Source: Symbiotaphrina buchneri
Lineage: Eukaryota; Ascomycota; Symbiotaphrinales; Symbiotaphrinaceae
Length of the DNA stretch: 64,000 bases
Reading direction: 5' to 3'
Assembly (NCBI GenBank): GCA_001599915.1
Contig: BCIG01000002.1
Span: 868,001 to 932,000, forward strand
A program made the translations under genes and the position numbers. Of the stretch, positions 1-64,000 are shown in pieces (position 1 is the stretch's first letter; the number at the start of each line of letters is the position of its first letter). The notes under the pieces are model-generated. The model was not told where the DNA came from and ran no database searches. It saw nothing but the letters and a program-made list of their open reading frames with translations.

Positions 1-2141
1 TGTTGCTTTACTTTCAGACAATCAACTCATTGCCGTCTCCCGCTATGAGGAACCCCGACCGAAGCTACTTGCCCAGCCTCCATCTGGAGAGGTGCAATCA
101 TGGGCAATAATATCCCCGGCTTTTACGCTCTCGAGATCTGTAGAAGTTCTCTTGGCCATCGAGAAAACAATCTATGTGGTAGATCCGACGGAAGCCGAGG
201 ATCGCATGCTAGAGGCTGGTCCTTTCAAGCATGCCGCTGTCTCGCCAGATGGAAGATCTGTCAGCTTATTTACGCAGGACGGGAAAGTATGGGTCATCAG
301 TAGCGACTTTCAAAACAAACTCAGCGAGTATGACTCGAAGGCGAAAACCGTTCCGAACGATGTGCAGTGGTGCGGCAATGACTCGGTCGTGCTTGCTTGG
401 GAGGATGAGTTACATTTGCTCGGTTTGAATGGCGCGGCGTCAAAGTATGTCCATCGCTGCTTCTCGCATATTGGACCGTTGCTGACGTTCTAAGGTACTA
501 TTATGATGGGCGAGTACACATCATAGCTGATATTGACGGGGTACGGTTAATATCGAATGACGTTTGCGAGTTTCTACAGAAACTTCCTGGTAAGTCAGTT
601 CCGACTGCTTGTAAGAACTGAAGCTGATAGTCACAGACGTTGTCGAGGAAGTTTTCATGCTTGGTTCCCAGTCCCCTGCATCAGTCCTTGTTGACGCAGT
701 CGAGCAGCTGGAGAAAGGGTCTCCCAAAGCAGACGACAACATACAATTAATCCGAGCAAACCTTGTTGAAGCCGTAGATACCTGCGTAAAAGCAGCCGGA
801 TACGAGTTTAGTATCCACTGGCAAAAACAATTACTCAAGGCCGCTTCTTTCGGGAAGTCGGTTCTTGACTTGTACAACAGCGACGACTTTGTGGACATGT
901 GCGAGACCTTACGTGTATTGAACGCCGTGCGCTTCTATGAGATCGGGCTTCCGTTATCCTACGAACAATATCTACGCCTGACCCCCGAGAAGCTGGTGGA
1001 ACGGCTTGTCAATCGCCGTGAATACTTGCTGGCGCTGCGCATCTCGGAATACCTCCGTCTTCCTACTAACAGCATATACGTCCATTGGGCAAGCCAGAAA
1101 GTACGAGTATCATCGGAGCCTGAAGATACTATATGTCACCAGATTGTCCAGAAACTCAAAGGAAAGCGCGGGATATCATTCGAAGCCATTGCTCGTGCCG
1201 CCTATGACGAAGGCCGAGGGCAATTAGCCACAGAGCTGCTGAACTATGAACCAAGAGCGGGGAAGCAGGTCCCTCTACTACTCAGCATGGAAGAAGATGA
1301 GATCGCATTGGACAAGGCCATCCAAAGCGGTGATGCGGACATGATCCTCTTCGTGCTGCTGCACCTGAAGAAGAAACTGCCTCTGGCAAGCTTTTTCCGC
1401 GTGGTCAATATTCGACCGGCAGCCACCGCGCTCGTGGAGAGCACTGCGCAGGAGACCGACCACGAGCTGCTCAAAGACCTGTACTACCAAGACGACCGTC
1501 GCCTCGACGGAGCGCTGCTGCTCGTCAAAGAAGCCTTGCAGCAGAAAGACACGGGCGCCAAAGTGGACAAGATGAAGCTGGCCCAGAAGCTCCTGCAAGA
1601 CTCGAAGGAGCACCAACTGCAGCTGCGCGCCCTGGACGAGACGCAGCGCCTGTTGAAGATGCAGGAAGCCTTCGAGAAGGACATCGAAGGCGAATTCGTC
1701 GGCCTCTCCGTCAACGAGACCGTCTTCCGTCTGATCAGAGGCGGCTACGCCAAACGCGCGGCAAAGGTCCAGAGCGAGTTCAAGATCCCGGAGAGGACGT
1801 ACTGGTGGACCCGCCTGCGCGCTCTGGTCGCCAAACGCGACTGGCTGGAGCTGGAGGAGATGGCCAAGACGAGGAAGTCGCCTATCGGCTGGGAGCCCTT
1901 CTTCAATGAGATCCTGGCGGCGGGCAACTCCAAGATCGCGGCGCTGTTCGTGCCCAAGTGCACGAATTTGCCACACGGGGAGCGGATGGAGATGTGGGTC
2001 AAGTGCGGGCAGGTCCTCAAGGCGGGTGAGGAAGCTCTCAGGGCCAAAGATGTCAACGCACTAGAGAGCTTGAAGGGGAAGGCTACGGCAGGCACGGTGG
2101 CTGAACTGGACCGCATGATCCATCAGCTGAGATCGAAATGA
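1..2141 (+). CDS. VPS16: Vps16, HOPS/CORVET core subunit (5' end outside window)
   Basis: Vps16 is a core subunit of the HOPS and CORVET tethering complexes, which act in fusion at endosomes and the vacuole. Exons seen: 1 (or 18) to 444, 495-589 and 637-2141. The introns at 445-494 and 590-636 have GT-AG ends, and the first has a GCTGAC branch site; joining keeps one frame. The first 400 bases encode the end of the N-terminal beta-propeller (for example the AVSPDGRSVSLF blade). The last exon encodes the long alpha-solenoid C-terminal domain (Vps16_C), with family-typical stretches such as KAASFGKSVLDLY and YWWTRLRALVAKRDWLELE. The stop is at 2139-2141. The start codon lies left of the window. 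Bases 1-17 end in TTTACTTTCAG and may be the tail of a further intron, although the frame is also open there. Family assignment is firm; the exact left exon edge is not. Confidence 0.93.
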
Positions 2142-2361
2142 GTGTACTGTATTATCTGACAAACGAGAGGGTATTGTATCTGCTTCTGAAAGTAGGAGCA
2201 GTCTGCAATGCACATACTTCCGTTGCTAACTGACTGAACCGGCTTTGCCCTCTCTTTGTTGAATAAACCGTGAACGGCCTTGCCGCTTGCTAATCCCCAC
2301 GCGCCCCGCTAAACGAACATCCATAGAAAAGACATAACTTCATAACGTAACGGACGATCCA
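2142..2361. other. Convergent 3' intergenic spacer
   Basis: This 220-bp spacer lies between the convergent 3' ends of VPS16 and the kinesin gene. It presumably holds both 3' UTRs and polyadenylation signals (for example the AATAAA at about 2261-2266 on the + strand). No coding potential is evident. Confidence 0.5.
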
Positions 2362-4210
2362 CTAGGATTGCCAGTTGGCCTGACGTTCACCAAGCGGCGC
2401 CACGAAGCGCTGATGGTCATCTGCGACCTTCCTCTTGAAGAGGCCCAGATCCTTCAGCAAGTCTTCCATCTTCTCCTGCATCTCCCTAGCCTCCGCCTCC
2501 CTAGCGGCGTCCATCGCTTCCCACTCGTCCTCGTCGTCCGACTGGAGTTCCGGCGTCGACGGTCCTTGACTATGGTTCTCCTTCTCTTGCTCATATGCTT
2601 CCCTCTCTGCCTCCTGGCTCGGTTTTACATCAGGAATGGGATTCTTGAGACTCTCGACTGCAAGCTTCAGGTGCAAACGCAGGGCTTCATTCTGGGTGAC
2701 CAGACTCCTGATCTTGCATTCGCTGACCTGCCGCTGCTCCTCCATCAATCGCTGCATCTTCTCCACTTGCTTCTGGTACTCCTCCAACTGGGCGGTCTGC
2801 ATATCGTTTTCTCGTTTGGCGACCGCTTGCTGGCTGACGCTGAGCTGGAGTGATCTGATAGTCTCCTGCATCTCGGCGATTTGAGCATCGCGTTCGGCGG
2901 CAGAAACAGAATCCTGGTTGACAATGGCACGGGTGCGGATATGTTTGGCTTGGTCTGCGTAACGAAGTGTAGACAGGGTCTCGTCGTAGTCCGAAGGTGC
3001 AATACAGGCGATCATTGCAGTCTTGGAATTCCCGCCCAAGCTGTCCTTCAGGAGCCACGTGAGGATCGAATCTCTGTAGGGGACAATATCCTTGTGCTTT
3101 CGTCCACCAGGCCGGCTATTCCGGGGATCTGCCAACGCAGCAATTACTCGACCCAGTGTGGTCAAAGATTTGTTGATATTGGAGCCTTCGCGCAGACGTT
3201 GGCCAGTGGCTTCGGTGGCTTTCGCACGTTCCGAGCCAGCAAGGTCAACAAGCCGTATCCGTGCCAGACGCTCTGTTGTCTCGTCTGTATCCATGTCATG
3301 GTGGATTTGCTTGAGCATGATGGTGAAAACGGCATGGGAGCGAGAAGAGGTATCATTCATCTTTGTGGATGCCGTGGTCCGACTAGCGTCCCCCATCTTC
3401 ATGTATCTCATTATCTCCGAGTAGTTCTTCACAGGCACATCCGTCAGATCCTTGACATATGGGCCTTCCGTCGGTGACTCGCGGATCTTCAGGTAGAAAG
3501 GAGGATCCGTCCGTGGTACAAGGAGGTCTCGGACGTGCTCATTGTAAACTTCGAAGTATGACACACGCACACTATAACTGACGTTGGGCGAGTCGTTGGC
3601 CTCGATCCGCTGAAATAGGTCCTCGCATGTTCGAGGGATCAGACCTGGCTGATCCGGCGTCCCCATCATTGTATAACTCTTACCCGACCCTGTCTGTCCG
3701 TATGCAAATATGCAAGTGTGATAGCCTTCGAAGTTGTGATCCAGAAATTCCTCTCCCAAGCAGTTGTATACATCTTCCTGATGAGCGTAGTGTGGGTCAC
3801 TCTTGTTATGCGACCAAAAAGAATTATCAAACGTGAAGGACTTCTCCTCGATGACCTTGCGGCTGTTTGTTCGGGCGTTAGCCGGATCCGATGCATTTGG
3901 CACGAGTAATTTTGTTGTCTGAGTCTCGGGATCCATGTCGACCAGACATTGTGCTCCTCGTTCAATTTCTGTGAGACAGTTTCAGCCTCCAGGCATTCAA
4001 ACAATAACAGCAACAGCAGCATGTCTGACCTCTTGGTAGAAAGGCTCTAACGCGCACGACCACACGCACGTTTCCACCGGCATTGTCTGGAGTGGCGGTC
4101 CGCATTGGGACGACACTTGATTCCCTGGAGCGCAGAGAGGGTGTCGAGGCAGAGGACTTGAGACGATAATCTGCGGCTACCGCAGGAAAGGCTCTCGAGT
4201 CGAAAGCCAT
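2362..4210 (-). CDS. Kinesin-3 family motor, short form without a cargo-binding tail
   Basis: Microtubule motor with two exons, 4210-4030 and 3968-2362. The 61-bp intron (GTCAGA...CACAG) falls inside LPR|EIERGAQC and gives 595 residues. The motor domain runs from about residue 48 (GGNVRVVVRVRAF) to 420. It shows the P-loop GQTGSGKS (about 151-158), switch I NDTSSRSH, switch II LVDLAGSE and the kinesin-3 signature TWLLKDSLGGNSKTAMI followed by STLRYADQAK. A neck and coiled coil rich in Q/E follow, and the protein stops soon after (FVAPLGERQANWQS). No FHA or PH domain follows, unlike full-length Unc104/KIF1 motors. It most resembles the short fungal kinesin-3 type (NcKin3-like), by recollection of the family. 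The start at 4210 is chosen for its CGCCATGG context; an upstream in-frame ATG at 4279 would add 23 residues. Confidence 0.88.
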
Positions 4211-4279
4211 GGCGTGGGCGAGGAGGAGGGCGCAGTCGTCGATGAGCTCCCGATACCTCTGTCTTTCGTTTGCGTACAT

Positions 4280-5474
4280 AAAAAGGAAGCAAGAGGAAGA
4301 CGAAAACGATGATGATGCGGACAGGGGCGACACTAACAATAATGCGATCTTATCTTAGCCTTTCGCCTTGCTGTCGAGACGACGGTGGGCAGGCAGGGTT
4401 CTGAGTGGATCAAGGGCGAGGGAAAGGGCAAGGGAGGTGGAAGCTCCAACGGACCATGACACGCACACACCTTACTGCATCGGGGCAAACAACAACAACG
4501 CCGACACGGAACCTTCCACCACCAATCATCTCAGCTAGGTACCTTGCCTTACCTTATGTACGAGTGCCGCGAATTGTCTTCGTGCTTTTTTCACCATGTC
4601 TGCCTAAGGAAAATATGGGGATTTGTGGATATAAGATGCCCTTGTCGCCTACCTTTCACCTGCCTCCTTGGAAATGCGATCCACGTATGTGCGACTACGA
4701 ATACGGAGAGGCAGCTCAGGATCAACGCGCCGAGGCGCCACATCTTTTCTCGCCAGTGACTCGAGTGGTCTTCAGGCGGTAAGGTAGGCTTACTACTTCA
4801 CGCTGCCTGCTGGCATCGATCCGGAATAATGATGAGGAGCGCTACCGCATTTCAGAGGTCTCTATCCATATCGAAGGAGCTTCCTTGAATCTGTTACACA
4901 GATGCTGATTTTCAGTTACGTTTCCTTATGTCGATCTGTTGCATTCTTGTTGTTTTAACCCGAGTTCGGGCTTGATCGGGCATGATGGATTATCATTGGA
5001 GGTGTGTCATCGTACCACCCCATCTTATCGCGGCCCTCATCGGAGCAGTAGTGGCTGCAAGCGTACCACATGCTTCGACCTCGACCGATAAGACTCACCT
5101 TTCATCATTCGGCTTTCCTACATGACCTCTTCTCTTTGCATCGCCCTCTCACACTCTCTCTATCTCGGACTATATGGGAATCAGCTAGGACAGGCCGCAC
5201 ACGCCCTCATTCAGCTGCACACGGGACCCGGCTCACATAAGACAATATCAGGGCCTAGCAGAGCACGCGCTTACCGCGGGGCACAGCCCACACGACCACC
5301 GGCTTCCCCAGGCACCAGATAATGCGGACCCCGACTCATCTATAATCACCACTATATATCTGTTTGCCATTCCCAGCGGCATTTTCTCCACTGTCTTGCG
5401 TGTTATGATCGAATACGCCCCGATCTCTCGGCCAGTTTCCTCCCGATAAGCGTGTTAAACGCGTCGAGTGCAAT
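4280..5474. other. Divergent intergenic region between the kinesin and PQ-loop genes
   Basis: This is the shared upstream region of two divergent genes. It contains A/C-rich runs (around 4489-4520), a GGTACC-type motif cluster at about 4536-4560 (aggtaccttgccttacctta) and pyrimidine-rich leader sequence before 5475. The open frame at 4405-4782 shows no recognisable domain and is not called. Confidence 0.5.
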
Positions 5475-6803
5475 ATGGCTTCGTTATCATGGCAGCCCTT
5501 CATGGCCAACGAGCTGCCGGACCACTGCGCGCCTGCAACAGTCTTTCTCGCCAACTTCTCAGCGCTCTTTGACGTCTGCGTGCCTTCATATCTCGCGCTA
5601 TTATCCACAGTCCTCGGAACATTGAGCATCTTCTCGTGGCTATGCGCGCAATTACCTCAGATCTTCAAGAACTATAATCTTAAATCTACCGCGGGGCTGA
5701 GCATGTTTTTCTTGATCGAATGGTGTCTTGGAGACGCTACAAACCTTCTGGGCGCCATTTTCACGAGGCAAGCTACATGGCAGGTGATTATCGCGTCATA
5801 TTATCTTTTCGTTGACCTAGCGCTGGTTGTGCAATACTTCTGGTATACCTATTATAAACCCGGCCTGATAATAGAAGGCGTCGAAGAGTGGGATGATGGG
5901 AACTTTTTTGACGGAAGCCCAACGGCCTCAATGAGCCAACTGCTTGACGAACGGCTAGAGGGCGACATGGGCCATGATGAGCCAGATAAAGGGAAGGCGA
6001 AGAGTATTAAGGACGAGCATTCGCAGCCGAAGGATGTTGGTAACAAAGCTGGCCTGTTAGTACCCGACTATGCCTGGCCACAAGGAAAGGGGACGCCATC
6101 ATCGAGCTCTCCCAGGCGTATGCCGCCATCGAGTCTGTCCTTCTCGCCTGGACCGTCCCCTAAAACAGCCATCTACATCACCCTCGTTATATGCCTGGCT
6201 TCCATCCAGCCTACTCGAGCGCATCCTTCCTCCGCCCATCCAGGAGCTCAATCCACAGCCGAAACACGCGTCGAGCTAGCTGGGCGCCTCCTATCCTGGG
6301 TCTCGACGGCCCTCTACCTCGGCTTCCGCCTGCCGCAACTCTACAAGAACCAGACCCGACGCTCGACCGCCGGCCTGTCTCCGGCGCTTTTCATCGCCTC
6401 CTTCTTCGGCAACCTCTTCTACTCGGCCTCCCTCATCGCCAACCAATGCGCCTGGGCCGACTATCCTCCCTACGGCGCCGGCGGCTGGGTAGGCCCTGAG
6501 GGCAACCGGCGCTGGGAGTGGGTCGGGCGGGCCGCGCCGTTCTGGTTGGGTGCGGCGGGCGTGCTGGCGCTCGACGCCGCCGTGGGGGTGCAGTTCCTCG
6601 TATTTGGCGAGGGCGAGGAGAAGGAGGTGGCGGTCAAGGAAGGCGGCCGGTGGCATTGGAGGCGAGTCAGTGGCTGGATGAGGGGGCGGGTTCCCAGCGT
6701 GTCTCCGCGCCGCGGCAGGAGCCCGGAGAGACACGCTCATAGAGAAGGAGATGCGTTGATACGGAGGGAGGCGTCGGGAGCGGCGGGGTATGGCGCTGTT
6801 TAG
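5475..6803 (+). CDS. PQ-loop repeat transporter (vacuolar basic amino-acid exporter, Ypq1-like)
   Basis: Single-exon protein of 442 residues. It has two PQ-loop repeats: AQLPQIFKNYNLKSTAGLS at about residues 59-77 and RLPQLYKNQTRRSTAGLS in the C-terminal half. Each sits in a bundle of hydrophobic segments, consistent with a seven-helix protein. A hydrophilic, acidic then Pro/Ser-rich linker of about 100 residues (about 140-240) separates the halves. Fungal relatives (Ypq1-3/Rtc2) sit in the vacuolar membrane and export lysine and arginine. The same role is inferred here, not shown. The tail is basic and Arg-rich. The ATG at 5475 is the first in frame and follows a CT-rich leader. From about 6300 on, the coding sequence is clearly richer in GC than the first half. 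Confidence 0.88.
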   Translation: MASLSWQPFMANELPDHCAPATVFLANFSALFDVCVPSYLALLSTVLGTLSIFSWLCAQLPQIFKNYNLKSTAGLSMFFLIEWCLGDATNLLGAIFTRQATWQVIIASYYLFVDLALVVQYFWYTYYKPGLIIEGVEEWDDGNFFDGSPTASMSQLLDERLEGDMGHDEPDKGKAKSIKDEHSQPKDVGNKAGLLVPDYAWPQGKGTPSSSSPRRMPPSSLSFSPGPSPKTAIYITLVICLASIQPTRAHPSSAHPGAQSTAETRVELAGRLLSWVSTALYLGFRLPQLYKNQTRRSTAGLSPALFIASFFGNLFYSASLIANQCAWADYPPYGAGGWVGPEGNRRWEWVGRAAPFWLGAAGVLALDAAVGVQFLVFGEGEEKEVAVKEGGRWHWRRVSGWMRGRVPSVSPRRGRSPERHAHREGDALIRREASGAAGYGAV

Positions 6804-7244
6804 ACTGTGGCAATTGCATGAGACGAGGATGGGGACGTGACGACTAGAGACAGACTGCATCCGACTTCAGGTCATTGTTGGGATTCGAAGTTTATGTTTA
6901 CGTGACGGCTTGCATACTTCTGGCGCACATTCTTGGAGTCTGGACAAGACATCTAGATATTGGTTTTTGTGTATATTGCATTGCTGAATATCGGCATCAC
7001 GGTTGATGAGAAAGATGATATGGAATCTATTTGCTCGCATCCTGTGCAGGACTCTTGAGTATGTAGATTCTCCAGCGCCTCCCGGCGCGTGTGAGACGTG
7101 CAGATCTATCTGGCCAGCAGCCGGCTTTAAGTCATCCTGGCCGGACTTGTCGTTTGATTCTACACACATATACAGCGCGGCGGCGACAAGACTTTCTCTG
7201 GACGCCATCGAAGATGTCGAGAGAAAAGGAGATTGTCCATCCTC

Positions 7245-7274
7245 GCTGCGTCAACAGGCGCTGCGTCAACAGGC
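7245..7274. repeat. 15-bp perfect tandem duplication
   Basis: The unit GCTGCGTCAACAGGC occurs twice in direct tandem. It lies inside a chance-looking open frame, where it would encode a repeated LRQQA. Being 15 bp, it keeps any frame. It looks like a recent slippage product. Confidence 0.8.
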
Positions 7275-8822
7275 GATCGAAGTATATATCAACGTCGACA
7301 GGGGCCAGGTCAGCCCGACGAGATATAGGACGACGTCAGTCCATTCAAACTCTGAATATAAATGGGATCCGAAGAAGTCGATCATACAAGTGCAGACCAA
7401 TACAGGATATATCTTTCAAAGATCAATCTCTGAGATGATCCAGACCGCTTTCTCGCTCCTAGGTTGAAGAGAGAGACTGGCTGAGCAATCAAGCAGTCGT
7501 CTCTGATGGACTGACTGGGGGTCAATCCCCCTGGGCGACAGAAGCAGAGAATGCCTTTCGGACCGATTCTCGCGCGGTGGGATGCGCAAGGAAGCGTCAC
7601 AAGAGCACCGGTGGCATGCTTTTTCATGAGACACCTGGGAGCATCGTGAGGATGCCACCGAGAGTGCCATTGTGTTATGCCAGCGTCCCGGCAGATTTAT
7701 TCGATGAGTCGCACCTGCTAGTGGGTACCTTAGCCATACCTTAGCCAGCAGGGAAGATTGACCATGTAACTTGACTACTACTTTGGCCTTGGCTGCTAGA
7801 GGCAGGTGCAAAAGGCGGACCGTGAGCTGATGGCCAGAAGGAATGGAGGTCATGTTCACGATCACCCGAGACTTCCTTTCCTGTAGTCCATTTTGCAGTG
7901 CTCCCTTGCTCGGATGACGTAGGTCCTGAACGAAGAAGGTGGTGCGCGTACGAGCTCTTAGGCTTCTTCACTGTCCATAGGTTGCGATTACCGAGATACG
8001 CAGTGTAATATGCAGCAGGGCCGGGGAAAAGGCTTTGGAGTGGCGTGAATGGTGTTTATCCTGGTCGTCTCGTGGATGTATGACTGGAGCAGGAGCATCT
8101 TGAGAGCTGGCCACGGGAGAGAGAGGATCATGACTGGTGCACAAGTATAGTGCGCTGCACCGCAGGGTTACCCCCAAATGGGCTGGCTGGATGTGCGTTG
8201 TACTGCCGTCAATGTCAATAATGACTAGGGATGCCCTGGACTGCAGGACCGTCCAACCTGCGCATCATGGGCGCCCAGCCGTCAGGCACTGCTCCTCGTG
8301 CAGTATGGTCATCGTAGTACGTAAATGTCGGCATATTAGGGGTCCAGATCCTCACCGCGGGAAGAGGGCCGTCAGGGGCCTATGGGTCCAATAGGCATTC
8401 ATTCATCCGGGATACCTTCCTTGCTGAATCGTCGGCTAAGGTGGAATCATCATGGCCGCTCGAGAGAGTGGCCTCGTTACTGCAGGTGCCACTGCTGCAG
8501 AGTCACCTGTTGTGGGCCAATGAGCGGTGAGCTGGCGTGCCAGCAAAGTGTCACGCAGGGGATGGAACTGGTGGGGCCAGGAGACTTTGGTGAGCTCACA
8601 ATAATACCTACCGCATCATTGCCCCGCGGTCGTTGGGAATCTCGCCAGAATCGGCATTCGCGTCTATCGAAGATGTGCAAAGGCGACATTCCGAGGACGA
8701 TCAAAGGGCAGTCCATGTGCGACATCGTTGGGCTTCTGGACTGAACTTGGAGATGGTCCCTCTCTTATGAATTCAATAGCGAGCGGGTGAGATGAGGGGT
8801 CCCTTGTCACTGGACTGGACTA

Positions 8823-8846
8823 GACTGTTATCGAGCGATAACAGTC
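8823..8846. repeat. Perfect 24-bp palindrome carrying two inverted GATA cores
   Basis: The arms GACTGTTATCG and CGATAACAGTC are exact reverse complements separated by AG. Each arm contains a CGATAA core, matching the HGATAR consensus of fungal GATA factors, in opposite orientation. It could be a paired binding site or simply a hairpin. No function is shown. Confidence 0.8.
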
Positions 8847-11800
8847 CAGCTGAACCTATCCAGGAAGGTGGGGCAGTAGCTTTCTCGCGCCAAGTGGGAT
8901 GTTGCACAGCCGAAGTAGCTTCGCGGTGCGTCGCTGTTTCATCCTCGCTCAATAACAATAGGTAGTACATGATAGTAATTGTGACCAGAATAGTGGCAGA
9001 TGCGTGAAATGATGGTATAGAGGCTTGACGTCTTGTACGAGTATGCCCGCTTGGCTCCAACATCTTCCGGTCTCGATTGAGCATCGTCGACATAAGCTTG
9101 GTAGCTATGTACTGCGTAGACGCTTGATTGGCGACAATCCGGTTTGGCGATCATCATTGCGAGGTTAGAGTTCGTACCTGCCACTTTACATCGGTCATTT
9201 TGGTAGCGGGAGCCGTCCGTTCCTCGTCCAAGCCTCGAAAAGTCATTTTTCCATATCTTAAACACAGGCACAGCCGGGTGAAGCAGCTGACCTTGCAAGC
9301 TTTGACCCTCCAAGCTTTGTCCACCCAAGGTGGCGCGCCGGCACCGGCGCCGCAGCAGCGCATATGGTAGCTCGCCTCATGGTTAGCGGTGGCCGGAGAT
9401 TGCAATAGTGCTTCTCCAGGACCTCGTCAAGAATGCTCCGGCCGTCTCAGTGCCGGTTCAAAAGAGAATTTCCTGATGGTCGCGTTATGGCAAGCTCGCA
9501 TAAGGTGTGCAACCAGGGGCGCTTTTCCGGACTACGTCGTAGAAGGTTCACGAGTAACCCCCTGCATGCAGGTAGACTCGTATGTAGTCAATTCCTTCGA
9601 ATATCTCACCCGTGCTGCTTTGGATGCTCTGGAGTGAGTTGTTTGACCATACTCGCGGCAAGGCTTGGGGGATTGCCGGCAGCGATCGTTGATCTTCAGA
9701 TGAAGATCACACGAGCGACTGGCTCTTCTGGACTTTCTTTGCCACGTTGTGGGAAAAGAGGCTGCGGCAACGGCCTTCATAGCGGCGGTCCAAAGAGCGG
9801 GACGAGATCGGCGGGCCCTATGATGATCGCATTCGTGATTCGACCCATCGGTATGTGCGGCCTCGATTCAAGAGCAGCCGCCGGTCGGGGCCGTAGACCG
9901 GTGCCGTCGAACACTATGATCGTCTGCGAAAAGTACCTTAGTATTTGGCTCTGGTTTCCCTGGCCGCGGGCTATGTATCCTTGGGGTGACATCCCGCCGT
10001 CGCCTAGGTACGATGTGCCAAATCCCTACCTTAACTTAGCAGGTGGAAGGCAGTTGGAGGCTTGGAGCTGGTCGGACAGGCATCAAAAATTCAAAATGCT
10101 TCCTGCACGAAGAGTCCAAGCGTTTCCTGTACAGCGTACGAGTACCGTCACTCGGTGTCGGCCCTTTGCCCATCCAATTATTAGAACCATTTCCCTCCTT
10201 GTGCAACGACCCCTTGGACGGCAGAAACACAGGTGGACATAATCTTTGGATATGTGCCCATGAGAAAGAGCTGGCACTATCAATGATATTTTTATAATCG
10301 AAAACTAAATTCTGCACGGCTGAACAACCTCAACCAAGTGTTCAGGAGCAAGAACACTGTCATCATGTTCCACTATGGCGTTTCTCCTTTTCTGTGTCCT
10401 ATATTTCATTGCATCTGCCACTCTCTACTCACAACTCTTGTTCTTTGGCCCGGACTATTCTGTGCTCATCCGCAGTGGTCACTACAACCATTCGGAATGG
10501 TTGCATGGAGGACGGATAACTCCATGAGAAGGCGTGCACTCCAACCTTGGGCGGGTGTCCAGAATCGGTGATTCCCGTTTAGTCTGCAGTACCTGTACGA
10601 GGCAGGTATTCCGTCTCGTACAAGTTCCTGCGTAAGGTACCTTCGGAGTACAGATGGGCCAAAATACCGTACAAGGCTTATCCGCAGTGCGTGCGCAGCA
10701 ACTGACTTTTAGGCCTCCAGCGAGCGCAAGATGAAGGGCCCAAGGTAAGGCACAAATAGCGATGGGCAAGTAGGGCGACGGCGGTTTAACCAACAAGTGA
10801 GGAAATTAGAAAGACTTTTCAGGGGCACGACAACAATGGGCAGCAGCCACTGGGCTGATTAGCGGCAGCGTGGCGCATCATGTGCACTGCTCCGTCTTGG
10901 GATGAGAACCAGGTGCGGCATTCCTCACTCAAGTCATACCGTACTGTTCTTTCCTAGAAGGACGGACGAGCTGTTTCGGCCAATAGAAGAACAAGCAGTG
11001 ACAACAAAGCCAGAGGTTCCTTCTCTTCGAGAAGCACGGCCCCTCGTGTGAATACGAATCCCCTACCGTAGGTACCTTGTCCTTTGGTGAGCGGACAAAG
11101 CTACGCTGTGACGGAGTGCCTTGGGCTTCCGCGTGTCGACGATCCTTCCTCATGTGTAAGTGCTGGCGAGATTCTCCAACGGTAAGGTATTGTTGGCCTG
11201 GACCTTTGTTTGTGCTGCATCGTGAGTCCTGACGGTCACTGAATGATTTGTTCGCGTGGCCGCTGGCTCGCCCACGGCCATTTCTAGCTGGTACGGATAC
11301 CCTTTCGCGCCTGTATAGGTACGATGCAAAAATATTTGACCCACTCTGGAAGACCCTCGGTTGCGCATGGGAACGAAAGGGGAGGGCGACTACCCCAGAT
11401 TCCGGTCGTATCGGGGTAAGAGTGTCTGAGCCAACGATGGCACTATTTGGCAAAGCGCGGGATACCCTGGTTCGAAGCAGGAATGTGTCCCGGCAAAGCC
11501 CCCCTCCTTACCGATGGGCACGACATCGCGGCACAAGCACCTGCCCTGCACAAGAGAGAACCCGAATCATCGATCGGTACTGTCTCAACGGTAGGTGTGG
11601 GCCCTGAAGGGTCCTACTCGGGACGGCAGCAAGCCTCAACAGCTCCAGGGAGGTCAGGGACTTTGGAGGTGGTGACCTTCCAGGTAAGAATGAGATTGAA
11701 TTAATAATGTGGGGAGCGCACGGAAAATGATCTCAACTGCGGCTCGCTCCCAGCATGCATAACAGGACAGAGCCAAAACTCTTACCGGCATAGCCTCCCC

Positions 11801-13020
11801 CTAAAGCAGTCGTCACCTGCACACCTTCACAGTTAGCAGCGCCTGGTTGGAGTCGATCAAGCGGCTAATGATGCCCTAGGAGACTGACTTCTTGAAAACT
11901 GAGGTTTCGCGAGAGCGTTACCAAGCTAAATTACATCGTCATGTACAATATTTGATGAAGACTGTGTACAGCGTATACGCTAGGCACTCGTAGACGGAAG
12001 ACGGGTGTTGATTTCCGTGGGGCACTGGTGCCACTACCGTGACACGATTACATGGTAAATGGCCGTTACACCGTTACAGCGCCCTTCCGGCCAGGTGATT
12101 CGACGGAAACCTTTTCGGCCTTCCCATGATTTGCACTCTACTGGAACGAATATTCACGTTATGGGGATGCAGTCACCCGCGAGCGCGCCTAAATGCCGTA
12201 TTGCCGCATCTCAATGAATCAATCCCTTCGTACCTTATTGGGACGGCTTGAGTCCAGGTACGACTCACTCAAGATATCTCTGACTACGGTGATGCAACGG
12301 TCGTGGAGAGATGTCGGTGACGCTTTGATCAAGCGGGAGCAATTCTTGTGGCCCGCCCTTTGCCATCTTCATACGCTTTTCCAGACGAGGATGGGGGCTT
12401 GAATGCGTAGCTTGTCAGGGTTCAAGCACAGGTGGAAAGGTCCCTGTTCGGCCAAAGTTTATTCGGGATGCTGCCACAGGACGAGTACCAGCCAGAAAGG
12501 TTCCATGTATCACTGGCTTCATTGTGGGCATGAGATGCTGGTGACAGATGATGTCGGCAACCAGGGCCATGCTGTGGATACACCAAAGTCGTCTTCTTTC
12601 GGCCTTCGGCTGTCTCATCCATACCTTGTGTTGTTGTATGCGCCTTTTATTCTCTTGCCCTCGCACTCTCTCGTGCAGGCCACCCACAAGGGTTAGCTGC
12701 CATGCTGGCAGTTCAATAATAATGATTTGGTACCGGCCTGCAGGACACGGGCCCCACCCCACGCCGTGTCCATGCGGCCGCAGCCTGACGCCATGGGACG
12801 CAGGATTAATTGCCGGCTTTTAGCAGGAAGATACATGTATCATTGATGCTTCTACTGCTATGGTGGCCGAAAACTTTCTTCTCGAGCATGTCAGCGCGAG
12901 GGAACAGTTTCTATCGGAAGGCTCGTCCAGGTAAGGTGGTAAGGAGTGACAAGCTCAGCCGGTCCGACAGGCAGCCCTCAGCCAGGAAGCCGAGGGCAGT
13001 GAACACTGCACAGCGCGAGG

Positions 13021-13040
13021 ACCAGTTTCTTAAAACTGGT
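13021..13040. repeat. Short inverted repeat (8-bp arms)
   Basis: ACCAGTTT and AAACTGGT are exact reverse complements with a 4-base loop. There is no neighbouring gene end, and significance is low. Confidence 0.6.
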
Positions 13041-14730
13041 TCCTCGGAGCAAGGTCTGCTTGGTAATATGTAAAAGTCATCAATATTATTTGATTTATTT
13101 TTTCCATGTCCACCGTTCTTACCGCTTCCTTGCAATCTACGAGTACTACTTCTTCGTACTGTTCGTTTCTCGTACGGAGATACCTGGCGGTTTGAGTGCG
13201 CGAGTGTGTATGAGTGCGCCGGTACCAGAGCAAAAGGTACTTGGACGCTCGGTACGGCGAAGGTCACGCTGCTGCGGTACCAGCGTAGGGTGGCTTCTTA
13301 GCGTGGAGTCTGTCGAAACCCTGTCTCCGACTCTCCGAGCTGCTTCTCCTGCGCTTCTCCCTCGACAGTTTGGCCTGCCTTATTCCGGCGGTCCTCTTTC
13401 AGATTTCACGCAGGCCCGGAGTGCCAGGGAGGGCAGAGCCACATTCCCGTTGGACCAATCGCCGCCGCTGGGTTTCGTAACGCTGGTGTTCGTACAAGCG
13501 TAAGGGTACTCGTACCATGTACTATTCGTACTATGGAGACTCGGCGCCGGCGTTATTTCCTTAGCCTTGGAGGTAGTCGCTCAACGCACTGCACCTGACA
13601 CGCCTGCCAGTGCTGCCACCTGCTGGGCCAGTCCACCAACCCATGCTCGTGCGCTTTTTATCGTCAACGGCTCACGGCTGCAGTAGCTTCGTGCTCGTCG
13701 TGCGTAGTAGTGGTCGTACTCGGCCGGTTAGTTAGCATTTCATACCATACCTGGGGGAGAAGCACCGCGCCGTAGCCAGTTAGTCCTTGGAACACCGCGG
13801 ATGCTCTGTTTTCCTTGCTCTATCCTTCCAGTCCTTAGAACAACCTTTGGAGCTTCAATTTGTCATTGACGGAAAGAGAGTCTGAGGCAATCCACTGTCA
13901 AAAGGCAATAGACTCCTGTGGGGACAATCTCCTTCAGCGGAGCCACCGAGTACGGCAATTCGACAGCTCGCCGCTCCTTTAACAGATCCGAGCTCACCAC
14001 CGCCGCGAGCTTGCGAAGCCAGTATACAACCAAGCCTGGATCTAAAGATCTGACACGCCCGTTGACACTGCGGCAGCGTCTCCACATCAATCTGTGCCGC
14101 ACCTCAAGGGACAAAGCCTGTCCTCCCAGAAGTCGCTGGGCCGGAACGAGTCCTGTCGCCTTAGCCCAATTCACTGCTATACGATCGGTTTAATACAAAC
14201 AGTCAATCAAAGCAACGATCGAGCCGGGCCATTTGCGACTCCAGTGACTGGTTGGGCCTTGAAATAGCGGCATATTCAAGCGCAGCCGTAGTCCAAGGCT
14301 CCGCTTCCGCTGCAAAGATATCTCGCAACGCCCAGTTGCTTAACTACGACAATTCTAGCAGGAACAGCATTAAAAAAGCGGTTTCAACTGTGGCATAAGC
14401 AAGGAATACAAGTGGTGCGTACTATGCGTTAAAGCGCCTGATTGCCCGGCATTCAATGCTAATTCACGGTGAAGGGCTGAAGGTGGACACCGTATTTCAA
14501 CGCATTAACTGGCATATTGGACTATATCATTCGGGCTCCCCGCAACTTTCAGCCAAAGAATTGTTTGCTATTCGTCCGCACATTCTGTCTTGGGACGGAT
14601 CGAACTTTATAAGTCAAGACCCTACGTCTTCAATCGTCAGCCTTCCTCAACTGCTCGAGCAGAGAACAGTCATCCTATACACTTCAAAGCGCTCCGGGAA
14701 TGCTCCTGCAGAGACCATTCAATTAGTAGA

Positions 14731-14832
14731 ATGAGTCCTTCTATATCTCAGATGGAAGCCCCGCAAGCGTTGGTCCTTGAAGGTATGTGTTCGGGTGATA
14801 AGACGTGCGTTCTTTTCGTAGGCTATGGCTGA
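14731..14832 (+). promoter_or_regulatory. Upstream open reading frame (33 codons) before the transcription-factor start
   Basis: An ATG at 14731 opens a frame that ends at TGA 14830-14832, 17 bases before the main ATG at 14850. If transcribed as leader it would be a uORF likely to lower initiation at the main start. A possible GT...AG pair (14783-14821) lies inside it, but 39 bp is very short for an intron. Confidence 0.4.
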
Positions 14833-14849
14833 CCTTGGAGATAGAAACC

Positions 14850-17800
14850 ATGACTGAAAGTACAAAGGCAAAGTCCACTGGAGACAACATGGCAACCACT
14901 GCTGTGAAGACAGACAGACCTCGTCCGCACGTTTGCGGTACGTGTGGTAGATCGTTCGCGAGGCTTGAACATCTCAAGCGCCATGAGCGCTCCCATACCA
15001 AGGAGAAACCATTCGAATGCCCAGAATGCACGAGGTGCTTTGCGCGCCGCGACCTACTCCTTCGGCATCAACAGAAGTTACATCTGACAGCCACCACTTC
15101 GTCTAGACCACGCAATGGCAGGCGAGAGAGTGCAGCGAGTGTAACTACTACAGGCAGGGTCCGTAAGAATTCTGTGGCCAGTTCGAACAACCATACAACC
15201 AACATTTCTGGATCAATGCGTCCGAGAGCCAACACGATAAGCCATGTCGACAATTCCACACTTGGAATGCTTGCAGCTGCGAACGCCAATGCAGCAAGAA
15301 GGCCCAATGTCATAGCACATAGCCGTCATCCAAGCCTGAACAACCTCTCTTCGTCAGGTGCCTACGATTATCGTGGCATGTCCGCGGTGATGGGCCACCA
15401 TGGTATCCCTCATGGTCTGCCAAAGCTTGATACTCATGGCCTGAACATTGACATTGGTAGCGGTCTTCATACAGCGCCTCCCTATGGTGGGTTTGCTACA
15501 GAATTCGACTTCGAAGGATTTCTCTCTGGTCCCGGCTCAACTGTGAATCCGGCACAGCTGCATATGAATGATTCACCCCATCCGCTCGCGATACATCCAC
15601 AATCGCCGTTCAGTCAAGCTTTCCAGGCTTTCCCGAATCCACCCATGATGGACGAAGACGAGGGGTTCGATTGGATGAATGGATTTGAGACCCAACTGAA
15701 CTTCGGCGGATTAAGCGACCCCAATGTGGACGGGTCGTCGCCTTCAGCCTTCAGTACCGCGAGTCAGAGTGGTGTCAGTGAAATCATGCTGGATGGCTCA
15801 AATTATCAAATGCCTCAGCAGACAGGAGGCTTGTGGCAACAGAATGGCATGATTCCACAACAAATGGGATCGAATGCCTTCAACATGGATTTTGCTGGCC
15901 CGGAGATGCGAGAGATTGCTGCACCTCCCGGCACTGTTTCTCCGAAGAGTCTGCAAGCGCAAACCGTCAGCAACGAGCCACTATTCTCTGTTACTGGAGG
16001 TATGTCGTCAATGAGCCCTGGAGGATCGATCATACCTGGATTGCAGGCGCACTTTGCGCAGAATGGGATAGCATTTCTTCCCGAAACTCCAAGTACTTCT
16101 TCCGCCTCCGCCAGTGGCAGTGCTCGGCAAAGCTCTGTGACTTCTGTGTCTACCGGCGTAATTACTGATGCTACCAGGCAAGCTCTTTTGACGAGTCTGT
16201 CCCAACCATCAGTATTCGGGCATAACCATCGCAAGTATTCGCAACCTTCCATCAGCTCGCCTCTATCTCCTCCTTTCAGCCAACGTGCCGGCAGCTTCAC
16301 AGCTTCCCTACCGAGTACTCACGATCTCCAACGGTATATCACTGCTTACATCGACTATTTTCATCCGCATTTGCCATTCCTTCATATACCCACTCTTGAC
16401 TTCAACTCTTCTTCTTCATTCTGCAGCAACTTCCGACCCGGTTCAGGATACGGAGACGCCAATCAGCCAGCACTCGGTGGAGGTAGCGGCTGCCTGATAC
16501 TTGCCATGGCTGCAATTGGAGCGCTCTACGAATATGATATTGGAGCATCTAAGGACTTGTTTGAGGCCGCCAAGAAAATGATACAATTATATCTAGAAGA
16601 ACGTCGCAAAGCAGACCTCTCAGCAGCCCTCAATGGGACTAATGGCAGCCATGAGAATTCCATTCAAAACACGCCGTTATGGCTAGTGCAGGCAATGCTT
16701 CTCAATGTCATATATGGACACAATTGCGGAGATAAAACAGCTGCGGATATCGCAAGCACTCATTGCGCTGCGTTGGTCAGCCTCGCAAGAGCTGCTGAGT
16801 TGACACGGCCTGTTTTCCCTCTTGCAGCTGGTCCTGGGCAGCCGGTGCAACATGTCAAAATGGAAGACGTGCAAATGAATGACGCTTTCATTACGGAAGA
16901 ATCATGGAACCTTCAAGATGATGCTTTGGAAGAGCAATGGCGACAATGGAAGCTCAAAGAGGAGCGGAAGCGCACTCTATACGCAGTGTTCGTGCTTTCA
17001 AGCATGCTTGTAATGGCCTACAATCACACCCCAGCTCTCACGAATTCTGAAATTCGGCTCGATCTGCCTTGTGACGAAGATCTGTGGGCTACTGATAGCG
17101 CACAAAGCTGGTATGCCAAGGGAGGTATGACCGGCGCTGGACATCAATCGATCCCCTTCGCAACGGCTCTTAGCTCCCTTCTCACCGCTAGCCAACGACA
17201 GCAGCAGTTTGCTTACAACCAAAGCTTCGCGCCTACAACAACGAACGAAGGATTGGGTGATGGCGAGGTGAAGCCGAGCGCTTTCGGCTGTTTGATATTG
17301 ATCTATGCCTTGCACAATTATATCTGGGAGACACGACAACGCCACCTGGGCCGCCCTTGGACCAACGAGGAGACGGAAGCCTTGCATGCTCATGTTGAAC
17401 CCGCCCTGAATGCTTGGCAAGCGGCATGGGCTAGTGACCCCAGGCACAGTGCTGAAAGACCTAATCCTTGTGGCATGGGTCCACTTTCCGCCGATAGCAT
17501 ACCTCTTCTAGATCTCGCATACGTTCGTCTGTACGTAAACCTGGGCAGGTCGAAAGAAGCTTTTTGGCAACGGGATTTTGACGGAATGGCGGATGAGCTA
17601 GCAAGAGGCTCTGAGGTCGTGCAACAAGCCGACCAATCACCAAGTTCAGGCAGTTCCTCGGAACCTCCAGATTCCCTTCACTCCTCTGCAGCCTCTACCA
17701 CATCACCTCTAACAGCTACTTCTTCTCCTGATCTCCACCCGATCAAGTCACCCGTGATCAGCGAGACAATGGCGCCTCCAGTGAGGTCCCCGTCGCAGCA

Positions 17801-18388
17801 CTCACACTCGTCCTCCAAGAGGGAACGACATCTCCGCAAGGCCGCCTTTTACGCCGCAAACTCCCTCGCTATGGCAGACAAGCTTGGCGTGTCCTATGCG
17901 GACTTCACATGTCGTGAATTACCACTGCAGTGTGCTATGGCAGCCTTCGATTGTGCACAAGTACTTGCTGAGTGGGTGGCTACGGTGCAGGAACGGGTAG
18001 GCCGTTACTTGGGCATCCTGGGGAAGGACGACATCGACTATGGCCAAGTCCCGGGAATCATGCTGCTCGATGACGAGGACTGCAGGCTCCTCGACAAGAT
18101 CGTTGAAGTCTTGAATAGCGCTGAAGCAAAAGTCGCCTTGGATATGGGCGGCACGGGCCCTATTGGCCCTGCTGCCGCCCTGAAGGAGTGCGGCTTTGGA
18201 AGTAAGATCCTTCTCATGACGGCATATATGCTAGACAAAGCGGCAGTATGGCCCGGTAAGTGAAATCTTAGCTTCCGCTCAGTCCCATGCTGATTTGAGT
18301 AGTCACTCGTCTGATGGCGCGCTCGTTGGAGACCCAAGCGCTTCACATGACTACCCGCGCCGATTGCTCGGTATCAAACCGAGAATAA
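14850..18388 (+). CDS. C2H2 zinc-finger transcription factor with fungal-specific regulatory domain (Adr1-type fingers)
   Basis: Two exons, 14850-18255 and 18303-18388, encode 1163 residues. The 47-bp intron has a GTAAGTG donor, a GCTGAT branch and a TAG acceptor, and replaces an early stop with [16 protein letters not shown]. Two tandem C2H2 fingers lie at about residues 27-80 ([20 protein letters not shown], then [20 protein letters not shown]). This arrangement resembles yeast Adr1. A long Ser/Asn/Gly/Met-rich region follows. A fungal_trans-type helical domain starts at about residue 490 ([22 protein letters not shown]). The role is nuclear DNA-binding regulation; the target genes cannot be told. 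The start at 14850 is chosen because the frame upstream contains only a non-ATG codon and ACCATGA is a good context. The gene lies after 8 kb with no gene and has a uORF. Confidence 0.88.
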
Positions 18389-19615
18389 GTACCATCTACT
18401 GCACATAGCATACGAACAACCATTTTGGGCCTTTTGTCTTCATTAATTGCGCGATTTTGGCGGATGGGTTGCTTTCGGCGTTGGACTTCAAAAGAGTCTG
18501 GATAATGGAGCAGAAAAAGAAAAAGAGGAATACGGCCCACAAAAAGGACGTGTATAAGGCTCATGGCGGCCTTTCGGTCGTTCTGCACAAACAAAGGCTC
18601 ACAAACACTAAGCTTTGCGGATGTGGCAAACGAGTGTGTCACTGTTCTTTATGCGCGGCTGGTCTATGCTTCTTAGTTGAAAGGGAGTGGGATGGCCTTC
18701 AAAAAGGGCGCTTGGATACCCGCGATTGCCTCACGATACCAGGGTTTATGCCTTGGGTATGATTGACGACTGACGATGATTGCTCTATTCTGACGGCGGA
18801 GGAGATCGTGTCTCGGTCCGCCTCTGAATAATCTTCTGGGCATGAATGCCCGCGTCCCATGCCTGTACATTTGCAAGATATCCCTGCAATTGATTGCCTT
18901 CTACTGTGGCTGTACCTTGCTTTCAGGTTTTCAGATTAGGGCGAACATAGGTACTCAATGTCAATGGAACTCTGCATCCGTGCTGCATACGTCTGAACTC
19001 CGTAGCTAGTACAAAGCGAAATTGTGGCCTGTCCGGTGAGTTCCAGGTTGGTTGAAGATGTGTGCTTGCCCTTTGTACAACCAGACCCAAGGTAGAAAGA
19101 AAAGGTGCATTTTGGCTCGCTACGCCTTCAAATTCATTCACCTCGCCCTCTCTCAGTCTGCTCTGCCAGCTGCACAAAGCTGGTCGCTGATGACGGGACA
19201 ATAGCATCTACAAGATCACTATGATGGTCTATCTATATTTTGTCCATTCCTTTGATCGATCTTGCTTTGCGCGTTGTCTTTTGGCACGTTGCCCTTTCGT
19301 GCGCCATTATCCTTTGATAGTGGATCCTATTCCTATGTCTTTATAGTAAAAGATCCTACCCTTTGACAACAAGAACACAGCTCCTCTTCTTTGATACGCG
19401 CTCCTTTGACGGTCTTTCAACTTCATTCATCTTGAGTCTAGTGTCCTGTCGTCAACTTTGTTCGCCCTCACTGACAACGCCCGCAGCTGGGACCCTGTTC
19501 TTTTAGTTGAGGTAAGGCGCGTGTGAGGGAACGGCTGGATATAAGACCTCAAGATGCACCATGAGCTGCTTGAGAGTCGCTCACACCACAACGTCCGCAT
19601 ACATTGACACCCAAC
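18389..19615. other. Intergenic region with a CCTTTGA-type motif array
   Basis: No gene was found. Between 19249 and 19409 the heptamer CCTTTGA (or TCTTTGA) occurs five times on the + strand (19249, 19311, 19360, 19388, 19403), 200-370 bp before the kinase-like start. This suggests a promoter element cluster. Confidence 0.5.
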
Positions 19616-21473
19616 ATGGTATCAAGAGACGCCAGAACCTTCCCCCTTCTTCGAGCGATCTGGGGTGATCCCAACCATCCTAGTGGACCTTTTCTCCGTC
19701 GGCCGGAATTCAGCCGCGGTTCGCCCCTTTTGCGGTGCACCTGCCCACCTTTCCGGGAGCTGATGCCTGATGACATGGATTGGTGGAATCGGCCGGCTCA
19801 GATGGCCGATTATTTCATGCATCATCAATGCCCATGTTTCAAGCAAGTCTTCAGAGTCATTGGTTATATCGCAGCAGGCTGTAAGTCATCCGCACCTTGT
19901 CAGAGTCAGAAATGTCACTAACGCGCACCCTGCCAGCGTTCGGAGCTGTTTTCGCAATCCAGCAAAGGCAAACAGGAAAGTATTATGCGGTAAAGGTCCA
20001 ATCCCTGGGAGTGAATTCCCAGGTTCGAGCTATCCACGTCCCTGACGACGACATCCCGCGCGGCACGCCACTGTCTCTTCCGAGTGAGGCTCTGATGCTC
20101 GCCTTGCTTAGTGACTCGGACGGTGGCGTCTTGCAGGTTCACAAACTTCATTCCTGTTATCAGCATGGTTTACTGTTATACATTGTGACGGAGCTTTTTT
20201 CTACTGATACTGCGCAGTTGGATACGCTTGCGGCCGCGGCTCCGCAAGATGGGTACAGTTGTTTCTTTGACCTGCAAACACGAATAGTCGACAATCATAA
20301 TGGTAGGTATGGAGTCTACCACCCTTACTCTGAAACGCTCGTCAACAAGATGAGCTCACAGTTGCTCGCCGCCTTGGTATTCTTAAAATATCGGCTCATG
20401 ACACATACTGACTTATCTCATCGCAATTATCTCGTCGACGAACTTCTCAATGTAAGTCCTGCTCCGTGCAAGGAAAATCATAAGCATCTCTCGTGCTGAC
20501 ACTATATCTGCAGACTCAGTTGATCGACATCGATGTGACATTCAGCAACCCCGTGCAAATCGCCGTTTCGCACATCCCTATGTTGGAACATATGATAATG
20601 CCTGAAATGGTTCTTGCCATGTTGACCAAAAATGACCGCATGGGCTACAGCATGCACGCAACTCCAAACGGGTCAGTCACGAGCTATATCCATGTCCACC
20701 CAGACGCAGGAATCACACAGCTCTGGAGATACGCGATCATGGTCTTCGAGCTGCTGCATGGAGCGCCGCCATGGGTCGATCTCACGTATACAGACAGGGA
20801 ACCCTTCGAAGGTATCGTCCGCGATCGCCAGTTGCGGCGTCGTCATCCTCAGGAGGCCGAGCTAGCATGGAACGCCCGACGCCTCGACGTGCTCAACAAG
20901 CCTTTGACACTTCGTGAAGACATCTCCCAAGACTGTGCGGACGTGCTTCAGGTGATGATGCAGAAGCGATACGATGAGAGACCGATAATTGAAGAGCTTG
21001 TCGGGATGCCTTGGTTCTCCGGCTGGTACGTCGACAGTGGCGCCGATTTCAAGCGCGCAAGCCCACAGGTTCCGAGCCATGGCTCCGATAATGACTACTA
21101 TTTCGCACCGGAGCGCAAAGATGGCCTTTTTGACCATCCTGTCTCGCCAAGAGCGCCTACTATCTCGCCATCAGAGCGAACACCGCCAGAGCAACCAGCG
21201 CAACCAGCGCAGCCAGCGCAGCCAACGCAGCCAACGCAGCCAACGCAGCCAACGCAGCCAACGCAGCCAACGCAGCCAACGCAGCCAACGCAGCCAANNN
21301 NNNNNNNNNNNNNNNNNNNNNNNNNNNNNNNNNNNNNNNNNNNNNNNNNNNNNNNNNNNNNNNNNNNNNNNNNNNNNNNNNNNNNNNNNNNNNNNNNGCA
21401 GCCAACGCAGCCAACGCAGCCAACGCAGCCAACGCAGCCAGCGCAGCCAACGCAGCCAACGCAGCCAGCGTAG
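19616..21473 (+). CDS. Divergent protein-kinase-like protein with a QPT-repeat tail
   Basis: Exons are 19616-19880, 19937-20451 and 20514-21473, joined by clean GTAAGT introns. A kinase fold is visible: glycine loop AAGSFGAVF, lysine in YYAVKV, catalytic loop HTDLSHRNYLVD, LIDID where DFG is expected, MPE where APE is expected, FELLHGAPPW in helix F and DERPIIEELVGMPWF near the end. The catalytic K, D and N are present, but the loop lysine is replaced and the Gly of DFG is Asp, so activity is uncertain. The N-terminal 80 residues match nothing I recognise. The C-terminus is a Gln-Pro-Thr/Ala repeat broken by a 100-N gap, so the tail length is unknown. After the gap the QPT frame meets TAG at 21471. 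Without it, the frame would run to TGA at 21531-21533 through a Pro-rich end. The closest subfamily could not be named. Confidence 0.72.
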
Positions 21474-21485
21474 CCAACGCAGCCA
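21183..21485. repeat. 9-bp minisatellite (CAGCCAACG) with internal assembly gap
   Basis: Tandem CAGCCAACG units, with CAACCAGCG variants at the left, encode Gln-Pro-Thr or Gln-Pro-Ala. The array is present on both sides of the N run, so the gap is collapsed repeat of unknown length. The unit length is a multiple of 3, so copy-number changes keep the frame. Confidence 0.95.
21298..21397. other. Assembly gap (100 N)
   Basis: Exactly 100 Ns, a conventional placeholder for a gap of unknown size, lie inside the minisatellite. Confidence 0.98.
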
Positions 21486-21533
21486 AGGCCACGTATCACA
21501 CCGGTACCGTCGCCTCCCTACCATGCGGGGTGA

Positions 21534-22028
21534 TGAACCGAAATTTTGTCCATTGTTGGAGTACTCCCAAAGATCTCCAGGGGATGCCTGGAGTTTATTT
21601 TCGCACATATATTGCTTGCTTCCCTCCTGTTTCCAGCTATTTTTGTTTTGTGTCTTTCGGAGCTGCTTTTGACTTTGATACTCAGCATTATTGAGTTCGT
21701 CGTTTTTCTTTCGGTTCGTTTCGTCGTACTCTCATAAAGATCATTTTATATCACAATGAAATTATATTGACCAAAATTCTCGTCCTCAGTTGACTGTTTT
21801 TCCTTAAACTAGCGGAGAGAGCATGGACTGCCCCACTCGCTTCCTACGGTGCGATCATATGCAGTTCTTCCAATAGGCGTGCGTTTCATATCGTCCAAGC
21901 TGAAGCGCATATGATTACCGGAGACTTAGGGCTCGGAGAACTGTGTTAAGATAGAACAGTAGATAGTATACCTAGATATATTCCTCGGTCCTGCCGGTGT
22001 ATAGAACCACTCGAAGGAATCCATCCAA
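21534..22028. other. Convergent 3' intergenic spacer
   Basis: T-rich sequence lies between the 3' ends of the kinase-like gene and the Med2-like gene. No coding potential was recognised apart from possible read-through frames of the repeat. Confidence 0.45.
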
Positions 22029-23427
22029 TCAAGTAGTGTCCAGACCAAAGAAGGCGTCATCAAATTCGCCGCCTTCCCCGAGCGTGCCTGTTCCCCCATT
22101 CCCGCCCGTATTTCCGGATTCGAAATTGAAGTCACCGGGTCCAAACAGATCATCGAAATTGTAATCTGCGGGTATGAGGTCTCCCGACAGATCTGCCGTA
22201 TCGAAGAAATTCTGATCGGTGCTTTCACCGGGAAGCCCCTGCGTATTAGACTGCCCAAGATCCAGGTTGTTCAAATCGTCGGCGGCATTCGCATAGCTCT
22301 CCAGTCCCGGTAACAGAGAACCAACATCATCATTGGAGCCTTGTTGCATAAAGTTGCTCCCATCCTGGCTGTCCATCCCGCCCAAGTTCATGTCGGCACC
22401 GAAGTTGGTGTTACCCAGATCGCCCGTGGAAAAGTCAAGGTCGAAATTAAGATCTCCTCCGGCATCGGCGTTGTCACCCGTGAGGTCTCCGAACATAGAG
22501 TCGAAGTTGAACTCGCTCGGGGCTTTTTCAGAGGGAGCTTTGTCGGGTATCGTCTCTTCCGTTACCGCTGGAGCCTGCTCCGCGGTGGTCGTAGATCCCT
22601 GAACCGGTTCGGCCATCCTCTTCTCCGCAACATCATCAGGTGAAGTTTGCTGTGGTGCTTCAATCGCCTCCGTGGACGTTGGCTTGGACTCCTCTACCAT
22701 TCTTGCTTGCTCCGGCGCCTCCTGTTTCTCAACCACTTCAGGCAGCTGTGCAGGTGAGTGGACACTTGGCGGCTCCGGTGCAGTGGTCTCTTCGGTCATC
22801 ACAACGTCAGGCTTTTCCGGTTGCTGTGCACCCTCCGTCTTCAACTCCCTCGGGCTGACGGCAGGCTTTTCGGGCAGGGTAGAGGCCTGCTCTACAGGCG
22901 TACCCCCGCTCAGACGCCGGCGCTCGGCAGATGCGTCACGCTCTCTTGCTGCACGGTTTGCTCGAAGGCGGCGCAAATCCCGCTCCATCACCGATTTAGC
23001 TTGCAGCTGGCCAAAATGTCAGCAGAAGACGTTTGAAGGCGGGGGCTGCACCCCGAGGACGCCAGATATAGAGAAAACATAAACAACTGAAGCACCAACT
23101 TGGAATAACCATATACTTCGGCTTGTTGATTCGTATAAAAATCAATCACATAGGGATTGGCTTACAATTTCAATTTCTAGCTCATCAAGAGCCTCGTGAA
23201 AGTCCCCGATGGCTTTAGGAATAGCCCGTCTCCACTGGCCGTGAGTGTGAAATGCATGCTTGCCATCGTGCTGGACGGGATCTTGGAAGACCTTCGCGGT
23301 CTGGAGGAGCTGCAACAGACTTAGCGCTTGATCCAAACCACGGAGGATGAAATATGCGTACAACACGGTTGATGATATGAGGTAGCCTCTCAAGCGGAGG
23401 CTGAGCTTGCTGCTGTGGAGCCATCAT
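22029..23427 (-). CDS. MED2: Mediator tail subunit Med2-like
   Basis: Exons (minus strand) are 23427-23362, 23309-23166 and 23006-22029, encoding 395 residues. The first intron (52 bp, GTACGC...TTGCAG, CTAAG branch) and second (158 bp, GTAAGC...GCCAG) join without a frame change. The N-terminus holds a helical segment, AIGDFHEALDELEIEILQAKSVMERDLRRLR, which passes into a basic coiled coil. It resembles the FHGILDDLE...KEKEKEREE stretch of yeast Med2 as I recall it. The rest is low-complexity: a Pro/Glu/Thr-rich middle and a long acidic Asp/Asn/Phe/Gly-rich tail with NFDSMFGDL and NFDDLFGPGDFNF motifs, typical of Med2 and of activation-like regions. It would act in the Mediator tail, which contacts activators. 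The assignment rests on short similarity and overall design; a different acidic co-activator is possible. Confidence 0.65.
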
Positions 23428-24453
23428 CTACGGGCTCGTCTGCAGCTTATAATTTATATACCACTCTTTAACAGAACTTCGGACAAGGGTGCAAAGGGAG
23501 GGATGGATAGATTGAACCGGGAAGACGACGCTTTGTATACAATCGATGAGCTTCTGATCGGAGGTGTCTTGCAGAAGGAACGAGAGCATCAGATATTGAT
23601 GGGAAGAACATGAATGGAAGTTGTGCTCTGATCAAATACCCAAATGAATTGATCGAAAGCACGACACAAGAGCTGAAGCTCCGGATGGCTTATGTAACTC
23701 AACGACGAAATGCTTGGCGGCGGAGAGCAGCAGCTCCCAGGCTCCCAGCGGTACAGGTCCGAGTCAAGAGTGTCACGCTAAGGAAGATTAATCCTGTCCT
23801 GTGGGCTCCAGTGGTCGCTACCAAAGGTTAGGTAAGGTTAAGATAGGTAAGGTAGCCACTCACTGAGTCGTTTCCCGCTCCTGCTAATAATAATGATCCT
23901 TTAGGTATTGAGGTACTCGCCGAGCCTTCGTCGCTGCTGCTTGCTGCTGCTGCTGCTGCTACCTTCTTCCTCCCCTTCTCTCTTTCCCATCATCCGTCGC
24001 AAATCTCCTGTTCCTGCACAGCGTCGACTTAAGCTGCTGGTCGCGCTCTCCGCACCGAGCGCTTTTTCCTCCCGTTTTCATCTTTCCTCCTTCTCCTTGG
24101 CGCTCATTCTGTCAGTGTGCTGTGGCTTCTTTAAGTTCCGCAACGGTCTTCGTGCATTGCTCTATCATTCGCGTCGGATAGCCTCTGCCTTGCTGCACCT
24201 TGTCGCCATCGTCCGACCCACGAAAGCCGAATACATCTGGCCTCGAGTCCTTCCTTGATCGAATAGAAGCCCATCTGTACGGCGTTATTGGCTTTTCACT
24301 CTCTGCCGACGCATATCTGGGCTGCGTCAGGGCGCCTCTGCTAGGTCCTTCCGCTGCATCTGTTCGAGTACCATCTGCGAATACCCGCGCTCCCGGGACG
24401 CATATCTGTGACCGACGCATAGTGTAGCGGTTATATCCATTCGCATTCCGGAT
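23428..24453. other. Divergent promoter region of the MED2-like gene and PUB1
   Basis: This is a shared upstream region. It includes a cluster of AGGTAAGG-type motifs (23826-23860), a GCT trinucleotide run (about 23931-23961) and a long CT-rich stretch (23960-24110) that looks like PUB1 leader. No separate gene is supported. Confidence 0.5.
23931..23961. repeat. GCT/CTG trinucleotide microsatellite
   Basis: A run of about ten GCT units, interrupted once, lies in the probable 5' leader of PUB1. Confidence 0.8.
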
Positions 24454-26334
24454 ATGGCAGAGAACGCTCCTCCGTCGGCATCGTCGACTATGTCAATGGC
24501 TCCACAGCCATCTGTTGGGGCACCTGGCCAACAGGCATATGACAACGGTGCTGCTGGACATGATCTGTCAGCCCAGGGACATCAACCTCATATGCCTCCG
24601 CCGCCGCTCCCGCCCGTCATAATCCCGCAAAATACGAATCCGATCCCAACGGCCATTACATCTCCAGGGGGCGCCATGTCCCCCGGCAGTGCCGTCCGTC
24701 GTGCCGCCCCTGAGCCGAACAAGCGGGCGCTCTATGTCGGGGGCCTCGATCCTAGGGTGACGGAGGATGTACTGAGGCAGATATTCGAAACCACTGGACA
24801 TGTGCAAAGTGTCAAGATTATCCCTGACAAGAATGTAGGTCTGGCTCGTTCTCGGTTCTCTACTGCGGTCTGTTGTCCGCGCCACCTTTCACCTTCTACA
24901 TTCACTTGGTGAGGAGTCAGATTCTACTGGCCTTGCGCGTTAACAGTGAATGGTCGCTTGCCGGCTGCTTGCTTCATGCAGCTTCCCTCCCACCTCGTCC
25001 CCCACCTCACTTACTTCATCTTATTCAACCTTTTAAAATACACACTCACGGCTGATAAAGTCGCAGTTCCATAGCAAAGGGTTCAACTACGGGTTCGTTG
25101 AATACGACGATCCAGGTGCGGCCGAGCGTGCGATGGCAACCCTGAATGGGCGACGGATCCACCAGGCTGTAAGCCACTATGGCGAGTGTAACGGTGAAGG
25201 GCATGTTTGCTGACCAGGAACAGGAAATTCGAGTCAACTGGGCCTATCAGTCTAACAGCTCCAACAAAGAGGATACTTCCAACCATTTCCACATATTTGT
25301 TGGAGATCTTTCAAATGAAGTCAACGATGAGGTCCTCCTGCAAGCCTTTTCCGCTTTCGGCTCTGTCTCTGAAGCTCGTGTTATGTGGGACATGAAGACT
25401 GGTCGTTCCCGCGGATATGGATTTGTTGCCTTCCGTGAACGCGCGGATGCCGAGAAAGCCCTGACATCGATGGACGGCGAATGGCTTGGCTCGCGTGCTA
25501 TTCGTTGCAACTGGGCGAACCAGAAGGGCCAACCTTCCGTAACACAGCAAGCTACGATGGCTGCAATGGGTATGACGCCCACCACACCTTATGGACACCA
25601 TCATTTTCCTACCCATGGTGTTCAGAGCTACGATATGGTGGTCGCGCAAACTCCTGGATGGCAGACGACCTGTTACGTTGGTAACTTGACACCCTATACC
25701 ACTCAAAACGACCTTGTGCCTCTTTTCCAAAATTTCGGATATGTGGTGGAGACAAGATTCCAAGCAGACCGTGGCTTTGCCTTTGTGAAAATGGATACAC
25801 ACGAGAACGCTGCGATGGCCATCTGTCAACTCTCTGGATACAACGTCAATGGGCGGCCGTTGAAGTGCAGTGTAAGAGACCTCATTAGCCTGCCAACAGA
25901 GTGAAGTGATGCTGACCAGTACAGTGGGGTAAGGATCGTCCGCCAACCGGTCAGTTTGATGGCTTCTCCCCTCAGCAGCCGCAATCTGCTGGCTTCGGCC
26001 CTCAAACGCCCAGCGCATACTTCCCGCAGTACGGTGGACCTACTGGTCCGATGACTCCTCAAGGTATATTCTGCGCTTCTGATCCCTATAGTTTGGTGAA
26101 ACATCAATTGATGCATGTATAGGTCCAAGCCCTGGCGGTCAACGCTGGGATCAGCCTCAAGGAGGGTTCGGAGGGCCACAGATGGGCGCTGCGCCTCCCA
26201 TGGCCGCTCCAGCATATCCTCAGATGCCTGGTAGTGCCGGTTGTTATGGACGTGGTAATCCGACTCCTGGCGGACAATGGGCCCAGCCTGGTCCTGGTGC
26301 CTATGGAGGGACCTATGGCGGATACCAGGGCTGA
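24454..26334 (+). CDS. PUB1: Pub1/TIA-1-type poly(A)+ RNA-binding protein with three RRMs
   Basis: Exons are 24454-24834, 25067-25168, 25224-25871, 25925-26063 and 26123-26334. All joins keep frame, and the second acceptor is placed after GAACAG so that the product reads RRIHQAEIRVNWAYQ. Domains: a Pro/Gln-rich N-terminus; RRM1 from ALYVGGLDPRVTED, split by the first intron; RRM2 from HIFVGDLSNEVNDE with RNP1 RGYGFVAF; RRM3 from CYVGNLTPYTTQND with RNP1 RGFAFVKM; and a Gly/Pro/Gln-rich tail. Relatives bind U-rich and poly(A) RNA, stabilise mRNAs and join stress granules. The first intron is 232 bp, several times longer than the others, and splits RRM1. A CT-rich leader and a GCT repeat precede the gene. 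The family call is firm. Confidence 0.95.
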
Positions 26335-27374
26335 GTTGCACCAGACTTTTTTCAGCAAGTCATCGTCCACACGCATTGAGATTCGAGGATGGTTTTGGAT
26401 ACTCTGTTACAATCGATACACCCGTCCGCGTTTGCCGCCATCCGATGTTTGTCACAGTGTCCCTAATGGATGTCTTCTGGGGGTTCTGACCTTGTGGTGG
26501 AAAAGTCGATCAGTCATCTCTACTATTGTTTCTGCACTTGCTTGCTGATGTCACATTTCCTAGTCGTGATTCATAATAGTCAACTCATCGCTCGCAGATT
26601 GATTCGTTCTAATTCTCTCCTTCGTAGTTCCCTTGTTTTGGCCAGTATTCCTCCCACTTACAGCGTCGAGAAATTGTTTCCTCTAACGAGACCTACGAAT
26701 CTGCTATTTACAAACCATCAGCGTCCGTTTCTCAAAGAAGCCATCTCCATTCATATCGTTGATGGCATAGGCCATGGTGGACGTGGGAATGCTCCTTGTA
26801 CTCCTCGTCTTCCTTTGATGCGCTGTTGTTGAGCTGAGATATTGAAAATTCCGCATTTTGCAGCATTGTCATATACCCTTCCGAACGTCTCTGGGTCACA
26901 TTGGCGTCGGAGTATAAGCAGCGAGAACTGTTACGGCCAGAAATTGTATGCATCAAAGAAGCTTATAACAATAATCTGAAACCCGCACGGCGTGCTAGGT
27001 CTTGTATTCACGCGGACACTGTGAGGAAAGTAGGAAAAGGCATTGTGTAGTGGATTATAGGGCCCCGTTCTTCATTTACCCAGGTAGGTCCCCTCAATTA
27101 CCCCTGACTCTCCCGTCCGCCTGCGACTGGGTTCCATGTAGCTTGATGAGTCAGCCGGATCATTGTGTCTGTGTGGTCGGACCCCTAAGGCTTCCATCAA
27201 ACGCTGCTAGGTTGGAGATAACGCCTTTTTTGCGCTATGCCACGCTCGGCCAAACAGCAAGAGGGAAGGAAGGGGCTCACGGAGGTTGCATCACTTGACT
27301 CCCAACAGACACGCTCATCGCTTCAGAACTCATCCTCAATCTGTGTTTGCGCTTCTTCGTTTCTGATCTAATGT
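26335..27374. other. Intergenic region between PUB1 and PIF1
   Basis: About 1 kb holding the PUB1 3' UTR (T-rich, 26500-26720) and the PIF1 upstream region. The frames at 26470-26832 and 27002-27298 show nothing recognisable. Confidence 0.5.
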
Positions 27375-30152
27375 ATGCCGCCCGGTTGTAAGTCGATACC
27401 TGGTCGCTGGTGCGCGTCGAACGTCTCGGCTGCGCGTCAGTGGAGCGCGTGTTTCCTTCCATCTCCAGTTGTATCTCCGTCACTGGCCCTCACCGCGAAC
27501 GTCAACCCTGGACACACCATCCAGAGCCAATTGCGACCGATAGGGATTCGAAAGGCGAGCATGTTCAACAGAGCAGTGCAAAGCCACCAGTCGGCCTCTG
27601 GGAAATCAGCGCAGCCACTACGCCAACAGACCTTCACACCACACCGCAACGCACCTTGGTCAGATAACGGCACCGCGACATACAAACCTCCGCACCCCAT
27701 CCCAGACGCGAGAGCGCCGTTTAAACCAAGCTCGTCGGCGGTGGTTAATGGCCCACCTGTAGCAAGCTTTGTTTCGGGAAATGTAGGAACGAAGAAGAGT
27801 CATTCCGGTGTCCATGGATTTCCTACGGCATTGCATAAGGATGATTCTTTCAGAGAGGAGGTGCAAGCTCTAAAAAGCACAGGAGTTATGACTTCCTCCA
27901 GTGTACCGGAAATCACAAGCCTGCATGATGCTGTTTACTTCGACGAGAACGACTTCGAGAACGACTCGGATCTTGATCTTTCTGCGGAATACTTCGCGCC
28001 TAAGACTTTGAAAGAAGCCCTCACTGCACCGAAGGCCCCTCCAAGAGCATCAGCGCCGCTGTCCAATTCGAAATCACGACATCTTTCACCACCTCCAGCA
28101 CCAACAACTGCTTCTATTGCCATCTCCCCAGAGCTATCGAGCAGTGCTCCTATTCCTTGGTCTTCTTCTCCTGCGGAACACAAGAAGACTCCTCCCAACG
28201 CAGGGTTACTCCAGAGACAAGCGCCAAGTGGTGAGTTTGTACATCCAAAGAGACCTAGTCCGCCCCAAGAGCCCGATTCGCGCCCGGGAAAACGGCGCAC
28301 CTTGCCATGGCTTGAGGAGAATGCCAAAACCTCACCACCCGGCAGAGAGAACGTTCCTTCTATCCCGAATAACACCCCAAGGAATCCAACCCCGTTATGG
28401 AACAAAACCTACAGTGCTGTCAAGGAGGAACAGAAGCGGATGAAGAAGGCTAAACGGCCTGCAAATTCTGACCAGCAAACCGGCGTTTCAAGACGCAAGG
28501 TCAAAGTTGATTTCGTGCAACTGAGTCAAGAGCAGAAGAATGTCCTGGATTTGGTGGTTAACAAAGAGAAAAGTGTCTTTTTCACCGGTTCGGCCGGCAC
28601 TGGAAAGTCCGTCCTCCTTCGTCAGATTATCGCCGAACTGCGGCGCAAGCATGCGCGTGATCCAGACAGGGTGGCTGTAACTGCTTCGACTGGTCTGGCC
28701 GCTTGCAATATTGGGGGCGTAACGCTCCATAGTTTTGGTGGCATTGGCTTGGGTAAGGAAGCGGTACCAGAACTTGTGAAGAAGATCAAGAAGAACCCCA
28801 AAGCCAAGACACGATGGCTACGTACTAAATTCCTCATCATTGACGAAATCTCCATGGTTGACGGAGATCTTTTCGATAAGCTAGAAGGCATTGCTCGACA
28901 GATTCGCAATAACGGCCGTCCTTTTGGTGGAATTAAACTTGTGGTTACAGGAGATTTCTTTCAGCTGCCGCCAGTTCCGGATTCTGGGAAGATCGCGAAA
29001 TTTGCTTTTGACGCAGGGACATGGAAGCTTGGAATCGATCATACCATTGGTCTTACACATGTGTTCCGACAAAAGGATCCCGGTGCGCACATCCTACCCC
29101 CTTTTCTGATCAACCCTAATAGCCGCGCAGTGTTTGCAAGGATGCTGAATGAAATGCGGATCGGAAAACTTACCCAGGAGTCTATTGCTACGTTCAAATC
29201 CTTGAGTAGACCGATCAACTACGATGACGGTGTGCAGGCTACCGAGCTGTATGTTGAACTCCTTACAACCTTTCACCTATGATAATGCTAACCGAATTCA
29301 AGGTTTCCCACAAGAACCGAGGTCGACAGAGCTAACACCACAAGGATGACAAGTCTAAGTGGTCCGACTCAAATCTTCACGGCTATGGATGGCGGTACCA
29401 TTACGGATATAAAGATGAGAGACAAACTTCTGTCAAACTGCATGGCTCCGATCCGACTGGAACTGAGGAAAGGCTCTCAAGTCATGCTCATTAAAAACAT
29501 TGACGAGTCACTGGTCAACGGCTCCCTGGGACTCGTTGTAGGCTTCATGGATGACAAATCCTACACGTACAGAGAAGAGAATGGGGATGACACCGAGGAT
29601 CTCGGTGCCGATGATGACGCATTGAAACTTTTCAAAAAGAAGATGGAAAAGTTACGGAACGGCGAAGGTCAGGGCAGGCTCTGGCCACTCGTGCGCTTTC
29701 AACTGGCAGACGGTACTTCACGGGAGCTGCTCTGTCAACCAGAGTCATGGAAAATCGAGCTGCCAAACGGTGAGGTACAGGCCTCCCGGTCTCAGGTACC
29801 TCTTATACTTGCCTGGGCACTATCCATACACAAAGCTCAAGGACAGACACTGGAGCGGGTTAAGGTCGACCTTGGGAAGGTCTTTGAAAAGGGTCAAGCA
29901 TACGTAGCTCTGAGCAGAGCTACACGTCAAGATGGGCTACAAGTCTTGAACTTCGACCCTCGGAAGGTCATGGCGCATCCAACGGTGACGAGGTTCTACA
30001 ACGATCTGTATACCGTTGATGAGGCTCTCGCCGGCACGGCCTCCAACAAAGGTAATTATAGTGCTGATACTGGACGAGGCAGATCAGCAGCGAGACGAGA
30101 CATAGTCGAGATTGACGAGGAGGAGGAGGCTATGATGTCTGCTTATGCTTGA
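27375..30152 (+). CDS. PIF1: Pif1-family 5'-3' DNA helicase
   Basis: Helicase that maintains mitochondrial DNA, telomeres and G-quadruplex regions in relatives. Exons are 27375-29082, 29131-29248 and 29303-30152, giving 891 residues. The 48-bp intron 29083-29130 is inferred from family conservation ([15 protein letters not shown] after splicing). The 54-bp intron at 29249-29302 has a GCTAAC branch. Motifs: Walker [11 protein letters not shown], Walker [41 protein letters not shown] and YVALSRAT. The N-terminal 380 residues are disordered. The first 62 residues contain no Asp or Glu and several Arg/Lys, like a mitochondrial presequence, and end at a second in-frame ATG (MFNRAVQ). The arrangement mirrors yeast PIF1, which uses two starts for mitochondrial and nuclear forms. 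Confidence 0.94.
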
Positions 30153-30789
30153 GCTGTTCTGCAGGTTTCTCTCCATCAACCCGGCGCAGATGATTGGCGA
30201 GGCAAACTGACGTTTATTCCTTTCGTGGGCGATGGGTTACAATGTTTATAGGGGCGTTTGGGCGGAGAGACTTGCCTCCTACTTGACTTTACGTGAGGTA
30301 TGGCTTCCTATCAGGCCATGTATAGAGATCATGCCACATAGAAACAGCCTCTCCATGGGCGATCTACTCTACTATGTACGATTACTCTCGTAGTTCCCGA
30401 CCCTTGATGGGCTTTAAAACATAGTCGAGCCTGTCAACGAGCCACCCAGGTATGCCATTGCCGGTGTTCTCTGGAGATATTCTGGCATCCAAGGCCACCA
30501 CAGAAGATATCAACTTCATTCCCTTGCATCTAATTTCTAGAGAAGGACAGTAAACGCCACTCCTTCCTGGTTTTGTTGTTGGCTACCTAGGTAGGTAGCT
30601 GTCACAAACTACCGGCGTCGAGAACACCGACGCATCGCGTGCGGAATTTCCAAGCTCTTTGCCGAAAACGGCAATCTGAAAAACGACCACCGACCACCAC
30701 TTACCGTTGGGCAAGAATCACACCAGGACAGGAAGTTCGTTGCGGGCGATCACGCACTGGATGCAGCACTCGAGGCTCATCTAGTAGTT
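30153..30789. other. Intergenic region between PIF1 and EDC3
   Basis: 637 bp with no gene. It contains a CTACCTAGGTAGGTAG block at about 30584-30599 of the recurrent GGTA-motif type, then the EDC3 leader. Confidence 0.5.
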
Positions 30790-33084
30790 ATGGCTTCCGA
30801 GTTCATCGGCTTGACGGTTCTGGTTACCCTCAAGCTTCCTTCGAATGCGCAAGTGCAAGGTCTCGTTGCAGACGTTGTTGGCCAGCAGTTAACTTTGCGG
30901 GATGGTATGCAATGCGATCTCCTTCAGTGGACCAATGGATGGAACTGACTTCGGCTTCGAATAGTAATCTTCCCCCAGACGGGCCATCGCCTTCCCGAAT
31001 ACCGGGTCGAGGGCTCTCATATCGCGGACCTCGAAATCACCCCGCATCTAACGGGTCCAACAACTCAAAACCCTGCCATCCCAATCCCACCGCCAGTGAG
31101 TCATGGGACTCACCCTCGGCATGCATCCGCAGGTCACCAATCCGGGCTGAGACCGCCTCAGCCCGCGGTAAAACAACCCTTTGTTGATCCCGCCATCCTC
31201 AGCGTGGGCAGGCAACCTGCAACGAGCGCGGAAACCGCTCCAACCATATCGCCCGCGGTCGCTGGACAATACTCAACCGTTGCTTCGATGACACCGTTGA
31301 ACACTGCAGAACCGCAAAATGGGACCATAGATATCGCCGCATTATCTGGCCTCACCTTCGATGGGGTTGATTCACGGCTTACTTCTGCTATTGCCGCAAC
31401 ATTGAGCATGACAGAGGATGCTCCCCTAGCACAGTCTCAGAAAGCGACGAAACGGAGCAGGAGAGGGGCCCGCGGTAGAATTCAGCGTGAGGCGGCAGCA
31501 GAACCTCAGGCTGTGGAACTGGAGGGCAACGGCGGACCTTTTCAATTATCTGAGGAACCAGAGAGTCTGCTCAAACCTATTACGGGTGCAGTTGGTGGTC
31601 TCATTGGGAAGAAGGCAGTGAAGGCTTTAGGGCGCAAGGAACGGACCCGTCATGCGGCAATCGAGGAGACGGATGGCTGGGCAACCGGGGATGCCGCAGA
31701 TGTTCAAGGATTGCCCGAATTTGACTTCCAGGAGAATCTGTTGAAGTTCGACAAGAGATCTGTGTTCGAAGAGATCAGGAATGGAGACACTACCGCTGAT
31801 GAAGATCGACTGGTCAGCTTCAACCGGCTGTCGCAAGCTAGACCAGGCACAGCTGGGGGAAAGAATCTCCATGCTACGGAAATGGTTCTCGAGCGATCTA
31901 GGACAAATGGGACGAATGATTGGAAGAGCGAAGCCGGCGAGACAGAAAGTGACACTACCGAGGCCTTTGAAAGCGGGAGAAGTTCACGGAGAACCATGTC
32001 TCGTGCATCAACAAGGCTACCGTCACGAAAGGGGAGTGCTGTTGGGTCTGCCAGTCATACTCTCCAACATCCATATACTACTCCTAGGCCTGGAAAGTCC
32101 ACACATTCGCCTTCGCCGTTGGCTGGCTCTACGCCTTCTTCCAAACCATCGTTGAGAATGGTAGGGACTAATCGTCCATGCCCGTGTGTCAGCCCGTTAC
32201 AGATGCTTGACATCGAACAGATAGCGACATCAGAACTAGGCCTTACAGAAGAAATTTTGACGGAGAATGCGGCCCGTGGCATTGCTCAAGTAGGACTGTC
32301 AGTCCTAAACTCAGGTGGCCACCGGCTAGGAAAGCAGAACCATAACGCTCTACCTGTGGTAGTAGTATTGGCTGGAAACAATAAGAGTGGCGCAAGAGCA
32401 GTAGCGGGAGGTCGGCATTTGCGAAACCACGGCGTCCGAGTGATGATATGCCTGCTTGGATTCGAACGGGAAGAAGAGCAGTTAGAAAACACCAGGAGAC
32501 AGCTAAGCATGTTCAGGAACATAGGCGGCAAGGTGTCCAGATGGGAGGACCTTCAAGCTGATCTAAAGGCACTGGACTCACCACCGGAGCTCATCATAGA
32601 TGGACTCCTGGGCATGCACATGGCATTCGAGGACTTAAGGACAGATGATCAAGCTGTTGCGTTCGATCTAATCAAATGGGCAAACAAGTCCAAGGCGCCG
32701 GTAATGGCGGTGGACGTCCCTTCAGGGATCGATGGCTCCACAGGTAAGCTTGCGAGTCTCCTGCTTACGTTTCGCCTCCCCTTCTGCGATAATGATATCC
32801 CCTGCGTTATGACGTTACTGACCGGAAATTATACAGGCGAAATTTCGTCCTTTGACTCCCAGATCCTATATATCCGTCCCAAATTCATCGTCTCAATGGG
32901 GGCCCCGAAGACGGGCGTACTCAACGCCCTCATATCTGGGGAAGGTCATGACTGGCAGCTATCTGTAGCCGACATAGGCATCGGCAATACCGCCTGGAGG
33001 AAGTATGGCACCCGAAGGAGACATGGGGTGGAGTTTGCGAGTGAATGGGTTGTTGCTCTAAGATATCAGGGAGGCGTCCAGTGA
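30790..33084 (+). CDS. EDC3: Edc3, enhancer of mRNA decapping
   Basis: Scaffold of P-bodies that binds Dcp2 and stimulates decapping. Exons are 30790-30904, 30965-32743 and 32837-33084, giving 713 residues. The N-terminal Lsm domain starts at once (MASEFIGLTVLVTLKLPSN) and is completed after intron 1 (TLRDVIFPQTGHRLPEYRVEG). A disordered linker leads to the FDF motif region (EFDFQENLLKFDKRSVFEEI, about residues 280-300). The C-terminal YjeF_N-type Rossmann domain begins near CVSPLQMLDIEQIA and contains VVVVLAGNNKSGARA and AVDVPSGIDGSTGEISSF, the last spanning intron 2. Both introns have consensus ends. Intron 2 is 93 bp, free of stops and a multiple of three. The start ATG is fixed by Lsm conservation. 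Confidence 0.94.
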
Positions 33085-33487
33085 TTGGTCCTCTGTCAGG
33101 ATTGTTTGGAGTTGGTGTACTACTATATTGCTCGTCTTTCACTGCTTTACATTGTAACACTATCATGGGGTGGCAGGTTTCTAGGAAAAGCAAATATATG
33201 TCGGTAGGAGTTTTTCTTGGTGGGCTCGAATAGAAAGTGTCAGTGAAATTCTAGATGCAGGTCCTTATACACCTGTACAGGTTCATAGGCTATCGGTATT
33301 GATCGAGGTGAGCCGGCGATTCCAAGCGCAGAGGCCTCTCACCACTAGCCCCTTTCCGACTGAGCTTTTGGATCATCGTCACACCTTGTCGACGGAACTT
33401 GCCGGCGCATCTCGAAATATTCCAATACGCTCTCCCTCCACTCGGTCGTCTGTGACGCAAATAGTTTTGAAGGGACTCCAGCTCATC
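33085..33487. other. Short intergenic spacer between EDC3 and the cyclophilin gene
   Basis: About 400 bp holding the EDC3 3' UTR and the promoter and leader of the next gene. No coding potential was recognised. Confidence 0.45.
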
Positions 33488-35387
33488 ATGGGAAAAGGTG
33501 AGTGCACTTTGAACTTTAAGAGCTACAAGGATGCTGATGTTGCCGGTCCACAGGAACGGACAAGCTATATGTAAGAGACGGCGAACCTGAACGGTGTCAG
33601 TCTATTTGCTAAACCATCACCCACTATAGATCACGCACTCCGAATGGGCATCGGAAGATGCCTACTCCGCCAGCGCCGGCGCGGGTGTGGGGAGGCCGAA
33701 AGTTCCAGGAGCCAACTTCCGCCGACTACCCTTCAACTTCTGTGCGCTCTCCCTGCAACCCTTCTCCCATCCCGTGTGCACCGCCGACGGAACCATCTTC
33801 GACCTCACCAACATCCTCCCATGGCTGAAGAAGCACGGAACTAACCCTGTAACCGGGGCACCGCTCAAGACGAGCGAGTTGATCAAACTCAACTTCGCCA
33901 AGAACGACGAGGGCGAGTACGTGGATCCGGTGACGTACAAGGTGTTCACGGACAATACGCACATCGTGGCGCTGAGGAATACGGGCAATGTGTTTGCGGC
34001 GGACACGATCGAGCGGCTGAATTCCAAGGCCAAGAACTGGAGGGATCTGGTCAGCGATGAGGAGTTTACGCGGGCGGACATCATCACGCTGCAGGATCCG
34101 ATGAATGTCGGCCAGCGGGACCTGAGCTCGTTCAAGTACATCAAGGAGGGCACGTCCGCACTGACGGACGAGCAGCAGAGGGAGAGGAGCAAAGGCAGCG
34201 TGAACACGGACGCTCTGGGAAGCTCGGCGAAGGTGCTGAAGGCGAAAGAGGTGGTTGCGAAGGCCAGGGCAGAGCGCATCGATCCTAACCGCTCCACGTC
34301 TACCCCTGGAGCGTTGGCAAAGGCGTCTAAGAACGGTGCAAGCAAAAGCGGTACGACGACCAGCTCCGGCCGAACAGTGCCATACAACGCCGCACAACAC
34401 ACCACAGGCAAGGCCGCCGCATCTTTCACCAGCACCGGTCTAACGCCGCACACGGGGGGCGAGCGCGCGCTGCTCACGGACGAAGAGTACATGCTCAAGC
34501 CGCGGCGGGTGAAGATCAAGGGGTACGCGCGCATCTCGACCAACGTGGGCGACGTCAACGTCGAGCTGCACACCGAGTACTCGCCCAAGGCGGTGTGGAA
34601 CTTTGTGCAGCTGGCCAAGAAGGGCTACTACCGCGCCGTCCCCTTCCACCGCAACATCCGCAACTTCATGATCCAGGGCGGCGACCCCTCCGGCACCGGC
34701 AAGGGCGGCACCAGCGTCTGGGGCAAGAACTTCAATGACGAGTTCGATGGCCCGCTCGCGCATGACTCGCGCGGCGTCTTGTCCATGGCCAACAAGGGCA
34801 AGAACACAAATTCCAGCCAATTGTAAGCCTTCCCCTCTGAGACTCGTCTACTTCCATCCACTTGCCACTGACATCTGTTCTTTCCTTCCCCAACCAGCTT
34901 CATCACCTACCGGCCCGTTCCGCACCTCAACAACAAGCACACCATCTTCGGGCACGTCGTGCCGGGCGCCTCGGACGCCGTGCTGAGCGCGCTCGAGAAT
35001 GCGCCCACGGACCCGGACACGAACCGGCCCGACCCGCCGCTGATCATCGAGGACGTCGTCGTCTTCGTCGACCCCTTCGAGGAGTTTCTCAAGCAGCGTG
35101 CAGAGCGGGAAGGCGAGGAGGCCGAGGCCCGCCGCCGCAAGGAGCAGGGCGAGGATGAGGACGATACGGTGACGTGGACGGGCAAGAGGGTCAGGGGAAG
35201 GACGGGAGAGGCCGGTGCGGAGACGGCTGGGGTGGGGAAGTATCTGCACAAGGCGGTCCTGGAGAATGGAGGATCGGCGGTAGGAGCTGGGTCTGATGCG
35301 GGCTGGGACGAGGTGGGCGAGGTGGAGGAGCCGGTCAAGAAGAAGGTCAAGAGTTCGGGTGGCTTTGGGAATTTCGATAACTGGTAG
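33488..35387 (+). CDS. cyp8: U-box cyclophilin-type peptidyl-prolyl isomerase (PPIL2/Cyp8)
   Basis: Nuclear proline isomerase with an E3-like U-box; orthologues associate with the spliceosome. Exons are 33488-33497 (10 nt), 33554-33570 (17 nt), 33630-34822 and 34898-35387, giving 569 residues. The two tiny 5' exons supply MGKGTDKLY, followed by ITHSEWASEDAY, which is the conserved PPIL2 start. The U-box lies at about residues 40-110 (CALSLQPFSHPVCTADGTIF, LPWLKKHGTNPVTGAPL). The cyclophilin domain lies at about residues 310-465 (GDVNVELHTEYSPKAVWNF, FHRNIRNFMIQGGDPSGTG, VLSMANKGKNTNSSQFFIT, split by the last intron). The tail is acidic and Arg/Lys-rich. The coding sequence is markedly GC-rich compared with EDC3 just upstream. 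Confidence 0.94.
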
Positions 35388-35816
35388 GATGGGCATCAGT
35401 TGTGATTTTTGCATTGGCTGGGTGGGCTGGCGTTGGAGTGTAAGGGTTCAATTACGGGAGACATGGGACAGCATCTTGTGATGGTCAGACAGAAGGTGCA
35501 TGCAGCATGATTACATCAAGCTAATGATGGAAGCGATCTTGACGTCAAAAGGCTTCATTACAGGCCGTAACAATGAGATATGGTCATGCCCTTTCACGAT
35601 CTATACGTGAAGCGAAAAGAAAGTCGTAGCCTCATGTCCAAAAGGCAAGAAACGATATGCCAGCCGTGAGAAGCATCAACACATCCGTTGACCGAAAGGC
35701 TGACGGAGAGAGAAATCAGAAAACCGCCCTTCCACCATATCCAATTTCCTCAACCGAGACCAAGAACTTATCAACAAAAAAGGCCGGTCGGCATGGAGTC
35801 AATGACTGTAATCCTC
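35388..35816. other. Convergent 3' spacer
   Basis: About 430 bp between convergent genes, presumably 3' UTRs. Nothing else was recognised. Confidence 0.45.
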
Positions 35817-36603
35817 TTACCACCCACCCTGGGAGCCTGACTGGCTGCTGTGATGGTGATGGTGGTGATGCTTGCCCTGGTGGCTTCCACCGCTCTGAGG
35901 CTGCTGCTGATGATTCTTAAAGGCATCGCCGGCATAGTTGCCCAACAACGCGCCGGAAATCGCGCCCAAGAAGCCATGGCCAGCCTTGTGGCCCAAGAAG
36001 TAGCCTGCCGCACCTCCCGCCAACGCCGTTCCGAGCCCGCGCTCGCCTTCTGGCGCATTAGGGTCTACTGGGCCCTGGTTGGGACCACCGTACTGTTGCG
36101 GAACGGGGACGTTCGGGTCGGAAGGATAGGGAGCGGAGTTGTAAGCGCCTTGCTGAGGGAACTGATGCGATGGATCGGATGAGGCCGGATAGCCGGGGGA
36201 AGGACCACGGGCATCGCCTTGCGGTGGACTGTTCAAAAAGTCAGCCTTGAACCATGAGAGAGGGAGAGGCGGGAGAAATTACGTACTAATAACCCTGTCC
36301 AGCCTGTGGCGGCGGCTGCTCATAGCCACCATAAGCCCCTGGAGCCGGAGCCTGCTGTCCATGCTGAAAGCCTCCTTGATCAGGTGGTCCGTATCCAGCA
36401 GGTGGGTATTGACCTTGCGGCGGCGCACCGTATGGAGCGTCATATGGTGGCTGGGGGGTATGGTAGGGCGAGTGTCCGTAGGGTGGCTGGCCCTGCTGTT
36501 GTGGATCGTAGCCTTGGGGAGGCGGACCTTGAGGCGGGTAGCCTGGAGTAGGGGTGTAGCTCTGCGGAGGCGGCCCGTATGGATTTGAATATGGGTCCGA
36601 CAT
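35817..36603 (-). CDS. Pro/Gln/Tyr-rich glycine-zipper protein with a poly-His stretch
   Basis: Exons (minus strand) are 36603-36287 and 36228-35817, encoding 242 residues. The 58-bp intron (GTACGT...AACAG) joins GQGY to YPPQGDARG. The N-terminal two thirds are Pro/Gln/Gly/Tyr-rich with repeated PPQG and PPYG units. A glycine-zipper hairpin follows (LGTALAGGAAGYFLGHKAG, then FLGAISGALLGNYAGDAF), with GxxxG spacing suggesting two membrane-associated helices. It ends in a Gln/Gly/Ser/His-rich tail with seven consecutive histidines. Similar small proteins are common in filamentous fungi, but I know of no established function. The low-complexity N-terminus suggests a flexible or phase-separating region. 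It is convergent with the cyclophilin gene. Confidence 0.8.
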
Positions 36604-37907
36604 GGTGATGTTGATGTGAAGATGAGTGAGATGACCGGGTGCGGCGGGGTTGAACGGAAGTTGCAGCGGTGGTTTCCTAGGATAACAATGGATCGGCCGA
36701 TATCCTACCAAATTCTTGCTTCTATTGAGAGTTGGAGATGCTTCCTAGTCAAGTAGCAGCAATGGATGTCGTTGAAAGACTGAATACTGTTGGGATTGCA
36801 GAGGTGTAAGACTGACGGAGGGGGAAGCTGACGGAGGAGTTGATATATAGTTCGGGATACCCCACTTGACCCTCGGCTGAAGTTGCTGGACGAGCAAGCT
36901 GCAAGGCTGAGTCGCTCGCTTCGGTCCAGGCTTTATTTAGCTCTGCTTGCTGCTCAGCCCCATAGAAGAGAATGCTACCTGGAACCTAAGGTATGATGTG
37001 CTACAGTCATGACATGACATTGGCTTACGTACCCCTGTCCCAACCACCACCCAGCAGGCACCTCTCTCACTGAAAGGACCCAATCAATTCCAGCGCCACA
37101 TTATTCCCGTGATGCCATTCAGCTACTAACCATCCAAAAAGCATCTACCGGTGTACGATGTACGACCGTGTGGCTGGGTCCTGCCCGGATCTCTCAGGGG
37201 CACATACGCCCCTTGCTCTGACGGCTCCCATGGAATGGGATCTCAGCCTTGTACATCTGACCGTCTCTTAGATCACGGCAGTGTGGAACCACGGGCGCGT
37301 GCATTAGTTAACTGGGATCTGTAGTTGTAGATCTTAACGTGCCAGATATCATCAAATTGGGTGCAACATGAGCTGCATGACAATGTCACCGCTATTCGGT
37401 GCACTGCTCCTCGAGGGCGCGCACAGGCGCACTTTTCAAAGCAGAAGAATGATGACATCCCAACCTGCTCCTGCTACCCGCCAAACACCCTGACCCAGCC
37501 CAATAAGTTCTGTAAAATGCGTATTATACAGTGCGCTGCACTGAAGAGACGCAGGCAGGAGTAACAGACACAAACCGCGCCATGCATGCAGAGAAACCTA
37601 AGTTGCAAGTGTGATGTTTGAGACCAAGGAAACAAAAAGAGTGCAAAGATTGTGGTCAGAAAATTGAGTCGCCATAAGATGGTTCCACTGTGGACTAAAA
37701 GAGGGACAACAACATGAAATCATCCGCTCACAAACTCCTTAAAGCGCCTGTACCATGCCGATTGCTTATCCACAAAGGCGGGTATCGACCATGCCCTGCT
37801 CGTCATGCAATAATGGGTATCGAAAGTAGCAATTCGTCGTTCATCATTCCCAAAGGACTACCAAGAACGGAAAGGACTTGGTCTTCTGGGCAGACGCGCA
37901 GACACGA
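36604..37907. other. Intergenic region
   Basis: About 1.3 kb between the glycine-zipper gene (upstream side) and the Tea4/Bud14 gene (3' side). It includes a CCTAAGGTA-type motif near 36985. Small open frames (37361-37564, 37714-38043) have no recognisable content. Confidence 0.45.
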
Positions 37908-40900
37908 TCAAGCTTGCACCCGCTCTTCGCGACGCTGCCGTTGCTTCCTACCCAGCCATTCGCCCAGGATTCTGTCTAGGTTGTCATTCATCTCTTTCAG
38001 TTTCTTTCTTTCCTCTACGAAGAGTCCGCCGATCATGGGATGATCCGGCCCAGCAGGAACAACATCGTTCTGATCGTGAACGACAATGAGGAAGTCCCGG
38101 ACCGCCTCACTGTCGTCAAAGAAGCTGCGAAGCGCCGCATCGTTCCACTCTGGTTGAATCGGCTTAGCCGATGGTGGGGAGGATGGCGGTGATTGTGGGG
38201 TAGTAACGACCGAATCACCGGCTCGTGTAGACTTGACGGTCGAGGCCGGCTCAGGCGACGACTGCGGAGAGACAGGTGAGTGAGAGTCAGAAGGCCCCTC
38301 TTGGGAGGAGCTGTCCATCACCAAGCCAGGCGGATTAGCAAAGGGACTCTCGTTGGGGAAATCTCCAGGTGGGTGGGGGGTAGGAATCTCGTCAACCGCG
38401 TCCGATGGCGATATTTTGACGGGCGACTCTGTGAGTTCATCCCGGGTAGAAGCGCTGGCTGCCGGCCCATGAAGATGGTCGGCATCAGATAAGCCTACTT
38501 CAGGCTCTTCCGATTCAGGAGACGAGTCGAAGTCGTCCAATTCCACCCGTTTCTTCGCTTTCTTGACTTTTGATGGCCTAGAATCGACTGCCGTCGACGA
38601 AGATCTTAGCATATTGGTAATGGGGGAGAATCTTGTGCCACTGTTGCTGACATCCCGCTTGAGCGCTTGAACATTGGTATCGAGCTTGGCCAGCTGGTGC
38701 GGCTGCGGAGACGCCGTCCTTGGGCGAGGCTGGAGTTCTGTTGTGGGCTGGGAACCCTCTGATATGGGTGCACCATTCGATGGTGACGTTCCCTGCACGG
38801 CATGATTTAATCGTGCGGCGTCGGCGGTTGATGGCCTCTCCGACGTCGTCGTCGTTGCAGCAGTCACCGCGTCCAAGCTTCGATTATCCGGAACAAGCTG
38901 AGGTGACTTCGCTCGGGCAAGGGTCACCTCCGCCGGAGGCTGTTTATGGAGCTTACTCGAATGTCTCTGCGGAGTGGTCTTCACTGGTGAAGTAGCAGCT
39001 TCTTCGGAGTCCCTCGGTTGCGGAGACCCCCTCGGGGATTCGGCTGATTGCTTGCGGTCTCCGATATCATCTTCACCATGGGCCTTCGGTTTCTTCTCCT
39101 TTCTCTTGAAGAGCCCGCTCAGCATACCTTTCTTCTCTTTCTTTTTCTTGTCGTCTTTCGGCTTTTCTGGAGGCGAGACGCTCTTCTCGAGAGTATCAAA
39201 GCTAGCACGTATCTTGAGCTGTATAAAAATTTAGAAGCCACACCATTTTAGCGAGGCTGTGCTGCTTACCTCCTTCGAATCCATCGTCGATGTGCTGGAG
39301 TCGTCCCGAAGAATATTCGGGGTTAATGTTATCTTCCGCGTCTCTAACGTCTCATCTTTGAAGAAAGAATCAGTATTCCTTAGAGTGCCATTGCGCGACT
39401 TGGCTGTATCGGTCGAATAGTTAATGCGTGTTTTTTACAACTCGATCTCGAATACTCACGGTTCCGTTCTCCAGGCGCCATCATCGACTCTGAGTCTTCG
39501 TTTGAAGCCCTCAGGTCCTCCATCGCAGCCTCTGATTCGTCTGTTATGAGTTGAACTGTGGGGTCAGTGTGATTGTCCTTTGCTTGAGCTCGGATATTAA
39601 GTGGCTGGACCACATTAGGATCGCCCTCTTCTCCATGGCCATCTTTCGACGACTCGGAAAGCTCCTCTCCACCGCCGAGCACTTCGCCCTCCTCTCCTTC
39701 CTCCTCGGATGAATAATCAACTTCTGAAGCTTCATAATATGTGGGTGCAGTGAACTGGACAACCTTGCCAGCGCGGCGCCTCATGGCCTTTTTGAGGGGA
39801 TTTTTGGGCTTTTCATGCCCATCACTGAGCATTGTCTGTGATAGCTGCGAGAAATGAGATATCAATGGGAGTACGGGCGGGTAAGTCTAACGTACTTCAA
39901 GGTTCCTATGCTTGTTTAATCTAGCCAGTCTCTCAGTTGGTGTTTCAATATGCTCAGCTGGTAGATAACCTGGATAGGCGTCAGCAGAGGTACCCTGTTT
40001 TGGTCGTCCCAGCGATTACCGATGCTGCTATCTTTGACCACTCGCACGAGCCACCAATAACTGTTGCTATCATCCAGGAGCACCATAGTATCACCTTTGG
40101 TGGCATTTGCTTGGCCTTCCACCGTCGCCGTAAACGTGTGGAGCGCATATACGAACTCGAAGTCAATGTCCTCTGTTTCTCGTAAGCACTCTCCGCCCCA
40201 GCCAGAGTCAATGAATCTAGGATCATCAGAAAAGGAAATGTCATGAGCATCTTGATAGGCAGGATCTCCAGTATGCCAAGAACCCTCGTCCTCTGAAGCG
40301 TCATAGCTCTCATAGGAAGAGTCGGTCGGTGATGGTGGAAGTGTCATGCCATCTCCTCGAACGTCCTCCTCTTCAATACGATTGCCGAAAATGAAGTCAT
40401 CGGTAGGCAGGAGGATAGCGCGTAGATCAACATCATCGAAGTCATTTTCGTACAACTCCTCACCGTCGCTGAACGCCCCCAGATAATCTTCGTATCGCAA
40501 ATTCTGTTCGTTAGGTGCTGCGTTTGAAGTTGCTCCGTATCCAGCATTGCCAGAGGCAGGTTCGTTGACGGTTTCGACTTCCTCCACGTACCCACCATGA
40601 TGCTCATGACCGTATTGCGACAAAGGAATCTCATTCTGTAGGGAATGAGAGATAGGAAAATGAATAGGTGTAGCCACAAAAGGAGAAGAGTCACAAGTTG
40701 ATGCGACCGGAGAAGGCGTTGAAGCGCGAGTAGTTGAAGTCCGCGCCATTGAATCTGTTCTCAAAGGCCAAACTGTGCCTTGGACTGAAGATAAATTATA
40801 CCCACCATCTGTAATTGACGGCGAACTGGAAATCTTGTCCATCATATCGTCATCCAAAAGGTCATCTCCCTCAGCATCTGCCATATCGGCATCCTCTCCA

Positions 40901-41351
40901 GAGGTATTATCTCCATTCGGTCGAGAGCTCACCTCGTCACGAGCTCGATCGATCGCTTCTTCCAACCCAGATGTTGAGTGTTCGTAGAAAGACTGGGGCT
41001 CTCTTTGTGATGTGCCGTCTAATCCATTGGTATAGCTCAAATCTTGTGATACACGAGGACTGCGTTGATTCTTCTCGGCGGATTGTTCCTCGGCTACCAG
41101 TCGCAAAGCTGAAGCTTGATGAGGGGCCGGAGGTCCCAGCCCAAGAGGAGCTGGATCTGAAGGTTGACGGGAATGATCTTTTGCTGAAGGAGCCTCATGG
41201 TCTTGAAGGTCAAGGGTGTCTAAGAGCAGGAAAGGAAGGGTCAGTCCATTCTCGCCAACGGGTCATAGTCCAAGTATGAGTAGTAAAAGCAGACTGCGAG
41301 AGAAGAACGGGTGCGAAGCCTACCTGCTCTGATCAATTGTGGCCTCGACAT
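37908..41351 (-). CDS. Tea4/Bud14-type SH3 polarity factor, PP1 regulator
   Basis: Scaffold that brings protein phosphatase 1 to growth sites at cell tips (S. pombe Tea4, yeast Bud14, Aspergillus TeaC). Exons (minus) are 41351-41324, 41219-40020, 39969-39896, 39844-39460, 39403-39270 and 39218-37908, giving 1043 residues; every join keeps frame. The first exon (28 nt) gives MSRPQLIRA, continuing as DTLDLQDHE, a motif I associate with this family. An acidic region precedes the SH3 domain at about 365-425 (FVYALHTFTATVEGQ, SYWWLVRVV, GYLPAEHIETPTERLARLN). A KVVQF sequence at about 461-465 fits the RVxF consensus for PP1 docking. Further conserved parts are RKITLTPNILRDD and LKIRASFDTLEKS. A disordered Ser/Pro-rich region leads to a helical C-terminus (FVEERKKLKEMNDNLDRIL). 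Confidence 0.9.
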
Positions 41352-43190
41352 GGTTCAATTGTCCGGTGTGGTGCTTCAAATGCCACCCGGAGAGTAACCA
41401 ATCGGCCTTTTGACTTCCTCTGCGAACGAGCGACGGCGGGAGGCTGGGGCATGCACATGCAATCTCAGAAGCTCTGCGCAGCAGAACAATGTTGGAGAAC
41501 GGTTTGGTATCTCGTCTGGTTATTCTCCGCTCCAATGATCTGAAAGATCCGCTGTCGGAGTTGGGTGTGGAGGGCGTTGGGTTATCGCGTGAAGTTGGAA
41601 TCTCTTTCTGAAACAAAGGACCTGAAACCCCTTATTCTGCGAGGGGCTTCCCGTTCTGGATACTGTATCGTGCAATGACCACGGCGGAAGGCCTACCGCA
41701 GCACAATGACGATTGATGAGACGACAAAGAAAGTGGGCTAATGATTGAGCGAGCGTACGGAGCAGAAAGATCGCGATGACCCAAGAGTACTGTACGAGGG
41801 GAGCGGACGATATGTGACCGATTCCGTGAATCTTCTCTGTGCCCTGATTTCTGGATTGGGCCCCTGTACAAGATTCACTGGGGCAGGCTACTCCTGCTCC
41901 TATTCTGTACGCTTACCGTGATTGGTGGCTTTCACACATTCTGAGACGTGAAGGAAGGCATGTCCTTGGCAGTCTAGCAGTGAACCAGGCATAGCCTAAG
42001 GGTTAGCCGAAGGTTTGAGCACCCGTGCTCAGCCCGCTTCACAGACAGAAGAAAGGTCCGAGTTGCTCAAGGCTGGTGGGTGAGGTGGCCATGAGCACGT
42101 CTACCCCGGATCTTACTTCTTTAGAAAGATCTTCCTTAAAGGTACGTTCTCATTATATTATTATTATTTGCTTACCTGTGACATTATTGCACTCTCCGCT
42201 TGGCTTCCTCTTAAGGACATTTGAACCGTATCATGCCCGATACCAGGGTATCTTACCTTGTGAGATGCTGTGACGTGTCACACGGAGTGAATGAAATTTT
42301 AGGCATTTGCGATGCAAGGTGCGGCATTGAAGTATCTTGGTACGGTAAAGTCTTATATACCTTAGACTGTCCAAGCGAAGCATTTCTGAAAGCATAAGGT
42401 ACCACTTCATACTTTGCATTGTGCAATGACTAAGGTAAGGCGGCCTGCACATATCTCGGCATGGCCTGGACGCACATGTGAAGGCTGGACTGAGAGTCGT
42501 GCGTGGGTGCTGAGACTTTATGCTACGATTGTATGGAATGAAAACCACATCTTTTCTTCATGAACCCCTGGAGCATTCCGATACCCATCAACCATCTCAT
42601 TTGCTGCTTTTCTTTGACGGATTATCATCCACAACTCATTTGAATGGATTTGCTGTGCACGTGGTTTGCGAACGGTGGTAGAATCTAGGACGCTGATTGG
42701 TGCGCAAACGTCAGCGAGGCAGGCCGCCGCTTTCCCTGTCCCTTTCCCGTCCCCATTAAATTGGCCGAGGCGTAAGCGGGGAACGGAAAGAATTCGACCT
42801 GCCTCGCACCACAGCAAAGCAGTGCGCCGTACAACATTGCACAAACCCACCAAAGCTACTGCAGCAGGACAACAAGGCCCACCGCGCTGAAGTCGTTTTT
42901 AACTCTGTGCTGTGAAGGGTCTGCCTCATCCTGGTGATTTGTTTCGGGCGACAAGGCGCGAACCCTTCCGAGGCGGGTCGCCCGCCCACCTCCGGCGTGC
43001 TGCCTTGCAGCAGCGTAAACGGAGACTTTCAAGGCCCTGCAGCTGCAAAAACACTGTACCAGAGAGCACACCCTTCAAGTTAGGAGGTAGTCATCCTCTG
43101 TTCCGTTCCGCAACAGAGCGCCGGCCCACAGTCTTGAGGACTGTTCTTGCTCTCTGGATAGATCTCTACTGTCAGTGATCTGCCTGTGGA
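41352..43190. other. Divergent intergenic region
   Basis: 1.8 kb between the divergent Tea4/Bud14 and kinase genes. It contains a cluster of GGTA-type motifs (42138-42435, including tataccttagac and cataaggtacca). No gene is supported. Frames such as 41320-41616, 42231-42548 and 42518-42853 lack domains. Confidence 0.5.
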
Positions 43191-45314
43191 ATGGCCACTG
43201 AGGATGGTTCGAGCAAAGTACGAAACTTAAGGATTGACACGTCGAATGCAAATTCCTCGGCTTCGTCGAGGAACAACTCGCCTGGTCTTGAAAATGGTTT
43301 TCGACGGACAGACAACCGGAGGGATCTTAGTACAGATCCCTCTGGACATCACAGTGTGGGGCCATCTTCCGAGTTGATCCAGTCTGGCTCGGCAGTGATA
43401 GACTTTTCGCCTCCTGAAACAGAGGCTCCATCACCTCCACGCTGCGAAAGTGGATCCGGGGATGACCAAGATGGCAATCATGACGTGGGCCGCTCTGGTC
43501 GACCTTCAGAGACAAATGGACATTCTAAAGGACGGAGATTGTCGATAACTTTCAACCCCGAGGTCAAATTAGACTCTGGAGATTCTCAGATTCTTGAAGC
43601 ACCATTGCCGAAACCGAAGCGAAGACCCAGGGGGAGGTCTATGATGCAAGAATTGGCGCAGGCTGATGCCGACCATCGACGAGCGAACACCGAGTCAGAA
43701 ATGTCAGAGTATGACGAGGTCACTGGAGAACTGAGGAGAGGACGTAGTGCAAGGGATATCGCTCTGATGCTGAAAGAGCACCGTGGCGAAGGCGAACATC
43801 GTCATCACTACATTCCTCGAACCATTGATCAAGTGTCCCGTGGTGAAGCCATGGACGAATACGACAGAATGGGTGCATCCCTGACTTCTGACTCGACTGC
43901 TGCTTCTCCCGAATTCGACGAGGCCAGGACTCCTGGCGAGCCACCCACGGAATACCTGCTCTCTCCTGTCGGCGCACCCATCGAAGAGACGCGTTCCTGG
44001 CCATCGTCCCGGAATGCCTCCTATATTCATACTGGGAGCCCAATTTCTTTGGAACGCCCCTCTAGCAGCAGTCTACGACGCACTAAACGGACATCTTCAG
44101 TCCGCTCGGCACGTTCTACCCGGTCTGCGTCAGCAAACTCTCCGGCGTCGGCGTTCCTCTCCCAGTGGGGATCTAGGAAAGGCTCAGGCATGGCTGCGGA
44201 GACGCCTGTTGAGCCGGACGATGAAGGGCAAGAGATTGGCTCTTACGTACTTGGTAAACAAATAGGCTATGGTGGCTTCAGTATCATCCGCGAAGCATAT
44301 ACCATCGATTCAGATGACAAGCGCGTTGCCGATGCCGTCAAAATAGTGCGGAAGAGGCCATTCTCTCCTACGGATGCTGAGGGCGAGGCAGCCCTGGAAG
44401 CTCTCCAATCGCAATTCGAACACGAGGTGACACTTTGGCGATGTCTAAAGCATCCTTATATCCTACCACTACTGTTCGTGGAAGAGAACTCGTTCGCGAC
44501 CTTTGCATTCACAAGGCTCAACAAGGGTGGCACATTGTTTGACCTGGTACGTACCAATAGGCAAGGACTCCCAGAACACCTCGTCAAGAAGTATGCGTAC
44601 GAGCTCGCGGAAGCGCCTCGATATCTCCATGAAGATGTCCGTGTGGTGCATAGAGATGTGAAGCTGGAGAACTGTCTGGTGGATTCCTCTGGGCCAAATG
44701 CAAGCCAGGACGGTGGCCATATTTCCCTCTGTGATTTCGGTATGGCCGAGTTTGTTACTACCCCGCCTCCTCAGAGTCCGGAGGTACTGCGGTCGAAGAA
44801 ACTCGACATTGACCGACCATCCACGCCGCAGCGTGCCATCGGGCCAGCAGATACGAGCGCTTCTCTAACGGCTAAGGCCATGGACGCTTCAGACTCTAGC
44901 CCTTCCATCGTAGGAAGTCTCCCTTATGCTGCGCCCGAAATGCTGAGCAGTGAAACCGATGCTTCTCGCGATGGAGGATCAACCCCCGGCCCGGCTGTCG
45001 ACGTGTGGGCTTTTGGCTGTGTCCTGTATGCACTCGTCACAGGTGATTTGCCATTCAATCACACATTTCAACCGAAATTACAGATGATGATACTAAAGGG
45101 CGAATATGACGAGCAGAAGCTGCTGGATCACAAAACCAGTGACTCTGAGCCGTGGGTTGGCGATGTCGTCAAAGGTTGTCTGGAGCTGGATCCGAAGAAA
45201 AGATGGACCATGAACGATGTCCTGCAGAGCCCTTGGTTGCACGGTGTTGCTCAGGATGTGTCCAAGGGTGAAAATGAAGAAGATGGGGAGAAGTCTGGGA
45301 TATGGAGGCTGTGA
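43191..45314 (+). CDS. Serine/threonine protein kinase (CAMK/Snf1-like) with long disordered N-terminus
   Basis: Single exon, 707 residues. The first 340 residues are Ser/Arg/Glu-rich and disordered, with several basic and SP-type phospho-motif clusters (RRPRGRSMMQEL, LRRTKRTSSVRSARSTRS). The kinase domain runs from about 352 to 690: glycine loop IGYGGFSIIREA, lysine in DAVKIV, catalytic loop VVHRDVKLENCLVD, LCDFGMAEF, GSLPYAAPEML, VDVWAFGCVLYALVTGDLPF and KKRWTMNDVLQSPWL. All catalytic residues are present, so it should be active. Inserts lie in the activation segment (about 50 residues, Ser/Pro-rich) and between the lysine and the helix-C glutamate. The exact orthologue among fungal CAMK/Snf1-type kinases could not be named. 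Confidence 0.9.
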   Translation: MATEDGSSKVRNLRIDTSNANSSASSRNNSPGLENGFRRTDNRRDLSTDPSGHHSVGPSSELIQSGSAVIDFSPPETEAPSPPRCESGSGDDQDGNHDVGRSGRPSETNGHSKGRRLSITFNPEVKLDSGDSQILEAPLPKPKRRPRGRSMMQELAQADADHRRANTESEMSEYDEVTGELRRGRSARDIALMLKEHRGEGEHRHHYIPRTIDQVSRGEAMDEYDRMGASLTSDSTAASPEFDEARTPGEPPTEYLLSPVGAPIEETRSWPSSRNASYIHTGSPISLERPSSSSLRRTKRTSSVRSARSTRSASANSPASAFLSQWGSRKGSGMAAETPVEPDDEGQEIGSYVLGKQIGYGGFSIIREAYTIDSDDKRVADAVKIVRKRPFSPTDAEGEAALEALQSQFEHEVTLWRCLKHPYILPLLFVEENSFATFAFTRLNKGGTLFDLVRTNRQGLPEHLVKKYAYELAEAPRYLHEDVRVVHRDVKLENCLVDSSGPNASQDGGHISLCDFGMAEFVTTPPPQSPEVLRSKKLDIDRPSTPQRAIGPADTSASLTAKAMDASDSSPSIVGSLPYAAPEMLSSETDASRDGGSTPGPAVDVWAFGCVLYALVTGDLPFNHTFQPKLQMMILKGEYDEQKLLDHKTSDSEPWVGDVVKGCLELDPKKRWTMNDVLQSPWLHGVAQDVSKGENEEDGEKSGIWRL

Positions 45315-47183
45315 GGAAACTCGGACACGTTGTTTTCTCTAAGTGTATCAATTCTGGGATTTTGGATCGAGCTTTATGACGTGTATGATACCATTGTTAG
45401 CATCAGCGAGCTGCAGAACTGTGGGCTTTAATTATTGGATTGCCCCTTATGCATTTTTTTCTTTGCAGCCGAGCCCGATCGATCTGTGTCTTGGTACGAG
45501 AGATTTGTTATGACAAGCCTGTATCATCAAGCTGTACCATCAACGTCTCTGCTCATTTGGGGTTGTATTATTAGCAGCAACATTATGCATTATCACCTTA
45601 TATGTCCCTGATTCATTTACTTCACAACTGCCGCTTTTTCTCCGAAGGCGTCTACAACCTCAGCTGGAGGTTGCTGCTGCGGGGTGTCTCAAGCTTGGAA
45701 ACTAAGTAGAGAACCATCTTCTGGATATGGCTCCATGGTCTCTGTCAATCTGGTTCGGCCCTGAAGCCGGCAAGAAGACCTCCAGGGAATAAAGTTGCTT
45801 TTTTGAATATGTGGAGTCGCTAAACTGATGCTCCCGCTTGCTTCGGGCCGTGGGCCGTTTTTGACAAGTGGATCAAGATCTGTGATCGGCTTGGCAGACC
45901 ATTCTTCCAAAAGTACCTATTTTATCAAGTATCGTAATGCCAGGATCATACCAGACGTGAGTTTACTGTTTCCTTATAGCTATGATGGACTCTGGAAGTT
46001 CCGCCGTAAGGTGTTGAGTATGTCTGATACCTTGACTCCTGCTGGGGTTTATCTGTCGGCAATCATGATCTCTCATCGAGTCATCCCGTCACTCTACGAA
46101 TATTCTTTCTTTCTTCGTCCTGTTCTGAGCATGGAAGGTGGAGAAATTGCCTTGCAAGACATTAGGATTGTTCGAGGGGGGATGCAGTCAATCTCGAGTG
46201 GACAACGATAATATTCTATTTTATTGGTATATTTACAGATGCAAGACCATCGTCAGAACATAAGATCGTATAAAGGATCCTATATATGGTTGGATCAACC
46301 GCTTCACATCATCATAATTGACTCTCCTTATCGTCATACAAATCCCCCACTGGCTGTTCAATTCAGTATCAGACATCTAACTGCAAGGCCCCCTAAAGCA
46401 TAAGTCTTTAAATTGCAATCCGAGATCCAAACTGCTTCTTATTCTAGCACTTATTGCTTCTAAGCTCCAGGGAGAGCAATTTCGAGGTACTGTAAACGAA
46501 CTATTCCAGCTAACACCGTCAAGCCTTGCGGACCCCTTTTCGATTGGATATTGTTCGACTGTATATAGCATGTGGAATCTGTCTAATATATGTCTGTGAA
46601 GCGTTCGAACTGCGCTACCCCATATAACCGACAGCATAAACGGTACGTCCAGTAAAAATCGTCGATGGTTAGTTTACCTCGATGGAGTTGTATTGTATGG
46701 GAAATCATGCCTGGAGCGCAGTTCATATTGGTGACTTGATATTTTGCCCATAGCTAAATCACAACAAATCGGACGATGTTGTGGGCAAGATGGCATCTGG
46801 TTGGTTGCCTTTGTTCCTGGCATTTGGCCTGCATTTCCACCCCCTGCTTCGCCAAGCGTACGTATACACACGGCCCGCCGCTCCTTTTAGACCACCTCGA
46901 CAGCAAACTACGCAGTATACGACCCGATCCTCGATGAAGCACAATTAACGACTATATTCCATCTTGAAGGCATACGCGGTCTTTTTCGCACGGGACTGCC
47001 ATTTTCGGTCCTTGATAAAGGTGTGGAACTCGTGCGGTGCGGACGCATAGCGTCTGCAGCCAGCTTCAAGCACAGCCTCAATCGTCTACACCGCACCCTG
47101 AAGTTGTCGTCACCAAGGACACCATCTTGGATCAGCGCCTAGCGAATAACTCCAAAGCTGTATAGCGGAGCCATAACGGAGCC
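45315..47183. other. Intergenic region
   Basis: 1.9 kb between the kinase gene and STE50. The frame at 45828-46211 (127 residues) starts with a real ATG but shows no domain. The AT-rich part at 46200-46650 holds nothing recognised. The last 250 bp are STE50 promoter and leader. Confidence 0.45.
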
Positions 47184-48848
47184 ATGGCTTTCCAGACAGT
47201 ATACCACGAGGATTCCGACGCCGACGACGAGTATGAGCGCAGTTTGCTCTCCCCTGTACGAGCAGACTCGGAGGCCTCCCCGACGGATTCTGAGTCTGTA
47301 TCTGAGAATACCCCTACGACGCACGGAAAATGGCATAATGATCATGATTTGCCTCAAACAATCATATCGGAGTGGACAGTGGATGAATGCGCCGATTTTA
47401 TGGCAGGTCTTGGTCTAGGGCAGTACGCTCAGGCTTTCCTGGGTATGTATCGACACATGGATTGGGTAGGAAGACGGAGAGAATATGGACTAATGGGCTT
47501 CTCTTCCAGACAATGAAATCGTGGGCGAGGCGCTCATAGCTCTCAAGCATGATGAGCTCAAAGAGATGGGTATAAATAGCGTCGGACATCGCCTGACAAT
47601 ACTGAAGAGCGTCTACGACATCAAAGTGAAGCAGGACATACCTATCGAGCCGGACCATTATGTACCGTTATGTAAGGATTACCCACCTATAATTGCCTGT
47701 CTCGTTTGTTTTAAATCACTCAACTTGAACCATTTACTCCGGGATGCTGGCTGATGTTGCTATCAGCTGCCGACGCAAGTGTGCGAGAGACGACCGCTAC
47801 CCAGGAAGACATACAGCGTATCTTCCAGCAGATACGGCTCCGGGATGAGAGAATACAATACGCTGAAGCAGAGCTGAAGAAGATAACTGAGGAATATCGA
47901 AGGCTGAGGGAAGAGCTCCTACCAGTTTTCAGAATGGCGAAGGATAGATCCCAGCCGCTACCTCATCCTGCTGCGGACCACGGCATAGAAGGCTCAAACG
48001 CAGTATTCCAGGAGAGAGCAGCTAGCAGCTTATCGAGGAAGTTCTCGACGAAGAAGCTCTTCCTGGGTAATGCGCCAAAAAACGCTTCGCCGACGCACAT
48101 TCCTAGTCCAGGTCAAGACAAAGGGTTCATGGACAACTCCAATCTCGACCCCTCTGCGGCTGCCATGGCAGCCTCGAATCACCTCACTGCATCCATTAAT
48201 AGCGAATCTCAGACGACCTCCCCATACCATCCTAAGATACCCTCTCCAAGCTCCCCACCTGTTACGCAGCAAGCTCAGCATCCTCTCAACGCTCGCACAT
48301 ACAGTCGCGATCAAGCTACTCCTTCTACCCGCTCACCTTACGGATCTCACTCGGAAGAGCCTACAAATCAACCACATGCTTCTTACACTTCGACAACTTC
48401 GACGTTAGTACCAGAGCGTGACCGGACCAACCCGACTCCTACGCCATCAAGCGGTCGCCGCCCACCTGGAGATGGTGGCAATGAAGGTGGCTCAAGCCAA
48501 CCATCTGTGGAGATCTTCAAATCCTTCCGCGTCAGCATGGAGGATCCGTGTTACAAAGTCTTACCAGCCGCGCTTAAGAAATATAATATCACGGCAGATT
48601 GGCGACAGTATGCGCTCTATATTGTCTACGGGGACCAAGAACGCTGTTTGGGAATGGACGAACGACCACTTATTCTCTTCAAGCAGCTAGATAAGGAAGG
48701 AAAGAAACCCATGTTCATGCTACGGAAGACAAGTACTATCTCGGATCCGCATGCGGGCATGAGCTCGCAACCCAACAGCGCGGGCTTGGAGGGAAGAGGA
48801 GGACAGCCGTATTCCGGCTCAATACAGTTGCCTGGCGGCGTGCTGTAG
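47184..48848 (+). CDS. STE50: Ste50, SAM/RA adaptor of the Ste11 MAPKKK
   Basis: Adaptor linking Cdc42/Ras-type GTPases and the Ste11 MAPKKK in pheromone, osmotic and filamentation signalling. Exons are 47184-47442, 47510-47671 and 47767-48848, giving 500 residues. The SAM domain lies at about 62-130 (WTVDECADFMAGLGLGQYAQAFL, split by intron 1, then EALIALKHDELKEMGINSVGHRLTILKSV). A coiled coil follows (ERIQYAEAELKKITEEYRRL), then a Ser/Pro/Thr-rich linker. The Ras-association domain is near the C-terminus (FKSFRVSMEDPCYKVLPAAL, LYIVYGDQERCLGMDERPLILFKQL, PMFMLRK). Introns have GTATGT or GTAAGG donors and CAG acceptors. The architecture and length match filamentous-fungal Ste50. Confidence 0.94.
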
Positions 48849-49497
48849 GTGTGGGTTTGGGAATGGACTATAGCATGGGACACAGGGAAAGGATCAATCA
48901 ACATTCGAGCATTTACGTGGGGTAGGCTGGTAAAGACGCCAGGTCAAGACACATTTTTGGGGCATTTTGGAGTCAGCTCTACGGAAGCAAGTCTTATGGA
49001 TTGAGCGTATAGTCTTTCAGAGACAATGGAGGTATTTTAGCGCCATAGGAGTGAATAAGATGCAGCAGATTATACTGCGCTATTTCTCCAACGCACTTTT
49101 CAGGACCCGCGGCCCCTTGCGCCGCCTTTCAAGCTTTAATAAGACCGCTCTGCAACCCTCGGTCGTATTCTACTTCAAGATCATCTGCCCCTACCTGGAA
49201 ATGCTGTTGGGCTGGGCCATATGAGTAGGTATGTACGAGAGGCTCCGGCGTTAAGGAATCCCACAAGCCTCGTTCCATCGTCCATCAGTTATAGAGAGGC
49301 TCTCAAGAGGTACGAAGCATATCATGCCCATCTCTTCGTATGCAGTGACAAAAGTCATGATTTAAAATCTAATATGCACAACTAGACCTAACTACGACGG
49401 CTGGAATTGCATCATTACCTATGCACACCATGCTATGCACCGAATGCACCCCATACATCCCACATGCGAAAATACCTTAAATTGTCACAGCTTTTGT
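48849..49497. other. Convergent 3' spacer
   Basis: 650 bp between the 3' ends of STE50 and RRB1. The 48967-49224 frame has no recognisable domain. Confidence 0.45.
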
Positions 49498-51155
49498 CTA
49501 TACACTGATCGTCTTGAAAACACTAGGAGCCAGTCAGCAAGCGCCATCCATGGAGAGGGGTTAATAGTAGAGTCTGCGCTTACCCAAACCCAGAGCCTCC
49601 TGTAGCAACGACGGCACCAGGTATTTGCGGATGCCAATGACACTCCTTGACCTGCTCCATATAATGCACGAACAGCAGCTGCGGCGGGACGTCCTGCACA
49701 CCGGCCGTATCCCTGCTCTCCTCGTCGTCCAGTTCGACGGCCAGATCCCATAGAGTCACGGTATTATCGCCTGCACCCACAGCGACGATGCTGTCTTCGG
49801 TCGGATGCCATTCCACCGAGGTAATCTGCTCCTTATGGAAATTGAAGCTTGCTACAGAGTTCGACTTGATTGAGGCGTTGCTGGTGGTCCCCGAGGCGGG
49901 CTTCCACTGCCGAAGATCCCAGACGGCCCACTGCCCGTCGTCGGCGCCGGTTGCGAGGAGATGCGTCGTCAATCGTGACCAGGACATGACGTTCACATCT
50001 GTGGAGCTGATTTGCACGCTCAGAGCCGGCCGGTGAGATTTTGACCGCAAGTCCCACACCTTAACAGTGCCATCGCTGCTTGCTGAGCCAAAGACATTCC
50101 GCTCGCTCGGCGACCATTGGATATCCTCCACGCTACTGGTGTGCCCAGTGAAAGGCCGTGTATCAGTGGCCCAACCCCCTCCATCAGTACGGGTAGTGAC
50201 AAAGATATTGCCGTTGTTGTCGCCAGTCAGGAGTTTGCCTTGAGGGACTAGCGGCGACCAGTCCAGAGCGTAGCCTTCAGTGGCCTTGTGCATTCGAAGG
50301 GTAGAAAGTGGTTTCGATTGTTGAGGTGTGATAGTGATGCCTGGAGTATCGAATGAGGATAGATGAGGGGTGATATCGTGAATCAGGACTTGACCAGACT
50401 CGGTCATTGAGGCGGTGAGAGTTGTAGGTGGGCTTGCGGAGGAGGTTTGAGGAGCTTGATGTGCGCGAATACGGTTGGTGGTGGTAGTCATGGGTATCGA
50501 TTTGGTCTCAAGAATGGGGTCTGCGTTCTCTTCATCGTCGCTTTCGTCGTCAGATTCGTCGTCCCGTAGGCGTTCCATGCGTGAAAGCCCGCTCAGCTTC
50601 ATCACCATCAACTCGTTCTCTTTCTCCCGCCCATACTCAGCCTGTGTGCCGGCCACTGCATATACCGTTGCCGGGTATGATTTGCGATTGTCACCCAGAT
50701 TGTCTCTGATCACATCTAGAGATAGACAGGGCCATGTCGTTGTGAGTGTGTGTAGCATTTCGTATGTTGAAGGGTCTGGCGATAGCACTTCTCCCGCTGC
50801 CAGCTTATGCCGTCCGACCATGAATGTCTGTTGATCTAAATCCATTGCAGCTGATATAAAGTTAGCCCTCTATTCTACAGTATGCGTGTCAATACCTCCA
50901 AGCCGGCAGTGGGCTTGACCAAGCAATACATCCAGCGGAGGCCATGATCATAGAATCCTTACCCTCAGCCTCTCTCTCCTCATCCGGGCGGCCATCTACC
51001 CCGGCCTCCAGTATCTCATCTTCGCTCTCAAACTCGTCTTCGAATTCATCCTCGAACTCTCCCACATCTTCGTCTTCCTCAAGCTTCTGCGGCCGCTCTC
51101 CGCCTTTCAGGGCGTCCAGCTCCTTGTCTGACGGCTCCGCAGAGCGTTTTGACAT
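49498..51155 (-). CDS. RRB1: Rrb1/GRWD1, WD40 ribosome-assembly chaperone
   Basis: Nuclear WD40 protein that chaperones ribosomal protein L3 and acts in 60S assembly. Exons (minus) are 51155-50963, 50850-49584 and 49522-49498, giving 494 residues. The last exon encodes only the ending VFKTISV. The N-terminus is very acidic (DEDVGEFEDEFEDEFESEDE). CAF1C/Rbap46-type sequence follows (SPDPSTYEMLHTLTTTWPCLSLDVI), then WD repeats with clear WD/WDLR ends (VWDLRSKSHRP, VWDLRQWKPAS, TLWDLAVELDDEES). A second acidic loop (RDDESDDESDDEENADP) lies between them. Introns of 112 and 61 bp have consensus ends. It is divergent from the SPG1/TEM1 gene, with 630 bp between starts. Confidence 0.94.
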
Positions 51156-51785
51156 GCTGTAATGTCGTGCTGGGGTATCAATATGGAGAAATTGAATATA
51201 GTAACTGTCGGCATAGTATGCTGAACATGAGACTATTTTCACGATAATTTGTTGTCGAACAGTTTGCGCCGCAGGAACAAAATATCTCCAACTTTTTGTA
51301 AATGGGGCTATCCCAAACTGGGATAGCGTAGTTCCTGTGAGCCGGGATTGACACTCCCACTTGCACCACTCGACGCGCCGTCAACACGGCCTGAACAACA
51401 AGCTGAGCCTTGCTCGAATCTTCGCCATTCCAACGTCCCTTTGCGAAGGAAGGCATCCGAAGCTGGAATTAGCATCTCGGCAAGTGGTTTGCGACTTCAA
51501 GGCACTGGCATCGTCGGCTCTGCATTCGGATATTGCTGTCTCAAAAATTGGTGCAGGGGTATAAGCGGCTGCCCACAGAAATCCCCCGTCAACGCTCGAG
51601 GTCAACCGCTCTCAATCCGGAAATCAAGGACACTGCCGCTCATAGGTGTCATATGAGTCTCGCTTATACCCTGTGAGACTCGAACTGTATCTGGATTACG
51701 CCTCAATCGCGGGCACGACACCTTTGCTCCCGAGACCTTCCAAGACACCTCGCAAGCCCGACCCCACTCAGCACTTTATTCCACC
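51156..51785. other. Divergent promoter between RRB1 and SPG1/TEM1
   Basis: 630 bp between two divergent starts. It contains the short dyad CCCAAACTGGGATAG near 51311. The frame at 51348-51656 is not supported. Confidence 0.45.
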
Positions 51786-52956
51786 ATGGATGTCCACAGG
51801 CATGATGACCTGGGAAGCTCTCCTTCTGTTACGCCAAGTTATCAATCAGTGAACTCTCCACCAGAGGCGTATCACAATAACGGGGCGCAAGAGCCACAGG
51901 AAGAGTCGACTATAGTTGGATATGGAAATGGCCATCAGACCGAGCTCAATAACGGCTATGCCGAGGAAGGTGGCCAATATAGTCGACCTCGGACGTCTCG
52001 TTCAGATAGCTACGTTGCTTCACAATCGCCGTACTCTCCTCCCCCGGAGACTGACCCAAGGTATGGTTCGTCAGCCATAGCTTATCAACAAAGACCACCA
52101 TCCCAAACCTCCGGCACATATGGCTACACACAATCGGAAGGGCAGAGCAGATCCGCGACATATCAAGAGCAAAACCAGAGATCGGCGCATCAACAAGAAC
52201 CTGCGAGGAACAAGAACAGTGTGGTGATCAAGGTTGGCATGGTTGGCGATGCTCAAATCGGCAAGACCAGTTTGATGGTCAAGTACGTGGAAGGAAGTTG
52301 GGATGAAGATTATATCCAAACCCTAGGTGAGCGAGGTGACTTTGGATGCTAGAGGACACAGGAAAGTAGGACTGACTGGCATAGGCGTCAATTTCATGGA
52401 GAAGACGATCTCGATTCGCAACACAGAGATCACATTTTCCATATGGGATCTTGGCGGCCAGCGAGAGTTTGTTAACATGTTACCACTCGTCTGCAATGAT
52501 GCTGTGGCCATATTGTTCATGTTTGATCTGACAAGGAAGAGCACTTTGAACTCGATCAAGGAGTGGTACAGGCAGGGCAGGGGCTTCAACAAGACTGCTA
52601 TTCCCTTCTTGATAGGGACTAAGTACGACCACTTTGTCAATTTCCCCCGGGAGGACCAAGAAGAGATCTCGAACCAGGTAATACCTCTTATACACTTGTT
52701 GTTCGTTCTTACTGACGACTATAGGCGCGACGCTTCGCTAAGGCTATGCGAGCAAGTCTGATATTCAGCAGTACCAGCCACAGCATCAATGTGCAGAAGG
52801 TATGTTCGGGAACGTAGTTGCGCGTTCGATATTGTCGGGACTGACGAATCGCTGCAGATCTTCAAGATTGTGCTCTCAAAAGCATTTGACCTCAAGTGCA
52901 CCATCCCCGAGATCGAGAACATTGGAGAGCCCTTGCTTCTGTATCAATCGGTCTGA
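51786..52956 (+). CDS. TEM1: Spg1/Tem1 small GTPase (septation initiation / mitotic exit)
   Basis: Ras-like GTPase that triggers the septation-initiation / mitotic-exit cascade at spindle pole bodies. Exons are 51786-52326, 52385-52677, 52725-52799 and 52858-52956, giving 335 residues. The GTPase core starts at about 150: P-loop GDAQIGKTS, switch I region [14 protein letters not shown] across intron 1, switch [18 protein letters not shown] at the guanine-binding NKxD position, and [22 protein letters not shown] near the end. The core is close to yeast Tem1 and S. pombe Spg1 (about 200-245 residues). The 145-residue Gln/Ser/Tyr/Pro-rich N-terminal extension is unusual. The start has a near-perfect context (CCACCATGG). 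The introns are short (47-58 bp) with consensus ends. Confidence 0.94.
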
Positions 52957-53738
52957 TACATGGTTGTGGAGCATATCACCCGGCTCTGGAGCGATTCCAG
53001 GCACTGGCCGTATCAGGTCAAGGATTGACATGGTGGCCGGATTCATGTTAACGTATTGATGTATTGCACTTCTGGCCGGTCGTTCAGGCGAGAGGGGTTG
53101 GTTCATTTTGCTTCTGCTGCAATTTCTCATGGGATTGATGGTTGGTGATCATGGCGTGAGGTGATCTTTGCCGAATTGCATTACAGATGTCATAGTTAGC
53201 TGCAAAGCATGCAAGGGGATTGGCTAAGTCGTAGTTGCTCTCCACCTCATGTACTCGGTATCTTACAATCCCGTGGCACGACAAACACGGAAGAGGAAGA
53301 TTAGGTGGGGAAGCAAACATATCAAGCTTTTGCCAAGGCGGGGGCTAAAGGCGAACTAAGAATAGCAGCAACTTGCAGGTGGAGAATGCAACATCGGCGT
53401 AAGGCTGTGAGTGAGTAAAAGTTGCTGCGACGCCATTTCCAATCTTTTTGATGCGTCGCAATCCATCGTCCGAAGTCCTCGTGTCACCCTGCGATAGCGA
53501 CGCCCCTGGACTACTGGCCACTGTCGGCCATATGCCATCTCAATGAGCCTCAGTCGAAGTGGTAAAACGGCTTCGGAGACGCCTCACAGCTAAAGTATGT
53601 ATTGCTGAAGCTACCCCGGCGCAGCATTTGGCATTTTAGTGGCATAAGTGGAGAACCACGAACCTCAACGTCTGGCGGAGAAAGATAACAACCTCGTCCT
53701 GTCATCACCCAGCTGCAGCGACCTGGCCGGCTGCGAAC
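52957..53738. other. Intergenic region
   Basis: 780 bp between the SPG1/TEM1 stop and the Cyk3-like start. Frames on the minus strand (53084-53320, 53356-53538) are unsupported. Confidence 0.45.
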
Positions 53739-55770
53739 ATGGCAGACGAATCTCAACAGCCACTTTCGTTGCAAGCTCGCATTGCTGCATTAAATCTGAG
53801 TCAAGTCGGCCATTCACGTACATCCTCGGGATCATCGCAGGCGCAGGTCCCGCCTCGCCCACGGCCAATCTCGACAGCAGATCGGCCTTCTCTTGACCAT
53901 CGACGTCAATCCGCCAACAACCCTCCTATCTCAACTGCAGTGACAATTGGCAACGAGCCAATCGGCGTGCGGAACGATGGCCTTCTTCCGCCCTCATCCA
54001 CGCAAGCCTTAGGTCGTGTCGCATCCGCATCTTCGAAACCAGTGTTACCACCGAGATTGCCACCTCGTAGACCGTCGAGCAATGTGGCGCCTGCTCTGCC
54101 TCCCCGGCGGCCATCCGAAATCGCGACTAGCAGGAGAGAGTCGTTTGAATCGACCTCATCTGCCATCTCTAGCGTATCTGGCAGGTCGGTACAGTCTGCC
54201 AATACAGCTCTGACTGCGGGCTCTCGTTCTTCTTCAAGGGAGGCTACCTACAAGATCAAGGCTCCGGTCTATGATCCTGCGTCATTGCCTCCTTTACCAC
54301 CCAAACGGACAGAACAGGTGAAGACCCAGCCCCTTGTGGCACAGAAGCAGAGAGCCCCTCCTGTCGCGCCTCGGCCGCAGACTGAGACTTCTACTCCAAC
54401 AACACCCACCTATCCGCGTTTACCAGCATGTCGTGCGCAGTCCATTGACTCCACCCCTGGGACACTCAGGGCCAAAAGCCAGCCCGCGCCTCTGCCGAAA
54501 CCAAAACATTCCGCCCTCTCTTTTGCCTTGAACAAATCGACTGAGACGCCACCTCCCGTACCATCTACCATCTGTTAAGCCTACAGAGGGCACAGCATCA
54601 GAGACTCCTCCACCCATACCCCTGAGCTCTCGCCCGAACCTCTTGCACCAACAAGCCGATCCATACGGACAACAAACCTCCTGCCTCAGGTGTCGAGACT
54701 TCTCTGCTCCCGACAAACACGCCCTGCTTTTCCCCAGATCTTCCCTTCCCTCGCAAAATGCTCTTGCCCATCTATCACACTCCCTTACTTCACCCTTTCC
54801 CTCCCCCACCGACAAAGCACGAGCTATCTTCGCTTGGCTCCATCACAACATCGCCTACGACACCGAGGCTTTCTTCTCCAATAATGTTCGTCCTGCAACA
54901 CCATCATCCACCCTCACCTCGGGGTTGGCTGTCTGCGAAGGTTACGCGGGTTTATTTGCGTCGCTCGCCACCCTCGCTGGTCTCGAATGCATTGTAATTG
55001 GTGGCCACGGCAAGGGCTTTGGCTTTGCACCATTAGCCCCAAACTCACCCATTCCACCGTTCAGCGGCAACCACGCGTGGAACGCGATCAGACTTGCCGA
55101 CTCCGGTGAACCTGATCTTGGCGGCTGGAAATTGATCGACTCCTGTTGGGGCGCCGGTGCTGTGCAGGGAGCCGGCCAGCCATACCTCCCGCGTTTCGCC
55201 CCCTCCTTCTTCACCATGTCCAACACTGAGTTCGGCCTGCGCCACTTCCCCACCGATCCTTCGCAATTCTTCTTACCACACGGCACACCGGCGCCAACCT
55301 GGGCGGAGTACATCATCGGCGACCCTCTAGGGGACCCACCGCAAATGTTCGGTTCTCCCAACGACGACCACGGCATCGACGAGCGCTCCTTCGAGCCCGC
55401 CCACAAAGCCATCAACGTCTCGCGCCGGCACCCCGGTGAGACGATCCGCTTCTCCTTCGGGCTGCGCTGTCCGCACTATGACCCCACGGTGCACGGTCAC
55501 GGGCCGAGTTACCCCTTCATCCTGGCGCTGCATCCCGACGGAGGCGCGAAAGATGATGTCGTTGCCTTTGGGAGGGCGCCGGATGGACGCAGCTGGTTTC
55601 TCGATGTTCCCGTGGCGGACCTGGGCAGGAAGGGCCAGAGCGTCAGTGTCTGTGCGGTGAACAGTATTGGCGGCAGTGATGCGAGGGGCGTGAGCCAGGA
55701 GGAATGGAAGGCGAAGAAGGGACGGGTGGGTATGGGCTGGAGCGGGGTGTGTGGGTGGGAGTTGGTCTGA
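53739..55770 (+). CDS. Transglutaminase-like (Cyk3-type) protein, frame interrupted by a 7-bp duplication
   Basis: The N-terminal half (53739-54578) is Pro/Ser/Arg-rich with several PxxP segments (PPRLPPRRPS, PPLPPKRTE), typical SH3 ligands. The C-terminal half, in the next frame to 55770, holds a transglutaminase-like domain: ARAIFAWLHHNIAYD, Cys in LAVCEGYAGLFASLA, His in GNHAWNAI and Asp in WKLIDSCWGAG, so the Cys-His-Asp triad is present. The domain resembles that of cytokinesis protein Cyk3, where it works at the division site; no SH3 domain is present here. The two frames meet at 54559-54572, where TACCATC occurs twice in tandem. One copy fewer would give a continuous ETPPPVPSVKPTEG. 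It could be a real mutation or an assembly error. A 22-bp GT...AG stretch there would also restore frame but is too short for an intron. Confidence 0.8.
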
Positions 55771-56238
55771 GTGGAAGCTGTGGGATTGGTTGATGGGAAC
55801 TTGGAATAGGCACAGAACCGATATATCTGGATACGACGTGTTTTTAACGACATGGACCGTATGATTGAGATTCTCTCCTGTACGAAGGAGCTATAGCAAC
55901 CTCCTGGAGTTTATGATACCACGGCTCTTTTATAGGTACTCACGGAAATAGACTTAGGTTACGCAAGCTGTCCATCGAACTCATGGTATTCTTTGTCTCG
56001 TCTCTTATCTACTGACCACAGAGGCGCCGAAGAATGCTATGCCGTTGCGAATCATCATCCGTAAAACAACCATCTGCTCTTCTGAGCTCCTGCACCTGCA
56101 AACGGCTTCAGCCTCGAGCTAAGCAAAGCAATCAAGCCATCCATTCAGCCATATCACCAGCGCACGCCTAAGCCAACCGTAATCAAGCCTCAGCTCAAGC
56201 GAGATGCCTCTCTTCAACTCGCTGATTCAATGCAGTCG
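55771..56238. other. Convergent 3' spacer
   Basis: 470 bp between the Cyk3-like gene and DCN1 3' ends. Nothing was recognised beyond probable 3' UTR. Confidence 0.45.
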
Positions 56239-58251
56239 TCACGAGGTGTCCATACCCTCGGTCTGTTCACCGTTAGGCCTCTTGTTGCGGACAAACTCGA
56301 CAAACTCATCCAGACAGCTCGGCCAAGCGCCCTCTTCGCTCCACCAGCTCATGCTCTCGTCATCGACGCTCATCCGGGCGAACTCTAGAGACTGGTCCCA
56401 CATGTCCTTGTTGACACTCTTCTTCCACTTCTCCTCCAGATACTCCACCCAGTATTCCAGCCAGGGGGTGGTCTCGGTGCTCCAGGCCCACGAGGGCGGC
56501 TTGAAGAGGATCTGCCAGTAGGCGATAGCAGTCTCGAGCGGAAGGGCTTTCTGGTTAGGCGTCAGGCTGCGTGCGATCTGGAAGGTGTGCTTGTAAACGC
56601 GCTTGAAGAGGACGCGGTCGTTTGGAATTGTCGTGCGGAGCGTGCCGACGTAGGATTTCTGTTTCTGAATCGTGTCCGCCCTGGCAGCAGGTTAGCCAAT
56701 TGCTGGACAAGATGATACCAAATCTCGGCCAGGGATGTCTGTACCCTAATGACCGCCACCCGCTGACGAAACCTTCCCTTGTGAACTCACCCATCGCAGG
56801 TGATTTCAGCGCCTCAAAGATTGCTAGAACAGTAACTTCTTCTGGATTCACGCCTATGTCTTCAAGATATTTCATCGCCCCATTGACTCCTATCGTATCT
56901 GGGTTCTCATTTGGTTCGTCTATGGTGGGTCCGGTCAGCTTGTGGTGCGTTTTTCGGAGACATCTGGAGACAAACCTCTATATTCGTCGAATAGTTTATT
57001 CAATGCAGTACTGGTACTTGACGATGCACCTGTTCCCTGAAAGTAGCTGTTCCAATGATATTGTCTGTCAGCCAGTGCTCTAATCCTGTTCTGTTTCTTT
57101 TCGTCACAAAACTCGTCAGCGGTTTGCGGGGATAGTCTAGCACGGAAGTAATCCCTGACGTAACCATTGTCGCCGTCGATGGGTATCCTCACAGCGGCCT
57201 TGACAAAGTAGCCCTCGGGAAGACTTCGCTGCCGGAGGGGACGTTCTCGAGGTCGGTGCCACAACCAATGCTGAATATAGAAAGGTTTGTAACTTTCCAT
57301 CAGTGCTAGTTCATTTCCACCCCAATCTTCTTCTTCTTCCGGTAACATTTTGGTGGGTTGCTCCTGCTGCGCCACGATTGCTCTGTCGTCCATAGAGACA
57401 GGGCCTTGAGAAGGGAAGCTTTGGTCTCTGTTTGACGCAGGGACAGATTGTCGATCGGTCGTATCTTGTAAACCAGGCGGGAGGTAAGCAGCGTCCTTCT
57501 TCGTAGCACTCCGTGGAGGCGGCCTTAAAATCGCTTCTCGCTCAGTCTTCGCATGTTGTTGGATGCATAATGTGGCAAGCCGTATGGTCAGCTTGGCAGC
57601 ATCCGAAACCGTCTCTTCCTCTCTCAAAACAGATGCCAATATGAGAAATTCTTCTTCGCTGCCTGATGGTTGATGGTGTGTCTCATGCTCAGCATAGCCC
57701 TTGCACAGTAGACCATCGTCCTTGTCGCTTGCCCTATTCTCTTCGTATGCCGTAGTATGGCAGAGGCGCCCCGCGGATTGTACCTGAATCTGCTCCATCC
57801 TTTCAGGCTGCCTGGCCTGCGAAGTATTCCCGTCCAACTTCAGTGTGACCAAGTACCCACCAATGCTGGACTATCCCCAAAGACCGCTCTGTAACAATGA
57901 AGAAATAGGAAAGCATAAGCACATACGCATCTACCGCTTGCTCGACGTTCCAACCATGTTGTCTAAGTTGCTAGGTGGTAGAGGTGTAGATTAGCCAGTC
58001 GCTCTCTGCTGCTACCAAATACAAGGGGGTTGGTCATGCGGGGCGAATGCTTCAGTGAATGTCGTCTGACAATTCAACAATAGCCATTCAACAATGGCTA
58101 TTCAAGAAGGTGCGTGACACGCTCAGACAGAAAGGGAAGTTGCGATCAGCGGGGGCTCGCTCACCTTAGCTGCAACACTATCCTTCGCCTGAGTGAATGT
58201 CACGAACTGCGCAATGGCGGCCCTCTGCGAAGGCGTGTATGAGGGCGGCAT
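56239..58251 (-). CDS. DCN1: Dcn1, cullin neddylation E3 (UBA-like plus PONY domain)
   Basis: Scaffold-type E3 promoting NEDD8 transfer from Ubc12 to cullins. Canonical exons (minus) are 58251-58165, 57970-57927, 57046-56976, 56919-56745 and 56680-56239, giving 272 residues, the usual family length. The UBA-like part is [18 protein letters not shown] joined to [19 protein letters not shown]. The PONY domain follows ([94 protein letters not shown]). Three introns show good branch sites (CTGAC, GCTGACC, GCTAAC). The second intron is 880 bp, about ten times its neighbours. Nearly all of it (57865-57047) is an open frame in phase with the next exon, reached from the same donor by a 61-bp intron, so a 545-residue product is also possible. 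Confidence 0.9.
57047..57865 (-). other. 273-codon open frame within the long DCN1 intron, in frame with the next exon
   Basis: Read on the DCN1 strand, this stretch has no stop for 273 codons and continues in phase into the YFQGTG exon. A CAG acceptor at 57866 would join it to the DCN1 exon 57970-57927, also in phase. The product is protein-like: acidic and amphipathic, with segments such as [40 protein letters not shown] and [21 protein letters not shown] recognise no family. It could be a lineage-specific insertion in Dcn1, an alternatively used exon, or a gene fragment captured in an intron. Confidence 0.6.
58079..58102. repeat. Hairpin in the first DCN1 intron
   Basis: AATAGCCATT and AATGGCTATT are exact 10-bp reverse complements with a CAAC loop. 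ATTCAACAAT is also directly repeated across it. It lies in the 194-bp first intron. Confidence 0.75.
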
Positions 58252-58864
58252 CTCAATCGACCCTGGCAAATGGCAAAGCACCGAGCAGAACACGAAGGGA
58301 GAAGGGAGCAAAACAACAAGTTATCACAGTAAGGCAGAACAGGGATGGGCGGTGATGTAGCACGCGATTACGGATGTCGCTTGAGGTTGGCGATAAAGCC
58401 GCCAACGCTAATCAAATTAGCCGAGAACGTGGGGCAGCCGGCACCGGTCACTTTGCTGCAACCTCTAAACGGTAAATGCATTCAAAGGGCATGATGGTCC
58501 ACCATCCATGAAACATCAAAGTAAAGAGATGTCAAGGTAGCAGAGCGTGGAAGAAAATGATACATAATTCGAGATGGAATATGTTGAACGGCAGCTGAAC
58601 AAGTTTGTCGCAGCAGTGATAGGCTACTGTACTGTACAATGCAGTGGCTTCAAATGCCCAACACCATAACTTGGTAGTGAGAATGCAAATGAGAATAACC
58701 TGGCCAACACCAAATGAAGAGAACACAGGTCATAAAACGCTAGACAATAATGCAACTGCAACAATCCCAGTAGGCATATCAGAACACAGATGAGGAGTCC
58801 CTGATGGAGATATCCTTTCCCCGGACACTCCGTCTCGGCTGTTGGCTATCAATGCTGTTGGCTA
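58252..58864. other. Spacer between DCN1 promoter and MVP1 3' end
   Basis: 610 bp upstream of DCN1 and downstream of MVP1, both on the minus strand. No gene was recognised. Confidence 0.45.
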
Positions 58865-61186
58865 TCAATCCCCTAGAGGCATTCCCTCAACCTCTTCGGC
58901 CAGCCCTCGCCAATTCTCAGCTTGGAGTTCGGCATACTTTGTCCGTTCTTGAGCCCAATCCTGGTGCAACCTGCTGACATGATACTGCGATGACTGGAAA
59001 TAGTTCAATTCGTCGCGGATACACTCTTTAATGAATACTCCTCGGGCATGTTGGTCGACAATGGATTGTTTGTCCTAGATTACCGTTCAGTACATAGAGA
59101 AATCACAGGCAAAGCGATTAGCATACCTTGATGATAGCTTCTTCAACCTTCTCAAGCTCGCCTGGCTTCAGCGTCCCCTCCGGTCTGGCTTTGAGGCCAG
59201 ATAGCTTGTTCTCATTGCTCGCTATGCGCCTCTCCAGTTGTGGGATGTTGTCTTTGGCATATCGATCTCGCCTATCGAACATATCGCGGACGCTGACCAG
59301 GCTATCACGTTGCCTTTTCAGATCTTCCATAACTCCGGCATCCCACGACCTGGCCTCATCCTCCAGCAGACTTTGACTGGTCGAGAGATGTTTCGCTGTG
59401 GACTTCAGACCTTCATTCAGGAGAGGCACATCGTTAGTATCTAGGCTATAAGTCGCCTCAGACGTTTCCGTCAACGACTGTAAGGCTAGAGAAAAGCGAA
59501 GATAGTCCGCTGCGATACCCTCATTGCGTTTGATCAGGCGGTCCATGAGCGCGCAAAGATTGACATAAAGGTCCGCTGATCGGCGGACCCCAGAACGAAC
59601 AGTATCGAACAGCTCCTCCAGAGACGGGGGCAATGAATCCTCGAGCGTCGGAGGCAAAGGCTTCCCGGTAAACTCTTCTTGGACAGAGATTGTTGCTTGC
59701 TTCCGCCACACAGATAGTTCCTAGTCTCCTATTAGTCGGAGCGCAAGGAGGGTTCAGGCTACCTACCGTAGGAACCGTTAAGAACATAACTACCAGCTGT
59801 TCCTGGCTAAGCACTGGATGCCGAACAAGAGCGTTAATGAACCTAACTAGTCCTCTTCGCCGTTTCTCTATGAAACCAACATCTGCTGACAGGTGTCTCC
59901 CATTGACTGCCGCACATTAGCACGATTCCTGATTGAGCGAACGAAGTCTCACTACCTGCTACCCTTTTAGGCGGAAGAAGAGGTAATGCGCGAAAAGGGT
60001 ATTTTTTGTGTAAGCAGTCCAATAACCATGTAAAGTCACTGTATCTTCTGACTACAGTGCTCCCCCTCCTAACACTCGAAACTTGATAATTTCGGTGCTG
60101 GAACATAAAAAGTCCCTCTTTCTCGGGCAACAGAGTCACATTCACTATCTCTTCCACACCACCCCCTGTTACCCTCCCTCCACCTATTGTTCTTCGACTA
60201 GTCTCTTGGGAGGCAGCAGGAGCACCGAAGCCTTCGTTACCCAACGCTGAAGGGTCACTTCCGGAGAAACCGTTGGCGACAGCAGTGTCGTAGGATCCCC
60301 ATCCAGTGCTACTTCCACCAGGTTGACTAGAAGGAGGATCTAGACTTGGCGTTGATGATGGCAGATCTGGCTGCGTGGTGTAGCTGGTGCTGGTTCGTTC
60401 TCGATCTTCAATATCAGCAGCGGTCGGTACGGCTCCATTTGTCTTGGGTAAAGGCCGGTCCGTCTTAGTATGGTCGTGTCCCTTATGGACGTCCGGGCTG
60501 GCCCATGGGTCGGCGTCATCCATGGCAGCGCCCGGTATGTTTCGAGCAGTAGGAGTCGTGGGCGGCGGAGCCTCGGGATGCTTGACTTTGTCGGCAGACT
60601 GCACCGAGAGCGATGGTAACGATGGTTTAGGAAGTCCTAGGATGATGACTTCAGTACCCATGGGAGAAGATCAACACCAACCACAGCCGGGATACTCACG
60701 TTTTCTCCTTTCATCCACGCCGTCCAGCGTGGCATCCTCTCCCTCCTGAGCCAGCCCAATAAGCGCTAATAGGACGTTGAATTCGTTGCGACCTAGCCCA
60801 CTCGCACTTTCTTGGCCTCCAACAACGACAATGTTCAATATCCGGCCCTGCTCCTCAGGGCTCAATCCGCTTGCCTCGAGCACTTGCTTGACACCGGTCA
60901 AGCCAATACCAGCACCAACCCTGCCACCTGAGGATACTAGGCTATCGTAGATGTCGATATATTCCGGCGGCACATCCGCGTCCCTCAAGAGTGTTTTCAC
61001 AAGCGTTGATCGGTCGCCTTTCTTTGCGGATGGCATTCCCCAGGGTGAATCCCCCGGTCCGTCGTCATCAGCAAAGAGCGAAGACTGGGAAGCTCCGGGT
61101 GTCGGGTCGTCATCGAAGAGTGACTGCCGAGAGCGAGTCGCATTTCCAATTGGTGAATCTTCTGGTGAATCACCAAATAAAGACAT
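58865..61186 (-). CDS. MVP1: Mvp1/SNX8-type sorting nexin (PX-BAR)
   Basis: Endosomal coat protein that tubulates membrane and recycles cargo. Exons (minus) are 61186-60700, 60636-59956, 59906-59767, 59720-59127 and 59074-58865, giving 703 residues, all in phase. Order of parts: an acidic N-terminus with repeated SLFxDD motifs; an EH-like helical domain (about 60-155, STLVKTLLRDADVPPEYIDI, GVKQVLEASGLSPEEQGRIL); and a disordered Pro/Ser/Thr region. The PX domain (about 320-435) has the PI3P-contact motif VVRRYSDFTWLL and LLPPKRVA. A BAR region follows (ELSVWRKQATISVQEEFTGK, long coiled coils to ELNYFQSSQYHVSRLHQDW). Introns are 46-63 bp. The gene is tandem with DCN1. Confidence 0.94.
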
Positions 61187-62340
61187 GACGCGACGACCGG
61201 TTCGTGTGTTTTGAGCTCTAATACCTCAGGCAAGAGGTATGGTCGGGGCTAGAGGTTGGGTTGGGAAGCTCAGTTCGAGATGCTCTCTCTGATAGCACGC
61301 AAGCTTAAACGGCCAAGACATGGTATGTGCGTGCGTCGTAGCCGGTTCAGGCAATGGCTTGATTGGAAGATAGCGATCCTCTTCAGACGAACAAGAACTA
61401 CTGTACAAAAATCTCCTGGAACTAGAAGGGGTATGACTATGGATCTTGAGTATTTTAGAGAACTTGAGAGCTCTACAGGCATCTATTACGCTGTGTTAAA
61501 GCAGATTAATGATAGGTATTACTGCCCTGCACATCACGTCAGGGGCATCGCATACCCGCATCATTGGACCTTATGCGGCCTGTGCTAGCACTATCGTTCA
61601 TCACAAGCATGAGCAATGCTCAAAGCGCGAAGTTGGATAGAGGCCGGGATAGTTCGCAATGACATTTTAGGTATGATATTATAGCAAAGTACGGAGTAGG
61701 CATATCTCAATATCTCAGATGAAGTTACCGCATGATCTGGGATTATCTGACGCTTGGCTGTGTTTTGTGAAGAGATGCCAAGACATGTACAAGTACTCCG
61801 TACAAGTAATTCTATGAGAAAGTACGTTACAGTCCGCATCGCCCTGGAATCCTTGATAAGGAGGTGATTGGATATCGGATCGAGAAGACCCTGAAGGCTT
61901 CTTGTTCCTTTTGGTCAGGTTCGTCCTAGCCACTTGTGGACTTGACAGCTGGCCTTTCAGGAAAGGATTTAGAGAGTGCCACCTTCGCGATTCCAGCAAC
62001 TTCCGTGAGGGAGAGGATTTAGGTTAGGAAAGAAGCTGTGGGGGGCGGCGAGTCTGATGGAGTAATCCGCCAAGGCTTCGCTTACTCACCAGCTCGCCAG
62101 GCAACTTGTAGCTGCGTCAGTCGGGTCGGAGCTCCAGTTACAAACACCTCACCTCACCTCTTGTCGCCTTCCTGTCTTCATCTCACCTACAACCTCCTCA
62201 AACCCTGCTACCTCTCCTCTCGTCTTTTCTTGACGAGTCTGTTTACGATCATCTCAGCTTGCTTGCAGCTGGGTCTTTGAGTTCTCTATCTTTTCAGTTG
62301 TTTTCCGGGTACCGCGCAGACGTCATACGAACAGCTCAGC
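61187..62340. other. Divergent promoter between MVP1 and CDC48
   Basis: 1.15 kb between divergent genes. The CDC48 side is CT-rich (62130-62280), typical of a highly expressed fungal promoter and leader. The frames at 61256-61588 and 62038-62280 show no domains. Confidence 0.5.

Positions 62341-64000
<1,660 letters not shown>

Follow-up and report, generated by a model that had tools for sequence, protein, structure and literature searches.

The closest described parallels to the intron considered here are the zipper stems of budding yeast, which aid splicing and have linkers of 42-85 nt (PMC12350175; PMC2536676; PMC12311795). By the criteria set out in the part of one of these reports drawn on here, a zipper stem has at least 6 bp at 70% helix confidence, and a bulge of 5 is allowed within one stem (PMC12350175). 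In addition, the splice sites and the branch site are little structured, and the stem raises splicing efficiency and is conserved or covarying (PMC12350175). A second parallel is provided by introns with terminal inverted repeats. In the passages of the source that concern them, the sister stwintrons of the Hypoxylaceae carry terminal inverted repeats of 45-55 nt, with about 73% identity in two examples and no flanking duplications, and inverted repeats or stable structures are described for the introner-like elements of the Capnodiales (PMC8469720). The searches of the literature returned nothing on Dcn1 with introns, alternative splicing or neddylation in filamentous fungi.

The locus lies in Symbiotaphrina buchneri, in a window of 64,000 nucleotides, which is the whole stretch of DNA that was analysed and to which all positions refer. 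The source genome comprises 23.4 Mb in 82 contigs, and the window carries DCN1 on its minus strand; no other PF03556 match was found in the genome. The rebuilt gene has five exons, and its introns 1 to 4 are modelled at 194, 880, 56 and 64 nt:

58165-58251, minus strand: DCN1 exon 1, with the ATG at 58251, encoding MPPSYTPSQ...DSVAAK; it shares the UBA_4 match with exon 2
57971-58164, minus strand: intron 1, 194 nt, GTGAGC...CTAATC...CTAG
57927-57970, minus strand: DCN1 exon 2, ending in phase 2 (GC/)
57047-57926, minus strand: intron 2, 880 nt, GTATGT ... CTGAC ... ACAG; the end of the UBA (AVDA^YFQG) is continuous after its removal
57067-57071, minus strand: branch site CTGAC of intron 2, with the A at 57068, 21 nt from the end of the intron
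56976-57046, minus strand: DCN1 exon 3, from the gene model
56920-56975, minus strand: intron 3, 56 nt
56745-56919, minus strand: DCN1 exon 4, from the gene model
56681-56744, minus strand: intron 4, 64 nt, with a GTACAG donor
56239-56680, minus strand: DCN1 exon 5, with the Cullin_binding (PONY) domain and the stop

This gene is an ordinary DCN1. Splicing from the donor at 57926 (GC/GTATGT) to the acceptor at 57047 yields a Dcn1 of 272 aa, in which PF14555 (UBA_4, UBA-like; 45.1 bits) and PF03556 (Cullin_binding; 114.5 bits) both score above their cut-off and follow the domain order of the Dcn1 family, with the UBA-like domain preceding the Cullin_binding (PONY) domain. Residues 7-259 of this product align with DCN1-like protein 1 (8or2 chain F, E 4.4e-39), and residues 7-258 align with 'Defective in cullin neddylation protein 1' (3bq3). 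The join created at acceptor 57047, ...EQAVDA^YFQG..., gives the longer UBA match of the two forms that were compared. The coordinates, phases and lengths in the first-pass annotation were right, both for the splice from 57926 to 57047 (272 aa) and for that from 57926 to 57866 (545 aa, with 819 nt equal to 273 codons), and the CTGAC branch that it placed about 20 nt upstream agrees with the branch A at 57068. Its description of intron 2 as ten times longer than the others fails for intron 1. The GTACAG donor of intron 4 (56739-56744) is unusual and has a negative score in the splice model, and the protein join at this intron, SLG^ADTIQK, is backed by the alignment with DCN1-like protein 1. The neighbour at 59118-59720 on the minus strand presumably resembles an Mvp1-type sorting nexin, and we take that at 54532-55770 on the plus strand to resemble a transglutaminase-like protein of the Cyk3 type. 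Elsewhere in the genome, a search for 5.8S rRNA gave no match among the 39 of 720 candidates that were scored; the rDNA repeat may be absent from the assembly or may have been missed by this search.

Within intron 2, a long frame without stops runs toward exon 3:

57047-57865, minus strand: stop-free stretch of 273 codons (819 nt), in phase with exon 3 and with the codon usage of real genes
57145-57798, minus strand: main part of the coding signal, 218 codons holding 17.4 of the 18.0 bits, in the loop between the predicted stem arms

The full stop-free frame extends from 57870 to 56935 and has 311 codons. The other five frames of the stretch contain 7, 11, 12, 9 and 9 stops, which is also about 3.5%. 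Stops make up 3.46% of triplets when the six frames of 264 kb of the genome are counted together, real coding frames among them. At this frequency, 273 codons would be open by chance with a probability of 6.7e-5. The value proposed earlier, about 2 in a million, was thus too low when the genome's own stop frequency is used, and the corrected chance is still small. Codon usage gives the stronger evidence. It was scored independently of the absence of stops, with a model built from 40 long frames (27,053 codons) that excluded the target; open frames containing N were left out of the training, which used 40 frames, or 41 in the shadow-frame test. The stretch scores 17.99 bits. This value is reached by 41 of 79 real pieces of 272 codons, each scored with its own frame left out, and by none of 395 wrong-frame pieces, the best of which has 8.9 bits. 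The score is also 3.5 to 4.9 sd above nulls drawn from the composition of the stretch itself. Among 85 stop-free shadow frames of at least 120 codons, the best has 0.061 bits per codon, compared with 0.066 for the stretch, and 95% lie below 0.037; this is a weaker control, and shorter frames vary more.

The signal is not evenly distributed along the stretch. The 218-codon part starts with an ATG at 57798 in a good context (AAAGGATGG), while the 22 codons before it (1.3 bits) and the last 32 codons of the stretch (57144-57049; -0.7 bits, no coding signal) are too short to judge. The stretch lies on the right strand, is in phase with exon 3 and stays open through these last 32 codons. We estimate that strand, phase and openness would coincide for an unrelated fragment about once in 25 to 30 cases. 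Because it joins the codon usage of real genes to an open frame, the stretch is read as probable coding sequence, present or recent. The same statistics support the first-pass claim that it is, or recently was, coding, and an origin by chance appears unlikely. A free-standing nested gene was considered and rejected; the ATG at 57798 stands in a good context, but there is no in-frame stop before exon 3.

The collections searched gave no convincing relative of the stretch. In Pfam, no domain matched the open frame or the 218-codon loop part, and none matched the 9 pieces compared among 20 other open pieces of at least 35 codons that overlap intron 2. Solved structures (PDB) contained no convincing relative, the only candidate being 3ism chain C at E 0.12, which is taken as chance. 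Neither a second copy nor a parent gene was found in the organism's own genome, at the level of DNA or protein. Six short peptide patterns, which recognise close relatives only, were run in one scan of prokaryote genomes (17 pattern matches, 0 confirmed) and one scan of viral contigs (1 pattern match, unconfirmed). Rfam gave no match up to E 1 over 56900-58400. An AlphaFold prediction of 274 residues as a single sequence was uninformative, with a mean pLDDT of 34.9.

The two ends of intron 2 are complementary to each other, and they are predicted to pair in the RNA:

57863-57926, minus strand: predicted left stem arm, with the core at 57864-57888, an outer helix at 57889-57897 and weaker pairs toward the donor
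57063-57143, minus strand: predicted right stem arm, with the core at 57118-57142, an outer helix at 57101-57109 and weaker pairs to 57063

The core was found by a repeat search as an inverted repeat of 25 nt with 84% identity (57118-57142 and 57864-57888) that bounds the coding-like part, and in a gapped alignment the inverted similarity reaches further out, to about 57919 and 57087. A duplex of -63.3 kcal/mol is predicted between the first 80 nt of the intron and its last 110 nt, compared with a mean of -40.4 (sd 5.1) for dinucleotide shuffles of the intron ends (z -4.5), none of which was as strong in 2000 trials. Pairing of this strength occurs in 6 of 1000 random 880-nt pieces of the genome. 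When the whole intron is folded, the core pairs at 57879-57872 have probabilities of 0.84-1.00 and the outer helix (57897-57889 with 57101-57109, 9 bp) has probabilities of 0.90-0.99, both among the 60 of 73 pairs listed. The stem is kept when flanking exon is added, with 49 pairs that start at 57922-57075 and leave out the donor and the branch site. In the isolated intron, the donor at 57926 pairs with 57063 or 57071 at 0.34-0.35 and the branch A at 57068 pairs with 57921 at 0.32, weak pairs that would have to open for zipper function.

Other comparisons count against the stem. The ungapped score of the inverted repeat is equalled by 11 of 393 random 880-bp pieces of the genome with a mismatch penalty of -1 and by 20 of 393 with -2, these being the pieces that remained of 400 drawn after those containing N or overlapping the target were dropped, though only 1 of 300 mononucleotide shuffles matches the 25-nt repeat. 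Moreover, the left end of the intron also pairs with another intron segment, at -55.7. The stem could therefore be partly fortuitous.

The geometry of the predicted stem resembles that described in yeast. The outer helix leaves linkers of 29 nt (donor to 57897) and 32 nt (57101 to the branch A at 57068), and their sum of 61 nt falls within the yeast range. The core stem alone, from which an 8-nt bulge separates the outer helix, leaves 38 + 49 = 87 nt, just outside the range given in the part of the source that defines it (PMC12350175). The outer helix also exceeds the length and confidence asked of a yeast helix in that part of the source, with the qualification that its values are thermodynamic probabilities and not the chemical-probing bootstrap used there (PMC12350175). 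An intron of 880 nt would be expected to be a burden, and the complementarity of its ends suggests how it could still be spliced.

Searches of the genome for further copies of either arm gave only self matches, and no flanking or target-site duplication is visible at the core arms, which have CAG before and GAC after. Because of these two results, a transposon or a multiplying introner is unsupported. A DNA transposon with terminal inverted repeats (TIR) is likewise disfavoured, since the core arms are not flanked by a target-site duplication, the genome searches gave no extra copies and Pfam gave no domain in the stretch. A direct repeat is present between exon 2 (57947-57964) and the end of intron 2 (57049-57066), with 15 of 18 nt identical and RQHGWN corresponding to RQYHWN. 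It was considered as a flanking duplication and is probably due to chance, since exon 2 encodes a conserved part of Dcn1 and the score of the match is only 12.

Besides 57047, two upstream acceptors bear on whether the stretch could be included in an mRNA:

57866-57868, minus strand: upstream acceptor CAG, giving a 61-nt intron; weak (rank 22 of 28) and inside the left stem arm
57812-57814, minus strand: alternative in-phase acceptor CCAG, giving a 115-nt intron; score 11.5, rank 8 of 28

All ranks are rough, as the splice-site model was trained on 259 automatically picked introns, some of which are certainly false. The acceptor at 57047, with its CTGAC branch, has 13.8 bits and ranks third among the 28 scored acceptors; those at 57086 and 57091, in the right stem arm, are slightly above it at 14.2 and 13.9 bits. 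The acceptor at 57086 is in phase with exon 3, and its use would add 13 residues to Dcn1. That at 57866 has 7.7 bits, is without a CTNAY branch site at the normal distance and is preceded by AGs at 57889 and 57871. For the acceptor at 57812, the branch is CTGAA, and a GCAG lies 5 nt upstream. Because the early acceptors are poor and the acceptor and branch at 57047 are good, removal of the entire 880-nt intron 2 is expected to give the 272-aa Dcn1 as the main product.

Splicing from 57926 to 57866 would produce a protein of 545 aa, the distance of 819 nt between the two acceptors being exactly 273 codons. In this form, UBA_4 scores 33.8 bits, down from 45.1, and the match stops at position 35 of the 43 in the profile, whereas that of the 272-aa form reaches position 40. 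The insert, at VDA^YF, would stand inside the end of the UBA-like domain and not between domains. The first-pass annotation had proposed a 61-nt intron of ordinary size followed by a possible new domain that would separate the UBA-like part from the PONY part. The size is indeed ordinary (median 60 nt and 95th percentile 104.5 among 56 stringently selected introns, found by a search that extended to about 110 nt), and the acceptor is a poor one. The alternative exon and the captured gene fragment that it also suggested are both still plausible. The new-domain reading is weakened because the insert falls inside the UBA-like end and because acceptor 57866 is weak and within the predicted stem.

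Two further ways of including the stretch were examined and rejected. A retained in-frame intron, or exitron, conflicts with a length of 880 nt, which is not a multiple of three, and with a read-through that reaches the TGA at 57805-57803. A cassette exon with its own donor would depend on the in-phase sites GTACTT at 57856 or GTTACC at 57346, the latter weak, which are unconvincing among the 12 best-scored GT sites. When exon 2 is read through its donor, the frame continues for 40 further codons, and its TGA lies four bases before the ATG at 57798. A retained intron 2 would thus contain a stop-start arrangement at 57798-57805.

Based on the current evidence, the preferred reading is that zipper-assisted splicing yields the 272-aa Dcn1 as the main product, and that the stretch in the loop contributes at most to a minor in-phase isoform. 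We assign this reading a probability of about 0.45. According to this model, the ends of intron 2 would pair in the RNA into a long zipper stem. With the donor and the CTGAC branch site then separated by about 60 nt of unpaired RNA, the spliceosome would meet an intron of ordinary effective length. The loop of about 720 nt, carrying putative protein-coding sequence in phase with exon 3, would then be discarded. Within this reading, a minor isoform that includes the stretch is more likely than not, and it might be formed in two ways. When the stem is unformed, the donor at 57926 could be joined to 57866 or, better, to 57812. Alternatively, translation might start at the intronic ATG at 57798 and read on into exon 3, giving an insert-PONY protein that involves no early acceptor. 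The intact frame, its strand and phase, the ATG at 57798 and the absence of a parent gene from the genome searches argue for use of the stretch; the weak early acceptors, the lack of a stop of its own and the absence of relatives from the collections searched argue against it. From the predicted fold and the frame, we infer that the stem may aid splicing and gate the acceptors, and that an insert-bearing isoform may exist.

A more elaborate possibility is that the stem zips the donor at 57926 to the branch of 57047 and hides 57866, in which case folding would pick the Dcn1 form. Such a gated switch seems improbable. If it is true, a second form of Dcn1 would exist in which about 250-270 residues lacking known relatives interrupt or replace the UBA-like domain, and opening of the stem by heat, a helicase or a bound protein would alter cullin neddylation.

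Several other explanations have to be weighed against zipper-assisted splicing with a minor isoform. Intron 2 may have captured a gene fragment, or retained the relic of a small TIR mobile element, that is always spliced out and has no product, with an insertion recent enough that the codon pattern has not decayed. The good splice sites of the full intron would be explained in this way, as would an inverted repeat that encloses the coding-signal part, and the 38 nt upstream of the core arms, joined to the 71 nt downstream of them, would make up a 109-nt intron of the ordinary kind. This origin is the main rival and deserves serious consideration, though it is less likely than the preferred reading. 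The genome searches found no parent copy by DNA or protein and no other copy of an arm, the core arms show no sign of a target-site duplication, and luck would be needed for the strand, the phase and the openness into exon 3. A related proposal treats intron 2 as a degenerate introner-like element, with symmetrical ends and multiplying as a unit, that has taken extra DNA into its loop. While its arm of 25 nt with 84% identity, beyond which weaker similarity continues outward, recalls the inverted repeats of stwintrons as presented in the relevant part of the source (PMC8469720), a second copy of either end was not found in the genome. The several near-identical introns by which introners are recognised were likewise not seen, as the genome searches gave self matches only, and there is little to recommend this origin.

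The remaining explanations concern the stretch itself. Constitutive production of a 545-aa Dcn1 with a new insert of 273 residues would account for the codon usage and for a 61-nt intron of the usual size. It is very unlikely in view of the weak acceptor at 57866 and the shortened UBA match, and it gives no evident reason for a strong branch and acceptor at 57047 inside a constitutive exon. Conversely, the intron could be long, non-coding and open by accident. Long open shadows of real genes do exist, the longest of the 85 having 320 codons and the best approaching the stretch in bits per codon. However, both the probability of such openness and a codon score that leaves stops uncounted, lying well above the own-composition nulls and above all 395 wrong-frame pieces, make an accident highly improbable.

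What appears to be new here is the place of a coding-like stretch, as the loop of a stem that is predicted to span the intron. Should the stretch be in use, a new coding module would have been born in an intron of a conserved housekeeping gene, and the intron-spanning stem would protect the old product while a new one is tried out. The entry of new in-frame exons into conserved fungal genes would then become a testable question. Fungal introns are mostly short. If the stretch is unused, the locus would provide an example of a fungal intron that grew to 880 nt and is plausibly still spliceable.

Compared with known systems, the 272-aa product has the same UBA-like and PONY/Cullin_binding domains as Dcn1 and the DCN1-like proteins, and the gene differs in the long in-phase, coding-like stretch in intron 2 at VDA^YF. 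As in alternative 3' splice-site choice or an exonised intron, one donor faces in-phase acceptors 819 or 765 nt apart; in contrast, the early acceptors are weak in DCN1, and the choice itself is predicted. What intron 2 may share with the introner-like elements and the internally symmetrical stwintrons of filamentous fungi, as the relevant part of the source describes them, is a pair of terminal inverted repeats within a spliceosomal intron that no duplication flanks (PMC8469720). However, intron 2 is single-copy in the searches made and has 880 nt, whereas the two examples taken from that source have 93 or 207 nt (PMC8469720). The likeness to the zipper-stem introns of Saccharomyces, such as that of RPS17B, lies in the place of the stem, from just after the 5' splice site to just before the branch site, and in a long loop. 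The DCN1 stem differs in being a computational prediction, in its 8-nt bulge and in belonging to another fungus. Finally, the sections on yeast zipper introns drawn on here mention no open frame in the loop, whereas the loop of DCN1 intron 2 contains one that is coding-like.
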